Shown: one piece after another, positions 1 through 54,573 of the stretch
How positions within the stretch are numbered: the stretch's first letter is position 1
Layout: each line of letters starts with the position of its first letter
Origin: Akkermansia muciniphila
GTDB lineage: Bacteria > Verrucomicrobiota > Verrucomicrobiia > Limisphaerales > UBA9464
Length of the DNA: 54,573 bases
Direction: 5' to 3'
Assembly: GCA_945898055.1 (NCBI GenBank)
Contig: CAMDGV010000028.1
Coordinates: 1 to 54,573 of the forward strand
Program-made: the position numbers and the translations under genes
The notes under the pieces: model-generated
Database searches by the model: none
What the model was told of the DNA's origin: nothing
What the model saw: the letters and a program-made list of their open reading frames with translations, nothing else

Positions 1-611
1 GCAGACTCTTTCCCGGCCATCGCCTCAGCGTAACCACTCCATCGATAGTCTTTCGGATCTGCTACAATCCCCGCTCGTACCGGATTAAGATCAATGTAGG
101 CGGCCACGGTCGACAGAGTATTTCCCTCTGGATCGAGGAGCGCACTGCGGAATCGTTCTTCCCATAAGTAGCCCTTTCGATCGCTCCGCAGGTTATACCA
201 CTGACTAAATCGCTGCTTCAGTTCCTTCATGAAGGTGCTGATGTTCCACATTCGATCCCAGTACGGTTCCAGAATTACGGCCCGACCTGCGGCTTCCATT
301 GGGGTCAATAAAGCTCTCATCGACTCAACGTGCCCGGCCGATGCAATACCTGCCAAGCGGAGCAAAAATTCATCCAAGGTCGGGAGTTGATCAGGTCGCC
401 GTGGCACAGCCACCAGAATGTGAAAATGGTTGCCCATCACGCAAAAAGTGAGGATTTCGACGCCACAAAAAGTAGCGTAGGCATGGATCAACTGGGTGAA
501 CTTTTCTTGCTCAAGTTCTCTGAAGATCTTATCTCGATTTACGATGCGCGAGATGCAGTGATAATAAGAAATAGGGGTATCAGAAGCCCCCGTGAATCGT
601 CGTTGTCTCAT
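1..611 (-). CDS. REP-associated tyrosine transposase (Y1_Tnp/RAYT type), cut by the window edge
   Basis: Reading the minus strand from an ATG at 609-611 gives an open frame of about 203 codons that runs off the left edge, so the C-terminus is missing. The product has the features of the IS200-like Y1 transposase family: an N-terminal YYHCISRIVNR segment, the HUH metal-binding motif in GNHFHILV (near residue 63), and a helix around LKQRFSQWYN that would carry the catalytic tyrosine. The later WEERFRSALL and AAYIDLNPVRAG stretches are typical of RAYTs. These single-stranded DNA nucleases act on REP hairpins and are often domesticated single copies. The frame is intact as far as visible. A plus-strand open frame opposite it (330-848) is a shadow. 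Confidence 0.85.
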   Translation of the reverse strand, partial: MRQRRFTGASDTPISYYHCISRIVNRDKIFRELEQEKFTQLIHAYATFCGVEILTFCVMGNHFHILVAVPRRPDQLPTLDEFLLRLAGIASAGHVESMRALLTPMEAAGRAVILEPYWDRMWNISTFMKELKQRFSQWYNLRSDRKGYLWEERFRSALLDPEGNTLSTVAAYIDLNPVRAGIVADPKDYRWSGYAEAMAGKES

Positions 612-901
612 GGTCGGCCTTTGGAATTCATTTGTTTAGAGCAGGTAGTTTATGGGCAGAAACCTACGCCGAGTGTCTGGCGCAGATCTATCAGTGCGGG
701 ACCCTACTGCTTCAGAATAAATTTAGGAATGGGCACTTGGCGCCCAGGGGTACTCGGGCTAAGGAGAAGACCGCTGCAATTTTTCCATTCATTCCTTATG
801 AAAAAGGTGTTTCAGGGGCTGTATCAGATTTTCGACTACTGTTTTTAGGTTCAAAAGCTCTCGCTCTTGGCACCAGAGGATTCCCAGCATAGGATGAGCG
901 A
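612..901. other. Gene-free stretch between transposase and nadA
   Basis: I recognise no gene in these 290 bases. A short open frame at 632-892 has no recognisable motif. A 5-bp stem (TGGGC/GCCCA, 730-746) could be a weak REP-like hairpin next to the RAYT gene, but it is too short to call. Divergent promoters for the transposase and nadA presumably lie here; no convincing -35/-10 pair stands out. Confidence 0.4.
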
Positions 902-1891
902 ATGCTTACTGCGCTGGAACAGCAACCTGCCGCCGTTCGAAAGGCCTTACCGCCCGAGCGATTGGATTTCTTATCTCGCGAGATCCTAGATCTGAAGAGG
1001 AAGTACAATGCCGTAATTTTGGCACATAACTATCAAGTGCCAGAAATCCAAGATATCGCTGATTATGTGGGTGATTCATTGGGATTATCGCAACAAGCGG
1101 CCGCGACGAGTGCTGAAGTAATTGTCTTCTGTGGCGTGCATTTTATGGCAGAGACCGCTAAGATTTTAAATCCGAGGAAGAGAGTTTTGTTACCTGATTT
1201 GGACGCGGGTTGTTCGCTGGAGGAAAGCTGTCCAGCCGAAAGTCTTCGGCGCTTGCAGGCGACCAATCCCAATTTTTACACCATTGCCTATATTAATTGT
1301 TCAGCTGAAGTGAAGGCGCTGAGTGATTGTATTGTGACCAGCGGTAATGCGGTAAAAATTGTTCAGCATGCGCCCAAGGACAGGGATCTTTTGTTTGTGC
1401 CAGACGAGCATTTAGGCGGTTGGGTGATGGAACAGACTGGACGACCGATGACTCTTTGGAAGGGGAATTGTTATGTTCATATTGAATGGACTCATCAAGC
1501 AATTGTCAGGATTCGAGATCGTTTTCCTGGGGCTCCATTGGTGGCGCATCCAGAGTGTCCCAAGGCAGTTCGTCTTTTAGCGGATGTGGTGTGTTCAACC
1601 GAGAAGATGGTGACGTGGTGTCAAGCATCCGGAGCAAAAGATATAATTATTGCGACTGAAGCAGGGATGTTGCATCGATTAAAGAAGGAGTGTCCGGGCA
1701 CGAATTTTATTCCAGCACCGACTGATCGATGTGCCTGTAACGAGTGCCGTTTTATGAAAATGAATACGCTTGAAAAACTCTATGATTGTTTGCTTAACCA
1801 ATTGCCTCAAATTGAACTCAGTCCCGAGATTCTTGAACGGGCACGCCATCCCATTGATCGGATGTTAGAGATTAGTGCGTTGCCCCTATAA
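902..1891 (+). CDS. nadA: Quinolinate synthase A
   Basis: NadA condenses iminoaspartate with dihydroxyacetone phosphate to quinolinate, using a [4Fe-4S] cluster, in de novo NAD synthesis in the cytoplasm. The 329-residue product has the usual length. It shows VILAHNYQVPEIQDIADYVGDSL near residues 38-60, a first conserved cysteine in FCGVHFMAETAKILNP (Cys77), the WKGNCYVHIEW segment and the C-terminal cysteine cluster DRCACNECRFMKMNTLEKL. The ATG at 902 has a weak purine-rich AGGATGA upstream. No nadB or nadC neighbour is in the window, so the pathway genes are dispersed. Identification is firm. Confidence 0.97.
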   Translation: MLTALEQQPAAVRKALPPERLDFLSREILDLKRKYNAVILAHNYQVPEIQDIADYVGDSLGLSQQAAATSAEVIVFCGVHFMAETAKILNPRKRVLLPDLDAGCSLEESCPAESLRRLQATNPNFYTIAYINCSAEVKALSDCIVTSGNAVKIVQHAPKDRDLLFVPDEHLGGWVMEQTGRPMTLWKGNCYVHIEWTHQAIVRIRDRFPGAPLVAHPECPKAVRLLADVVCSTEKMVTWCQASGAKDIIIATEAGMLHRLKKECPGTNFIPAPTDRCACNECRFMKMNTLEKLYDCLLNQLPQIELSPEILERARHPIDRMLEISALPL

Positions 1892-1931
1892 AATGCAGGT
1901 TGAGGTTTAACGATCGCAAAAGGAGTGGTTT

Positions 1932-2804
1932 TTATTTCGGCTGAGGCGGTGGTAACAATTTGCTTTCTGGAAAATCGAGCTGATGCCGGCGCACTAGGGC
2001 GTCTGGATCATTGGGTACCAGATAAATTTTCTGGCGTAGGCGTTTGCTTTCACCCGGTTTTAAGCCCTCGATCAGGGGGTCACTGTGCAAGCAGACATAG
2101 ACGCCTTCGAAGAGTTCAAAAGTACGGTCGCTGGCGATAGCGAGAATCCATTGATCATCAGCAGAGAAACATCCAATTAGCCCCTTGCTGACCGGATTGC
2201 GTGCGACCGGGCGGGGGTTGGCGTCGATTTCACGACTTGCCTGCGGTAAAAAAACTTGGCCACCAGTGTAGAGGGCACGAGTGGTACGTTCCATGTCACT
2301 GAGTAAAGTTAGACCCTTAGGGGTGAAAACGAAGCTGCGTCGGGTGTAGGAGGATTGGTCGCAACCGGTGAAGGCAGCGACTCGAACGCAAGCCGGTTGG
2401 AACCACTGAATATCCCACTCTTGAGTGCCTCGATTCGTGAGAAGGAAGTTAAAATCCAAGCCGTCATCGCGCACGATGACTTCGTGCAAGACTTCGACAT
2501 TCGGTGGCACAAGGGTGCGAAAACGAAGCTCCGATCCATCAGGTGTTGCCTGCAGTAGTTCTGTGCGATGCGGGACCCGGGTTTTGTCCCAGGAACGGTC
2601 ATGTCCACCACTGCGGCAGAAGGCTTCTAAATACCAAATATCGAGGCGACCACCCGGTAATTTTGGATGGGTGACAGTGAGCAGAGTATTGGTCCACGAG
2701 AGTGTGGAAGCGGCATAGGTCGGAGTGAGGCAGGGGAGTAGGAGAGCGATGGCACGAAGTCCTTGAAGGAACCAACGCGGAGGTTGAGAGCTGAGTAGAG
2801 ACAT
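1932..2804 (-). CDS. Secreted protein of unknown function
   Basis: This 290-residue product begins with an ATG at 2802-2804. Its N-terminus has a basic stretch, then a hydrophobic core (GLRAIALLLPCLTP) and a possible signal-peptidase site after TYAAS, so it is probably exported. The rest has alternating short hydrophobic and polar segments suggesting a beta-rich fold (for example LRFRTLVPPNVEVLHEVIVRDDGLDFNFLLTN), as in the beta-sandwich proteins related to aldose epimerases. The C-terminus is proline-rich. I do not recognise a specific family or catalytic motif. It is divergent from the TIM-barrel gene at 3003; a perfect 20-bp palindrome lies just upstream of its start. Confidence 0.7.
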   Translation of the reverse strand: MSLLSSQPPRWFLQGLRAIALLLPCLTPTYAASTLSWTNTLLTVTHPKLPGGRLDIWYLEAFCRSGGHDRSWDKTRVPHRTELLQATPDGSELRFRTLVPPNVEVLHEVIVRDDGLDFNFLLTNRGTQEWDIQWFQPACVRVAAFTGCDQSSYTRRSFVFTPKGLTLLSDMERTTRALYTGGQVFLPQASREIDANPRPVARNPVSKGLIGCFSADDQWILAIASDRTFELFEGVYVCLHSDPLIEGLKPGESKRLRQKIYLVPNDPDALVRRHQLDFPESKLLPPPQPK

Positions 2805-2832
2805 CTTAGGACGGGTTGAGGCGGTCAGGGCG

Positions 2833-2852
2833 AAAAGGTGTGGACACCTTTT
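2833..2852. promoter_or_regulatory. Perfect 20-bp palindrome between divergent genes
   Basis: The sequence AAAAGGTGTGGACACCTTTT is a perfect 9-2-9 inverted repeat, beginning 28 bases upstream of the minus-strand start at 2804 and about 150 bases before the plus-strand start at 3003. A two-base loop is too tight for a good RNA hairpin, so a dimeric repressor or activator operator is more likely than a terminator. The regulator is not identifiable from the window. Confidence 0.5.
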
Positions 2853-3002
2853 AAATAGTACCGAAGGGCGCAGGGTATCAAGGTGAATGCCTGATGATTT
2901 GGGGTGGAAGAGAGTGAAGTTGGTGAGGCAAGATCATTTTTCAACACTCATCGCTTGATCCGTGGCGGGGTTTGGGGCAGATAACAGCAACACGTTTCCA
3001 TC

Positions 3003-4076
3003 ATGAGCAAAGCTCCCGTCAAAAAAACCGCCCCTGTTGTGGCTAATAATTATCCAAAACTCCATAATGCCATGTGGCCTGGGTTGGTCGGCAAGGGTGG
3101 GGAAGGTGCAGAACCCTCAATTGATCTCGACACCATGCTAGATCTGACAGCTAAGGCTGAAGTCAATGGGGTGAAGTTCGATGGAGTGGATCTGTTTCTC
3201 TACAATCCCCATGTGAACATCGATATTGACGATGACGGCATTCAGCGTTTAGCCGAGAAGATTCAGAAAAGAGGGTTTGAAGTTGGGTCGGTGGTGGCTC
3301 CGGTCTGGTTTGACGGTTCTGCAATGGGTAATGAGACACAACGGGCGAACTGGGTTGCGGCAGTCCGGAAAGCGTGTCGAATTGGCAAGCGCCTCCGAGA
3401 GCTTGGGGTACGACCCAACGGAATTGTCCGGGTTGACACTGCGGCACCGGTAACTGAGTGGGACAAGGATCCGAAGGGGAATACCCTGTTAATTGCCAAG
3501 ACATTTCGTGAGGGTGGAAAGGTAGCTAAAGAGCACGGAGAGCGTTTAGCAGCGGAGGGCGAGATTTGTTGGGGAGGAATGCAGTCGTGGAAGTTGATGT
3601 TGCAGACGTTGGAAGCGACCAATATGCCCAAGGTTGTGGGGTTTCAAGCGGATATGGCTCATACCCTCCTTTACACGCTGGGTTACAATGCCCCGGCAGC
3701 GCACCGAATCGTACCGCTTAATTTTCATTGGGAACCTGAAGTTTTCCACAAGGCCATGAAGAAGATGACGGCCGCCTTGCGTCCTTGGACTTTTGATTTT
3801 CATGTGGCGCAAAATGACGCGACAGTAAAGGGATCAGGTGACCATGAGAAGACAGGCAAACACTGTTTGGCGACAGACCCGAACGGAAAATTAAATATTG
3901 CTCGTGACGCAGGCTATTGGATGCGGGATGACCTCGGAACAGTAACCAAAAAGTTCAAGCACATCTGTTGGGACGGTTGTATGTTCCCTAACGAGGTGAT
4001 GACCAAGCCGGAGACTTGGAATAATATTTTAGCGTCTATGATTCAGGTGCGCGAAAATCACGGATGGCGGGCCTGA
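3003..4076 (+). CDS. Xylose isomerase-like TIM-barrel protein
   Basis: This 357-residue cytoplasmic protein has the pattern of the AP endonuclease 2/xylose-isomerase-like TIM-barrel superfamily. An early strand has KFDGVDLF, a middle one has the conserved acid in EGEICWGGMQSW (near residue 187), followed by GFQADMAHTLLYTLG and the late TFDFHVAQND segment, all candidate metal-binding positions. The first ~12 residues are a lysine/alanine/proline-rich tail. The reaction cannot be read from the sequence; related proteins in planctomycetes and Verrucomicrobia are annotated only as sugar isomerase/epimerase-like. The ATG at 3003 has no Shine-Dalgarno sequence. It stands alone, with opposite-strand genes on both sides. 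Confidence 0.75.
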   Translation: MSKAPVKKTAPVVANNYPKLHNAMWPGLVGKGGEGAEPSIDLDTMLDLTAKAEVNGVKFDGVDLFLYNPHVNIDIDDDGIQRLAEKIQKRGFEVGSVVAPVWFDGSAMGNETQRANWVAAVRKACRIGKRLRELGVRPNGIVRVDTAAPVTEWDKDPKGNTLLIAKTFREGGKVAKEHGERLAAEGEICWGGMQSWKLMLQTLEATNMPKVVGFQADMAHTLLYTLGYNAPAAHRIVPLNFHWEPEVFHKAMKKMTAALRPWTFDFHVAQNDATVKGSGDHEKTGKHCLATDPNGKLNIARDAGYWMRDDLGTVTKKFKHICWDGCMFPNEVMTKPETWNNILASMIQVRENHGWRA

Positions 4077-4173
4077 AGGCGAGGTCGTTACTTCTACTAA
4101 AGCTCGAATTCAACCCGACGGGGAGAGATTAGCTTGGTCGCGTCTTAATCGAGAATTAAGAGTCCGGGAGGGT

Positions 4174-5178
4174 TCATGGTATTTTCCCAGCATCCCGCAG
4201 CATTTTGTAAAAAGTAGAAATCTCGGTGCTATGAATGGGATGTAAGGCGTAGCCGCTTGACTTAATTCGATTCAAGGCTTGCCAAACAAAGCTCTCAATT
4301 TTTTCCGGACTGAACTCTTGTTGCCAAGTTTGTCGGGCGGCAAGACAGCGGTGTGCAATCTCTTTAGGTGAGGTTTTTTCGATCCAATCGATCAACAGCG
4401 CGGGCAGTTCAGAGATCTTAGATTCAGGGACACGAAGGATGAAATCGTCGTAGGGGATCGTCTCTTCTCGAGGCAGTAGGCAGAAATCAGATATCAGGAT
4501 AGGGATTCGTCCCATAGCCAGAGTTTCAAAGAAGCGGATTGAGTTCAGGCCAGCACCTCTTGGGCAACAAACCGTCAAGGACATCTGAAGAGTTTGGATG
4601 TAATTTTGGCGACTTTCTTTCTGTTGCGCTGCAGAGAGATGACCGAAAAAAGCGTCTGTTATTGCGACAAAAGCGTTTAGGTTTTGGGATTGTTTCAGAG
4701 TATGAACCAAATCCGATCGACCGCTCCATGATTGAGTAAATCCAGTAAAACTGGTGTTGTAAACAATTTGAGAATAGTCGGTGCTTCCTTCGATATCATC
4801 GACGAAGAATGGATAAGCGACGACATTGATATCTGGATATTTCCTATGAACACTGGTCCGAAAAACGACGGCTTTGTTGCAGAGAGGAAACCACGTATCA
4901 GGGCCAAGCAAGAAAAAGACGTGCTTCGACTCGAATTTTTCCCACAGGGGAAGGGTTTTAAAGTAGCCGTAAATGTGGTCTGGGTTTTCGACTTGGGAGG
5001 TACCGACATCCGAAAAGAGGACCGGAAAAATGATGAAATCAGCTAAATCAGGGTCAGTGACCTTTCTATAGTATTCCGGATTCATTTTCTGAATTGCGGG
5101 AATTTCTCGATAATGATGCCCATCGATTAGGTGACAATCAGCCAAGTTATAAAAATATAAGTTAAGGCTTGATTTCAT
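4174..5178 (-). CDS. Exostosin-like glycosyltransferase (GT47-type)
   Basis: The 334-residue product fits the exostosin family of nucleotide-sugar-dependent glycosyltransferases. The C-terminal half carries the diagnostic CPRGAGLNSIRFFETLAMGRIPILISD block (about residues 205-231) followed by LPREETIPYDDFILRVPESKISELPALL, the usual donor-binding region. The N-terminal half (LYFYNLADCHLI, FFLLGPDTW) is less conserved. No signal peptide or membrane segment is apparent, so it probably works at the cytoplasmic face on glycans or surface polysaccharide. It is a single gene, convergent with the TIM-barrel gene; there is no glycan cluster around it. Acceptor and linkage are unknown. The ATG at 5176-5178 is the natural start. 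Confidence 0.8.
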   Translation of the reverse strand: MKSSLNLYFYNLADCHLIDGHHYREIPAIQKMNPEYYRKVTDPDLADFIIFPVLFSDVGTSQVENPDHIYGYFKTLPLWEKFESKHVFFLLGPDTWFPLCNKAVVFRTSVHRKYPDINVVAYPFFVDDIEGSTDYSQIVYNTSFTGFTQSWSGRSDLVHTLKQSQNLNAFVAITDAFFGHLSAAQQKESRQNYIQTLQMSLTVCCPRGAGLNSIRFFETLAMGRIPILISDFCLLPREETIPYDDFILRVPESKISELPALLIDWIEKTSPKEIAHRCLAARQTWQQEFSPEKIESFVWQALNRIKSSGYALHPIHSTEISTFYKMLRDAGKIP

Positions 5179-5307
5179 GGCTCCAGGGAAGTGTCAGAGG
5201 AGGAGTGGCTTAAGAGATCATTAGTCAAGTCGGAGGTGGTTTGGTAATGATAAAAACAAAACTAGTCTAAAAAGTTTCAAAGTGAGCTGTGGACGGGAGG
5301 ATTAGCG

Positions 5308-6243
5308 TTAAGAATTCGCCGGTATAGCGCGGAATGAAGGCGTCAAATTTGTTGGGATTTCGGGCGTGGCACCCGGTTGGGTGCAAACATAAGAGGCGAT
5401 GTCACTCGCGCGTGAAAGGATTTCAGGTTCGCTCCAGTTCTTAATAAATCCAAGAATACAGGCGGCGGTGAAAGCATCTCCGGCCCCTACTGAGTCTCGT
5501 ACGTGGACAGTTCGTCCTGCTTCAATAAACCAGTGTCCTTGTCTCCAGAGACGGCTCCCCGCCTTGCCGAGAGTGAGGATCACCGTGTTGATTTTGAAAC
5601 GAGCAGCAAGAGATTCGACCTGTGCTTGGACGGTGGTGCCTAAACCAAAAAGTGCGTTGAGTAGAGGGAGTTCAGTCTCGTTGAGTTTGAGGATATGGAT
5701 GCCTTCGAGAGAGTTTTCGATCAGAGATAGATTATAGAAAGGAGCACGGAGGTTGATATCACAGACGATGAGTTGAGACTCAGCGGCGTCATTGCGGAGA
5801 GTTTGGATGGCGTGTCGACTCCGAGGATTTCGTTGGGCCAAAGTGCCAAAGCAGAGAACTCCGGCGGCTTGCGTCAAGCAACGCACCGTGTCATTGGCTT
5901 CGAGGGCATCCCAAGCGACAGGGCTATGGATGTTGAATTCCGGTTGGCCTAAGGCATCAACGGTGACCCCGACAGTGCCTGTTGGAAGTTGATGATCCGA
6001 GGACACGCCACTGATGTTGACACCCCGCGCGGCGAGGCGACGGAGGGCTTCGCGTCCGCGGTCATCGGCGCCGACCCGAGATATCAAAACGCTTTGAGCG
6101 CCGAGGGCAGCTAGATGCACGGCCAGATTTGAGGGAGCGCCACCGAGTTGCGGTCCGGAGGGGAGAAGATCCCAGAGGAGTTCACCGATACAGACGATCG
6201 AAGTTGCCCGACTTTGGGGTAGGAGAGGGAAGAGCAGAGGCAT
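5308..6243 (-). CDS. PfkB-family carbohydrate kinase, probably fructokinase
   Basis: This 311-residue protein is a ribokinase/PfkB-fold kinase that phosphorylates a sugar with ATP. It has the N-terminal signature CIGELLWDLLPSGPQLGGAPSNLAVHLAALG (about residues 18-48) and the C-terminal anion-hole motif DSVGAGDAFTAACILG with catalytic Asp in GAGD. The GELLWDLLP and GGAPSN pattern is typical of the fructokinase branch. Supporting context: the fragment of a GH32 fructan/sucrose hydrolase lies immediately upstream on the same strand, so this was probably a hydrolase-kinase pair for sucrose or fructan use. The kinase itself is intact. Substrate is inferred, not proven; adenosine or ribose kinase roles are less likely. 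Confidence 0.85.
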   Translation of the reverse strand: MPLLFPLLPQSRATSIVCIGELLWDLLPSGPQLGGAPSNLAVHLAALGAQSVLISRVGADDRGREALRRLAARGVNISGVSSDHQLPTGTVGVTVDALGQPEFNIHSPVAWDALEANDTVRCLTQAAGVLCFGTLAQRNPRSRHAIQTLRNDAAESQLIVCDINLRAPFYNLSLIENSLEGIHILKLNETELPLLNALFGLGTTVQAQVESLAARFKINTVILTLGKAGSRLWRQGHWFIEAGRTVHVRDSVGAGDAFTAACILGFIKNWSEPEILSRASDIASYVCTQPGATPEIPTNLTPSFRAIPANS

Positions 6244-6254
6244 ATTAGGGCGAG

Positions 6255-6566
6255 CTAGGATTTGGGTGAAGACGGGCGACGCGCAGAGGCCAGGGTAGTG
6301 ATCGAGTGAACCCGCGCTGCGGTGGCGGGACCGGAGGCAGAAAGGTCGGATCGGAGATCGGATGTTGACGGGAGGGCCAAGTGAGTGAGTACGGTTTCGC
6401 CGTGTTGACCAGAAATCTCGAGTGAGGAGGTATCGACAAGGATTCTCAGTTGGAGTTGGCCATTGCCGGTATTAAGCGGAGCGGAGTGGACGGCAGCGAA
6501 GTTGGGATGAAAGTGGTGACGACCGGACAAAGAACGGTCGAGAGAGAGTTGGTGAGGGTACCGAAG
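6255..6566 (-). pseudogene. C-terminal remnant of a GH32 levanase/invertase-type hydrolase
   Basis: The minus strand between 6566 and 6255 encodes the C-terminal beta-sandwich of glycoside hydrolase family 32. Recognisable pieces are QLSLDRSLSGRHHFHPNF, then the conserved LRILVDTSSLEISGQHGETV, then LTHLALP, matching the family pattern LDRS-SG...F and VDxSSxExFxxxGE. The catalytic five-bladed propeller (about 350 residues) is absent: an in-frame TGA at 6567-6569 closes the frame upstream and the mntR gene ends only 9 bases away at 6575. There is no plausible start, so this is a truncated gene. It sits directly upstream of the fructokinase on the same strand, consistent with loss of a sucrose or fructan catabolic operon. 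Confidence 0.75.
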
Positions 6567-6574
6567 TCATAGAA

Positions 6575-7024
6575 TCAAGGGGGTGGAGGTATCTTCGATC
6601 GATAGCGATTGAAGGCTCGGAGGTCGGCGGGATTCTCGCACCAATAGCGGACGAGGTCACTGAGAGCAGAGAGGGTCTGGGGTTTGAGATGATGTTCGAT
6701 GTCTTCAACTTCTTCCTCGATGGTGCTGGGTTCAATTCCGAGCAAGTTGAGGAGAGCGGTGAGAGTGCGGTGGCGGTCCTTGATATGTGCGGCGACGGCG
6801 CCACCACTGGCAGTGAGAGTAAAGCCTCGATAGCGGGTGTAGTTAACAAAACCACGTTTGGCGAGGCGTCGGACCATATTGGAAACCGTCGATCGACTCA
6901 GTTCTAATTCAAGTGCTAGATCGCTGACTCGCGCATAGCCATTGCGATCGACCAGATCCTGAATTCGTTCGAGATGATCTTCGGTCGATTCCGAGCGGAC
7001 TTCAAGTTTCGCGGTTGGGCTCAT
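6575..7024 (-). CDS. mntR: MntR-like DtxR-family metal-dependent repressor
   Basis: A 149-residue DNA-binding protein with clear similarity to manganese-sensing MntR: helix-turn-helix segment NGYARVSDLALELELSRSTVSNMVRRLAKRGFV (28-60), wing GFTLTASG, then the dimerisation domain. All six metal ligands known from Bacillus MntR have counterparts: Asp16, Glu19, His85, Glu107, Glu110 and His111 (motif VEDIEHHL). It should repress uptake genes when Mn(II) is high. It is divergent from the ABC importer at 7168, the obvious target. The open frame continues upstream to a TTG at 7060, but the ATG at 7022-7024 aligns with the family start and follows an AGAGG, so I chose it. Confidence 0.9.
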   Translation of the reverse strand: MSPTAKLEVRSESTEDHLERIQDLVDRNGYARVSDLALELELSRSTVSNMVRRLAKRGFVNYTRYRGFTLTASGGAVAAHIKDRHRTLTALLNLLGIEPSTIEEEVEDIEHHLKPQTLSALSDLVRYWCENPADLRAFNRYRSKIPPPP

Positions 7025-7086
7025 TGCCCTAGGAAACCTCTGTGACACCTCCAATGCCAAGAAACAAAGTGGGCTGATTGATAAAA

Positions 7087-7123
7087 TGTTTTAGCCTTAA
7101 CACAAATTCTTTGACTTAAAACA
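7087..7123. promoter_or_regulatory. Candidate operator/promoter in the divergent mntR-importer intergenic region
   Basis: The 143-base region between mntR and the importer contains the inverted pair TGTTTTA (7087-7093) and TAAAACA (7117-7123), 23 bases apart in an AT-rich stretch. A TTGACT (7111-7116) could serve as a -35 element, but no good -10 follows at standard spacing. The repeated TTTTA/TAAAA half-sites resemble AT-rich palindromes bound by MntR and DtxR proteins. That either regulator of this locus binds here is inference from position and symmetry only. Confidence 0.35.
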
Positions 7124-7167
7124 AGCATTAATGGACGGTGAGGGTTTGGTTTGGGTGAAAAACAAAT

Positions 7168-8100
7168 ATGAAGAGAGAACAAAGTTGGAGCGGCGCGCGT
7201 TTTTTGGTGTGGACCTTTCTGGGGTTACTTGTAGCGAGTGAGTTGACGGCAGCGACGACTGCCCCGTTAAAAGTCACAGTGACCGTGGGAATGGTGGCCG
7301 ATTTGGTACGTCAGGTGGGCGGCGACGAGGTCGTGGTGACTGCGCTCATGGGGCCCGGCGTGGATCCTCATATGTACAAAGCGACCGCTTCTGATTTAAT
7401 TAAACTGCAACGAGCCGAGGTCATTTTTTATTCGGGTCTGCATTTAGAGGGTAAAATGCAGGGACTTTTTGAAAAAATGGCCGTCGCGGGACGACCAGTT
7501 CGAGCGGCGACGGATGGGGTGGACAAAGCGCGACTACTGAAGCCATCTACTTTTGAGGGACAATACGATCCGCATGTCTGGTTTGATACCGCTCTTTGGT
7601 CGGGATGTATCCAGACGATTCAAACTGTTCTGACCGAAGCCAGGCCCGCTGCAGCACCTGTTTTTAGTCGACAAGCGGAGGTGGCGAGAGAGCGACTTGA
7701 GGGACTAGATCGTTGGGTGAAAATGAAGGCGGATCAAGTGGACCGTACTCGTCGGATTTTAGTGACCAGCCATGATGCATTTAATTATTTTGGTCGAGCC
7801 TACGGTTTTAAGGTGGTGGCTTTACAGGGGGTATCGACGGTAACCGAAGCGGGATTGGCCGATGTCACACAATTGGTCGATTTTATTCGGACCCAGAAAG
7901 TGCCGGCTATTTTCGTCGAATCTTCCGTGCCACACGGAACAATTGAGCGTATAAGTCGAGATGCTGGGGTCCGGATTGGGGGGGAGTTATTTTCCGATGC
8001 TTTGGGTACCCCCGGCAAGTTCCATGAGGGATTCGATCTTGGCACCTATGAGGGAATGGTGCATCGCAATGTCGATTTAATCGTTGAGGCGTTAAAATGA
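7168..8100 (+). CDS. Periplasmic Mn/Fe/Zn-binding protein of the importer (TroA/ZnuA family, YtgA-like)
   Basis: This 310-residue cluster A-I substrate-binding protein captures a divalent metal and delivers it to the permeases encoded downstream. It starts with a signal peptide (basic MKREQ, hydrophobic FLVWTFLGLLVASEL, cleavage near TAATTAP). The four metal-coordinating positions of the family are visible: His in GVDPHMYKATASDL, His in YDPHVWFDTALW, Glu in FVESSVPHGTI and Asp in LFSDALG. There is no His-rich loop like that of zinc-specific ZnuA, which with the MntR neighbour favours manganese or iron. It is the first gene of a four-gene operon and is divergent from mntR; the next gene starts 63 bases later. 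Confidence 0.92.
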   Translation: MKREQSWSGARFLVWTFLGLLVASELTAATTAPLKVTVTVGMVADLVRQVGGDEVVVTALMGPGVDPHMYKATASDLIKLQRAEVIFYSGLHLEGKMQGLFEKMAVAGRPVRAATDGVDKARLLKPSTFEGQYDPHVWFDTALWSGCIQTIQTVLTEARPAAAPVFSRQAEVARERLEGLDRWVKMKADQVDRTRRILVTSHDAFNYFGRAYGFKVVALQGVSTVTEAGLADVTQLVDFIRTQKVPAIFVESSVPHGTIERISRDAGVRIGGELFSDALGTPGKFHEGFDLGTYEGMVHRNVDLIVEALK

Positions 8101-8163
8101 GTTGTCCCCGAGCAAGACAAGTAAAGTGGCTCTCTTTATCCTTTTCGACGCTCTCTTTGACCT

Positions 8164-8970
8164 ATGGATCTTTCTGATCGTTCCTCATCGCTAACAACGG
8201 CGCCGATTGGGGAAGAAAGTCCCCTTGAAGTGCATGATTTGACGGTGGCCTATCGAAAGAAGCCGGTGCTTTGGGGGGTAGATCTTCGAGCGCCTGCAGG
8301 AAAATTAATCGGCATTCTTGGACCGAATGGGGCGGGTAAATCGACCTTGATCAAGGCTTGTATGGGGTTGTTACCGGCCTCGGCGGGTTGGGTAAAAGTT
8401 TTTGGTAAACCGATCAATCAATCGCTTTTACGTGTCGGTTATGTCCCGCAGCGAGAGTCGGTCGATTGGGATTTTCCGGTTAATGTGATGGATGTGGTAC
8501 TGATGGGTCGGTACGGCAAACTCGGTTTATTTCGTCGGCCAACGGCGGCCGATCGGTCCTGTGCCCGAGACTGTTTGGAGCGGGTTAAAATGTTGCCCTT
8601 TGCTGACCGTCAAATTTCCAACTTATCGGGTGGACAACAGCAGCGAGTCTTTTTAGCAAGGGCCTTGGCTCAGGAGAGCGACCTCTATTTTATGGATGAA
8701 CCCTTTGCCGGGGTCGATGCGGCGACCGAGACGGCCATCATTGAATTGCTTCATGAGCTGCGCCATCAAGGGAAGACTCTCTTTGTGGTCCACCATGACT
8801 TACCTACTGCTAGGAATTATTTCGACTGGCTTTTATTGCTTAACATGAGGGTGGTGGCGTTTGGTCCGACCGAACACGTTTTCACTTATGATCTTTTACA
8901 AAAAACCTATGGAGGACGGCTGACCATCTTGAGTGAAGTCGCCGAAGCGGTCCGAGTTAAAGAGGCTTAA
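8164..8970 (+). CDS. ATPase subunit of the metal ABC importer (YtgB/MntB-like)
   Basis: A 268-residue cytoplasmic ABC ATPase that powers metal uptake. It has Walker A GPNGAGKST (near residue 58), the signature LSGGQQQR, Walker B LYFMDEPFAG and the switch histidine in VVHHDL. The Q-loop segment VGYVPQRESVDWDFPVNVMDVVLMGRYG is typical of manganese/zinc importers. About 20 N-terminal residues precede the conserved domain. The stop codon ends at 8970 and the permease gene begins at 8972, so the two are almost certainly translationally coupled. Confidence 0.93.
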   Translation: MDLSDRSSSLTTAPIGEESPLEVHDLTVAYRKKPVLWGVDLRAPAGKLIGILGPNGAGKSTLIKACMGLLPASAGWVKVFGKPINQSLLRVGYVPQRESVDWDFPVNVMDVVLMGRYGKLGLFRRPTAADRSCARDCLERVKMLPFADRQISNLSGGQQQRVFLARALAQESDLYFMDEPFAGVDAATETAIIELLHELRHQGKTLFVVHHDLPTARNYFDWLLLLNMRVVAFGPTEHVFTYDLLQKTYGGRLTILSEVAEAVRVKEA

Positions 8971-8971
8971 G

Positions 8972-10453
8972 ATGATCCCGTTGACCTCCAGTTCTGCTCG
9001 GCAATTCCTTGGAATAGGAGGGCTTTTCGTCGGATTAAATTCTTTAACCACGACGTTATGTGCGGCGCGCATCGGGGACATCACCGAGACGGTTTGGCAG
9101 GCTCAAGCGCTCCGATTTTTGACCCTTGCCGATCCGTCTGTACGCTTTGCGGTTTTGGGAACCGTCTTGCTAGGGATTGTCTGTGGCCTTTTGGGTGGAT
9201 TTCTGGTGGTACGCCGGATGTCGCTGGTGGGGGATGCCTTATCCCACGCTGTCTTACCCGGCGTGGCTTTAGGTTTTCTTTGGAATATGGAGAAGGATCC
9301 CGTGGCTATTTTTATTGGAGCTACGGTAGCGGGGTTGTTGGGGACAGGTTTAGTTCATTTAATTACCCGAACGACCCGCCTTAAAGAGGATGCCGCCTTG
9401 GGCATGATTTTGGCGGGCTTTTTTGGGGCTGGTTTGTGTTTGATGTCGATGTTCCAACGGTTGCCTACCGGTAATAAAACAGGCATCGATAAATTTTTAT
9501 TTGGTCAGGCATCAGCGATTGGAGCGGAGGATATTCGTTTGATGACCGTGGTGACTGTGTTGGTGTTGGGGTTAATTTGTGTGGGCTATAAAGAGTTTCT
9601 CTTAGTGAGCTTTGACCCTGGTTTTTCCAAAGTTTGTGCCTTACCGACGCGCTGGTTGCAGCATGGATTGATGCTTTTGCTTACTTTCTCCGTGGTCATT
9701 GCTCTGCAGGCGGTGGGGGCGGTGTTGGTATCGGCGATGTTAATTACCCCAGCCGCAACCGCTTATTTATTAACCGACCGAATGCATCGGATGCTCATTT
9801 ACGGCACGTTGATAGGAATGTTGTCGGGTGTCACAGGCGCGTTTCTTTCTTTTCTGGGTACCCATCTGCCGACCGGTCCTTTTATGGTGCTATCAGCCAG
9901 CGGCTTTTTTGTCGTTGCCTTCTTTTTTGCGCCAAACCGAGGGGTTATTCCCCGGTGGTGGATGGCTCGATCGCAACGGATAAGAATTGTTCGAGAGAAC
10001 ACCTTAAAAGCGGTTTATCAGATTTTAGAAAACGAAGAATTTAGAAGGGAATCGGTGAGTTTACGTGAACTAGCTGAGCGTCGACGCCTGACATTTGATG
10101 AGGTTTTTAGGGAAGTTCGATCGCTGATCTCGGTGAACTTTGCAACGGCTGTCGACGATTCGGTGGCGTTGACTCCGTCGGGTTGGCAACGCGCGGCGTC
10201 CATTGTGCGGAATCATCGATTATGGGAGTTGTATTTGACCCATGCTGTCCAGATGGCACCCGACCATGTTCATGACGACGCTGAGAAGATTGAGCACGTT
10301 TTGGGCGAGGATGCGGTGCGGCAACTTGAGCGCCGATTAGAGTTTGCCGACCGGGACCCTCATGGGCGACCGATACCCGCCGTGCAAGCGATTCATGGGC
10401 ATCCGAACGGAAGCCGCGAAAAACGGGTCACTGGATATGGAAAATCGTCATGA
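8972..10453 (+). CDS. Metal ABC permease fused to a C-terminal DtxR-type regulator (YtgCR-like)
   Basis: This 493-residue protein joins two modules. Residues about 1-320 are an ABC-3 family permease with many hydrophobic helices and GDALSHAVLPGVALGF (near residue 80). Residues about 342-470 form a DtxR/MntR-like regulator: a winged helix (ENTLKAVYQIL... LTPSGWQRA), then a metal-binding dimerisation domain with likely ligands His415, Glu419, His432/434, Glu441, His442 and His464 (motifs HRLWELYL, KIEHVLGE, DPHGRPIP). The same architecture is known as YtgCR in Chlamydia, where the C-terminal part is cut off as an iron-dependent repressor. Cleavage here is inference. The start at 8972 follows the ATPase stop; an upstream in-frame start lies inside that gene. 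It overlaps the next gene by ATGA. Confidence 0.9.
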   Translation: MIPLTSSSARQFLGIGGLFVGLNSLTTTLCAARIGDITETVWQAQALRFLTLADPSVRFAVLGTVLLGIVCGLLGGFLVVRRMSLVGDALSHAVLPGVALGFLWNMEKDPVAIFIGATVAGLLGTGLVHLITRTTRLKEDAALGMILAGFFGAGLCLMSMFQRLPTGNKTGIDKFLFGQASAIGAEDIRLMTVVTVLVLGLICVGYKEFLLVSFDPGFSKVCALPTRWLQHGLMLLLTFSVVIALQAVGAVLVSAMLITPAATAYLLTDRMHRMLIYGTLIGMLSGVTGAFLSFLGTHLPTGPFMVLSASGFFVVAFFFAPNRGVIPRWWMARSQRIRIVRENTLKAVYQILENEEFRRESVSLRELAERRRLTFDEVFREVRSLISVNFATAVDDSVALTPSGWQRAASIVRNHRLWELYLTHAVQMAPDHVHDDAEKIEHVLGEDAVRQLERRLEFADRDPHGRPIPAVQAIHGHPNGSREKRVTGYGKSS

Positions 10454-11403
10454 GTTTCATTCCTCATTTTTCCGTGCATCAGGTTTTTATTGCTCCTTGG
10501 ACGACGGATATTTCCAGTTATGGCTGGATAATGTTGATGACCTTTCTGGTGGGAGCGGCCTGCGGACTTGTCGGCAATTATCTCATTTTACGTCGGATGG
10601 CACTCATGGGAGACGCGATTAGCCACAGCGTTCTTCCGGGTATTGTCGTTGCTTTTCTGGTAACGGGTTCCCGAGGGACCGTGCCGATGTTTGCTGGGGC
10701 GGTAGCGGCGGCGGTCCTGACGACAGTGTTGATTGAGGTCATACACCGGCATTCAGTCATCAAGCAAGATGCGGCAATAGGGATTGCCTTTTCAAGTCTG
10801 TTTGCTTTGGGGGTGATTCTGATCGCTGTCTTTGCTGACACCGTAGATTTGGATCAAGACTGTGTCTTGAACGGGGAACTCCCGCTCATTGCGGTAAGCC
10901 CGCCGATGACCCTTGCTGGGATGACCCTAGGACCACCAGCGGTGGTCCGGATGGGATGTGTTCTTTTTTTCTCGTGCGGCTTAATTCTTCTTTTCTATAA
11001 GGAACTCTTGTTGAGCTCTTTTGACCCGGCCTTGGCATCGGCAATGGGACTACGATCAGGATGGATCCATCAGTTACTGATGATTTGGCTGTCGATTACG
11101 GTAGTGTCGGCTTTTGAGGCCGTGGGATCCATCCTCGTGATTGCCATGTTGATTTTACCGGGAGCGACAGCGGCACTCATCAGCGATCGGTTGGTCGTGC
11201 GTTTGGGGTGGAGTCTTGTGCATGCGGCACTGAGTGCGGTCTTGGGACTTCATTTATCCATTGGATTGGACTGTTCCCCCTCGGGAGCGGCGGTGGTGGC
11301 TGGGTCCTTTTTATTCGGAGTTGCATGGGTTTTTGGGCCCCAAGATGGTTTGGTGAGTCGTTGGTGGAGTCGAAAAGAGGGACGCACTGAGACCTTAGTT
11401 TGA
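10450..11403 (+). CDS. Second metal ABC permease (YtgD-like)
   Basis: This 317-residue integral membrane protein is of the ABC-3 (ZnuB/MntB/TroCD) family and should pair with the permease half of the preceding fusion as a heterodimer. It shows the family stretch MGDAISHSVLPGIVVAFL (near residue 55), the KQDAAIGIAFSSLFALGVILI helix and VGSILVIAMLILPGATAALISDR. It lacks a regulator domain and ends soon after the last helix (LVSRWWSRKEGRTETLV). Its ATG at 10450 overlaps the previous stop in an ATGA junction, so it is the last gene of the operon. A 110-base gap precedes gltA. Confidence 0.92.
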   Translation: MSFIPHFSVHQVFIAPWTTDISSYGWIMLMTFLVGAACGLVGNYLILRRMALMGDAISHSVLPGIVVAFLVTGSRGTVPMFAGAVAAAVLTTVLIEVIHRHSVIKQDAAIGIAFSSLFALGVILIAVFADTVDLDQDCVLNGELPLIAVSPPMTLAGMTLGPPAVVRMGCVLFFSCGLILLFYKELLLSSFDPALASAMGLRSGWIHQLLMIWLSITVVSAFEAVGSILVIAMLILPGATAALISDRLVVRLGWSLVHAALSAVLGLHLSIGLDCSPSGAAVVAGSFLFGVAWVFGPQDGLVSRWWSRKEGRTETLV

Positions 11404-11513
11404 AGGTGGAGGGACCGATTATTCGATCAAGACAAGGGTAATTCGTTGACGCCCATTTCCTCCAACTCACACACTGTCCTGAAACTTGGATCAGCCGGTT
11501 AGACTTTTATACG

Positions 11514-12656
11514 ATGAGTACTCCCCCCCCTCCACCCTTAAGCGTTTCCAAGGGACTTGAAGGCATCATTGCTGCGCACACGCGCTTGAGTGATGTCCGA
11601 GGCGACATTGGTCAGTTAATTTATTGTGGCTACGATATTAATGAATTAGCGGGAGTGGTCAGTTACGAAGAGGTTGTGCATTTGCTGTTCCACAATCATC
11701 TGCCCAGTGTGAAAGAGTTGGCGGAGTTAAAGGGCGTCTTGGTTGGTTATCGGGAACTTCCGCAAGGCGTGGTCGATTTGCTGACCGCCTTACCGAAGGA
11801 TTGTCCGCCCATGCATGCCATCCGCACAGGAGTGAGTGCCTTGGGTTGTTATGACACAACGGCAGACGACGACACTATGGATGCGCAGCGGCGGAAGGCC
11901 TTGAGGTTAATTGCTCAGATTCCGGTAATCACCGCTTATTTTCACCGGTCACGCCAAGGATTACCTTTGGTTGCTCCAGACCGTGGTCTCAGTGAGGCTG
12001 CTAATTTCCTCTGGATGATTGATGGGGTAAAGCCTTCGGACGAGAAGGTTAGCACCATGGATATGTGTTATGTCCTGCATGCCGATCATGGAATGAATGC
12101 GTCGACCTTCAGTGCGCGGGTGACCATCGCCACCTTGAGCGATATGTATTCAGCGGTAACAACTGCCATAGGAACCTTGAAAGGACCGTTGCACGGCGGA
12201 GCCAACGAGGGGGTGATCAAGATGCTGAAGGAAATTGGGTCACTTGAAGCGGTGGATGCCTATGTTGCGGAGTGTTTAGCTCAGAAGAGGAAAATCATGG
12301 GGATCGGGCATCGGGTTTATAAAGTGTTGGATCCTCGGGCGCCGCATCTTAAGCGGATGGGGCAAATTCTTTCCGCCAAATTGGGTGAACCCAAGTGGAT
12401 CCTGATGTCTGAGCGGATCGCGGAATTGATGCTTCAGGAGAAGGGATTGCACGCAAATGTTGATTTCTACAGTGCCACCGTCTACTACAGTTTGGGGATT
12501 CCGACGGATCTTTTCACTCCGATTTTTGCCATTGCACGGACCAGCGGTTGGACAGCGCATGTTTTGGAGCAATTAGCAGATAATCGATTGATCCGACCTC
12601 AATCGGTTTATACTGGGCCTTTGGGACTTTTGGTAACTCCAATCGACCAACGCTAA
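11514..12656 (+). CDS. gltA: Citrate synthase
   Basis: This enzyme condenses acetyl-CoA and oxaloacetate to citrate in the TCA cycle. The 380-residue length fits the short (type I/Bacillus-like) group. Catalytic motifs are visible: His in YVLHADHGMNASTFSAR, His in GIGHRVYKVLDPRAPH, and Asp in NVDFYSATVYYSLGIP, plus GPLHGGANEGV. The N-terminus is a short proline-rich tail encoded partly by a run of eight C (11523-11530). Methylcitrate synthase is a conceivable alternative, but the following succinyl-CoA synthetase genes favour the TCA role. No Shine-Dalgarno sequence is visible. It probably shares a transcript with sucCD. Confidence 0.92.
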   Translation: MSTPPPPPLSVSKGLEGIIAAHTRLSDVRGDIGQLIYCGYDINELAGVVSYEEVVHLLFHNHLPSVKELAELKGVLVGYRELPQGVVDLLTALPKDCPPMHAIRTGVSALGCYDTTADDDTMDAQRRKALRLIAQIPVITAYFHRSRQGLPLVAPDRGLSEAANFLWMIDGVKPSDEKVSTMDMCYVLHADHGMNASTFSARVTIATLSDMYSAVTTAIGTLKGPLHGGANEGVIKMLKEIGSLEAVDAYVAECLAQKRKIMGIGHRVYKVLDPRAPHLKRMGQILSAKLGEPKWILMSERIAELMLQEKGLHANVDFYSATVYYSLGIPTDLFTPIFAIARTSGWTAHVLEQLADNRLIRPQSVYTGPLGLLVTPIDQR

Positions 12657-12752
12657 TTTTCCATCTTGAAGGATTACGAAGAGCCCGTAGGCAGATTCAA
12701 TCCCCCCGACGCTAGTGGCAGACGTTTCTTTATTTTTTGGTAATTTTTTCGA

Positions 12753-13958
12753 ATGAACATTCACGAATATCAGGCTAAGCAACTTTTAAAACAGTACGGA
12801 GTAGCCGTACCGTCGGGTGATCCCTGCAAGACCCTCGAGGAGGCCACAACGGCAGCCAAAAAACTCTTTGATTCGGGACACTCCTTAATTGTGATTAAGT
12901 CTCAAATTCATGCAGGTGGACGTGGCAAAGGTACCTTTACGCACGGCTTTAAAGGTGGGGTTAAGTTAGCCAAGACCTTGGAAGAGGCGGTGACCTACGC
13001 AGAGAACATGCTGGGTAAGACCTTGGTGACCAAGCAGACAGGGCCTGAAGGCCGAGTGGTGCAAACCATTCTAGTTGCGGCAGCCGAGAAGATCGTGAAG
13101 GAGTTTTACCTAGCCGTGTTGCTGGATCGTGCGACGTCACGCCCACTGATCATGGCCAGCACTGAAGGGGGTGTGGACATTGAGGAAGTCGCCGAGAAGA
13201 CCCCCGAGAAAATCATCAAAGAAACGGTGGACCCAGCGGTCGGTATTCAGCCGTATCAAGCCCGAAAAATCGCCCATGGATTGGGACTTAAGGGTGAGGT
13301 GTTCAACGCTGCAGTGAAGTTGATTATGGGGGTGTACAAGACCTCGTGGGAATGCGATGCATCGATGGTTGAGATCAATCCATTAGCGATCGTCGAGACG
13401 GCTTCAGGTAAAGAGTCAATCATGTGTGTGGATGCAAAGATCAGCTTGGATGACAATGCCTTGTACCGTCATACTGATATCTTAGCGATGCGTGATTTGG
13501 CGGAAGAATCCCCCCTAGAAATCGAGGCCAGCAAGTTCTCGCTGAATTACATTAAGTTGGACGGAAGTATTGCTTGTTTGGTGAATGGAGCGGGTTTGGC
13601 GATGTCGACGATGGATATTATCCAGCACTACGGAGGGTTACCTGCGAATTTCTTGGATGTTGGAGGTGGGGCAAGCAAGGACCAAGTATCAGCGGCGTTT
13701 AAGATCATATTGAGCGATCCCAACGTGAAGGCGATTTTTGTTAACATTTTCGGAGGCATTATGGATTGCGACGTCATTGCCAATGGAATTGTTGAAGCGG
13801 TTAAAGAGACAGGCTTAAAGTTGCCTTTGATTGTCCGTTTGGAGGGCAACAATGTCGTGGCCGGCAAGGCCACTTTGGCGGCATCTGGTTTGACGATTAT
13901 CAACGGTGACACCATGGCTGATGCTGCGAAGAAGGTCGTAGCGGCCGTGAATAGCTGA
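12753..13958 (+). CDS. sucC: Succinyl-CoA synthetase beta subunit (ADP/GDP-forming)
   Basis: The beta subunit carries the ATP-grasp and succinate-binding domains of succinate-CoA ligase, the substrate-level phosphorylation step of the TCA cycle. The 401-residue product opens with the family-typical [17 protein letters not shown], has the ATP-grasp loop [19 protein letters not shown] and the C-terminal phosphate-loop region [21 protein letters not shown]. Length is about a dozen residues above the usual 388. It is followed 49 bases later by sucD. No Shine-Dalgarno sequence precedes the ATG; the leader is T-rich. Confidence 0.96.
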
Positions 13959-14007
13959 ACTATCGAGTCTGTCGCCTTCCACACCGATCCCTCACTTTTT
14001 CACTGAT

Positions 14008-14910
14008 ATGTCTATTTTCGTTACTCCGCAAACCAAGATTCTTATTCAGGGCATTACCGGTTCGTTCGGTGCCCGTCACGCTCAACTTTCCATCGAGTAC
14101 GGCACACAGGTTGTGGCCGGTGTTACCCCCGGAAAAGGGGGACAGATATTCGAGCACAAGGGAGTTCGAGTTCCGATTTTCGATACGGTTGAGGAGGCCG
14201 TAAAAGCCACAGGTGCGACGACCAGCGCGGTGTTTGTTCCTCCTCCATTTGCTGCGGATGCCATCCTCGAAGGTGTTGATGCGGGATTGGACCTAGTGGT
14301 GGCGATCACCGAAGGCATTCCAGTGAACGATATGGTCCGAGTAAAGCGGGCGATGAGCGGATTGCGAACACGATTGATTGGACCGAATTGTCCTGGACTA
14401 GTAACCCCGGGTGAAGGGAAAGATTCCCATGGGGGTTGCCGGATTGGTATTGCGCCCGGTTACATTCATAAGAAAGGAAATATCGGAGTGGTGAGTCGCT
14501 CGGGTACTTTGACTTATGAGGCTGTCTTCCAGTTGACCAGTCGTGGGGTGGGTCAATCGACCTGTGTCGGTATTGGGGGCGATCCAGTGAACGGAACCTC
14601 GCATTTGGATGTGATCAAGCTATTCATGGCGGACCCGGAGACTCATGGGATTATTATGATTGGGGAAATTGGGGGCGCGGCTGAGGAAGAAGCTGCGGAA
14701 TGGATCGCACTGCACGGCACCAAGCCGGTTGCTGGATTCATCGCTGGAGCGACGGCACCCCCAGGACGGCGAATGGGGCATGCTGGAGCCATTGTGAGTG
14801 GGGGAAAAGGGACTGCTCAGGCGAAGTTTGATGCTTTTCGTGCAGCAGGCATCGGAGTTGCCGCAACACCGAGTGAAATGGCGGACACCTTGTTGCGTTT
14901 GATGAAATGA
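14008..14910 (+). CDS. sucD: Succinyl-CoA synthetase alpha subunit
   Basis: The alpha subunit binds CoA and carries the phosphorylated histidine. The 300-residue product has the CoA-binding Rossmann segment [19 protein letters not shown], the [10 protein letters not shown] loop, [12 protein letters not shown], and the active-site histidine in [18 protein letters not shown] (near residue 250). Length is normal. It completes the gltA-sucC-sucD group; the order suggests coordinated expression of these TCA steps. The following membrane-protein gene starts 43 bases downstream and may be co-transcribed. Confidence 0.97.
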
Positions 14911-14953
14911 TCCCAGTCGTGGCAAGAGAGTTTTGCCCGGTCGAGTCCTTGCC

Positions 14954-15790
14954 ATGAAATGGCTCGACTGGATTGTTAATCTTACTGGCATTCTGCTTTG
15001 GCTGGGCACACGTCAATTTGGGGTTATCCCAGTGTCGAGAAAACCGGCACTGACCTTGGCATCAAATCTGAAATCGCTGGGTCGCAAGGGAGGGGTTCGA
15101 CGGTGGGCTTTTCCGCTGTCGTTGTTCTTGCTCCTCGTGGGTAGGGCGTTGCTCCACTATTGGTTTCCTCAACACTTTGCTGAGGCAGCTATTTGGTCGA
15201 GTGGAGCCGTCGCAGTCAGTTTTCGTAGTGATTTTCTCGGGCGCATGTTGGCTTATTCTTTTCTGAGTTGGCTGGAAATTGTTTTAATCGTCTACGTGGG
15301 TTTTGGTTTTTTTGCTGGATTGCGTCGAAACGATAAAGAGCCTGATTCGCTGACACTCTGTCTAAGGTCGGAGTTGGGAATGGCTGGGCGCTGGCCTGTC
15401 CCCTTGGCCTGTCTCCCTTTTTTAATTCTAGCAGGGTGCCTCTGGATGTTGGGAGCGGGGTGGTTGGTCGATGCAGCATTGTTACCGCCCATTCAATCGA
15501 CAACTCATCGCCTTCAACAAGCGGTGGTCGTTGCTTTAGGATTACTTCCCCTCTTAAAATGGCCGGTGGTGGCTTTATGTTTTTTGCGTTTTCTCTTGGA
15601 TCACGTTTATTTGGGGAGTTTTCCCCTCTGGGATTATGCCTATGAGACAGGGGGGGCGCTCTGTCGGTGGATACCACTGAGATTGGGCCTGATTGATTTT
15701 GCTCCCTTGGTTGTTGCCTGCATTTTTTTTTGGTTCGCTTTTTTTCTCGAGGAATTTCTACCGCAACTCTTTCAACGCCTGCCCTTGTGA
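14954..15790 (+). CDS. YggT-like integral membrane protein
   Basis: A 278-residue hydrophobic protein with about five to six predicted membrane segments (for example NLTGILLWLG, FPLSLFLLLVGRALLHYWF, PLACLPFLILAGCLWMLGAGW, FAPLVVACIFFWFAFFLEEF). The C-terminal part, LCRWIPLRLGLIDFAPLVV, matches the YggT family pattern of a Pro motif followed by IDxxP. YggT proteins are linked to osmotic or envelope functions, not defined here. The frame extends to a TTG at 14933, but the ATG at 14954 gives a typical membrane-protein N-terminus. An IS66 remnant begins within about 70 bases of the stop. Family assignment is moderate. Confidence 0.65.
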   Translation: MKWLDWIVNLTGILLWLGTRQFGVIPVSRKPALTLASNLKSLGRKGGVRRWAFPLSLFLLLVGRALLHYWFPQHFAEAAIWSSGAVAVSFRSDFLGRMLAYSFLSWLEIVLIVYVGFGFFAGLRRNDKEPDSLTLCLRSELGMAGRWPVPLACLPFLILAGCLWMLGAGWLVDAALLPPIQSTTHRLQQAVVVALGLLPLLKWPVVALCFLRFLLDHVYLGSFPLWDYAYETGGALCRWIPLRLGLIDFAPLVVACIFFWFAFFLEEFLPQLFQRLPL

Positions 15791-15856
15791 GTTGCAGAGA
15801 AACTTGCCTACTGGGGGGCGGCCTGTGCGGATGAACTCAATGGTGCCGTCTCGGAC

Positions 15857-16195
15857 ATGGTTGTGCCGCCTGAGATTGAAAAGGTAGATCGCAAGAAGTC
15901 GGTGCGCCGCGCTTGGCCAGAAAAGATCCAAGTCGTGGAAGAACGCCCTGTCGACGGTTGCAACTGCGGCTTGGATCAAAGTCCAGTGCCAGCACCGATG
16001 CCTCCGCAGGTGATTGAAAAAGAACTCTGCGGCCTCGGCCTTTTGGCTCACGTGGCTCTCTAAAAGGACATCGAACACCGTCCGCTGGATCGAGTGCAGC
16101 AAGAATTAGCACACAAGAATTAGCACGCAACGGCGTGGAAATCACTCGCACAACTTTGGCCGATTGGGTTGATGTCGCACATCGAAACAGATTGA
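15857..16195 (+). pseudogene. Decayed IS66-family transposase (TnpC) remnant
   Basis: Plus-strand translation gives pieces of the N-terminal half of an IS66 TnpC transposase in the expected order: a zinc-finger-like VDGCNCG after a WPEKIQVVEERP block, then APMPPQVIEKELCGLGLLAHVAL, then IEHRPLDRVQQELA and NGVEITRTTLADWVDVA. Three lesions separate them: about 35 residues normally between CxCG and the APxP block are missing, an in-frame TAA sits at about 16061-16063, and a 14-base tandem duplication (16100-16126) shifts the frame. The DDE catalytic domain, tnpA, tnpB and terminal inverted repeats are absent. It is a dead fragment between the YggT-like gene and the helicase gene. Confidence 0.75.
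16100..16126. repeat. 14-bp-period tandem duplication inside the IS66 remnant
   Basis: CAAGAATTAGCAC occurs at 16100-16112 and again at 16114-16126, a period of 14 bases. Removing one unit restores the transposase frame (VQQELA joined to RNGVEITRTTLADW), so the duplication is a frameshifting mutation that arose within the element. Confidence 0.85.
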
Positions 16196-16245
16196 AAAAA
16201 GGGACATTTTTACAGAGCTTTGATCCAGCTTTGATTTTAAAACGT

Positions 16246-18675
16246 TCAATCTGAGGAGGCCCAAAATCTACGGACATCGCCGAGGATAGAGTCTGAGACT
16301 AGCTCTTGAGGAGAGTGATGAAACCAATCTGCTGGCATGGATTGCGAATAGGTGTTTTGCAGAAATCGCCCATCTAAAAGGATGATTATTCCTCGGTCTG
16401 TCTCGCTGCGAATGATCCTCCCAGCTGCTTGAACTGCTTTGGCCATAGCTGGAAATGCATACGCATAATCGAATCCCGCTCCATATCTTTGTTGGTAGTA
16501 CTTTCGCATTTCTTCACGTTCTAAATCAAAGGTCGGCAAAGGCGGGCCCACGATAAAGGCGCCGATCGCCGCATCGCCTGGATAGTCGATGCCTTCCGAA
16601 AACACCCCGCCCTGAACAGCAAAGACTACCGTGGGTGACTTCGCTTGAGTTAGGTGCGCGATGAGTTCTAGGATGTCACGTTGGTTCATCTCCCGTTCTT
16701 GGGACCGCACCTCGAATCCCACTGGTGGAATAAAAACACTCCGCACCTGTTCTAAAAAAGAGAAACTAGGTAAAAAGACGAAGTAATTACCTTGTTTCAA
16801 GGGGATGATCCTTTGAATGACCTCGGCAATTTTAGGAGAGTTATGGGGGCGCTCAGAAAATTTTGTAGAAACCTGAGGGATTAAAAGCACTTTGCGTCGA
16901 CGGGGATCAAAGGGACTTGGAAATTCACTGGTGACTAAGCGCTCAGACGCTAGACCTGAGAGTCGTGCATAGAACTCAAAGGGTTTGAGTGTCGCAGAAA
17001 AGGCGATCACCTGTTCAAACAAATTGAAGCAAGGTTTCAATAATTCTGAGGCGTCGCAGCAGGTGATTTTTACAGTGCCGCCGGTGCTATGAGGTTGAAA
17101 TGTGGTAAAAAACTCCGATCGATTTTCTTCAGAGACAAAATTGAAAGCTGCGGTGAAATCTCCCCAGTAAGAGGCGAGGCGCAGGACGGGATCTCCGGCT
17201 ATAATTTCGGCATCCGATTCCAAGTAGCGTGACAAGTAGGCGCGAATTTTGAGGTCGTGTTCTAGAAATGGAGCCAAGGGCGGAGTGATCCGAGATGACT
17301 TAGCCGACCCTTGAGGCGAGCACTGACAGAGAAGCTGAATGGCGACATCGATGAGTTCTCTGAAGAGGTATTGGAAACGACTGGGGAGAGTGCTGGCACT
17401 GTCGTGAAGCTTGGCGAGGAACGACGACGAAAGTGACGGCGAAAAAGTCTCCATCCCGCGCGAGGGAAGATTATGGGCTTCATCAATGATCAGACTCGGT
17501 TTGCCGACTTCCCCAATCGTGTTCGTGGAAACGCGCCCTTGGCTTCCCCGAGTGCCGATCACGTAATTGTAATCACAGATGACCACATCTGCGAGAGGGA
17601 CGGCCTCAAATTGAAGTTCAAATGGGCAGCACTGGTGCTCTTTTGCCAGTGCCGTAAATGTCTTTGCTAAGAATTTCTTTTTCTTGGCTAACTGCTCTCC
17701 AATCCCAGCCTTCGCGATCTTGGTGTAGTGATCTTTGGCGTACTCGCAATAGTCTGGATGGCAGAGGGGTTCGGTTTTGAGACAGAGCTTTGATTTCGCG
17801 GTTAGGGTTAAGCAACGAATCGGGGTGCCTCTCTCTTGAAATTGTTCGACGGCTTGTTCAGCGACCCGGTGTTGACTGTTCTTTGGTGTGATATAGACGA
17901 CGCGTTGCCCTCGACTGAGCGCCTCTTTCAACGTGGGATAGAGAACGCCTGCCGTTTTCCCCATACCCGTGGGTGCTTGCAGTAAAAGGCGTTGATTTGT
18001 TTCCAACCCTTTTTCGATTCTTGCGATAAGTTCCGGTTGGATTTTTCGCGGTGTGTCGAAGGGGAAAACTAATCTTTTACCTGCATTGCGGCGGCGAAGT
18101 CTGTTTTTTTCGGTCTGGGAAACCTCGTCAGATAAGACCGCCAAACGCCGCCCAAGCCACTTTTGATACTCGACCAGATCCAGTGGGACGTTGATCTCGA
18201 GGGTTTTGCTATTACGAGTGGAGACCAATTGAAAGACCAGATCTGGAAGTTCGCCCGTCTTTAAAAAGTGGAAGTATCCGTACGTCTTTAATTGGAGGAC
18301 ATACGGGTGATCTGCCTGAAGTTTTCGAGCGAGATCTTCGATCTGGAAGGCAGATTTAATTTCCTCAATCCGAGCGGGCTTTCGATCGAAAAAACCATCC
18401 ATCCGACCGGATATTTCGAAACATCTATCTTGATGCTGAAGACGTTCTTGTATTTCGACTTCAGCTCGGTACTCGAGAAATTCTTTCATTCGAAGTTTCT
18501 GCAGGCGCTGATGGATAACCCTTCCTTCTTCGCTTGCCCGACCGAAGCCAGAATGACACTCGATGCTTCCGGTCCGAGGCACCGGAACGGCAAATTCAGT
18601 GACTGACAAAGAGATAACGGGGGAATTCAGGACGTTCCTTTGGAAGAAAGCTTCTGGGCGAGCGGAAGGGGCCAA
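16246..18675 (-). CDS. Cas4/RecB-like nuclease fused to an XPD/DinG-type Fe-S helicase
   Basis: This protein of up to 809 residues combines two modules. Residues about 50-135 carry a PD-(D/E)XK nuclease signature: His55, Asp93 (SGRMDGFF), Glu105-x-Lys107 (EEIKS) and Gln128/Tyr132. The rest is a superfamily 2 helicase of the XPD/DinG class: Walker A APTGMGKT (234-241), an iron-sulfur cysteine set (Cys298, 305, 310, 349/350), DEAH box IIDEAHNL (396-403), AFSATLKP, and motif VI QAAGRIIRSETDRG. It should unwind 5'-3' and probably cut DNA during repair. The longest frame starts at TTG 18675, inside the upstream gene; an AAAGGAACG near 18635 could serve a start about 18600-18630. It overlaps the MBL exonuclease gene, so the two are probably coupled. 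Confidence 0.85.
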   Translation of the reverse strand: MAPSARPEAFFQRNVLNSPVISLSVTEFAVPVPRTGSIECHSGFGRASEEGRVIHQRLQKLRMKEFLEYRAEVEIQERLQHQDRCFEISGRMDGFFDRKPARIEEIKSAFQIEDLARKLQADHPYVLQLKTYGYFHFLKTGELPDLVFQLVSTRNSKTLEINVPLDLVEYQKWLGRRLAVLSDEVSQTEKNRLRRRNAGKRLVFPFDTPRKIQPELIARIEKGLETNQRLLLQAPTGMGKTAGVLYPTLKEALSRGQRVVYITPKNSQHRVAEQAVEQFQERGTPIRCLTLTAKSKLCLKTEPLCHPDYCEYAKDHYTKIAKAGIGEQLAKKKKFLAKTFTALAKEHQCCPFELQFEAVPLADVVICDYNYVIGTRGSQGRVSTNTIGEVGKPSLIIDEAHNLPSRGMETFSPSLSSSFLAKLHDSASTLPSRFQYLFRELIDVAIQLLCQCSPQGSAKSSRITPPLAPFLEHDLKIRAYLSRYLESDAEIIAGDPVLRLASYWGDFTAAFNFVSEENRSEFFTTFQPHSTGGTVKITCCDASELLKPCFNLFEQVIAFSATLKPFEFYARLSGLASERLVTSEFPSPFDPRRRKVLLIPQVSTKFSERPHNSPKIAEVIQRIIPLKQGNYFVFLPSFSFLEQVRSVFIPPVGFEVRSQEREMNQRDILELIAHLTQAKSPTVVFAVQGGVFSEGIDYPGDAAIGAFIVGPPLPTFDLEREEMRKYYQQRYGAGFDYAYAFPAMAKAVQAAGRIIRSETDRGIIILLDGRFLQNTYSQSMPADWFHHSPQELVSDSILGDVRRFWASSD

Positions 18676-19721
18676 GAGAAAAGTTCGAGGTTTTTTTGGG
18701 GTAGTTGAGAATAAATTTCTGGGCTGAGAGCGGTGACCGGATGAGCCTCGATTCCGAGGGTTTTTAAATGTCGAACGAGTACCCCCTTATTTCGCTGCAT
18801 CAGGAAGACTCGAGAGGCACCCGTTTCAAGGATCGTTCGATTGAGATCAGTCCAGTCTGCGTGATCTGAGAGAACAAAGCCCTGATCAAAGCCAGCCCCG
18901 CCTCGATAGGAATTACCGCTTTGTTGTCCGAGCATCCATCCTGAGGCAAAGGCAGTTTGAAAGTTATTTGAGGCTAGGAACCATTCCTGTTTTTTGGCGG
19001 AAGGAGGTGCAAGCACCAACTCGCCTCCAGTCAGAAAGATCTTTGGGGTTCCGGTGCGGGGTAAAACTCGAGTCGGTGCCAGTTGACGTCCCGCGGTTCG
19101 GTAGCAGGCGGTTAAGGCGGCCATCGATTCATGGATCCAGATTGGGGAAACTTCAAACCGCATTAGTTCAGCAAGAATTCTCTGAGTTTTTCCGAGCGAG
19201 TAGCCGTAGATCACGCTGTTAAAGCCGGCGTTTTTATTTTTTCTCCACCAACTCTCGAGTGCTTGACCGTGATTGCTCGTTTTTTCCCAAATAAACCGAG
19301 GGGTGCCAAAGGTGGCTTCGCTCACAAAAACATCACAAGCAACCAACTCAAAGGGTTCGCAACTCGGATCGGGTTCCCGCTTGTAATCACCCGATGCAAC
19401 CCAGACTTGGCCGAGGTGTTCGAGGCGAATCTGTGCGGAGCCAAGGATATGACCGGCACTGTGGAAGCTAACTTCGACTGAGCCGAACCGGATCGTTTTC
19501 CGATAGGGAACACCTTCGACTTGGATGTTCTGACCCAAACGCACTCGGAGCAGGGGCACTGAAGTTTCTGTGCACCAGTAGCATTGAGAACCCCTTCGTG
19601 CATGATCACTATGAGCGTGCGTGATCACAGCCTTGGCAACCGGTCGATGAGGATCGATGTGGAATCCCCCGGCTTCACAATAAAGTCCGGCTTCAGTCCA
19701 AGAGAGCAGGGGTTGTTCCAC
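18627..19721 (-). CDS. MBL-fold ligase-associated DNA exonuclease
   Basis: A 364-residue metallo-beta-lactamase/beta-CASP protein of the SNM1/Artemis-like 'ligase-associated exonuclease' group. It has the metal motif THAHSDH (His35, His37, Asp39, His40), then SAGHILGSAQI, ASGDYKREPDPSCEPFELVACDVFVSEATFG and a late SDHADW. The group's usual partners are an ATP-dependent DNA ligase and an Lhr-type helicase. No ligase gene is nearby; the adjacent co-oriented helicase is instead an XPD/DinG type with a nuclease domain. The start is a GTG at 19719-19721, just downstream of the kinase gene (28 bases), so all three may be one transcript. Function in DNA end processing is inferred from the family. 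Confidence 0.88.
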   Translation of the reverse strand: MEQPLLSWTEAGLYCEAGGFHIDPHRPVAKAVITHAHSDHARRGSQCYWCTETSVPLLRVRLGQNIQVEGVPYRKTIRFGSVEVSFHSAGHILGSAQIRLEHLGQVWVASGDYKREPDPSCEPFELVACDVFVSEATFGTPRFIWEKTSNHGQALESWWRKNKNAGFNSVIYGYSLGKTQRILAELMRFEVSPIWIHESMAALTACYRTAGRQLAPTRVLPRTGTPKIFLTGGELVLAPPSAKKQEWFLASNNFQTAFASGWMLGQQSGNSYRGGAGFDQGFVLSDHADWTDLNRTILETGASRVFLMQRNKGVLVRHLKTLGIEAHPVTALSPEIYSQLPQKNLELFSWPLPLAQKLSSKGTS

Positions 19722-19748
19722 GGGTATGCGACGGGATCAGAACTACAG

Positions 19749-21203
19749 TTAGAGGAGGCGAACGGTAAAGAGGGTTCCGCCACCGGGATTAGATTCGAGA
19801 GCGACTGAGCCACCATGAGCTTCGACGATCGCTTTAACCACGCTGAGTCCGAGTCCTAGGCCCTGTTGACCCCGACTTTGGTCACCTCGAAAAAGCCGAG
19901 TCCAGACCCGAGGCCGTTCTTCTTCGGGGATCCCGGGGCCGGTATCGCAAACGCGAATTATGGGATGGTCTTTTTCTTGCAAGACCGCGATGACGACCCT
20001 GCCTCCTGACGGGGTGTATTTGATAGCGTTATCCAGAAGGTTGCCGATGACCTGTCGAAGGCGAACGGGATCGACCCGAGCGATGACTGGGAGTGGAGCT
20101 TGGAGAGAGAGGCGTATTAATTTTTCCTCGGCAGTCAAGGAGTAGGCATCGACAAGTTCAGCGGCGAGACGAGCGAGATCAGCGGGTTTACGATCGAGTT
20201 GCATCAGACCCGCCTCGGCGGCTGTGACATCGAGCAGCGCATTTAATAAGGCGAGGACGTGATCGCTTTCCTCCACGCAATCAGCCAGAGCACTGCGAGT
20301 GTTGACGGGATTGGCCTCAAGTAAAGCGAGTTCGGCCGTGCCGCGGAGTCGGGTGAGAGGCGTCTTTAGGTCATGAGCGGCGTTGTCGAGAGATTCTCGC
20401 AAGGCGCGAATGAGTCCACTATTTCGTTGGAGAACTGAGTTAAAAAGGGCAGCAAGTTCGTCGAGATCATCGTGTGGTTGGCGAACCGGCATTCGGGAGT
20501 CAAGATCGTCGGTGGCTAGGATGCGACGAGCTGTATCGGTCATTTCACGAACCGGACGCAGGGCTCGATTGGCAAGAAAAGCGCCTGCGACTAAAGAGAT
20601 TGCGGCCATTGCAAGAGTGGCGGAAGTGATGCTTTTACGAAAGGGGCCAAGGACCATCTCGCGGTTGTTGGTAATTCGTCCAATTTGGAGGAGGGTGCCA
20701 TCGGGTTGAAGAGCTGAACCGAGGGTCAACTCTTGTTCCGCGCCGCTGGGAATCCGAACGACCTCGACGGGTCTTGCCACCCCCATCCAATCGCGTTCGT
20801 ATCCGGCGAGTTGAATCCAGCCTTCAGGTACGGAGGCAAAGGTGACCACATTACCACGCCCTAATAATCGAATGAGCAGAGGCGTCCCACCGGCATTCCC
20901 TCGTTCGCGATCGACCGAGGCGCGAAGGACACCGAGACCACCCGCTTGATAAAGAGTCCCGTATTCTTTCAATTTGGACTCTAAGATTTCGGCATCCTTG
21001 GCGGCGAGCGCGCGTGCCATCAAGAGATAGGCAACGGCGAAGAGAACCGCGACTGAACCCGTAAAAAGAGTCGCATACCAGAGGCTCAGACGTTGGCCCA
21101 AGCGCAGGGATGGAAGCCAAGAGCTCAAGGCGGGTAGGAGGGGCTTAAGCGGTGAAGATTTTGCGGGCGTAGTCGAGGCTACGTCGGTGATTTTCGACAA
21201 CAT
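19749..21203 (-). CDS. Membrane sensor histidine kinase without an adjacent response regulator
   Basis: A 484-residue two-component kinase. Two membrane helices (about 42-66 and 192-214) flank a ~125-residue periplasmic sensor region, followed by HAMP (RPVREMTDTARRILATDDL), the HisKA phospho-acceptor His277 (AAHDLKTPLTRLRG) and a GHKL ATPase with the N box NLLDNAIKYTP, CDTGPGIPEEE and GLGLGLSVVKAIVEAHGG. The layout resembles heavy-metal/CusS-like kinases. No response regulator gene lies within the window, so the partner is elsewhere. The ATG at 21203 lies 59 bases inside the upstream TIM-barrel gene; a TTG near residue 26 is an alternative start before the first helix. Confidence 0.93.
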   Translation of the reverse strand: MLSKITDVASTTPAKSSPLKPLLPALSSWLPSLRLGQRLSLWYATLFTGSVAVLFAVAYLLMARALAAKDAEILESKLKEYGTLYQAGGLGVLRASVDRERGNAGGTPLLIRLLGRGNVVTFASVPEGWIQLAGYERDWMGVARPVEVVRIPSGAEQELTLGSALQPDGTLLQIGRITNNREMVLGPFRKSITSATLAMAAISLVAGAFLANRALRPVREMTDTARRILATDDLDSRMPVRQPHDDLDELAALFNSVLQRNSGLIRALRESLDNAAHDLKTPLTRLRGTAELALLEANPVNTRSALADCVEESDHVLALLNALLDVTAAEAGLMQLDRKPADLARLAAELVDAYSLTAEEKLIRLSLQAPLPVIARVDPVRLRQVIGNLLDNAIKYTPSGGRVVIAVLQEKDHPIIRVCDTGPGIPEEERPRVWTRLFRGDQSRGQQGLGLGLSVVKAIVEAHGGSVALESNPGGGTLFTVRLL

Positions 21204-22044
21204 TCCGAGTCAGCTTTGTACCGCTTTCGAGCGCGAGTTCGACGGAAAATCGGCGCGGTAATTTTTGTTTATGAGCGAAGGCTGCGATGGTTGCGTAGTC
21301 AATATCACCGGAGTCTAGATCTTCCCACCAAATGCCGTTTCGGCTTTGTCGAAGGTGCCAAGAGACAACGCGGTTACCGTAGCGTTGAAGGGCATCCATG
21401 GGCAGCACACCGCCTCGGTATAACCAGTGGGTATCGATGCAGAAGTCGACGGTGCCCGCCTCTGTGAGAGCAAAGATTTGATGAAACTCGTGAGCCTTAT
21501 TGCGGAGTTCGGGCGTGTGTTGATGCAACCCGAGGCGGATCCCTCTTTTTTTGAGCTCAGCCCCTAGGCGACTCATTGCCCGTGCCTGAATGGCTAATTC
21601 TGGATCGGTCTTGTCGCGTCCAATCGGATCGGCATTGCAGACGATGACCGAAAACCCTGCTTTAGCACAAATCTCACCCGCCCGTACTAAGTTGTCGACG
21701 GTTTGGCCCGCGATGTCAGTGTGAAAGGTGCCGCCGGTGTAAAGACTGATTGGGCGGAGTCCATGTCGGCGAAGGCGATCAGCGAAGGCGGCGTTTTCCT
21801 CAGGATGAGCGACATCGACATTCCCCTCAGCGTAGTGGTAGCCCGCATCGCGAAGCGCAGTGAAGACCGTATCTAAATGGTCTTCGAGGCGTTTGCCGTC
21901 GCGTCCATAGTATTGGCCCCATCCATAAAGTTGACTTCCGAAGAGCGTTTCCGGTTCGGCCGCGACAATTGGCCCGTCGATCAATGCTGCGGCTACTGCG
22001 GTGGTGGTGCTGCCGATGAAGTTGCGACGAGAGAGGCGGTTCAT
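21145..22044 (-). CDS. Tat-exported xylose isomerase-like TIM-barrel protein
   Basis: The 299-residue product begins with a twin-arginine signal (MNRLSRRNFIGSTTTAVAAALI), implying export of a folded, probably metal-bound protein. The mature part is a sugar phosphate isomerase/epimerase-like TIM barrel: YAEGNVDVAHPEEN, GLHQHTPELRN with metal-type His residues, FCIDTHWLYRGG and a late SVELALESG. Such exported barrels are abundant in planctomycetes and Verrucomicrobia, where they handle periplasmic sugars; the substrate is unknown. The frame extends upstream to 22092, but the ATG at 22042-22044 places the RR motif correctly. Its end overlaps the histidine kinase gene. Confidence 0.85.
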   Translation of the reverse strand: MNRLSRRNFIGSTTTAVAAALIDGPIVAAEPETLFGSQLYGWGQYYGRDGKRLEDHLDTVFTALRDAGYHYAEGNVDVAHPEENAAFADRLRRHGLRPISLYTGGTFHTDIAGQTVDNLVRAGEICAKAGFSVIVCNADPIGRDKTDPELAIQARAMSRLGAELKKRGIRLGLHQHTPELRNKAHEFHQIFALTEAGTVDFCIDTHWLYRGGVLPMDALQRYGNRVVSWHLRQSRNGIWWEDLDSGDIDYATIAAFAHKQKLPRRFSVELALESGTKLTRNVVENHRRSLDYARKIFTA

Positions 22045-22171
22045 TTTTCGATTAAATCCTTCAAGGCCGAAGATTCCAAGCAATGACTCCAAGTCCGTGT
22101 CGGGTATTGGAATTTTAGCAAGGAGCTAACCTCCCGCCGCCCCTTACTTTGTCTGAGCGACCCAGTGAAGG

Positions 22172-24175
22172 TCACTCCTCGCTGTTCGTCAACTTGGCCA
22201 ACACACTGAGATCTTCGAGAGTGGAGGTATCACCCTTGATTTCGATGCCGCTGGCGATTTGCTTCAGAAGCCGCCTCATAATCTTACCTGACCGAGTTTT
22301 GGGCAGTGAATCGGCAAAGCGAACCTCGTCTGGTTTTGCCACGGGGCCGATTTCTTTTCCAATGTGATTGCGCAATTCGTTCTTCAGTTCTGGCGTTGCT
22401 TTGTATCCTGTTTTCAAGGTCACAAAGCAAACCAAAGCTTGCCCCTTCAAATCGTCGGGACGTCCTACTACTGCGGCTTCTGCCACGCTGGGGTGACTCA
22501 CCATTGCGCTCTCCACTTCTGCCGTTCCAATTCGATGCCCAGCCACGTTTAAGACATCATCAATCCGACCGACGATCCAGAAATAGCCGTCCTTGTCTTG
22601 GCGACATCCGTCTCCAGTAAAGTAACTTCCTTTGACCTCCTTCCAATAAGTGTCCTTGAAACGTTGGGGATCACCCCAGATGCCGCGGAGCATCGACGGC
22701 CAAGGTTTGCGGATCACCAGTTTACCTCCTGAATTCTTGGGAACCACTTTACCAAAGTCGTCGACTATTTCTGGTAAAATCCCGAAAAAAGGTAACGTAG
22801 CCGTCCCTGGTTTGGTCGGCGTCGCCCCGGGCAGGGGCGAAATGAGAATACTTCCAGTTTCCGTCTGCCACCAAGTGTCCACAATCGGACAACGGCCACC
22901 ACCAATGACTTTATGGTACCACATCCACGCTTCAGGATTAATGGGCTCGCCAACACTTCCTAACAGTCGGAGCGAGGAGAGATTATGTTTCTTTGGCCAC
23001 TCATCGCCCCATTTCATAAAGGCCCGAATCGCGGTGGGTGCGGTGTAAAGAATGGTGACGCCATACTTCTGAATAATACGCCAGAAGCGATCGGGTTCAG
23101 GCCAATTGGGAGCACCCTCATACATTAACGCGGTCGCCCCGTTGGCCAAAGGTCCATAGACAATGTAACTGTGACCGGTCACCCAACCAACGTCGGCGGT
23201 GCACCAGTAAACATCTTCGTCACGTAGATCGAAGACGTACTTCGAGGTCATTTTGGCGCCCAGCAAATACCCCGCAGTCGTATGCAGAATCCCTTTCGGC
23301 TTCCCGGTTGAACCGCTGGTATAAAGGATAAAGAGCGGTGCCTCGGAGTCGAGTTTTGCTGCAGGGCAGGTGTCACTAACGGCCTCCACTTCACTGTGCC
23401 ACCACAAGTCCCGACCATCGACCATGGTGACCTCGTTTCCGCAACGTCGAATCACGATAACTTTCTCAATCGAAGCCGCTAGAGGTTTACCGGTTGCGTC
23501 ATTTAAATTAAACGCATCATCGACATTTTTCTTTAAAGGCACCACCGCACCTCGTCGATAGCCGCCATCGGAAGTAATCACCATTTTAGCGCCACAATCT
23601 TGAATTCGATCGGCCACCGATTGGGCACTAAAGCCGCCGAATACCACGCTATGAACGGCCCCAATCCTGGCACAGGCTAGCATCGCAATTGCCGCCTCAG
23701 GAATCATGGGGAGATAAAGGATTACCCGATCGCCCCGGCGGATTCCGTTTCTTTTTAAGACGTTGGCAAAACGGCAGACTTCGCGATGCAACTGCTTGTA
23801 AGTGAGCACGCGTTCTTCACCCGGTTTACCGTCAGTAGCCGGTTCACCTTCCCAAATTAAAGCTGCCTTGTTGGCGTGGGCCGTCCCTAACCACCGGTCG
23901 AGACAGTTTTCCGACACATTAAGCTTCCCACCCATAAACCATTTAGCGAACGGCTCTTTCCACTGAAGGACTTCGGTAAACGGCTTTTGCCAGACTAATT
24001 CGGCTTCCGCATGCTTCTTCCAAAACGCTTCCGGATGGGTCACCGACTCCTTCCATAGTTTTTTGTACTGGGTCATCGACTTGATTCGTGCCGCAGCGGA
24101 AAACTCTTTGGACGGCTTAAAGACACGAGCTTCCTGAGAGAGGGAAGTGATGTTTGTAGAAGGCGCAGTACTCAT
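22172..24175 (-). CDS. acs: Acetyl-CoA synthetase (AMP-forming)
   Basis: This enzyme activates acetate to acetyl-CoA through acetyl-AMP. The 667-residue product has the normal length. It shows the P-loop-like [20 protein letters not shown], the adenylate motif [45 protein letters not shown] and the C-terminal catalytic lysine in [18 protein letters not shown], a possible acetylation site. The N-terminal segment ([21 protein letters not shown]) is typical of Acs. It feeds acetyl-CoA to the citrate synthase encoded earlier in the window. The start ATG is at 24173-24175; the gene is transcribed singly. Confidence 0.97.
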
Positions 24176-24535
24176 TTGAAGTGCTCGCTATCTTGGAAAG
24201 GCAATCCCTCTGAGTCAATCTTGGCTCGCACGGGTTAAGTTGCTAGCAGCGTTTAGTCTGGGACGGTAGAAGCAAATTTTGAGCGATTTCTACTCAGCAA
24301 AGTAAACGTATTGAAAAATGGATCCTCGCCTAATCGTAGATGAAAAATGGGTGTACGAGAGATTTTGAGATCTCTCCTGAAGGTTCCGCCAGTGCATGAA
24401 TTGACCGATCAACCGGCGGAGCAGGATAACTCAGCCAATTGGACTCGATTCTTGTAAATTGGCTGGATGAAAGGGCTTGCGCTCGGGGGAATCAGCGGTT
24501 TCTATTTCCTTGTCGGTGTGATCTTTCAAGTTTTT
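24176..24535. other. Gene-free stretch upstream of the 6S-like RNA, with one inverted repeat
   Basis: No gene is recognised. An inverted repeat CAGCCAATT (24432-24440) and AATTGGCTG (24457-24465) has a 16-base spacer; it is not followed by a T run on either strand, so an operator is as likely as a hairpin. The region should contain the acs promoter (minus strand) and that of the RNA downstream. Confidence 0.4.
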
Positions 24536-24711
24536 CCCTGCCCGGTGCGTGTATCGAGACAGTGCTCTTCGACCTTATTTCCAAATTCGGGAGCTTCAAA
24601 GCGGTTTAGCGCAACAAAGCCAGGCCTCCTTACAGGAAGGCCGCGGAGCGCCCGCTGCTCCCACCTGGTACCCTCGGTAGAAGGGGCCCGTCTTTAACGG
24701 CCATGGCGGGG
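24536..24711 (+). ncRNA. ssrS: Structured RNA resembling 6S RNA
   Basis: The ~176-base segment folds by eye into one long interrupted hairpin. The ends pair perfectly (CCCTGCC 24536-24542 with GGCGGGG 24705-24711, one G-U), an internal arm pairs GGGAGC (24589-24594) with GCTCCC (24657-24662), and the apex has a stem GGCCTCCT/AGGAAGGCC (24623-24642). Large unpaired regions on both sides between the closing stem and the GGGAGC arm resemble the 6S central bubble, and the 3' end is followed by ATTTTTTAT. Length, closing stem and terminal T run match 6S RNA, which inhibits housekeeping RNA polymerase in stationary phase. A short open frame (24467-24697) overlaps but has no protein-like features. 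The name is inferred from structure only. Confidence 0.55.
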
Positions 24712-24809
24712 ATTTTTTATCGGCACTCTGAGCTTTCTTGGAGCGCCTTTTTTTTGCTCAGGCAAAAAGTGGATTTGCGAAGAGCCCGTAGAAAGGCACG
24801 CTTTCACCC

Positions 24810-26096
24810 ATGACAGTTCGAGCCATTTCTGAAGCGCTCTTCGCCGAATCGCTGCAACACATACCTGGTGGGGTGAATTCTCCTGTCCGCGCCTTTCGCG
24901 CCGTAGGAGGGACCCCTTTCTTTGCCCACTCGGCGCAAGGGTGTCGCATCACCGATGTGGATGGAAATAGCTACATTGATTATGTTGGGACGTGGGGACC
25001 AGCCATTCTAGGTCATGCGGCTCCGACCATTATTGGAGCGATCCAAGAGGCGGCGACTCGAGGTACCAGCTTTGGTATTCCAAATCCTTTCGAGTTGGAA
25101 ATGGCACTCGCCGTCAAGGCATCGGTACCCTCAGTAGAAAAAGTGCGATTTTGTAATTCGGGTACTGAGGCGACCATGTCGGCCATTCGATTGGCGCGGG
25201 GTTTCACTGGACGCGATGGTATTCTCAAATTCGACGGCTGTTATCATGGGCATTCGGATTCACTTTTAGTGAAAGCGGGATCAGGTGCTTTGACCTTGGG
25301 TAACCCAGATTCGGCGGGAGTTCCTGCGGACTTTGCTCGGCACACGGCCGTCCTTCCGTTTAATGATTTGGAGGCTTTGCAAAGGTTATTTCAGCAGCAC
25401 GGACCGAAGTTGGCGGCGGTGATTTTAGAAGTGGTACCAGCGAATGCAGGTCTCTATCTGCCCAAGCCAGGCTTCCTTGAAACGCTGAGAACGCTGAGTG
25501 CTGAAAGCGGAACCCTGTTGATTGCGGACGAGGTAATGACTGGTTTTCGATTGGGACCATCAGGGGCTCAAGGGATTTATGGTTTGAAGCCCGATCTAAG
25601 CTGCTTTGGAAAAATTATTGGCGGAGGGCTGCCCGTGGGAGCGTTTGGTGGTCGAGCCGATATTATGGATTATTTGGCCCCGCTAGGCCCGGTCTATCAA
25701 GCGGGGACACTGAGTGGTAATCCGTTGGCCATGGCTGCTGGATTGGCGGCATTGCAGGGTCTGCAGAACGGCGAGGCTTGGAAGCAGCTCGAAGCCTCGG
25801 GACGTCATTTAGAAGCGGGGATGATTGAGGTCGCGAAAGCAGCGGGAGTCGAGGTCTGTTGGCAGCGGATTGGATCGATGTTCTGCGGTTATTTTTGTCG
25901 GGGCCCCGTCTGGAATCTTGAGGACGCCTTACGCTCAGACCGCGGCCGGTTTGCTCGTTTTTTTCACGGAATGTTGGACCGTGGTGTTTATCTTGCTCCG
26001 TCGCAGTTTGAGGCCGGATTCATCTCGACGGCTCATTTAGTGGAGGATATCGAACAGACAATTCGAGTTGCTCGCGAGGTCTTCAAACATCTTTAG
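24810..26096 (+). CDS. hemL: Glutamate-1-semialdehyde 2,1-aminomutase
   Basis: This PLP enzyme makes 5-aminolevulinate from glutamate-1-semialdehyde in C5-pathway haem synthesis. The 428-residue product has the normal length. It shows SLQHIPGGVNSPVRAFRAVGGTP, RFCNSGTEATMSAIRLARGFTGR, YHGHSDSLLVKAGSG, the cofactor Asp in LIADEVMTGFR and the Schiff-base lysine in CFGKIIGGGLPVGAFGG (near residue 269). GTLSGNPLAMAAGLAAL follows. It stands alone, facing holA convergently. The use of the C5 route fits the haem protein at 44267. Confidence 0.96.
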   Translation: MTVRAISEALFAESLQHIPGGVNSPVRAFRAVGGTPFFAHSAQGCRITDVDGNSYIDYVGTWGPAILGHAAPTIIGAIQEAATRGTSFGIPNPFELEMALAVKASVPSVEKVRFCNSGTEATMSAIRLARGFTGRDGILKFDGCYHGHSDSLLVKAGSGALTLGNPDSAGVPADFARHTAVLPFNDLEALQRLFQQHGPKLAAVILEVVPANAGLYLPKPGFLETLRTLSAESGTLLIADEVMTGFRLGPSGAQGIYGLKPDLSCFGKIIGGGLPVGAFGGRADIMDYLAPLGPVYQAGTLSGNPLAMAAGLAALQGLQNGEAWKQLEASGRHLEAGMIEVAKAAGVEVCWQRIGSMFCGYFCRGPVWNLEDALRSDRGRFARFFHGMLDRGVYLAPSQFEAGFISTAHLVEDIEQTIRVAREVFKHL

Positions 26097-26158
26097 AAAG
26101 AGCCTCCACAGAAAGAGTCGGAAAGAGAAAACAGAACCGCTGAGGACTCGCGGCGCGC

Positions 26159-27322
26159 TTAGGCTTTTATGGGTCGTTGTGATTGCCGTTGGAATCCAAT
26201 AATGTCGATTAAAGCGCGTTGAAGCACCATTGCTTCGTCGAGATCCGAGCTCACCAAGTGGCGATTTGCATCAAGCAGCGTGGCCATCGCCTTCACTAAT
26301 TCTTCGGACTTATAATTGATCGTTTGCCGCAGAGATTGGAAGAGGACGAAAGGATGATAAGCCAAGGGGTTAAAACGTTTATCGGTGGGGAGCCCAGACA
26401 CCGGGACACGTTCGAGTTGAGATTTGAAACTGTTGTAATCCCTCACCAGTTTGATGTGGCCCAAGCGGATCAGTTCTTGCAGAAGAATTAGCGTGCGAAC
26501 CTTGGTGATGAGTCCGTAGAGAAGACCGATTTCAGATTTCTTTTTGTCAACACCCGCTCGAATTTCCCAAAGTTCCTCGTCGAGAATCCGAAGCACTTTT
26601 GTGAGATCACGATCGCCAAGGGATTCAGCTAAGGCGAAAGCCCGCGCGTGTTTTTGTCGGGAGACAATTCGGGAGACATCGTCAAGGGTAATCTCGGGTC
26701 GACCGAGAGTGAAGAGGATCAGTTTTTCGGTTTCCGAAGCGAGGAGCCGCAGGTTGGGACCCGTGCGATTGACCAGTTCGGAAAGGGCGTCGTCGCGGAT
26801 CGCGCAGCTGGATTCTCGCAGGAACTTAAGAGCTTCAGCCTCTGCTTTTGCGGTCCAATCCTTATCATCTTGAGACAGAGCGACGAAGGATTCGACCGTA
26901 CCTAATTTCTCGAAGTTTTTATAAAAAGCACGGCGCTTATCGGGTTTGGAAGCCGAGACAATTAGACGGATACCTTCCCAACGGAATTTCTTCAGTATTT
27001 CAGCTAATTCGCCGAGAGCTTCGATAACCGCGGCCGAACTTGCGGTGCGGTCTTCGCCGAGAAAGTTACAATTTTGAAACCAGACAACTTTAGCACCGCC
27101 AAAGAAGGGGAGTGTATTAAGGGCCTCCAGAAGCCGACCGATTTTTTGGATGGCTTCGTTCGAATTCAGCGCTGAAGCATCGACGATTTCATGGTCCATC
27201 CCGCCGAGTTCGGTACACCACGATTCGTACAGACTCCGAGCGCGCTGCTTGAGGGTGAAGTCGTCGTCTCCGCAGATGAGGATAATGGGGGCCGAAGCGG
27301 CAGGAGAGGAAGAGCGTGCCAT
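26159..27322 (-). CDS. holA: DNA polymerase III delta subunit
   Basis: HolA opens the sliding clamp within the clamp-loader complex. The 387-residue product begins with a short Ser/Ala-rich tail, then IILICGDDDFTLKQRARSLYESW, the AAA+-like domain-I start of delta, and LNTLPFFGGAKVVWFQN, the conserved loop around the clamp-binding element. The middle has LKFLRESSCAIRDDALSELVNRTGPNLRLLASETEKL and DDVSRIV, typical of delta. It is somewhat longer than the usual ~340 residues. Its ATG overlaps the stop of the upstream gene by one base (TAATG), so the two are coupled. Confidence 0.9.
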   Translation of the reverse strand: MARSSSPAASAPIILICGDDDFTLKQRARSLYESWCTELGGMDHEIVDASALNSNEAIQKIGRLLEALNTLPFFGGAKVVWFQNCNFLGEDRTASSAAVIEALGELAEILKKFRWEGIRLIVSASKPDKRRAFYKNFEKLGTVESFVALSQDDKDWTAKAEAEALKFLRESSCAIRDDALSELVNRTGPNLRLLASETEKLILFTLGRPEITLDDVSRIVSRQKHARAFALAESLGDRDLTKVLRILDEELWEIRAGVDKKKSEIGLLYGLITKVRTLILLQELIRLGHIKLVRDYNSFKSQLERVPVSGLPTDKRFNPLAYHPFVLFQSLRQTINYKSEELVKAMATLLDANRHLVSSDLDEAMVLQRALIDIIGFQRQSQRPIKA

Positions 27323-27789
27323 TAAGCCTGTTCGTCTCCCTCGCTCGATTCGTCTGATTCGTCGGGGGGCGGTAAATGTTCGCTCATATCTTCGGACTCA
27401 AGGAACAAAGTGCGAGCGACATAAATGGGTCGTTTGAGAGCGGCCGCGAGAGCCAAGCAATCACTGGGACGCGCATCAAGTTCAACCAATTTGGTGCCCA
27501 GTTCGTTTTCCTGACGCAAGATTAAGCGAGCAAAGTAGGTGGAGTTTTTGAGGCTGGTAATGATCACCCGTTCCAGTTCGATACCAAAGCCTTGAAAGAG
27601 ATTAGCCATGAGGTCGTGGGTGAGGGGGCGATCCTTGGGAGCGCCCCGGAGGGCCATTCCAATAATAAGACCCATGCTTTGTTCGACCTGAATGACAAAA
27701 ACTTTTTCGTCTGTGCCAATAAAGAGAGCGCATCCACTGTTGGCAGGAAGGATGCCTCGGATTTTGACGGGTACGACTTCGTTGGCCAT
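27322..27789 (-). CDS. Bifunctional nuclease-family protein (DUF151)
   Basis: A 155-residue protein of the BFN/DUF151 family. Characteristic parts are VFVIQVEQSMGLIIGMALRGAPKDRPLTHDLM and the conserved ARPSDCLALAAALKRPIYVARTLFLE. Plant and bacterial relatives have been given RNase/DNase activity; the bacterial role is uncertain. The C-terminus is a highly acidic tail (ESEDMSEHLPPPDESDESSEGDE). The ATG at 27787-27789 is chosen over an upstream in-frame start at 27837 because the family begins there. It overlaps holA by one base; such a link to a replication gene is notable but may be just operon packing. Confidence 0.88.
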   Translation of the reverse strand: MANEVVPVKIRGILPANSGCALFIGTDEKVFVIQVEQSMGLIIGMALRGAPKDRPLTHDLMANLFQGFGIELERVIITSLKNSTYFARLILRQENELGTKLVELDARPSDCLALAAALKRPIYVARTLFLESEDMSEHLPPPDESDESSEGDEQA

Positions 27790-27937
27790 GGGTTGAGGGT
27801 ACAAATTGATGGGAGAGGAAGGCAAGCGACCCCACAAAAATTTATCATTTGTTTCCTTAAAATCTTCACTAGCGGTTTGCTTCAGGGTGATCCACGTTTA
27901 GTCTGTCGTGCTCAGAAATGTTTTTTTAGATTTCTCA

Positions 27938-30900
27938 ATGCGTTTTTTCTTTCTTCTCAGATCTCTGATTTTAGTGGGTTTCCTGCCGGTTACAGGTGCT
28001 GTTTCAACCTATCAACTTTTCCTATCGCAGGAGGCTGTGGTCGAAGCAGCGGCGAAGCGAGTGGTCGGAGGAGTCTCGACCGCAACGGAGGGGAAAGCTC
28101 AACTGAGGGTGATTCGAACCCAGCAGACAGGGCTGAAAGGGCAATTAAAGGCGGCGGGCATTGAAGTCATTGGAGCAACAGCTGTTCTGCAAAACTCAGT
28201 GTTAGTTTTGGCGGATGACGCCCAAGTGGCTTCTCTACGATCCATGACCGGGGTCATTGGGATTGAAAAGGTAACCCCTCTGTTTCGGCAAACGCGAACA
28301 TCGGTTCCTTTCATTGGGGCGCCTCGGGTTTGGGAATCGGCGATACCGGGATTGACGGGGCGCGGGGTGCGGATCGGGATCATTGACTCTGGCATCGACT
28401 ATACCCATGCGACTTTTGGAGGATCTGGGAAGGTCGATGATTATCTTTCCAACGCGGGAACCGTCATCGAGTCGGGGACGTTTCCTACCGAGAAAGTGGT
28501 TGGAGGCACTGATTTTGCCGGTGATAATTACGATGCCTCAGGCGAAAATGGTTCGCCATCGCCTTTGCCAGATCCGGATCCGCTGGATCCACAGGCAAGC
28601 GGACATGGTACCCATGTAGCCGCTATTGCTGCGGGCTACGGGGTCCTTGACTCGGGGGAGACTTTTGCAGGTCCCTATGGGGTGGATTCCTACCGAAATA
28701 TCTTTCGGGTCGGACCAGGTGTTGCGCCGGAGGCGATACTTTACGCCTTTAAAATTTTTGGGCGCATGGGGGCGACGTCGTTGGTTGCTTTGGGATTGGA
28801 TGCGGCCGCTGATCCGAATGGAGATGGCGATACCAGCGACCGGATGGATGTGGTTAATCTGTCGTTGGGAACTCACTTTGCGACCGAGGCAGAAAGCGGG
28901 CAGTATAGTGGCATCAATCGGTTAGTCGCCTTGGGGTGTGTCGTAGTTGTGGCTGCCGGTAATGCGGGCAACACAAGTTACGCTTTAGGTGCCCCGGGTT
29001 CGTTCCCTAAAACGGTCACCGTTGCCAATACCTATGATGATGGGGCGATCTCATCAACGTTCTCGATTACCGCACCAGTGCGGCTGGCTGGAGAATATGC
29101 GATGGTGGAGGGTGTTTTTACCCGCCCAATTGCGCAAGGGGGGATTCTATCCGCTCAATTGGTCCAAGCTTTGCCGTACAGCGGGTGTCAGGATGGAAAC
29201 AACGGTTTGATCACCAACCGAACGGCGCTAAAGGGTAAAATCGCTCTAATGAATCGAGGCACCTGTTTCTTTGTGCAGACGATTCGAGAGGCGCAAGCAG
29301 CGGGGGCCGTCGCGGTGGTGATGGTTAATAACGTCGATGGATTTCCCATTCCGATGGGTGGCAGCGGCGATACCTCGGATATTAAGATCCCTGGGGTAAT
29401 GATTTCCAAAGCCAACGGGAATCTCATCGTTAGACATTTAACGGCGGGCGTGATTGTCCGCTTAGAACCGAAGGCGGCATCGGTGCGACCCGAATTGGCA
29501 GATCAAATAGCCGACTCCACTTCCCGTGGGCCCGTGGCCTTCAGTAGCCGCCTTAAACCCGATATTGCCGCGCCTGGGAGTGCAATACCGTCTGCGCGCG
29601 CTGGGTTTGGAACGGAGTCCGTGCGTTACACCGGTACGTCGATGTCAGCACCCCATGTGAGTGGAGCGGTTGCTCTCCTACGACAGAGTCATCCTGATTG
29701 GTCCGCCCAAGAGATAAAAGCTGTGTTAATGAATACGGCTGCGCGGACCGCGAATGCCGATGGAATCGCTTACCCGGAATCGCGCACTGGATCGGGGCGG
29801 ATCTCAGTGGCAGATGCCGCCGGGGCCACGTTTCTGGCCTTTAATGACGACGCACCCGACGAGGTCTCGCTTTCGTTGGGTTTCTTAGAAATTAGCCAAC
29901 CGTTCACCGTAGAGAAGCGGATTCGAGTAGTGAATAAGGGTCTCCAACCCATACAACTGAGCATTGCAGTCAGCAATACCTTTGGAGCACGCACCGCGAC
30001 TTTTATTCCGCAGATGACCGAGTTAACCGTCGCCGCTGGGCAATCGCGAAGTGTTCCGTTTACTTTCCGAGCTAATCCCCTCTGGGTCGAAGATGACCCG
30101 ACCACTCCAGATGTGCAAGGAGAGCGGTTGCGCCCGAAAATGCCGGAGGTCAGCGGGCAGATTTGGTTTCGGACCTCGCATCAAGCGGTTCACGTACCTT
30201 GGTATTCACTCATACGCCCCGTCTCTTTAACTCGAACTGGGGTGACTAACCTTGGATTGCCCAACGTGGCGACGTCGAGCCTGGTGATCCCGGTATCGCG
30301 GCCGTCCCTTGAGTCGGCGGGTTTGGTGGGTGTTTTTCAACTCGGCCGACTGAGTCCCGACCGCGGGATGGGATTTCCGGTTGGGGCAGCGGACGTCTTG
30401 GCCTTTGGAGCGGCGACCGATCACAAGACTGATGGAGACATCCTTAAGGCGCGGGTCTTTTTTGGGTTAGCCACCGCGGCGCGGTGGGTGACACCTCAGC
30501 CCGTCTTTCATTCATTGGGGTTTGAGATCGATTCCAATTTGGACGGTGCGGTCGATTATCGCGTGTTAAATAGTACCGGAGGTAATGTCAACGCCAACTC
30601 CCTCGCTGATTCGAGCTTTGCCACTGATTTTCTCTTGTCGGTTGTCCAGCCGGTAAGTGGTGGAGCGTTGGTGGAAGGGGACGTCTTGAATGTCCTGGAC
30701 CCTAAGGTCTACGCGACATCCGTTTTCCACAATGGAGTTATCGTTCATTCAGTTCCCGCTTCGGCTCTTGGAGTTCGTTCTTGGAATTCTCGGATCCGCT
30801 ATCGAGCGGTGGTGAGCGGCGCTGGCGCCTCAGAAACAACACCTTGGGTCGACTTTGATGTCGCGGCTCCGACGGTGGATGGGACCCGATCAGGAATTGA

Positions 30901-31414
30901 AAGAACGCCTTGGCAATTGGGGCAACGGGATATTCGAATGCGAGTGGTTCGGGGGGGGGCGACAGTGTCCGCCTTAGTGTTGTATTTGAACAATCCGATT
31001 GGCAAACAAGTGGATGTGGTGCGGTTTGATCCTTCGACACCCGATATTGATCGCAATGGATTAATCGATGTCGAGGAGTTGATCTATTTTCCGAAGTTAG
31101 GGAATGCGTCAGCGGGAGATCCAGATGGCGATGGATTAACGACGGCATTTGAATTGGGACACGGTTCGGACCCTCTGGACCGACTTTCCGGTTTTCGATT
31201 AGGCCCCATTTCTGCGCTAATAGGCGAAGGAGGCGGCCGGGCAATTAGTTGGCCGACCGTGCCGGGACGAACCTATGGGGTGCAGAGAGCTTTACTCGGA
31301 GGAGGCCCGTTCGAGAGTTTGGTTACAGGGCTCGTGGCGGAGACGCGGACTCAAGTTTTTACTGATCCGCACCCGCCCTCAGAAGGGGCGCTTTACCGAA
31401 TTGTCGCAGAGTGA
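27938..31414 (+). CDS. Large secreted subtilisin-like (S8) protease with PA domain
   Basis: This 1158-residue protein starts with a signal peptide (MRFFFLLRSLILVGFLPVTG). An inhibitor-I9-like propeptide (about 25-120) precedes an S8 peptidase with catalytic Asp150 (IGIIDSGIDYTH), His223 (SGHGTHVAAIAAG) and Ser568 (GTSMSAPHVSGAVALL). A protease-associated (PA) domain is inserted between His and Ser (about 412-505; IALMNRGTCFFVQTIREAQAAGAVAVVMVN), as in lactocepin and fungal/plant subtilases. Calcium-binding-type DxDxDG repeats lie near 1038-1078, and the last ~60 residues form the beta-domain (TVPGRTYGVQ... ALYRIVAE) common at the end of verrucomicrobial secreted proteins. A GTG at 27908 is an alternative start. 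It likely degrades external protein. A run of nine G lies in the gene. Confidence 0.9.
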   Translation: MRFFFLLRSLILVGFLPVTGAVSTYQLFLSQEAVVEAAAKRVVGGVSTATEGKAQLRVIRTQQTGLKGQLKAAGIEVIGATAVLQNSVLVLADDAQVASLRSMTGVIGIEKVTPLFRQTRTSVPFIGAPRVWESAIPGLTGRGVRIGIIDSGIDYTHATFGGSGKVDDYLSNAGTVIESGTFPTEKVVGGTDFAGDNYDASGENGSPSPLPDPDPLDPQASGHGTHVAAIAAGYGVLDSGETFAGPYGVDSYRNIFRVGPGVAPEAILYAFKIFGRMGATSLVALGLDAAADPNGDGDTSDRMDVVNLSLGTHFATEAESGQYSGINRLVALGCVVVVAAGNAGNTSYALGAPGSFPKTVTVANTYDDGAISSTFSITAPVRLAGEYAMVEGVFTRPIAQGGILSAQLVQALPYSGCQDGNNGLITNRTALKGKIALMNRGTCFFVQTIREAQAAGAVAVVMVNNVDGFPIPMGGSGDTSDIKIPGVMISKANGNLIVRHLTAGVIVRLEPKAASVRPELADQIADSTSRGPVAFSSRLKPDIAAPGSAIPSARAGFGTESVRYTGTSMSAPHVSGAVALLRQSHPDWSAQEIKAVLMNTAARTANADGIAYPESRTGSGRISVADAAGATFLAFNDDAPDEVSLSLGFLEISQPFTVEKRIRVVNKGLQPIQLSIAVSNTFGARTATFIPQMTELTVAAGQSRSVPFTFRANPLWVEDDPTTPDVQGERLRPKMPEVSGQIWFRTSHQAVHVPWYSLIRPVSLTRTGVTNLGLPNVATSSLVIPVSRPSLESAGLVGVFQLGRLSPDRGMGFPVGAADVLAFGAATDHKTDGDILKARVFFGLATAARWVTPQPVFHSLGFEIDSNLDGAVDYRVLNSTGGNVNANSLADSSFATDFLLSVVQPVSGGALVEGDVLNVLDPKVYATSVFHNGVIVHSVPASALGVRSWNSRIRYRAVVSGAGASETTPWVDFDVAAPTVDGTRSGIERTPWQLGQRDIRMRVVRGGATVSALVLYLNNPIGKQVDVVRFDPSTPDIDRNGLIDVEELIYFPKLGNASAGDPDGDGLTTAFELGHGSDPLDRLSGFRLGPISALIGEGGGRAISWPTVPGRTYGVQRALLGGGPFESLVTGLVAETRTQVFTDPHPPSEGALYRIVAE
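30951..30959. repeat. Homopolymeric G9 tract inside the subtilase gene
   Basis: Nine consecutive G encode the Arg-Gly-Gly-Ala junction near residue 1006 of the secreted protease, upstream of the calcium-binding repeats and the C-terminal domain. Slippage by one base would truncate both. The frame is intact in this sequence. Confidence 0.9.
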
Positions 31415-31536
31415 CTTGTCCGCAATTAGATGCATCGTTTGTAATTAGTGTGATTAGTGCGTGACTCGAGTATCAAAATTTGTGTACCCATCCTCGCTTC
31501 CGTTCCGGTCGATTCTATTCGATGCGGATTTGCCTC

Positions 31537-32433
31537 ATGAAACACTTGTTGAGCCTAGAGAGTTTGTCGGGGGACGCACTGCGTTCGATCTTAGATCGGG
31601 TCTCTGTATTTAAGCGGGATAGACGCACTCACGCTCGCCCGCTAACAGGTCAGACTTGGGCCTTAATTTTCAGTAAAAGCTCCACCCGAACGCGGGTTAG
31701 TTTCGAAGTGGGATTAAGAGAGATGGGGGCTGAAGTTTTGTTTCTTAATGCGAGCGATATTCAGTTGGGTCGAGGTGAACCGATTCGAGATACGGCCCGG
31801 GTTTTGGGACGGATGCTGCACGGGGCAGTGATCCGGACCTATGCTCAAGAGGATGTTGAGCAGTTCGCCGCGTATTCCGGAATCCACACAGTCAATGCCC
31901 TGACGGATGCGGAACATCCCTGCCAGATATTGACGGATATTTTTACCTTTGAAGAAGCCCGTGGAGAATCCATTGCAGGTAAAGTGGTCACTTTCGTGGG
32001 CGATGGAGCTTGTAATGTGCCGATGAGTTGGATTTGGGCAGCGGCGCGACTTGGCTTTGAGTTAAGGATTGCCGCACCGAAAGCCTACCAACCTTCCACT
32101 GAGCTTTTGTGTCGAGCGGGTGGGCGGATCTTTTGCACGGAAGATATTCGATCGGCAGCGAGAGGGGCCGACTTATTATACACCGATGTATGGGTTTCTA
32201 TGGGTAAAGAAGCGGAGGGTGCGGCACGATTAAAGGATTTGGCCGGCTACCAAATCAACGACAGTCTGATTGCCCTAGCTGCACCGAATGCCTTAGTGAT
32301 GCACTGTTTGCCGGCGTATCGAGGCAAGGAGATTACTGAAGACGTCTTGGAGCGACATGCGGCGACCATTTTCACCGAGGCGGAAAACCGATTGCACACC
32401 CAGAAAGCTGTGGTGGACTGGATGGTGGAATGA
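31537..32433 (+). CDS. argF: Ornithine carbamoyltransferase
   Basis: ArgF makes citrulline from ornithine and carbamoyl phosphate in arginine synthesis. The 298-residue product has the carbamoyl-phosphate motif SKSSTRTRVSFEVG (near residue 45), GRGEPIRDTARVLGRM, the conserved HPCQILTD, and the ornithine-binding HCLPAYRG; the last distinguishes it from aspartate carbamoyltransferase. The open frame begins at 31480, but the ATG at 31537 (MKHLLSLESLSGDAL) matches the family start. The metallophosphoesterase GTG begins four bases after the stop, so they are co-transcribed. Confidence 0.95.
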   Translation: MKHLLSLESLSGDALRSILDRVSVFKRDRRTHARPLTGQTWALIFSKSSTRTRVSFEVGLREMGAEVLFLNASDIQLGRGEPIRDTARVLGRMLHGAVIRTYAQEDVEQFAAYSGIHTVNALTDAEHPCQILTDIFTFEEARGESIAGKVVTFVGDGACNVPMSWIWAAARLGFELRIAAPKAYQPSTELLCRAGGRIFCTEDIRSAARGADLLYTDVWVSMGKEAEGAARLKDLAGYQINDSLIALAAPNALVMHCLPAYRGKEITEDVLERHAATIFTEAENRLHTQKAVVDWMVE

Positions 32434-32436
32434 CTC

Positions 32437-33405
32437 GTGAAACTGCTTGTTGTCAGTGACCTGCATTGGTCTGGGCCGGGTGAACGGCAACGGCGAGAAA
32501 CCTCATCGGAGGCGCCCATTAATCCGATCCTGCGTACGGTGGAGCAAGTATGGAGGGAAAGTATTTGGTTGAGAGACCCCTTTGCTCATAATGACAAACT
32601 CAATCGAATCATTGCACTGAATCCTTCTGCCGATTGGGTGATTGCGAACGGCGATTATACAGTTGATTCCGCCTTTGTGGGCCTTTCGGACGAAGCCGCC
32701 TGTGAGAGTGCTGAACTGTGTTTGCAAACCCTACGGACGGCCTATGGAGAACGAGTCCTTGCGGTGGTGGGCGATCATGAGATAGGTAAGTTTAGTCTGT
32801 TTGGCGGGCGTGGAGGCCCTAGATTAGAGAGTTGGAAGAGGATTGCTTCTCGGTTGCAGTTAGAGGGGGTGTGGCGGCAGGATTTTGGTCGGTATGCTGT
32901 TATTGGAGTCCCCTCCAGTTTGGTGTCATTGCCGATGTTTGAACTCGAGCTCATTCCCGCAGAGCGTCCGCTGTGGGAGGCTGAACGCCGGCGACTTCTA
33001 GAACAGATTAGTCGACTCTTTGCCTCGGTGGAATCGGGGCAACGTCTTCTTTTATTCTGCCATGATCCAACTGCTTTACCTTTTCTTTATGAACTTCCAG
33101 AGGTGGCGCGTGCAGTGAATCGTGGAGGGTTGGAAGCCACTGTGATTGGGCATTTGCATTCGCCCTTTATTTTTGGATTGGCGCGGCGCTTGGCGGGTGT
33201 TCCGCGGATTAGTTGGGCTGGCTCCACAGTTCGGCGACACACCGCAGCCTTGAGTCAAGCGGGGCTGTGGCGGCGGTTTGGTCTTGTCTTTTGTCCGGCC
33301 CCCACAGGCATTGAGCTTTTCAAGGATGGCGGTTGGTTGACGGCAGACTTGGATCCCGAGGGTAAGGTACCTATCCGCTGGACGCGTCATCGATTAGACT
33401 GGTGA
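32437..33405 (+). CDS. Calcineurin-like metallophosphoesterase
   Basis: A 322-residue predicted cytoplasmic phosphoesterase. Metal-binding motifs in order: SDLHW (Asp8, His10), ANGDYTVDS (Asp in GD), VVGDHEIGKF (GDHE), CHDPTALPF and GHLHSPFIFG (GHxH). These five blocks define the calcineurin-like fold, with two metals, acting on phosphomono- or diesters. The substrate is not evident. The start is a GTG at 32437, three bases after the argF stop; an ATG start is not available nearby. Co-transcription with argF is likely but a shared pathway is not obvious. Confidence 0.88.
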   Translation: MKLLVVSDLHWSGPGERQRRETSSEAPINPILRTVEQVWRESIWLRDPFAHNDKLNRIIALNPSADWVIANGDYTVDSAFVGLSDEAACESAELCLQTLRTAYGERVLAVVGDHEIGKFSLFGGRGGPRLESWKRIASRLQLEGVWRQDFGRYAVIGVPSSLVSLPMFELELIPAERPLWEAERRRLLEQISRLFASVESGQRLLLFCHDPTALPFLYELPEVARAVNRGGLEATVIGHLHSPFIFGLARRLAGVPRISWAGSTVRRHTAALSQAGLWRRFGLVFCPAPTGIELFKDGGWLTADLDPEGKVPIRWTRHRLDW

Positions 33406-33547
33406 TGACTGACTTACGAAGGCGATCGAGCAGAACGGATCCAGCGGGCGGCGATGACAGTGAGGTACGAGTGGCCGAGAGCGAAAGAAAGGGAGCGCAT
33501 TCGGTCTTGAGTTGGCCGATTGGTTCGACTTTGTCATTCTTTTGTCG

Positions 33548-34222
33548 ATGCAGGGAGGGATCATCAAACGCTTGATTCGATGGGGTCTAGCACTCGCCCT
33601 GTTGCCGCTGAACCTTGGATTGACCTGGGCGCTCTCAGAACTCGTCAGGGATTCAGTGGGAGCCGCTCGATTTTGGGTACCCTTATCGATCGGTGTCGCG
33701 GTCTGGCTTTTTCTCTACAACACCTGTCCACGCCCGATGTGGTTATATGTCTTTGGGCACGAACTCACGCACGCCCTTTGCGCCCTTTGCTGTGGGGCCA
33801 AGATCCAAAGTTTCAAAGTAGGTCGGCGAGGTGGCGAAGTTCGCTTAAGTAAATCGAATACATTTATCGCACTCGCACCCTACTTTCTGCCGCTTTACGC
33901 CCTGCTTTGGTCTTTATTCCTGATTTTAATTCGGTGGTGGTTTGGAGCTTCCGATTGGTTTGGGCCTCTTCTTTATGCAGGACTTGGGATTGCCTACAGC
34001 TTTCATGTGACCCTCACCGTGGTCATTTTACGGATACGCCAACCGGATTTGGTCGGTGAAGGCTTCTTTTTCTCGGGGACGTTGATCTGGTTTGGAAATG
34101 CGATTGTCTTGTTGGTCGCACTTCCTTTGTTGACCGGGTCCAGTGGGGTTGCGGAAGCTATCCGTCTAGCGGCTTGGCGCAGCTTGGACGTATTCCGATT
34201 TTTTTGTCGGTGGATTCAATGA
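33548..34222 (+). CDS. Membrane protein with HExxH zinc-protease motif
   Basis: A 224-residue protein with about five hydrophobic segments. At about residues 76-81, following the second helix, it has FGHELTHAL, the HExxH motif of zinc metallopeptidases in a membrane context, as in M50 site-2-protease-like proteins. A second metal-ligand motif such as NPxxD is not clearly visible; HVTLTVVILRIRQPDLVGEGFFF is the nearest acidic site. It might be an intramembrane protease or an inactive relative. The frame extends upstream to a TTG (33512); the ATG at 33548 is preferred. It is followed by the PTS IIA gene 82 bases later. Activity is inferred from one motif. Confidence 0.6.
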   Translation: MQGGIIKRLIRWGLALALLPLNLGLTWALSELVRDSVGAARFWVPLSIGVAVWLFLYNTCPRPMWLYVFGHELTHALCALCCGAKIQSFKVGRRGGEVRLSKSNTFIALAPYFLPLYALLWSLFLILIRWWFGASDWFGPLLYAGLGIAYSFHVTLTVVILRIRQPDLVGEGFFFSGTLIWFGNAIVLLVALPLLTGSSGVAEAIRLAAWRSLDVFRFFCRWIQ

Positions 34223-34304
34223 ATCTGCCTATGGACCTGACGACTCATAAACGATTAAATAGCGCCCGGCGAAGACGGACAAATTACTGCTCAATTCCGA
34301 ACTC

Positions 34305-34775
34305 ATGAATCTTGGTGATATTCTCTCGGATCGACAAATCGTTCCTGAACTTCGGGCGGCCAATCGTTGGTCGGCTATTGATGAACTAATTACCTGTTTA
34401 GTGGAATCAGGCAAGATCTTGCCTGAACACCGTGAATCGATTACCGCAGTGGTCAAAAAACGAGAGACCTCGATGAGCACAGGGATCGGCTTTGGCATTG
34501 GAATTCCTCATGCCTCGACTGATCTCATCAGTGAGGTGGTTGCGGCCTTTGGGCGATCCCGCGCTGGCGTTAACTTTGATTCACTCGATAATCAACCCGT
34601 CCATTTAGTCACCCTGTTTCTTGTCCCAGCCGGGCAGTTTCAGAGGCATCTGCATACACTGGCTGGCATTGCTAAAGTATTGCGACGCGACGATTTTCTA
34701 AAGTCGATGGAAGCCTCGGTCGATGCGGTATCGATGATGCAAATCATCCGCGAGTATTCTGCCACACTTCGTTGA
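34305..34775 (+). CDS. PTS EIIA (fructose/nitrogen-type) protein
   Basis: A 156-residue domain of the PtsN/EIIA-Fru family: the phosphorylatable His69 lies in GFGIGIPHASTDLI, with TGIGFG before it and HLHTLAGIAKVLR after. No EIIB, EIIC, HPr or EI gene is in the window and the protein has no other domain, so it may be a regulatory PtsN-like protein and not part of a sugar transporter. It lies 44 bases upstream of argS; the pair may be co-transcribed. Start ATG 34305 fits the family N-terminus (MNLGDILSDRQI). Confidence 0.88.
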   Translation: MNLGDILSDRQIVPELRAANRWSAIDELITCLVESGKILPEHRESITAVVKKRETSMSTGIGFGIGIPHASTDLISEVVAAFGRSRAGVNFDSLDNQPVHLVTLFLVPAGQFQRHLHTLAGIAKVLRRDDFLKSMEASVDAVSMMQIIREYSATLR

Positions 34776-34819
34776 TCTCCTTTTTCGGGTCGGTCCGCTG
34801 GCTATCCCAATCCAATCTC

Positions 34820-36577
34820 ATGTTTCATTCGGTTATTGAAGCCCGGTTACGCCTCGCCGTTGCCGCCATTGTTCCCACTGCTGATCTCACCGTGGTTCAG
34901 GTCCGACCGGCAACAGAATCTCGCTTTGGCGAATTTCAGAGTAATTCCCTGATGTCGGTGGCCAAATCGCTCGGGATAAATCCAAGGCAACTCGCGGCCG
35001 ATATCGTTGCTCGATTGGAGTTGGGAGATATCTGTGCCCCCGTGGAAATTGCAGGGCCTGGCTTCCTCAACTTTCGGCTCTTGCCCGCCGCCCTGGTGGG
35101 ATTGGTCACCGATGCGCTCGCTGGTCAGCATCTTTTCTTTGAACCTACCGCCCGTTCAAAATCAATCGTCATCGATTTCTCCTCTCCCAATGTCGCTAAA
35201 CCCATGCATGTTGGCCATATTCGGTCGACTGGAATTGGCGATGCTTTGCAGCGCCTTTGGCGTTTACTGGGTCACCGTGTGGTCACTGATAATCACATCG
35301 GCGATTGGGGAACTCAGTTTGGAAAGCTCTTGGTCGGTTGGAAGACCTTGTTGGATCGGGTTGCTTTGGAAGCCGACCCAATTGCGGAGATGGAGCGCCT
35401 TTATCGGGAGATCAATACTCGTTGCGATGCCGATCCACTCTGCCTCGAGGTGGCCCGCCGTGAACTCGTCCTTTTGCAAACAGGCGACCCTGAGAATTTG
35501 TCGATTTGGCGCGAGATGATTCGATTATCGCAGGTGCAGTTTGATACGATCTACGGCCGCTTAGGGGTAGGATTTGATGTGGTTCTTGGGGAGAGCTTTT
35601 ATAATCCAGAACTGGCGGGCGTAGTGGGTTCATTATTGAGTGCCGGGGTGGCGCGCGAGAGTGAAGGAGCGGTGGCAGTCTTCAGTGACGGCACGTTGGC
35701 CCCTAAAGAGGATCCTTTCCTCATTCATAAGGAGGGTGAGTGGGTAGATATTCCCGCTTTGATTCGTAAGAGTGACGGGGGGTTCAATTATATGACCACC
35801 GATTTAGCCACGCTGGTGCATCGGGTAAAAACTTGGAGGCCCGATGAAATTATCTACGTTGTCGATGATCGACAGTCAGCACATTTCAGATCCTTATTTT
35901 TGGTTTTTGAACGATGGCGGCCCGAGTCCGCCCATGGGGTGGTCTTGCGGCATATCGGATTTGGAAAAATCCTCGGTGACGATGGAAAACCGTTTAAGAC
36001 CCGTTCCGGTGATACCGTAAAATTAGGGGATCTTTTAGATGAAGCTGAGGAACGGACCTTAAAAGTAGTGGCTGAAAAGCGTCCGGATTTAAGTCTGTCG
36101 GAGCAGAAGGAGATTGCACGCGTGGTGGGGATTGGAGCGGTTAAGTGGCAAGATTTACTTCCCAATCGTCAGAGTGATTATGTGTTTTCTTGGGATAAGA
36201 TGCTTGCCTTGCAAGGGAACACCGCCCCGTATCTTCAGTATCAGTATACTCGGGCCTCGAAAGTAGTTCGTGACGCAGGTGACCGTGCCGCGGATCAAGG
36301 CGTGGTTTTGACTGAACCGGCCGAACTCGCATTGGTTCGGCATTTGATGAATTTTGGATTCACTCTCCAAGCGGCTGCTGAGGAGTGTCGTCCGAATTAT
36401 CTCTGCAACTATTTGTATGAACTCGCCAGTCACTTCAGTCGTTTTTATGAGGCTTGCCCAGTGCTGAAGGTGGCGGAACCGGCACGATCAAGTCGGATTG
36501 GTCTCTGCGAACTAGCTGCCCGCGTTCTAAAGCTTGGATTGAACACTCTCGGGATTGAAGTCACTGATCGGATGTAA
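34820..36577 (+). CDS. argS: Arginyl-tRNA synthetase
   Basis: ArgS charges tRNA-Arg. The 585-residue product has the N-terminal Add1 domain (EIAGPGFLNFRL), the class I signature variant KPMHVGHIRSTGIGDAL with the HIGH-like HVGH near residue 129, YMTTDLATLVHR, and the anticodon-binding C-terminal domain ending LKLGLNTLGIEVTDRM. Length is typical. The ORF reaches back to a TTG at 34772 (overlapping the PTS gene), but the ATG at 34820 begins the conserved region. The stop is immediately followed by a pseudogene at 36578. Confidence 0.97.
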   Translation: MFHSVIEARLRLAVAAIVPTADLTVVQVRPATESRFGEFQSNSLMSVAKSLGINPRQLAADIVARLELGDICAPVEIAGPGFLNFRLLPAALVGLVTDALAGQHLFFEPTARSKSIVIDFSSPNVAKPMHVGHIRSTGIGDALQRLWRLLGHRVVTDNHIGDWGTQFGKLLVGWKTLLDRVALEADPIAEMERLYREINTRCDADPLCLEVARRELVLLQTGDPENLSIWREMIRLSQVQFDTIYGRLGVGFDVVLGESFYNPELAGVVGSLLSAGVARESEGAVAVFSDGTLAPKEDPFLIHKEGEWVDIPALIRKSDGGFNYMTTDLATLVHRVKTWRPDEIIYVVDDRQSAHFRSLFLVFERWRPESAHGVVLRHIGFGKILGDDGKPFKTRSGDTVKLGDLLDEAEERTLKVVAEKRPDLSLSEQKEIARVVGIGAVKWQDLLPNRQSDYVFSWDKMLALQGNTAPYLQYQYTRASKVVRDAGDRAADQGVVLTEPAELALVRHLMNFGFTLQAAAEECRPNYLCNYLYELASHFSRFYEACPVLKVAEPARSSRIGLCELAARVLKLGLNTLGIEVTDRM

Positions 36578-37510
36578 ATAGATACTTCCAGGAGGCCGGG
36601 AAAAAGCCGCTCCTTGGGTTTCATTCCCGTCGGTTGGTATCCCATCTCGGTGCGGGTCACTCCTGATGGAAAACATTTACTGGTGGCCAACGGCATGGGA
36701 CTTATTTCGCACGCGAACCGGATTGGATCACAGCCCGGACGAGAGCCCCCTCCGACTGTCCGCGACTACCTAGGGGGTCTGTTTCAAAGTACCTAAAGTA
36801 TCATCCCCTTGCCCAAGAAGGGAGAACCGTTCGATGAGAAGATGCACGAGTGGACGGCACGCGCCTTTAAGTGCAGCCCACCGTTTGCGCTGGATCCGGT
36901 GGCCAAACGGGGACGGGAACATCCGATCCCGAGTCGGGTGGGCGGAAAGAGCCCGATTCGTTCTATGATCTATGTTATTAAGGAAAATCGCACTTACGAC
37001 CAAGTGCTTGGTGATATGCCAGAGGGCAACGGGGATCTCTCTTTATGTCTTTGCGATGCAACCGTCACTCCGAACCATCATGCGTTGGCTCGCGAGTTTG
37101 TTTTACTCGATCATTTTTACGTCGAGAGCGAAGTGAGTGCCGACGGCCATGAATGGAGTATGGGAGGTTATGCGACCGACTTTGTGGGAAAGTCTTGGCC
37201 GCTAAGTTATGGGCACAATAGTAAGGGCAAATTTCCGTATCCGAGCGAAGGTAATCTCCCGGTCGCCTTTCCTGCGAATGGGTCTTTGTGGGATCGCGCA
37301 AGGCAAGCCGGGGTCAGTTATGGAAATTATGGTGAGTTTTGTGTTTTGGGACCGATCAAAGACGGACCCGCGGTCACTCGTATTCCTTCCTTAGAAGGTC
37401 ATTTTGACCCCTGGTTTCGGCCGTGGAATATGGATTATCTTAACGTTAAGTGCGCTGCACACTTTTCCGAAGAGTTAAAGCGCTTTGAGAAGGCGATGGA
37501 TTTTGCTTAG
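36578..37510 (+). pseudogene. Truncated YncE/alkaline-phosphatase-family phosphoesterase remnant
   Basis: Directly after argS the sequence encodes the middle of a beta-propeller plus phosphoesterase protein of a type frequent in Planctomycetes and Verrucomicrobia. Visible are the propeller end GFIPVGWYPISVRVTPDGKHLLVANG, then LGGLFQST, SIIPLPKKG, and the phosphoesterase part MIYVIKENRTYDQVLGDMPEGNGD, LDHFYVESEVSADGHEWSMGGYATDF. A TAA at 36794-36796 breaks the frame in place (same frame on both sides), the N-terminal propeller and a start are missing, and the C-terminal catalytic half ends at a TAG at 37508 after KRFEKAMDF. With both ends lost and an internal stop, the gene is dead. Confidence 0.85.
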
Positions 37511-37657
37511 GAGGAGGCTGTGGACGATCTGCTATTGAAGGAGGTCATTTGACGTTCGGTGAAGGGACGAGAGTCACCAATGCCTAGCCCGAAGCGAGCG
37601 GCCTTGGTGCATGGGACTGACGACGGTGCTTAGTTCCTTTCGACTTTAAGATCTTTC

Positions 37658-37891
37658 TCAGGGGGGTGGCTGGCAGGCTTGTAGGACTGGGCGGGAGTTG
37701 AGGATCCGTCGCAGGGCTTGGCTTGGGAGGCGATGGTAGAGTTCGACGAAGTGCGTCACGGGTTGACTTGGCTCGAAGGGGATCAGGGCCAAGCGGACGT
37801 TACGGGTGAGCGCCAGATTGAGCGCAGCGGCGGGTTTGCGATGGCGGTGCCGATCTTGCTGCCAAGGGCCGGTGTCGCGTTTGCCGCGCAA
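37658..37891 (-). pseudogene. Possible transposase C-terminal remnant (ISAs1-like)
   Basis: On the minus strand a 77-codon frame gives QDRHRHRKPAAALNLALTRN and, further on, FVELYHRLPSQALRRIL. This resembles the end of ISAs1-type transposases (EDxxRxRxGxAAxxLAxLRN, then a Y-x-x-R-P-x-x-AL block). No catalytic DDE residues, start or inverted repeats are present. Similarity is short, so this is a weak call. The 147 bases between 37511 and 37657 hold nothing recognisable; the whole 36.6-37.9 kb stretch looks like gene decay. Confidence 0.35.
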
Positions 37892-37975
37892 GAGGGTTCT
37901 TGCGATAAGTCAAAGCTTGAGTAGTTTTGGAAGATTCGATTGGTAGTAAAGGTCAGGAATGCGGACGGTTGCGAC

Positions 37976-38350
37976 GTGAAGTTGAGGCTTTTTAAGGAAT
38001 CGATTCGTATCCGAGTTCGTCGATCGGATTTAGAGGAACTGTTATCGACAGGGTTGAGTGTGCAGGCGGTACAAAGTGGGGCGCTGATGAGTCAACGTAT
38101 CGAGTACGGGATTGGAGTGTCGGAGACCGAGGAGTGGTCAGTTGACGGTTCAATGGGAGGAGTGATTATTCGGATACCTGTTCTTAAAGTTCGGCAGTGG
38201 GCGGAATCGGATCAAGTGGGATTGAATTACCTGACAGGATGGGGAGTGAGAATTCTGATCGAGAAAGATTTCTCGTGTCTGGAAACCCGAAATGGAGAGA
38301 GCGATGAGGGAACCTTTCCGCGTCCGGAACCGTCGCAGACAAAGGGGTAG
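37976..38350 (+). CDS. DUF7009-like small protein
   Basis: A 124-residue protein opening VKLRLFKESIRIRVRRSDLEEL, followed by repeated beta-strand-like stretches and ending VRILIEKDFSCLETRNGESDE. The layout (MKIRI-x-NSIRLR at the start, VEKDFxCL near the end) matches a family of short uncharacterised proteins in Bacteroidota and Verrucomicrobiota that I recall as DUF7009. No catalytic motif is apparent. The GTG at 37976 is chosen over the longer frame from 37940 because the family begins with this block. It is convergent with lgt, only three bases between stops. The function is unknown. Confidence 0.7.
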   Translation: MKLRLFKESIRIRVRRSDLEELLSTGLSVQAVQSGALMSQRIEYGIGVSETEEWSVDGSMGGVIIRIPVLKVRQWAESDQVGLNYLTGWGVRILIEKDFSCLETRNGESDEGTFPRPEPSQTKG

Positions 38351-38353
38351 GCT

Positions 38354-39163
38354 TTAACGAGAGGGAGAATTGGACAGAGCCACAGCGGGTGATGCCGCGA
38401 GTCGAACTCGAACAAACCAAAGGGTGATTCCGGCGACGAAGATGAAAGCGCTGGTGGACTGTCCCGGAGTGAAGACCCCGGACGCGGGAGCGCTTTGGAC
38501 TGCATAATCTCCCCGAAAGAATTCACTGACGGTCCGCACCATTGCATAGATCATTAAGTAAAGGGCGAAGATTTGCCCTTCGAAGAAGCGTTGCCGCGCA
38601 TGACAGAAGACGAGCACGCCGCAAAGGATCAGGTTGAAGGCCGCCTCATAAAGTTGAGCGGGATGGATTGGAAGACCTGCAGACGCATGATCTGAGGGCA
38701 AGTGAATAGCCCAAGGGAGGTCACAGGTGCGACCATAGCAGCATCCGTTTAGTAGGCAGGCGAGGCGTCCGAAGACATGGCCGAGAGCGGCGCCAGGGGC
38801 GAGGCAATCGATTGTTTTCCATAGAGGCAATTTTTTGAGGTGTATCCCGATCAACCCAGCGAGAGTGGCGCCGATGAGCCCCCCGTAAAAGACGAGCCCA
38901 CCGCGCCAAATGGCGATGGCTTCTAGAAGAGGTTTCCCCGCGAAATCACGGTCCCAGTAGCTAATGACATAGAGAATGCGAGCTCCGATAAGGCCGCCTA
39001 CGAGGAGCCAAGGGAAGACAAGATCATGAATAGATCGAGGGATGAGACCGACCGTGCCGGCTCTGCGACTGGCAATCCAAGTGCCGGCGATGAATCCGAG
39101 AGCGACCAACAACCCGAACGAATGAAGTTGGAAGCTCCCAATTTCGAAGAGGATGGGCTTCAT
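38354..39163 (-). CDS. lgt: Prolipoprotein diacylglyceryl transferase
   Basis: Lgt adds diacylglycerol to the lipobox cysteine of prolipoproteins in the inner membrane. The 269-residue protein has seven or so hydrophobic segments and the family motifs GGLVFYGGLIGATLAG and FGRLACLLNGCCYGRTCDLPW (the catalytic signature region), then HPAQLYEA. Length is usual. It ends the envelope gene cluster on the minus strand, starting 12 bases after the PQQ-type propeller gene's stop, so it is probably co-transcribed with the LptE-like lipoprotein it would modify. Confidence 0.95.
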   Translation of the reverse strand: MKPILFEIGSFQLHSFGLLVALGFIAGTWIASRRAGTVGLIPRSIHDLVFPWLLVGGLIGARILYVISYWDRDFAGKPLLEAIAIWRGGLVFYGGLIGATLAGLIGIHLKKLPLWKTIDCLAPGAALGHVFGRLACLLNGCCYGRTCDLPWAIHLPSDHASAGLPIHPAQLYEAAFNLILCGVLVFCHARQRFFEGQIFALYLMIYAMVRTVSEFFRGDYAVQSAPASGVFTPGQSTSAFIFVAGITLWFVRVRLAASPAVALSNSPSR

Positions 39164-39175
39164 AGGAGCGCTGTT

Positions 39176-40447
39176 TTAGCGAGCGGGTGAAGTCAGAGGC
39201 CAAGCGGCTAGCTCGCGGGTATCACGAGTAATTAAGACCCCATTGGCATAGGCGGGGTGGCTGAAGGTTTTGCCGCAGGCTTGGAACCGACCGAGTTCGA
39301 AATATTTCTCTGGCGAAGCGTTTAAGAGGATGACTTCACCAGCGTCGGTGAGGATGAGAAGGCGGGTTCCTGAGGCGATCACTGAGGCGTATTGATCAAA
39401 GCCGGGTTGGCGCCACGTGACTTTGCCGGTAGCAGTTTCGATGCAGACGAAGTCCCGAGTGGGACCGTGGCCGTAGAGGTGTCCTGCGAGAAGAACAGGC
39501 GTGGATAGATTAATTTTCAGATCACGATTGATCCACAACTCACTGACTTCGATTCCCGCCGGAGTGGGATTGATTCTGAGGCGTCGCATTCCTGTAGTAA
39601 AGCTAGCGAAAGTGACTGTGTCGCCGTCGAGAATTGGGGTGAGGACATTGCGATTGGCGCCGGTTTTGAAGGGGACTCTCCAGAGCAAGGCCCCGTCGGC
39701 GACATCTAATCCAAGGAGGCCTTCACAGGTGACGGCAATGGCCTGATCGCGGCCCCCCAGTTTGCCCGCGATTGCGGAGGCGTAGGAGGTGAGGTCATTC
39801 TGAGATTTCCAAAGATATTTCCCCGTTTTGGCATTAAAAGCGACGAAGGCGGCGCCCTGAGCGGAGCCGACCTGCACAATAATTTGGTCACCATGCAGGA
39901 CAGGGGACCCGGAGTTACCCCGCCGACTAGCGGCACCAGGGCCGCCACTTTTATCTTTCACCCAAGTCATACCGTAGTCACCGAAATGAAAACCCCAGAG
40001 CCGGGTGCCGTCGGTCATTGAGAGGCAGGCGAATTCTCCATAGCAGCTTTGAACGAAGATTCGGTCGGTATCAACGAGAGGAGTGCAGCGGGGACCTGCT
40101 TCAAATTCGTCGGCGTAAAGTTCCGCAAACGGTTGTTTCCAAAGTTCATTTCCAGTAGTGGAGTTGAGACAATGGACCGTCTCGCGACCGCCCGCATCAT
40201 CAAGATAAATAACCCGATTTCCCGACTGAACAGGGCTTGAGTAGCCGTGTCCGATATTTTTACGCCAGCGTGGTTGAAGGCCGGAGGGGATGGAGTTAGG
40301 CAGGGGATCGGGAGAGAGTCCATCCCGTTGGAGACCGCGCCATCCAGGCCAATCGGCTGCAGTCGAACGAAGGAGACCGGTGACTAAAAAGAGGAGGAAG
40401 TAGCCAGGAATTCGGCACCAGCGGGTCGATCGGTTCGAAAGATTCAT
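39176..40447 (-). CDS. Secreted PQQ-type (BamB-like) beta-propeller
   Basis: The 423-residue product has a signal peptide (RIPGYFLLFLVTGLLRSTAA) and begins with DWPGWRGLQRDG, the start seen in PVC-group PQQ-like repeat proteins. Repeats of the pattern GxxxWxxxxG are seen, for example CLNSTTGNELWKQPF, FNAKTGKYLWKSQND, LDVADGALLWRVPF and IETATGKVTWRQPG, consistent with a seven- or eight-bladed propeller. Active-site residues of true PQQ dehydrogenases are not evident. BamB is a protein of this fold and similar length; the BamD-like and LptE-like neighbours make an envelope-assembly scaffold plausible, but there is no lipobox. The frame extends to 40471; the ATG at 40445-40447 is preferred. Confidence 0.85.
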   Translation of the reverse strand: MNLSNRSTRWCRIPGYFLLFLVTGLLRSTAADWPGWRGLQRDGLSPDPLPNSIPSGLQPRWRKNIGHGYSSPVQSGNRVIYLDDAGGRETVHCLNSTTGNELWKQPFAELYADEFEAGPRCTPLVDTDRIFVQSCYGEFACLSMTDGTRLWGFHFGDYGMTWVKDKSGGPGAASRRGNSGSPVLHGDQIIVQVGSAQGAAFVAFNAKTGKYLWKSQNDLTSYASAIAGKLGGRDQAIAVTCEGLLGLDVADGALLWRVPFKTGANRNVLTPILDGDTVTFASFTTGMRRLRINPTPAGIEVSELWINRDLKINLSTPVLLAGHLYGHGPTRDFVCIETATGKVTWRQPGFDQYASVIASGTRLLILTDAGEVILLNASPEKYFELGRFQACGKTFSHPAYANGVLITRDTRELAAWPLTSPAR

Positions 40448-40464
40448 GGCAGGAGGGTTGAGAC

Positions 40465-41022
40465 TTACCAAGACCCCTCGGAGAGAAGGGAAATAATATT
40501 ACGAGCCAGATTCTCGGCGAGCAGTGGACTTGATTGACGTTCGGCAGAACTGAGATCTGGACTGCTGCGAATCGTGGTCCGGCCCGTGACCTCTCGATCG
40601 AGCAGGGTCTTGCCTGATCCTCGTTCGATAGCAGTGACGTGAGCAGTCAGGACGATGTCATAATCCCGAGTAGCGATAATGTCGTTACGCTGAAAAGTCA
40701 GAGGATTACGAACAAATTTGCGAAGAGCGGTAGTAATGACGATGTCGGCGTCGTCTCGACTGGCGAGGCGAAAAGTGCCGTCGGTATTCACTTGGGCGCG
40801 CAGAGCTTGGTTGACGGTATCGCCGAGGCGAGGTTCATCGGTGCCATTAGAAACGGGGGCAATTTGAATCGTGCGAGCGCCAGGGTAGGTGCCATTGGTG
40901 GGGCCTAGCGAATATCCAGTGCAACCGGCTAACCACACCGTTACGATCAGGAACCAGCCGAGTCGCAGTGGCGGGCGCCGATGCGGCAGAGAGATCGAAG
41001 AGAAGTAATTGATGGAAGTCAC
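40465..41022 (-). CDS. LptE-like outer-membrane lipoprotein
   Basis: A 185-residue lipoprotein with a signal peptide (LGWFLIVTVWLAGC) and lipobox LAGC, followed by TGYSLGPTNG. The rest (ARTIQIAPVSNGTDEPRLGDTVNQALRAQVNTDG... DADIVITTALRKFVRNPLTFQRNDIIATRDYDI) follows the pattern of LptE, the lipopolysaccharide-transport lipoprotein that plugs LptD. The start is a GTG at 41020-41022 overlapping the preceding stop (GTGA), so it is coupled to the TPR gene. LptE function is inferred from pattern and context; sequence identity in this family is low. Confidence 0.75.
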   Translation of the reverse strand: MTSINYFSSISLPHRRPPLRLGWFLIVTVWLAGCTGYSLGPTNGTYPGARTIQIAPVSNGTDEPRLGDTVNQALRAQVNTDGTFRLASRDDADIVITTALRKFVRNPLTFQRNDIIATRDYDIVLTAHVTAIERGSGKTLLDREVTGRTTIRSSPDLSSAERQSSPLLAENLARNIISLLSEGSW

Positions 41023-42131
41023 TTTTTCACCCCTTGAACCTTTTGCTCGGTTGGCGGCGTAGAGGCTTTTCTTTCTTGCGCCTGAAATTGGATTTCATTT
41101 GTTCTCCATTGGCGGACTTGGCGCTCAGCGAGGGGTTTGAGTTTTTCGATTTGTTCCCGCGCTTCAGCGGCATACTTGGATTCGGGGCTTCGAACTAAGA
41201 CCTCGTTATAATAGGTCAGTGCCGCTTTGTATTGGCGATATTTGTGATAGAATTGGGCGGTTTCGAGCGCTCCCCGCGCTTGCTCGACCTTGAGAGAGGT
41301 GACGATGGCCGTGGTTTCAGTGGTCCGTTTGTCGTCGGGGTAAAGTGCTTTAAAGTCATTAAAGTAGGTGATGGCATTCCCGGCGATTGATTGGTCGTAC
41401 TCAGCGCGTTTGGCTTGTCGATTCCAAGCGATACCCGCAGCATAAAGGGCGTCGGCGGAGATTTGTGGACGGTCAAAATAGCGATCGGCCGCCTTTTGAT
41501 AGGCTTTGACAGCATTGGCGTAGTCCTTTTGTTTTTCGCGTGCCGCTCCGATGTTCATCAAAGCCTTGGGTCCTATATCGGTATAAGGCCCGTTGCGATT
41601 GACCTGATCGTAAAGTTTCGAGGTTTTTTCCATAGAGGGAAAGAACGGGATATATCCCCAAAGTTTGAACCATTGCCCACCGAGGAAGCGGTTGGCGATT
41701 TCGAACTGGCGCTGTTGAATTTCTGAATGGTTGGCCAGTTTGGGGTACAGTGTTAAGGCTCGATTATATTCTTTGAAGGCGCGTTCATCCATTCGGCGAG
41801 CTTCATAACAGCGACCCACTAAATACTGGGCACGGCCGGCGTAGTCCGAAAGGGGCCAAACTTTGACGGTGCGGCGTGCAGCCTTCAGTGCGAGTCGGTA
41901 TTCTCCTTTGTCGAAGGCTTCTTGAGCCACACTCACTTGATCTTTGGCGCGCTTACGCTGCCAAGTACCGCCACCGCCAACCGGCTCATACGACCAGCCT
42001 TCGCCAGGTCGATAGATCAGCGGTGCCGGACAAGTCCGGGCGAAGAAGAACAGGCCCACTAGGGCAACTAGAAGTCGAAGAGGCACTCGGCTCACAAGGG
42101 GAGAGGCTACGGGAGAGATTGCGCGGGTCAA
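41019..42131 (-). CDS. BamD-like secreted TPR protein
   Basis: The ~370-residue product has a signal peptide (LRLLVALVGLFFFARTCPAP) but no clear lipobox, then tetratricopeptide repeats: AQEAFDKGEYRLALKAARRTVKVWP, AQYLVGRCYEARRMDERAFKEYNRALTLYP, IGAAREKQKDYANAVKAYQKAADRY and AQFYHKYRQYKAALTYYNEVLVRSP. The YxxAAxxFxxxxxxYPxS spacing resembles BamD/YfiO, which helps insert outer-membrane proteins; BamD is usually shorter (~240). A lysine-rich tail ends the protein. The start is uncertain: TTG at 42131 or GTG at 42095, neither with a Shine-Dalgarno sequence. It is the first gene of a cluster with the LptE-like, propeller and lgt genes. Confidence 0.75.
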   Translation of the reverse strand: MTRAISPVASPLVSRVPLRLLVALVGLFFFARTCPAPLIYRPGEGWSYEPVGGGGTWQRKRAKDQVSVAQEAFDKGEYRLALKAARRTVKVWPLSDYAGRAQYLVGRCYEARRMDERAFKEYNRALTLYPKLANHSEIQQRQFEIANRFLGGQWFKLWGYIPFFPSMEKTSKLYDQVNRNGPYTDIGPKALMNIGAAREKQKDYANAVKAYQKAADRYFDRPQISADALYAAGIAWNRQAKRAEYDQSIAGNAITYFNDFKALYPDDKRTTETTAIVTSLKVEQARGALETAQFYHKYRQYKAALTYYNEVLVRSPESKYAAEAREQIEKLKPLAERQVRQWRTNEIQFQAQERKASTPPTEQKVQGVKK

Positions 42132-42291
42132 TGTTAGGAATAGATTGGTTTTCAGTTTGAACCAGTGAGTTGGTTAGACTTTAGGTTAAATAATTTATCT
42201 TCTGAGGTGAGTAGCCAGCGAGAGTTGGTGGGGGAAACCAGGGAACACCATTGTCTGAGAACAGACTTTGTGGCAGTTTTTTCCCGACATT

Positions 42292-42867
42292 ATGCCGGTC
42301 TCGCACTCTAAGAATCATCGAAGCCTTAAAGGACGTTTGCTCCTTGATGCCGGTGGCCTAGCGGGTTCTTTTTTTCATAAATCAGTCGTACTGGTGTGCT
42401 CTCACACAACAGAAGGCGCCTTTGGTCTGGTCCTGACCCGTTCGATTGGGAGCAAAATTGCAGGGGTATTATCGGAAATGTTGCCAGAGCGTTTGGATGA
42501 GGAATTCGTTTATGCCGGAGGGCCCGTTCAGCCTGGGGCCTTAAGTTATCTCTATAGTCATCCTAGGCTTACCAAGGGGACGGTGCTTCCACGGGTTTCT
42601 TTGGGGCTTGAGTTAGGTGGGTTGATTGATTTGGGCTTGCACCCTTTTCCGGGAATGCGTTTGCGTATTTTTGCTGGATACGCTGGATGGTCGCCTGGCC
42701 AGTTGGATGAGGAAATCCGTCGTGAATCATGGTTAATTCGTAAGAGCACCCCGGATCTCATTTTTTATCGGCAACCTGAGACTCTTTGGTCGTATTTGTT
42801 AAAGCAAAGTCCTCTTTGGACCGAACGTTTACTGGCTGAGAGACCTGATGATTCCTCGGTTAATTGA
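42292..42867 (+). CDS. YqgE/AlgH-family protein
   Basis: The 191-residue product matches the UPF0301 family: RSLKGRLLLDAGGLAGSFFHKSVVLVCSHTTEGAFGLVLTRSI is the conserved N-terminal core, VYAGGPVQPGALSYLYSHP the mid-block and FAGYAGWSPGQLDEEI the C-terminal signature GYAGWxxGQL. Molecular function is not established for the family. The ATG at 42292 is preferred over an in-frame GTG at 42268. It ends five bases before the nucleosidase ATG, so the two are probably co-transcribed. Confidence 0.92.
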   Translation: MPVSHSKNHRSLKGRLLLDAGGLAGSFFHKSVVLVCSHTTEGAFGLVLTRSIGSKIAGVLSEMLPERLDEEFVYAGGPVQPGALSYLYSHPRLTKGTVLPRVSLGLELGGLIDLGLHPFPGMRLRIFAGYAGWSPGQLDEEIRRESWLIRKSTPDLIFYRQPETLWSYLLKQSPLWTERLLAERPDDSSVN

Positions 42868-42872
42868 GGCAC

Positions 42873-43565
42873 ATGCGAACCCTTTTGTTCTTTGCTCTAC
42901 CGCGTGAAGCCGCCGCTTTTTTGATGCTTCAGACCGCAGAGTTAGTGGCGATTCGACAAGAATCAGTGCCCGCAGAGATTGGAAATGCCCGTCGCTACCA
43001 GATGGGCACGAACGAGGTTTGGGTGACCGGTATGGGAGCCGTTAATGCTGACCGCGTAGGGCGCGTTGGCCTTGAGAAATTCCGTCCAGAACGGGTCATC
43101 ACCGCAGGCGTGGCGGGCGCATTGGATCCGGCCCATCAGATTGGAGATGTTTTTCACGATTTGGATCCGGGTCTGGAGATAGAATCTCTTCTTCAATCTG
43201 CAGGAAGTCGACCGGGGCGGATTCTTTTAAGTGATCGCATTGCGGTGACCCAGGCAGAAAAAGCGGCATTAAGAGCATCGACCGGGGCTGACCTAGTGGA
43301 AATGGAGTCGGCTGTGTTACGAGAGCTTGCCAAGGCAAAGGGAATTCCCTCGGCGACAATTCGATCGGTATCGGACGCTGCGACCGGGGACTTGCCGCTT
43401 GATTTCAATCAATTTTTGAACGTCGACCGGCAGTTGAATCCTTGGAAGCTGGGATTGGGGATTCTAGGGCGACCCTCCTCTATTCCGGCCTTGATCGCTT
43501 TAGGGCGACAGACCTCTTTGGCGACTAACCGTTTGGCAACCGTTCTTCACGCGGTGATTCAATGA
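42873..43565 (+). CDS. Nucleosidase of the phosphorylase superfamily (MTA/SAH-type)
   Basis: A 230-residue cytoplasmic enzyme of the PNP/UDP phosphorylase fold. It starts with LLFFALPREAAAFL, the family motif, then VTGMGAVNADRVG, ITAGVAGALDP (the GxAGxL loop), GADLVEMESAVLRELAKAKGIPSATIRSVSDAAT with the substrate-binding Glu-Met-Glu and the catalytic Asp in RSVSDAA. That arrangement matches MTA/SAH nucleosidases and futalosine hydrolases; the exact substrate is open. PpnP follows about 130 bases later, giving a small nucleoside-salvage set. An in-frame TTG upstream (42864) was rejected in favour of the ATG. Confidence 0.8.
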   Translation: MRTLLFFALPREAAAFLMLQTAELVAIRQESVPAEIGNARRYQMGTNEVWVTGMGAVNADRVGRVGLEKFRPERVITAGVAGALDPAHQIGDVFHDLDPGLEIESLLQSAGSRPGRILLSDRIAVTQAEKAALRASTGADLVEMESAVLRELAKAKGIPSATIRSVSDAATGDLPLDFNQFLNVDRQLNPWKLGLGILGRPSSIPALIALGRQTSLATNRLATVLHAVIQ

Positions 43566-43616
43566 AGAGCAGAAAGGCTTAGATTTTTGATTTGGGCACC
43601 TTTGGAACGGACTAAC

Positions 43617-43644
43617 TTGAAGGAAGATTTTTGAAGGAAGATTT
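43617..43644. repeat. Exact 14-bp tandem duplication between nucleosidase and ppnP
   Basis: TTGAAGGAAGATTT occurs twice in direct succession (43617-43630, 43631-43644). Both copies contain the purine-rich GAAGGAAG. The duplication is in the leader upstream of ppnP, about 50 bases before its ATG. It has the same period as the duplication inside the IS66 remnant. Confidence 0.9.
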
Positions 43645-43693
43645 CAAAACGTGATTGCCGCCGAGTGGAGGATTTTGACACATTTTTCATCTC

Positions 43694-44020
43694 ATGCCTA
43701 ACCCGACTGAATTCAATAACGTGACAGCAGTAACCAAGGCGAATATTTATTTCGACGGCAATGTGGTTTCCCACACGCTGTTATTTGCTGACGGTTCAAA
43801 AAAGACCTTAGGCTTGATTTATAGTGGCGGGTACCACTTTGGCACTGATAAAGCTGAGCGAATGGAAATTATTGCGGGAAGCTGTTCGGTCACGTTGGAT
43901 GGGCAGAGTCAGGCGTTGGCTTATGGGGCGGGAACTTCGTTTGAGGTGCCTGCAAAGTCAGGATTCAACATCGAAGTCGGAGCTGAGATTTGCGAATATG
44001 TGTGTTCTTTTTTAGACTGA
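43694..44020 (+). CDS. ppnP: Pyrimidine/purine nucleoside phosphorylase (DUF1255 type)
   Basis: A 108-residue cupin-fold protein of the PpnP (YaiE) family, which phosphorolyses several nucleosides to base and ribose-1-phosphate. Typical blocks: ANIYFDGNVVSHTLLFADGSKKTLGLIYSGGYHFGT, AERMEIIAGSCSVTLDG and GAGTSFEVPAKSGFNIEVG. Length matches the family. The gene follows the nucleosidase, and the two together suggest nucleoside recycling. It is followed by about 246 bases with only a weak open frame (44056-44250) before the large haem protein. Confidence 0.93.
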   Translation: MPNPTEFNNVTAVTKANIYFDGNVVSHTLLFADGSKKTLGLIYSGGYHFGTDKAERMEIIAGSCSVTLDGQSQALAYGAGTSFEVPAKSGFNIEVGAEICEYVCSFLD

Positions 44021-44266
44021 TAAGGGGGAAAGCAAGTTGCATAAGCCGTTAGATTGTGGTGCCTCAAAGCGGGTCGGCGTTTCGCTTCAGTTTTAAAATT
44101 CTGTCCTCCGCCTCTTTGGTTGGAGGTTTATTGGGAAGGTTTGTGAACTCCAACCCGATGCCTGCGTCCTTTGGCGACGAGTTTCGAGAGAAAAAGAGTG
44201 GGTTTTTTGTTCAACCTCGGAGTGAACTGCGATTGATCACTGAATCCTGATGACCCGTCGAGACGG

Positions 44267-47200
44267 ATGAGAGACAATCAGTTCATGCGGTTTCTAATAG
44301 TGACGCTGTGGATTAGCTTGCTGCTTCGGGTTGAGGGGCAGTCCGGTGAAGTTCCATCCTTCGAGGCGGCGGTAGCGGGAACCAAGCGCTTTCAATTGGC
44401 AAAGGAGCTAAGTTTGAGTGTTTGGGCTGCCGAACCGCAGTTGAGCAACGGGGTGGCCTTTAGTTTTGATGGTCGAGGTCGAATGTTTGTTGCTGAGACG
44501 CATCGGTATGGGATCTCTGTGTTTGATATCACGAAGAACACCCATTGGTTATTGGCCGATATGGCACTTCGATCGGTTGACGACCGAGCCCGTTTTTTGG
44601 TCCGTCAGTTTGTGACCAACCAGAGCCTTTTAACTCGGGATCGGGAACAAGTTCGGATGTTAGAAGATCGAGATGGCGACGGCCGAGCGGACCACTCGAA
44701 ATTAGTCTTGGACACCCCGAGCACTTTGGTCGATGGGACGGGCGCGGGCGTACTAGCTACGGGAAACCAACTTTATTTTGGTAGTATTCCCTCACTGTGG
44801 AACGTGGCTCTTCCTTCATTGAACGACGGGGCTTCTTCGGTGCCTCAGTCACGGGCGTTGCGACCGGCAGTTCCGTTACACTCAGGATTTGGTGTGCATA
44901 TAGGAGTGACAGGGCATGATCTTCACGGGCTGATTCGAGGGCCCGATGGGCGGATTTATATGAGCTTTGGCGATCGGGGAGTGTGCCTGACTAATCGCGA
45001 AGGAGTGGTGATTAATTTGCCCGATCGAGGAGGTGTTTTGCGGTGTGGACCGGAGGGCCAGCAGTTGGAGGTGTTTTGTTCTGGGCTTCGTAATCCACAG
45101 GAACTGGCCTTTGATGATTTAGGAAATCTTTGGACTAGTGATAACGACACAGCCGGGCCGGATGACTGTCGGGTTTTGCACTTGGTTGAAGGTGGAGAGT
45201 ACGGTTGGCGGACAAGTTATCAGCACATGGATGGGTTTGGTCCTTGGGTGAGCGAATTACTTTGGAAAGGGGGAAAGGACGGAATTTTGCCGCCGGCGGG
45301 GCAGGTCAGTCAAGGGCCGAGCGGGTTGGCATTTTATCCGGGGACAGGCTGGGGAAAGCGCCTCGCCGGACGGTTTGTGCACTGCGATTTTCCGGGGGGC
45401 GTTTGGTCCTTTTCAGTCACGGCGTCGGGGGCGAGTTACGCAGTGAGTGCCAAGGAGAAACTGCTCTGGAATTGTTGGCCCACAGATGTGGACTTTGGTC
45501 CGGATGGAGCCCTTTATGTCTTGGATTGGATTCAAGGTTGGGAGATGCCACAGCGAGGCCGAATCTATCGGATGACTCCAAAAGATGCGGAGGCATCGAG
45601 TCCTCAGCGATTGAAGGAAATGGAGGCGGTGCGGAGTCTGTTAGCCGAGGGAATGACCCTCCGGAGCGAGACAATTTTGAAAGGACTCCTGGGGCATGCG
45701 GATCGGCGCGTCCGGTTGGAAGCCCAGTGGGAACTGGCGAGCAGAGGAGCGCACACCGTCAATGGTTTGCTTGCCCTAGCCCGTTTGGGAAAGGGTCGGA
45801 TGGAACGTCTTCATGCTTTGTGGGCATTGGGCCAGTTGGCGCGCGGAGGAGCGCATTCCACAGTACTGGCTGGTCTAGAGTCGCTCCGCAGCTTAATCGA
45901 ATCGGATGACTCGGAGGTGGCAATCGCAGCGATGGTATTGCTAACCGAAGCGGGCGTCCGAGGGATTGAACCGCGGTTGATTGCACAGTGGGGCACGGTG
46001 GATCTGCGACGTCGGGCCGCTGCATTTTCTGCCTTGGCAAAGGTTCGTAGTGTAAAACAAGGGCCTAATGAAAGGTCAGCCAGTGCCTTTCCGAAGGCCG
46101 CGTTTCGGACGGCCGTTCTTGGGTCGGGCTCGGATCCCTTTCTGCGGTTCGCAGTCGTACGTTGTTTGGCGAACGAAGCCGCAGCAAGAAAGGGGCAACA
46201 GTCTCCGCTTGAGTGGGTGTTAGAAGATCCAGATGAAGGGGTGCGGGGCTTGGGAATCGAGGTGTTACGACGAGCCGCAGATGGAGCGGTCGCGGCACCA
46301 TTGGCGGCGGCAAGAGCCTATCGGATTGAAAATCAATTAGGATCCAGCTTGCCGTTAGCGATCGAGGCAGCGTCGCGAGCTATTCACGATGTTCCGATGG
46401 TCGAAGGGTTACCGGAACTGGCACGGTTGATTTTGAGAGTCGATTGCCCACCCGCTCTCATGACTCGCTCAGTCAATGCTTGTTTGCGATTAGGGACTGC
46501 TCAGCACGCCCAGATGCTTGGGGGATTCGCTAAGCGACGAGAGGTACCGAGCTTTGCGAGGAAAGCGGCATTGAAAGCCTTAGGTGATTGGTCTCAACCA
46601 CCGGCGTTGGACGCAGTGGTCGGACTCTGGCGCCCAGTTTACGGAGGATTTGAGGGCTTTAAGACCTCGATTGAGAGCAGTCAGCAGGACAACAAAATTG
46701 GAGAGGTTGGAGAGAAGATTGGATTAGTGAGCGAAGGAAATTCGTTGATGATTGCTGCGCAAAAAGCCCTGTCATTGGGCGGAACAACTGTGATGCGGTT
46801 ACCTTATTTACCCAAGGATCTCGGACGTTCCATTTCTTTTGAAGCTGCGGGTGCTTTTAAGCGAAATGCTGAACCGGCGAAGCGGGCTTTTTTAAAAGTA
46901 GCGGGCGAGATTTTGCATCCGCAGACTTCGGATTTATTGGAGTTAGAATCAGAAGAATCAAGGGTGCCAGTAGAAATCCAATTGGCGGTGATCGCGACAG
47001 TAGTCCAGTTACGCACCAAGGAAGCCAGTTCTCCGCTGTATGCGCTATTGGAGGCACCCTCGACTCCGGTCACAGTCAAGAGGGCGATTGTCGATGCTTT
47101 GGTTACTTTGAATGCGGCGCAGGCCTCGGAAGCGGTTCGCCTCGCCTTAGCGACGCCTACTTTGAGGGTTGCCGCGGTGAGGCACTTGGATCGGCTAGAG

Positions 47201-47917
47201 GGCGTAGGTCGAGTGTTGGTTTTGTCCAATCTTGTGGAGCAAGTTGGTTCAGTGGATGGAATGCGAGTAGCTCAGGCGGCATTGGGGGTGTTAGGAGAGA
47301 CAGGGGAAGAGGCTATCCAAGCGCTCTCCAGATTTGTGAAGCAATCGAAGGCAGGCCAGTTTCCTAAAGTATTAGCCCTTGATTTGGGTGAGGCGGTACG
47401 GAAGACCACGGTTTCAAATTTATTAGCCACAAGTCGCAGTAAATCGAGCAGCACAGGAGTGTCTGGTTATGAGGACTGTTTGAATGGCGGCGACGCCGAG
47501 AAAGGACGGCGCATTTTCCGTGAGAATCAAGCTGTGCAATGTTTACGATGTCATCGAGTCGCTGGGGAAGGAGGGAATGTCGGGCCTCGCCTCGACGGAG
47601 AGGGCCCTCGGTCAACTCGAGAGCAACTCTTGGAGAGTCTTGTTTGGCCTGATTTAAAGACATCCGTTGGTTACGAGACCGTGGCCTTGACCCTGAGGAA
47701 TGGAACAATCGTAGCAGGTAGAGTGAGAACTCAATCCAATCGAGTCTGGGTGGTAGAAACTGTGAGTGAGGAGGGGTTGCCGGAGGTTCGACAGATTCCG
47801 TTTGAGGACGTTGTAAAACGAGAACAAGGCCGAAGTGCAATGCCAGCAGGATTAGCAGAGCAACTCAGTTTGTTTGAATTACGAGATCTTATCGAGTATC
47901 TCGCAGGGTTGCGCTGA
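44267..47917 (+). CDS. PVC-type secreted propeller/HEAT/cytochrome c-like protein
   Basis: A 1216-residue exported protein (signal LIVTLWISLLLRVEG). The first ~430 residues form a glucose/sorbosone-dehydrogenase-like beta-propeller (NGVAFSFDGRGRMFVAETHRYGI, GLIRGPDGRIYMSFGDRG, LRNPQELAFDDLGNLWTSDNDT, VDFGPDGALYVLDWIQGWEM). Residues ~450-1050 have alpha-helical HEAT-like repeats. The C-terminus has a haem-binding CxxCH (CLRCH, 1092-1096) and a distal methionine in SAMPAGL, as in the Pirellula/Verrucomicrobium-type haem domain. Probably a periplasmic oxidoreductase passing electrons from a sugar or polyol to a cytochrome; substrate unknown. The ATG at 44285 is an alternative start. Haem attachment needs the cytochrome c maturation system, not in the window. 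Confidence 0.88.
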   Translation: MRDNQFMRFLIVTLWISLLLRVEGQSGEVPSFEAAVAGTKRFQLAKELSLSVWAAEPQLSNGVAFSFDGRGRMFVAETHRYGISVFDITKNTHWLLADMALRSVDDRARFLVRQFVTNQSLLTRDREQVRMLEDRDGDGRADHSKLVLDTPSTLVDGTGAGVLATGNQLYFGSIPSLWNVALPSLNDGASSVPQSRALRPAVPLHSGFGVHIGVTGHDLHGLIRGPDGRIYMSFGDRGVCLTNREGVVINLPDRGGVLRCGPEGQQLEVFCSGLRNPQELAFDDLGNLWTSDNDTAGPDDCRVLHLVEGGEYGWRTSYQHMDGFGPWVSELLWKGGKDGILPPAGQVSQGPSGLAFYPGTGWGKRLAGRFVHCDFPGGVWSFSVTASGASYAVSAKEKLLWNCWPTDVDFGPDGALYVLDWIQGWEMPQRGRIYRMTPKDAEASSPQRLKEMEAVRSLLAEGMTLRSETILKGLLGHADRRVRLEAQWELASRGAHTVNGLLALARLGKGRMERLHALWALGQLARGGAHSTVLAGLESLRSLIESDDSEVAIAAMVLLTEAGVRGIEPRLIAQWGTVDLRRRAAAFSALAKVRSVKQGPNERSASAFPKAAFRTAVLGSGSDPFLRFAVVRCLANEAAARKGQQSPLEWVLEDPDEGVRGLGIEVLRRAADGAVAAPLAAARAYRIENQLGSSLPLAIEAASRAIHDVPMVEGLPELARLILRVDCPPALMTRSVNACLRLGTAQHAQMLGGFAKRREVPSFARKAALKALGDWSQPPALDAVVGLWRPVYGGFEGFKTSIESSQQDNKIGEVGEKIGLVSEGNSLMIAAQKALSLGGTTVMRLPYLPKDLGRSISFEAAGAFKRNAEPAKRAFLKVAGEILHPQTSDLLELESEESRVPVEIQLAVIATVVQLRTKEASSPLYALLEAPSTPVTVKRAIVDALVTLNAAQASEAVRLALATPTLRVAAVRHLDRLEGVGRVLVLSNLVEQVGSVDGMRVAQAALGVLGETGEEAIQALSRFVKQSKAGQFPKVLALDLGEAVRKTTVSNLLATSRSKSSSTGVSGYEDCLNGGDAEKGRRIFRENQAVQCLRCHRVAGEGGNVGPRLDGEGPRSTREQLLESLVWPDLKTSVGYETVALTLRNGTIVAGRVRTQSNRVWVVETVSEEGLPEVRQIPFEDVVKREQGRSAMPAGLAEQLSLFELRDLIEYLAGLR

Positions 47918-48414
47918 AAAGAGGACGGTTAGCAATCAATTTTCGCGTCTCTATTTTCAAGACTTCTTTTGTTGGGATGGAACGTCGAGCAGCAGAATGA
48001 CAAGTAAAGGGGATCCAACCACCTTGATCTTCGATCGAGCCTCGCAGTGGGACGGTTTTGGGCGGCAGCAGGAGGCGTTGGTCGTGGTGAATGGGCGAGA
48101 TCTTCAGTCATCGAGAATCGAACGAGGATAAACACCCCGTTTTTGGGCAAGTTTAGCCTTCGAGCGTTCAACGATTTTAAGTTTAACGATCCGCCCTTGA
48201 ATTTTTGCAATTCGCAATGGCACACCTCCACCGGAAATGGTTCAATTTGGATTACTCGCACGGGCCCTATTTGGGAGCGGATTGAGAATCGATGGCGCTG
48301 AGTATTTACTAATATATTTACCCTCTTGAAACTCAAAATGATTAGTTACTACAAATAGATTAGATTTAAGCTTCCTTCGTAAATGTTGAGCCTAGAATTT
48401 TTTAAATAACGAGA
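47918..48414. other. Gene-free stretch with unexplained short frames
   Basis: I see no recognisable gene here. Two overlapping short frames, plus 48047-48301 and minus 47929-48336 (135 codons), have no family features I know. A moderately GC-rich half (47940-48300) is followed by an AT-rich 110-base leader before the dehydratase gene. The 48302-48414 part is the likely promoter region for that gene, with a TTGAAA at about 48327 but no good -10 at standard spacing. Confidence 0.4.
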
Positions 48415-50292
48415 ATGCGTTTAACCAAAATCTCCCGATTAGTTGGGATTAGTTCCTTAGTTTCTCTTTATGCCTTGGTGAGCGCTTTCGCTTTTTTCTT
48501 GGCTTACTGGATCAGATTTGATTGCCAATTGACAGGGCAGTTTAATGAGTTTGTACCTCAGATGGTAAGAGTGGGGCCGTGGGTTATTTTCATTCAAGTT
48601 TTTTCCTTAATACTAATAGGACAAGCAACAGTCCTTCCCACCTATTTCAGTGTCATAGATTTGAAGCGACAGTTGATCGCGATAACTCCCTCCACCTTCG
48701 GCCTCTTGTTTGGGATGCAAGCGGCCGGAGATCACATTCCTTATGGGGTGCGGATTTTGGATTTTGGATTGTTTGCGTTGTTTTTGACAGGGGCACGCCT
48801 GCTTCTTCGATATTTTGGTGAAAGTCAGCGAAGGGCAAAGGACTTTCCTGGAGGCGATCTTTCGTGTGTCGCGAAAGCCACTGTGATTGTCGGTGCGGGA
48901 TCGACTGGATCGTCGCTGGTTCGTGAACTGTTGAGCAAACCGGGACTGCATCTGCGGCCGGTGGCTTTCTTTGATGATGATGAGGCTAAGTGGGGACAAA
49001 ATTTGCATGGGGTGAAGATTGTCGGATGTCCAGAACTGCTTCGAAAAGCACCTTGGAAAGATTCTGTTAGAAAAGTGATTATTGCCATGCCCACCGCTAG
49101 AGTTTCACGGGTTGGGGAGGTTGCTCGAATTGCGGCTCAAATTGGGATTGCCTGCGAGACGGTACCCGCTCTTCACCAATTGCTGTCTGGTTCGGTTCGA
49201 ATTCCGCAGTTACGTTCGATTCAAATTCAAGACTTGCTCCAACGAACTCCAATTGAACTCGATCAAGCCGGTATTTTGGGGGTTCTGAAAGATCAGGTAG
49301 TGATAGTGACGGGAGGGGGAGGGTCGATTGGGAGTGAATTGTGTCGTCAGATTTTGGTTCAATTACCAAGACTGCTGGTGCTGATTGAAAGGTCCGAAGT
49401 TCAAATTTTTCAGATTGAACAGGATTTGATCAAAACAGGCGCCGGAAGCGTCTTAGTTCCTGTGGTCGCAGATATTAATGATGTTGATCGAATTCGATCG
49501 GTTTTTGAGAAGTACCGGCCCTCAGTGCTTTTTCATGCTGCCGCTCACAAGCATGTTCCGATGATGGAAATTCAACCGGGGGAAGCTATTTTTAATAATG
49601 CATTTGGAACCGTTAACCTTGCTCGCGTCGCCTTAGAATTTGGCTTGGAGCGATTCGTTTTTATTTCAACGGATAAAGCAATTAATCCAACCAATGTGAT
49701 GGGGGCGTCAAAGCGTATGGCGGAGATTTTTCTGCAAGCTTTTCATGCGGCAAACCCAGGTTCGACCCGTTTCATGTCGGTGCGCTTCGGTAATGTATTA
49801 GGATCGTCTGGATCGGTTGTTCCAATCTTTCAGAAACAGATCGCTGAGGGTGGGCCAATTACCGTGACCCATCCGGAGGTGACTCGTTATTTTATGACGA
49901 TTCCCGAGGCGGTGGGATTGGTATTGCAGGCTGCGGCTTTAGGGGTGGGGGGAGAGATCTTCGTGCTGGATATGGGAGTGCCAGTCAAGATCGTTGACTT
50001 AGCGCGACAGCTAATCGTCTTGTCTGGGTATCAGGCGGATGTAGATATTGAGATTAAGTTTACAGGCTTGCGGCCAGGGGAGAAGTTGTTTGAGGAACTT
50101 TCCCACCAGAATGAAAATTTGGTGGCAACGGGGCATTCCAAGATTTTCCGTTTTGTGTGTGAACCGTCCGATCTAGGTGAAGTGGAGTCTTCTTTTCGTC
50201 GGATCGAACTTATGTTGAATACGAGTGACACGTCGAAATTGAAACTAATGATGCAACAGGTAGTTCCTGATTATCAGCCCTACTTGAACTGA
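48415..50292 (+). CDS. Membrane nucleotide-sugar dehydratase/epimerase (CapD/FlaA1/PglF-like)
   Basis: The 625-residue protein has four N-terminal membrane helices (residues ~10-140), a first Rossmann-like CoA/NAD-type domain (VIVGAGSTGSSLVREL, near 160) and a second, catalytic short-chain dehydrogenase domain starting VIVTGGGGSIGSELCRQI (near 300). Substrate-side motifs FHAAAHKHVPMME, FVFISTDKAINPTNVMGASKRMAEIF and FGNVLGSSGSVVPIFQKQI match UDP-GlcNAc 4,6-dehydratases such as PglF and WbpM. It starts a surface-glycan branch, such as bacillosamine or related sugars. No glycosyltransferase cluster lies next to it here. The ATG at 48415 follows an AT-rich leader. Confidence 0.9.
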   Translation: MRLTKISRLVGISSLVSLYALVSAFAFFLAYWIRFDCQLTGQFNEFVPQMVRVGPWVIFIQVFSLILIGQATVLPTYFSVIDLKRQLIAITPSTFGLLFGMQAAGDHIPYGVRILDFGLFALFLTGARLLLRYFGESQRRAKDFPGGDLSCVAKATVIVGAGSTGSSLVRELLSKPGLHLRPVAFFDDDEAKWGQNLHGVKIVGCPELLRKAPWKDSVRKVIIAMPTARVSRVGEVARIAAQIGIACETVPALHQLLSGSVRIPQLRSIQIQDLLQRTPIELDQAGILGVLKDQVVIVTGGGGSIGSELCRQILVQLPRLLVLIERSEVQIFQIEQDLIKTGAGSVLVPVVADINDVDRIRSVFEKYRPSVLFHAAAHKHVPMMEIQPGEAIFNNAFGTVNLARVALEFGLERFVFISTDKAINPTNVMGASKRMAEIFLQAFHAANPGSTRFMSVRFGNVLGSSGSVVPIFQKQIAEGGPITVTHPEVTRYFMTIPEAVGLVLQAAALGVGGEIFVLDMGVPVKIVDLARQLIVLSGYQADVDIEIKFTGLRPGEKLFEELSHQNENLVATGHSKIFRFVCEPSDLGEVESSFRRIELMLNTSDTSKLKLMMQQVVPDYQPYLN

Positions 50293-50318
50293 GCGAAGAC
50301 TCAAAGGAAAAATCTCGA

Positions 50319-50335
50319 TAGCGAATCCTTCGCTA
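50319..50335. terminator. Candidate hairpin terminator between convergent genes
   Basis: TAGCGAA (50319-50325) and TTCGCTA (50329-50335) form a 7-bp stem with a 3-base loop between the ends of the dehydratase and trpD genes. On the minus strand it is followed, five bases later, by ATTTTT; on the plus strand there is no T run. It would serve trpD more than the dehydratase gene. Evidence is modest. Confidence 0.45.
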
Positions 50336-50376
50336 CTTCAATCAGTAAATTCCTCAGCTAATGCGAATAAAGACGT

Positions 50377-51423
50377 CTACTGACGACCGCTGAGTGCTCG
50401 GAGAGTCGTTTCGGTTCGGCCATCTGAAAGCACTTCAACGGCGAGATCCCAACCGTCGGACATACTTCGAACTCGTCCGGCGACGAAGAGTGCAGCGGAG
50501 GCATTCAACAGTACGGCATCGCGCTTTGGACCTTGTTCCTTGCCACAGAGAATTCTTCGTATAATTTCAGCGTTCTCTTTGCAATCCCCACCGGCGAGGT
50601 CGGCCAAGGATGCTGGCTTGATTGGGAAATTTGCAGGGGACCATTCTGACTGGGAAAAGGCCCGGTCTTGATAGAATTCGCAAACCTGATTGATCCCCAA
50701 GGTGGAGAGTTCATCGAGTGTTCCCTCTCCAGGTACTGCTCCGTTGACCACCATCGCCCGCCTTAGTCCGAGATTTTGGAGGGTGCGAGCCATTGGTTCC
50801 ACTAATTCAGAGCGCGAAACCCCCAATAACTGAGCCGTCGGACGCGCCGGATTTATTAGTGGACCTAGAAAATTAAAGATCGTCCGCTGACCGAGATCAG
50901 CGCACTGTTTACGAGCAGGGCCAATGCCTTTAAAAACAGGATGAAATCGGGGCGCAAAGAGAAAGGCAAAGTGATGCTCACGCATCGAGTCTGCAGCCGC
51001 CTCCGGGGATAGATCCACCGGAATCCCCAACGCTTCCAAGACATCTGCACTCCCCGATTTTGAGGTGATCGCGCGATTTCCGTGCTTGGCGACACATACC
51101 CCTGCGGCCGCACAGACCAAGGCCACAGTCGTCGAAATATTAAAGGTGTTCAGTCGATCCCCACCCGTTCCACAGACATCAAGAATTTCTCTCGTAGCTC
51201 TCAGTTCATCTAAATCCGGGACCGAAATAGCCCGCAGCAGTAACTCCTTGGCAAAGCCAGCAATCTCCTCGGCTGTTTCACCCTTTTTCGCCAGTACAGT
51301 AAGAAATTTGGCTTTGGAATTTACTGTTTCCACTTCATTCACTAGCGCCTCGAGCGCCAGCGGAATTTGATCCGCTACGAGATTATTTCCAGCGCTCATT
51401 TGCTGGGTCAGTTCCGAAAGCAT
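50377..51423 (-). CDS. trpD: Anthranilate phosphoribosyltransferase
   Basis: TrpD transfers phosphoribosyl to anthranilate in tryptophan synthesis. The 348-residue product has the PRPP motif DVCGTGGDRLNTFNIST, KHGNRAITSKSGSADVLEALGI, RFHPVFKGIGPARKQ and FNFLGPLINPARP, with the usual length. The ATG at 51421-51423 gives a typical N-terminus. No other trp gene is nearby. It is divergent from metK across a 178-base intergenic region. Confidence 0.95.
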   Translation of the reverse strand: MLSELTQQMSAGNNLVADQIPLALEALVNEVETVNSKAKFLTVLAKKGETAEEIAGFAKELLLRAISVPDLDELRATREILDVCGTGGDRLNTFNISTTVALVCAAAGVCVAKHGNRAITSKSGSADVLEALGIPVDLSPEAAADSMREHHFAFLFAPRFHPVFKGIGPARKQCADLGQRTIFNFLGPLINPARPTAQLLGVSRSELVEPMARTLQNLGLRRAMVVNGAVPGEGTLDELSTLGINQVCEFYQDRAFSQSEWSPANFPIKPASLADLAGGDCKENAEIIRRILCGKEQGPKRDAVLLNASAALFVAGRVRSMSDGWDLAVEVLSDGRTETTLRALSGRQ

Positions 51424-51601
51424 TCTTAAAGCCTAGAGATTAGCTTTAACTTTGGGAAGACGCTGGACACCGATCCCGAAAATTCCCCATCTGCATTCTC
51501 AATAAAATGCCCGTTGACCCACGCTTCAATTAACATATCATCTCATCCAGATACGTAAATACGTTCAAATTAAAAGTTATCATCCCAACTCATCCACGTT
51601 T
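51424..51601. promoter_or_regulatory. Divergent trpD-metK intergenic region
   Basis: The 178 bases hold the promoters of trpD and metK. A short inverted repeat ACGTA-AA-TACGT (51553-51564) lies about 38 bases before the metK ATG and could be an operator. I found no SAM riboswitch that I could fold by eye. No Shine-Dalgarno sequence precedes either gene. Confidence 0.35.
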
Positions 51602-52783
51602 ATGAGCAACCGCTTCATTTTTTCGTCTGAATCCGTCGGTGAAGGTCATCCAGATAAAGTCGCCGATACGATTTCTGACGCTGTTCTCGACGCCTGCCTG
51701 TCCCAAGATAAGTTTAGCCGCGTTGCCTGCGAGACTTTCGTCAAGAGTAACATTGTGGTCGTCGGAGGTGAGATCACCACCGCGGCTCGATTCGATTACA
51801 ACCAAGTGATTCGCGAAGCGATCCGAGGGATTGGGTACACCAATAACGACGATGTTTTCCACGCCGATCAGGTGTTCATCAATAATTATTTAACCGCACA
51901 AAGCCCTGACATTTCTCAGGGTGTTGACGCAAAGAAGGCTAAGGGTAAAAAAACAGCCGAACAGGGCGCAGGCGATCAAGGACTCATGTTCGGATACGCC
52001 TGCAATGAGACTCCGGAACTAATGCCGACTCCGATTATGTTTGCCCATCGTCTAGGGCGCGAACTCACTCGGATTCGTAAGGCTGGCCAACTCGCTCCGT
52101 GGCTCCGGCCCGACGCTAAGTCGCAGGTGTCGGTTATCTATGAAAATGATCGGCCCGTCGGTATTTCCAACGTGGTCATTTCAACCCAGCATACTGCGGC
52201 GGTTGATCACAAAACCATCGAAGAATTTTGTATCGAACAGGTCATTCGAAAGGTGCTACCGGCCGAAATGCTTACTTCCAAAACCGAATTTTTGATCAAT
52301 CCTACGGGTCGCTTTGTGGTGGGTGGACCTCAGGGAGATAGTGGTCTGACGGGTCGCAAGATCATCGTCGATAGCTACGGCGGGTTTGGTCGTCACGGCG
52401 GCGGGGCCTTTTCAGGTAAGGATCCGTCGAAGGTGGACCGATCAGCCGCTTACATGGGGCGGTACGTTGCCAAAAATATTGTCGCCGCCGGATTGGCTGA
52501 CCGCGCTGAAATTCAATTCGCCTACGCCATTGGTTACCCAAAACCGGTCAGCGTCTACGTTAATACTTTCGGCACTGCCAAAAATGGACTCACCGACGCG
52601 ACCATCACCGATGCCGTCGAAAAAGTGTTCAGCTTCAAGCCAGCGGACATTGTCAGCCACCTCAAGTTGCTGCGTCCTATATACTCCAAGACCACCAACT
52701 ATGGTCACTTTGGTAAGGACGACAAAGACCTTACTTGGGAAGCGGTGGACAAGGTGAAGGCTCTACAAAAGGCAGTTAAGTAA
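51602..52783 (+). CDS. metK: S-adenosylmethionine synthetase
   Basis: MetK makes S-adenosylmethionine from methionine and ATP. The 393-residue product has the family motifs [18 protein letters not shown] (residues 8-25), [21 protein letters not shown], and [34 protein letters not shown]. Length is normal. An insertion-like [12 protein letters not shown] precedes the GAGDQG motif. It is followed 73 bases later by ahcY; together they run the SAM cycle and are likely one transcript. Confidence 0.97.
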
Positions 52784-52856
52784 TTCTCACGGATGCGTCT
52801 TTTTACGAAAGTGAACAGGCAATCCACCTCTCTCCTGACTCTAAAATTGACTCAAA

Positions 52857-54359
52857 ATGGCTAAAGCTAAAAAGAACTCAGCCGCCGCGACGGCACTCGC
52901 CGCCGTCGCTGCCGCCCTCCCTAACCTCGCCACTTACGCAGCGAGCACTCCAGCAGGCAAGGACTACATCGTTCGCGATATGGCTCTCGCCGAATGGGGT
53001 CGCAAAGAAATAGCTGTGGCAGAACACGAAATGCCGGGCCTGATGTCGGTCCGCAGAAAGTATTCCAAACAGAAACCTCTTAAAGGCGTTCGTATCACTG
53101 GATCGCTCCACATGACGATTCAAACGGCAGTTCTGATTGAAACCCTCGTCGAATTGGGGGCCAAAGTCCGCTGGGCTTCTTGCAATATTTTCTCTACTCA
53201 AGACCATGCCGCTTCAGCAATCGCAGCAACGGGCGTCCCTGTCTTCGCTTGGAAGGGCGAGACCCTTGAAGAATACTGGGAACTGACTCTGAAGGCCGTA
53301 CTTTTCCCCGGCGATCAGGGCCCTGAACTCGTGGTCGATGACGGAGGTGATGTCACCTTGCTCCTGCACAAGGGCTACGAACTCGAAAACGGGGATAATT
53401 GGGTGAATTCTAAGAGTGAATCCCACGAGGAACAGGTCATTAAGAACCTGCTCAAACGGGTGGCTATAGAAAAGCCCGGTATCTGGACTAAGATGGTCAA
53501 AGCTTGGAAAGGAGTCTCCGAGGAGACGACCACGGGCGTTCATCGTCTCTACAAGTTTGCTGAGCAAGGCAAACTTCTCATTCCAGCGATCAACGTGAAT
53601 GATTCCGTTACCAAGTCGAAATTTGATAATCTCTACGGTTGCCGCGAATCGCTGGCGGATGGTCTGAAGCGTGCCACCGACGTGATGATCGCTGGTAAGG
53701 TCGCGGTGGTTTGCGGTTACGGCGATGTCGGTAAAGGCAGTGCCCATTCTCTTCGTGCCTACGGGGCACGGGTGATTGTCACTGAAATCGATCCGATTAA
53801 CGCCTTGCAGGCCGCGATGGAAGGTTTCGAAGTCAATACACTCGAAAGCACCTTGGGCACCGGCGATATCTATGTCACCACCACCGGCAATTGCGATATC
53901 ATCACCGTGGATCATATCCTGCAAATGAAGGATCAAGCGATTGTTTGTAACATCGGCCACTTCGATAACGAGATTCAAGTCGACAAGCTTAAGGCAGCCA
54001 AGGGTGTTCGAATCGAGAATATCAAGGCCCAATACGACCGATATCATCTGCCCGGAAATAAGAGCATCTACTTATTGGCCGAGGGGCGTCTGGTCAATCT
54101 CGGTTGCGCCACCGGTCATCCGTCCTTCGTTATGTCGACTTCGTTCACTAACCAAACTCTCGCCCAGATTGAACTGTGGCAGAATAAGGACAAATACGAG
54201 AAGACGGTCTATCGTCTTCCCAAGAAATTGGACGAAGAAGTCGCCCGTTTACACCTCGATAAAATTGGAGTTGTGCTTACCAAATTATCTAAACCACAGG
54301 CAGACTATCTTGGAGTGGCACTCGACGGCCCCTACAAGCCGGAACATTATCGCTATTGA
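52857..54359 (+). CDS. ahcY: S-adenosylhomocysteine hydrolase
   Basis: AhcY cleaves S-adenosylhomocysteine to adenosine and homocysteine with bound NAD. The 500-residue product has [36 protein letters not shown], the NAD-binding [27 protein letters not shown] and the C-terminal KPEHYRY. The first ~36 residues ([27 protein letters not shown]) are an Ala/Lys-rich extension ahead of the usual start near [18 protein letters not shown]; it is encoded in frame with the ATG at 52857 and no better start is obvious. The gene ends at a strong intrinsic terminator. Confidence 0.97.
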
Positions 54360-54392
54360 CCCAACCTTGCACTGAGGTGCGCTTTAGTTTTG

Positions 54393-54427
54393 AACGGACA
54401 CTCTTAGCCGAGTGTCCGTTTTTTATT
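54393..54427 (+). terminator. Intrinsic terminator of the metK-ahcY transcript
   Basis: AACGGACACTC (54393-54403), loop TTAGCC, and GAGTGTCCGTT (54410-54420) form a perfect 11-bp stem, continued by a T-rich tail (TTTTTTATT) ending by 54427. It starts 34 bases after the ahcY stop. This is the clearest terminator in the window. Confidence 0.93.
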
Positions 54428-54428
54428 G

Positions 54429-54573
54429 GTGCGCCCGGCAGGGCGCGTTTTCTAATGGGTTGAAGTCCCGTACAGGCCCGGCAAGGGGAACTGTTAGCTG
54501 CACGGCAAGGGTGTCCATCGCGAGGTGGGATCTGAAGGAAGCCGGAGGCAAAACACTGGACCGACGAACAGGA
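54429..54573 (+). mobile_element. 5' end of a group IIC (bacterial class C) self-splicing intron, cut by the window edge
   Basis: From GTGCG at 54429 the sequence follows group II domain I closely: an opening GTGCGCCCGGCAGGGCGC, then GTTGAAGTCCCGTAC, AACTGTTAGC, GGCAAGGGTGTCC, CGCGAGGTGGGATCTGAAGGAAGC, GGAGGCAAAAC and ACCGACGAACA. These blocks match in order the well-known class C intron of Oceanobacillus iheyensis as I recall it. Group IIC introns insert just after intrinsic terminators, and this one begins two bases after the ahcY terminator's T tail. The intron-encoded reverse transcriptase and the 3' domains V-VI would lie beyond the right edge, so whether it is complete is unknown. Confidence 0.88.

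Follow-up and report, generated by a model that had tools for sequence, protein, structure and literature searches.

The window, namely the whole stretch of 54,573 nucleotides analysed here, comes from a genome of 4.63 Mb, in which it is contig 28, and carries on its forward strand a four-gene operon for a metal importer, the genes and features of which are collected in Table 1. The third gene of the operon encodes the fusion protein that is the subject of this study. Ahead of the first conserved membrane helix, this protein has an additional hydrophobic N-terminal segment (8972–9095) that ends with CAARIGD, and AKIGD-like variants of this ending were found in some relatives. The segment resembles a signal or anchor sequence, in a part of the predicted structure modelled with low confidence.

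Table 1. Genes and features of the importer operon and its promoter region (positions in the window)
Feature	Position	Strand	Basis or remark
Free MntR-type regulator, divergent from the operon	6575..7060	-	winged helix-turn-helix and metal domains matched; likely ATG near 7024
Palindrome TGTTTTA-N4-TAAAACA, candidate MntR operator	7087..7104	+	one mismatch; in the divergent promoter
Substrate-binding protein of the importer, ZnuA family	7168..8100	+	
ABC ATPase of the importer	8164..8970	+	top NCBIfam matches are Mn/Fe importer ATPases, under their cut-offs
Fusion of ABC-3 metal permease and DtxR-type sensor domain, 493 aa	8972..10453	+	ORF open from ATG at 8972 to stop at 10453; Pfam, AlphaFold2, structure matches
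ABC-3 membrane domain, PsaC-like, residues 55–319	9134..9928	+	Pfam, predicted structure
Single predicted helix from membrane domain to DtxR-domain helix 1, residues 325–354	9944..10033	+	
Recognition-helix position of the winged helix, residues 375–387	10094..10132	+	fold kept, sequence unconserved
Fe_dep_repr_C metal-binding/dimerisation domain, residues 401–469	10172..10378	+	H415, E419, H434, E438, E441, H442
Second ABC-3 permease, without sensor domain in this operon	10450..11403	+	

In Pfam, the fusion was matched by ABC-3 (PF00950) at residues 57–319 with an E-value of 1.4e-69, over the curated cut-off, and by Fe_dep_repr_C (PF02742) at residues 401–469 with an E-value of 2.5e-23. PF00950 was matched in 51/51 fused proteins, and PF02742 is present in all of the 91 proteins scanned (51 fusions of the first permease, 12 fusions of the second permease, and 28 free regulators). 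The DNA-binding winged helix-turn-helix family PF01325, in contrast, was not matched by Pfam in the fusion of the window at E-values up to 0.1. An AlphaFold2 model of the fusion, based on a 51-row alignment (the protein of the window and 50 of the 76 long fused frames, at an 88% identity filter), has a mean pLDDT of 85.4 and a pTM of 0.80. When this model was compared with known structures by Foldseek/VIA-align, the membrane domain was found to resemble PsaC (7kyp, Z 36.4), and the C-terminal part resembled DtxR (2qq9, Z 18.2, rmsd 1.8 over 137) and the manganese repressor DR2539 (8pw0, Z 17.9). The winged helix is modelled at a pLDDT of 94–98, and the metal-site stretch 431–460 at lower values (block pLDDT 76–81). 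The membrane domain is predicted to close with the helix at residues 301–319, after which one helix (residues 325–354) runs on into helix 1 of the DtxR domain. The order of domains in the original prediction, a permease followed by a winged helix and a DtxR dimerisation domain, is thus borne out by Pfam, by the AlphaFold2 model, and by the structure matches, which include the DtxR fold for the C-terminal part; as to the winged helix itself, the fold stood, while the sequence signature of its Pfam family did not appear.

The fold of the permease is therefore shared with manganese importers of the PsaBC type, and D88 and H92, invariant across the 51 fused proteins, apparently correspond to D46 and H50 described for PsaC, a correspondence obtained by reading the motifs rather than by computation. 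PsaC differs in that it ends about where the linker helix of the fusion starts and is without a sensor domain. Likewise, the fused domain shares the fold and the metal-binding/dimerisation domain with free DtxR, DR2539, and MntR; the fused proteins differ from these free regulators in being without the signature of the DNA-binding family.

With respect to the metal site, H415, E419, H434, E441, and H442 of the fusion are aligned to H79, E83, H98, E105, and H106 of DtxR, which we take to be the positions of metal ligands. H432 and H464 had also been proposed as likely ligands, but presumably neither is located at a ligand position of DtxR; H464 sits in a DPHG motif, which is common to many free regulators. 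The list of ligands in the original prediction hence holds for the residues aligned with DtxR and fails for H432 and H464, and it overlooked E438, which is aligned to C102 of DtxR. H415, E419, and E441 do not vary among the 121 fused domains of the first permease, that of the window being one of them; H442 is present in 119, and position 438 is either Glu or Asp in all; position 434 is His in 96 and Asp in 25. All six ligand positions are filled in 94/121 of the first-permease fusions and in 12/12 of the second-permease fusions. Given that the same is true for 19 of the 29 free regulators, the retention of the ligands is no peculiarity of the fusions. A further ligand position in helix 1, which we assume to be M10 in DtxR and D8 in MntR, is Asn343 in the fusion of the window; at this position, the 121 first-permease fusions have Asn (95), His (23), Gln (2), or Asp (1), and all 12 second-permease fusions have Asp.

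The region between the last membrane helix and the winged helix (residues 320–341) had been proposed as the site at which the C-terminal domain is cleaved off. The spacing between G324 and E342 in this region is, however, 19 residues in 120/121 first-permease and in 12/12 second-permease fusions, and the sole exception (L149) is a row shortened by trimming of the sequence; unlike the linker, the wing and the helix-1 loop differ in length among the fusions. Since the linker is predicted to be an ordered helix and is constant in length, the region put forward for cleavage is instead predicted to act as a rigid coupling. The product released in Chlamydia, YtgR, is described as being about 28–30 kDa (PMC5599777; PMC7755916), which is larger than the product of ~17 kDa expected from cleavage at residues 320–341; the cut in Chlamydia thus does not map to these residues. 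An internal translation start at Met331 was also considered as the source of a free domain and was rejected, as Met is present in only 4 of the 121 sequences.

The part of the fused domain corresponding to the DNA-reading half of DtxR differs in conservation from the metal-binding half. At E-values up to 0.01, PF01325 was matched in none of the 51 first-permease fusions and none of the 12 second-permease fusions, while it was matched in 28/28 free regulators encoded near the operons (29 regulators minus L084 and L147, which lie in long composite frames, plus that of the window). We then compared the free MntR and the fused domain taken from the same genomes, so that differences in divergence time are removed. 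For 15 genomes of one genus, the identity of the recognition helix is 0.95 among the free MntR proteins but 0.50 among the fusions, and that of the metal/dimerisation domain is 0.86 and 0.92, respectively. In 21 genomes of the order, which are a part of the 26 fusion-bearing genomes, the respective values are 0.71 (MntR) and 0.36 (fusion) for the recognition helix, and 0.66 and 0.83 for the metal/dimerisation domain. The difference has the same sign in 104/105 pairs within the genus and in 209/210 pairs among the 21 genomes, the pairs being non-independent. As judged from these sequences, the fused domain has lost the conserved DNA-reading sequence and keeps the metal/dimerisation half. Against the loss of DNA reading, nonetheless, it counts that the segment of H2 and the recognition helix is constant in length in 121/121 first-permease fusions, and that the winged-helix fold, which may bind DNA without the family signature, is still confidently predicted. 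Net charge was dropped as an argument because it differs between the two kinds of fusion; the mean charge of the helix-turn-helix part is +4.8 in the second-permease fusions, +2.1 in the free regulators, and 0.0 in the first-permease fusions, and its neutrality in the last of these is hence no sign of lost DNA binding.

A free regulator coexists with the fusion in nearly all of these genomes. In 24 of the 26 fusion-bearing relatives, a protein with PF01325 is encoded away from the fusion, and the family was found on none of the fusions; the two genomes without a match (G006 and G011) are 67% and 77% complete, respectively, and the match in G014 is a fragment of 62 aa. Throughout the phylum, PF01325 was matched somewhere in the genome in 51/53 fusion genomes among the matches listed. 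The two misses are G169 and G248, and the regulator beside the operon of G248 (L182) gave a PF01325 match once its protein sequence was scanned.

The promoter palindrome TGTTTTA-N4-TAAAACA was found with up to one mismatch in 15/19 genomes of the genus, as compared with 4/19 for the control pattern written backwards, and all of the 15 site-bearing genomes have one copy ~1.8–2.0 kb ahead of the fusion gene, that is, before the operon. In other loci, the recognition helix HVTVIR of the free regulator pairs with TGTAGC-N4-GCTACA (3/3 loci), and QASVTNM pairs with GTTAGCC-like or AAAGTTAG-like palindromes, some of them at up to three mismatches. In 18 loci with operator classes assigned by hand (the weak site of L035, at three mismatches, was counted as TGTTTTA, and L074 was assigned to the AAAGTT class), the identity of the free-regulator helix is 0.79 within the same class and 0.38 between different classes (AUC 0.946), and that of the fused helix is 0.48 and 0.28, respectively (AUC 0.857). 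The operator class thus correlates with the fused helix as well, as shared ancestry would give. Within the TGTTTTA class, the helix of MntR is nearly constant and the fused helices are widely different. Taken as a correlation on related genomes, these sequence comparisons point to free MntR as the DNA-binding regulator of the operon. The sequence TTTGCCTTAAGGCAAA, which we take to be the MntR box, was also tried and failed to describe the promoters generally, and the palindromes derived from the sequences themselves were used instead.

In relatives of the genus (L212–L216), we also noticed second copies of the palindrome, with up to one mismatch, near a gene for a protein of ~320 aa. In L215, this gene matches PF13557 (Phenol_MetA_deg) and thus presumably encodes an outer-membrane barrel; furthermore, a CobW-type GTPase is encoded near the second palindrome in L214–L216 (PF02492 in L214). 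A small MntR regulon in these relatives is therefore possible.

As for the distribution of the fusion, 39 genomes of the neighbourhood (that of the window included) were searched, and a single-frame fusion was found in 24, with two more in which it is split at contig ends. A species-wide scan of genome contigs gave at least 594 pattern matches, 479 of which encode relatives. The best 80 of these 479 all cover the junction of permease and DtxR domain; 79 are titled Verrucomicrobiota and one Klebsiella, and the closest named record among them is titled Pedosphaera sp., with 94% over the C-terminal query. Six of the matching records with loci of the family (L037, L041–L043, L099, and L100) bear the title of Akkermansia muciniphila, in five cases, or of Klebsiella pneumoniae, in one, and these labels of metagenome-assembled genomes look doubtful. 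With a profile of the junction at an E-value of 1e-8, at least 120 of 387 genomes of the phylum match, free regulators being counted in. The fusion is not rare, all of the best 80 loci spanning the junction. Its occurrence outside Chlamydiae, stressed in the original prediction, is not new; PMC5599777 attributes to Thompson et al. 2012 the finding of permease–DtxR fusions in 11 phyla, and the architecture is already known as widespread. Among the papers listed from the open-licence literature, apparently none is on the fusion in Verrucomicrobiota. Among viral contigs, 54 pattern matches were obtained, none coding for a relative. Of the 70 plasmid records matching the C-terminal region, not one did so over 80% of the query; no fusion was seen among the 30 matches listed, all of which start at query residue 35 or later, beyond the end of the membrane domain.

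The gene order is exactly substrate-binding protein, ATPase, fusion, and permease on the strand of the fusion in 80 of 120 fusion loci, and many of the other 40 are cut at contig ends or are double fusions. Indeed, the second permease is also fused in 12 loci (L144–L154 and L158), a number that gives no frequency because the 40 fetched loci were picked by hand, some for the very reason that both permeases appeared fused; in two of the 12 second-permease copies (L152 and L153), the segment of H2 and the recognition helix is shortened. In L209, the fused permease is the sole permease within the stretch, and in L210 the contig ends 385 bases beyond the fused permease, so that a second permease is possible there.

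A related arrangement was observed with proteins of ~320–350 aa that are DtxR-like (L204 4482–5510, L205 3063–4121, L206, L207, L208, and L211). These six FeoB-type proteins have PF02742 and FeoA, with two FeoA stretches in five of them and one in L206, and PF01325 was matched in one of the six (L206, E-value 0.001, below the cut-off). In L204 and L205, the next gene encodes a FeoB_N protein, which in L205 is followed by a frame resembling by eye the membrane part of FeoB. A hydrophobic N-terminal helix is recognised by eye in L204–L208 and is not clear in L211. A DtxR protein with twin FeoA domains, PgMntR, is described in Porphyromonas gingivalis (PMC4805248). A tree was built from 108 sampled domains, in which one branch with an SH-aLRT of 98 sets the 33 free regulators apart from 75 domains that are either tethered or FeoB-associated (55 from first-permease fusions, 12 from second-permease fusions, two from L209 and L210, and six of the FeoB type); to this grouping, a shared decay of the helix-turn-helix part may contribute. 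The metal part alone gives the same separation at an SH-aLRT of 86, which is weak (80 columns, long branches).

Taken together, we propose, with a probability of about 0.57, that the fused domain would sense the metal in the cytoplasm and gate the importer in cis, with transcription being handled by MntR. At high cytoplasmic Mn2+ (or Fe2+), the metal would fill the DtxR sites, and the packing or dimerisation of the fused sensor domains would be altered; the rigid helix would then relay this change to the core of membrane part and ATPase, and import would be slowed (trans-inhibition). Separately, free MntR would repress the operon at the promoter palindrome. The same ion may thus be sensed at two levels, rapidly at the transporter and slowly through transcription. 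The 12 loci with both permeases fused fit one sensor pair per transporter. Against the sensor gate, on the other hand, it counts that a single permease carries the sensor in the operon of the window, so that a dimer within the transporter would require a homodimer of the fused permease, that H434 is replaced with Asp in 25/121, and that repression in E. coli is also described for full-length Chlamydia YtgC, with the appearance of C-terminal products (PMC5599777).

A regulatory domain attached to an importer is not without precedent, the closest working models being MetNI and ModABC; in MetNI (with its C2 domain) and ModABC, the attached domain is described as binding the substrate and stopping transport, and in OpuA “osmolarity is sensed through an HTH motif” (PMC10710835). 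In MetNI and ModABC the domain is bound by the substrate in the cytoplasm, as we infer for the fusion. The domain is, however, on the ATPase subunit in these importers and on the membrane subunit with a DtxR fold in the fusion, and the gating, demonstrated in the former, is proposed for the latter by inference.

Other roles of the fused domain would also be conceivable, each with a much lower probability. The maltose transporter offers an analogue, in which MalK holds MalT according to the state of transport. The fused dimerisation domain might similarly pair with or bind free MntR and hold it at the membrane depending on the transport state; PF02742 is shared by the fused proteins and the free regulators, and both occur in the same genomes. 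We nonetheless consider such docking unlikely. The two kinds of domain fall into separate groups of the tree (SH-aLRT 98 for the whole domain and 86 for the metal part), and only some of the free regulators near the operons contain a FeoA part (18/28 match FeoA), making one common docking partner unlikely. Equally improbable in our estimate is that the domain takes the metal at the cytoplasmic exit and passes it on without any gating. Within the fused domain, conservation is indeed highest in the metal/dimerisation half, which comes after the last membrane helix, but a chaperone or trap of this kind would leave the retained dimerisation fold and the helix of fixed length unexplained.

The closest system in architecture is YtgCR (CT069) of Chlamydia trachomatis, compared here by description, in which a permease with a C-terminal DtxR-type domain is likewise encoded in the operon of a metal importer. 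The metal residues of YtgCR are reported to be conserved, and YtgR, the 28 kDa product, binds DNA with Fe2+ (PMC5599777); a product of 30 kDa is described in PMC7755916, and YtgR is described as the sole identified iron-dependent regulator of Chlamydia (PMC6504234). The fusion in this study differs in that a separate MntR is present and the DNA-reading helix is unconserved, while YtgR binds DNA. If the system worked in the same way, the C-terminal domain would be released by cleavage and would repress this operon in a metal-dependent manner. The architecture with the critical DtxR metal residues conserved, the well-predicted winged-helix fold, and the palindrome in the promoter would all agree with this. 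The recognition helix is, however, unconserved and the helix-turn-helix family absent, a separate MntR coexists with the fusion, the linker is ordered and locked in length, both permeases are fused in some operons, and the internal start is not conserved. These features, together with the spread of the fusion over 11 phyla, leave the repressor release put forward in the original prediction unsupported in this phylum, and we regard it as slightly less probable still than docking or metal trapping. A membrane-tethered repressor, in which the domain would bind the operator without being cleaved off, is raised as a possibility for YtgC in PMC5599777; it would be compatible with the retained fold but is very improbable given the same losses in the DNA-reading part (PF01325 in 0/51 and 0/12).

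In conclusion, the metal sensor built into the importer would be our preferred reading of the fusion at this locus. More broadly, and at somewhat less than even odds, a DtxR-type repressor in Verrucomicrobiota may have been welded to Mn/Fe importers, lost its DNA reading, and become an in-cis gate on one or both permeases, with a seemingly membrane-anchored sister of DtxR–FeoA–FeoA composition doing the same for FeoB, the importer of ferrous iron; the so-called permease–repressor fusions would then mostly be self-sensing transporters, of which the Chlamydia repressor is a special case. If this is true, the label “permease–repressor”, which rests on one well-studied pathogen, would be wrong for many of the fusions, and Verrucomicrobiota, a phylum of mostly free-living relatives, would have a direct way by which an ABC importer of Mn/Fe is quickly shut off by its own cargo.
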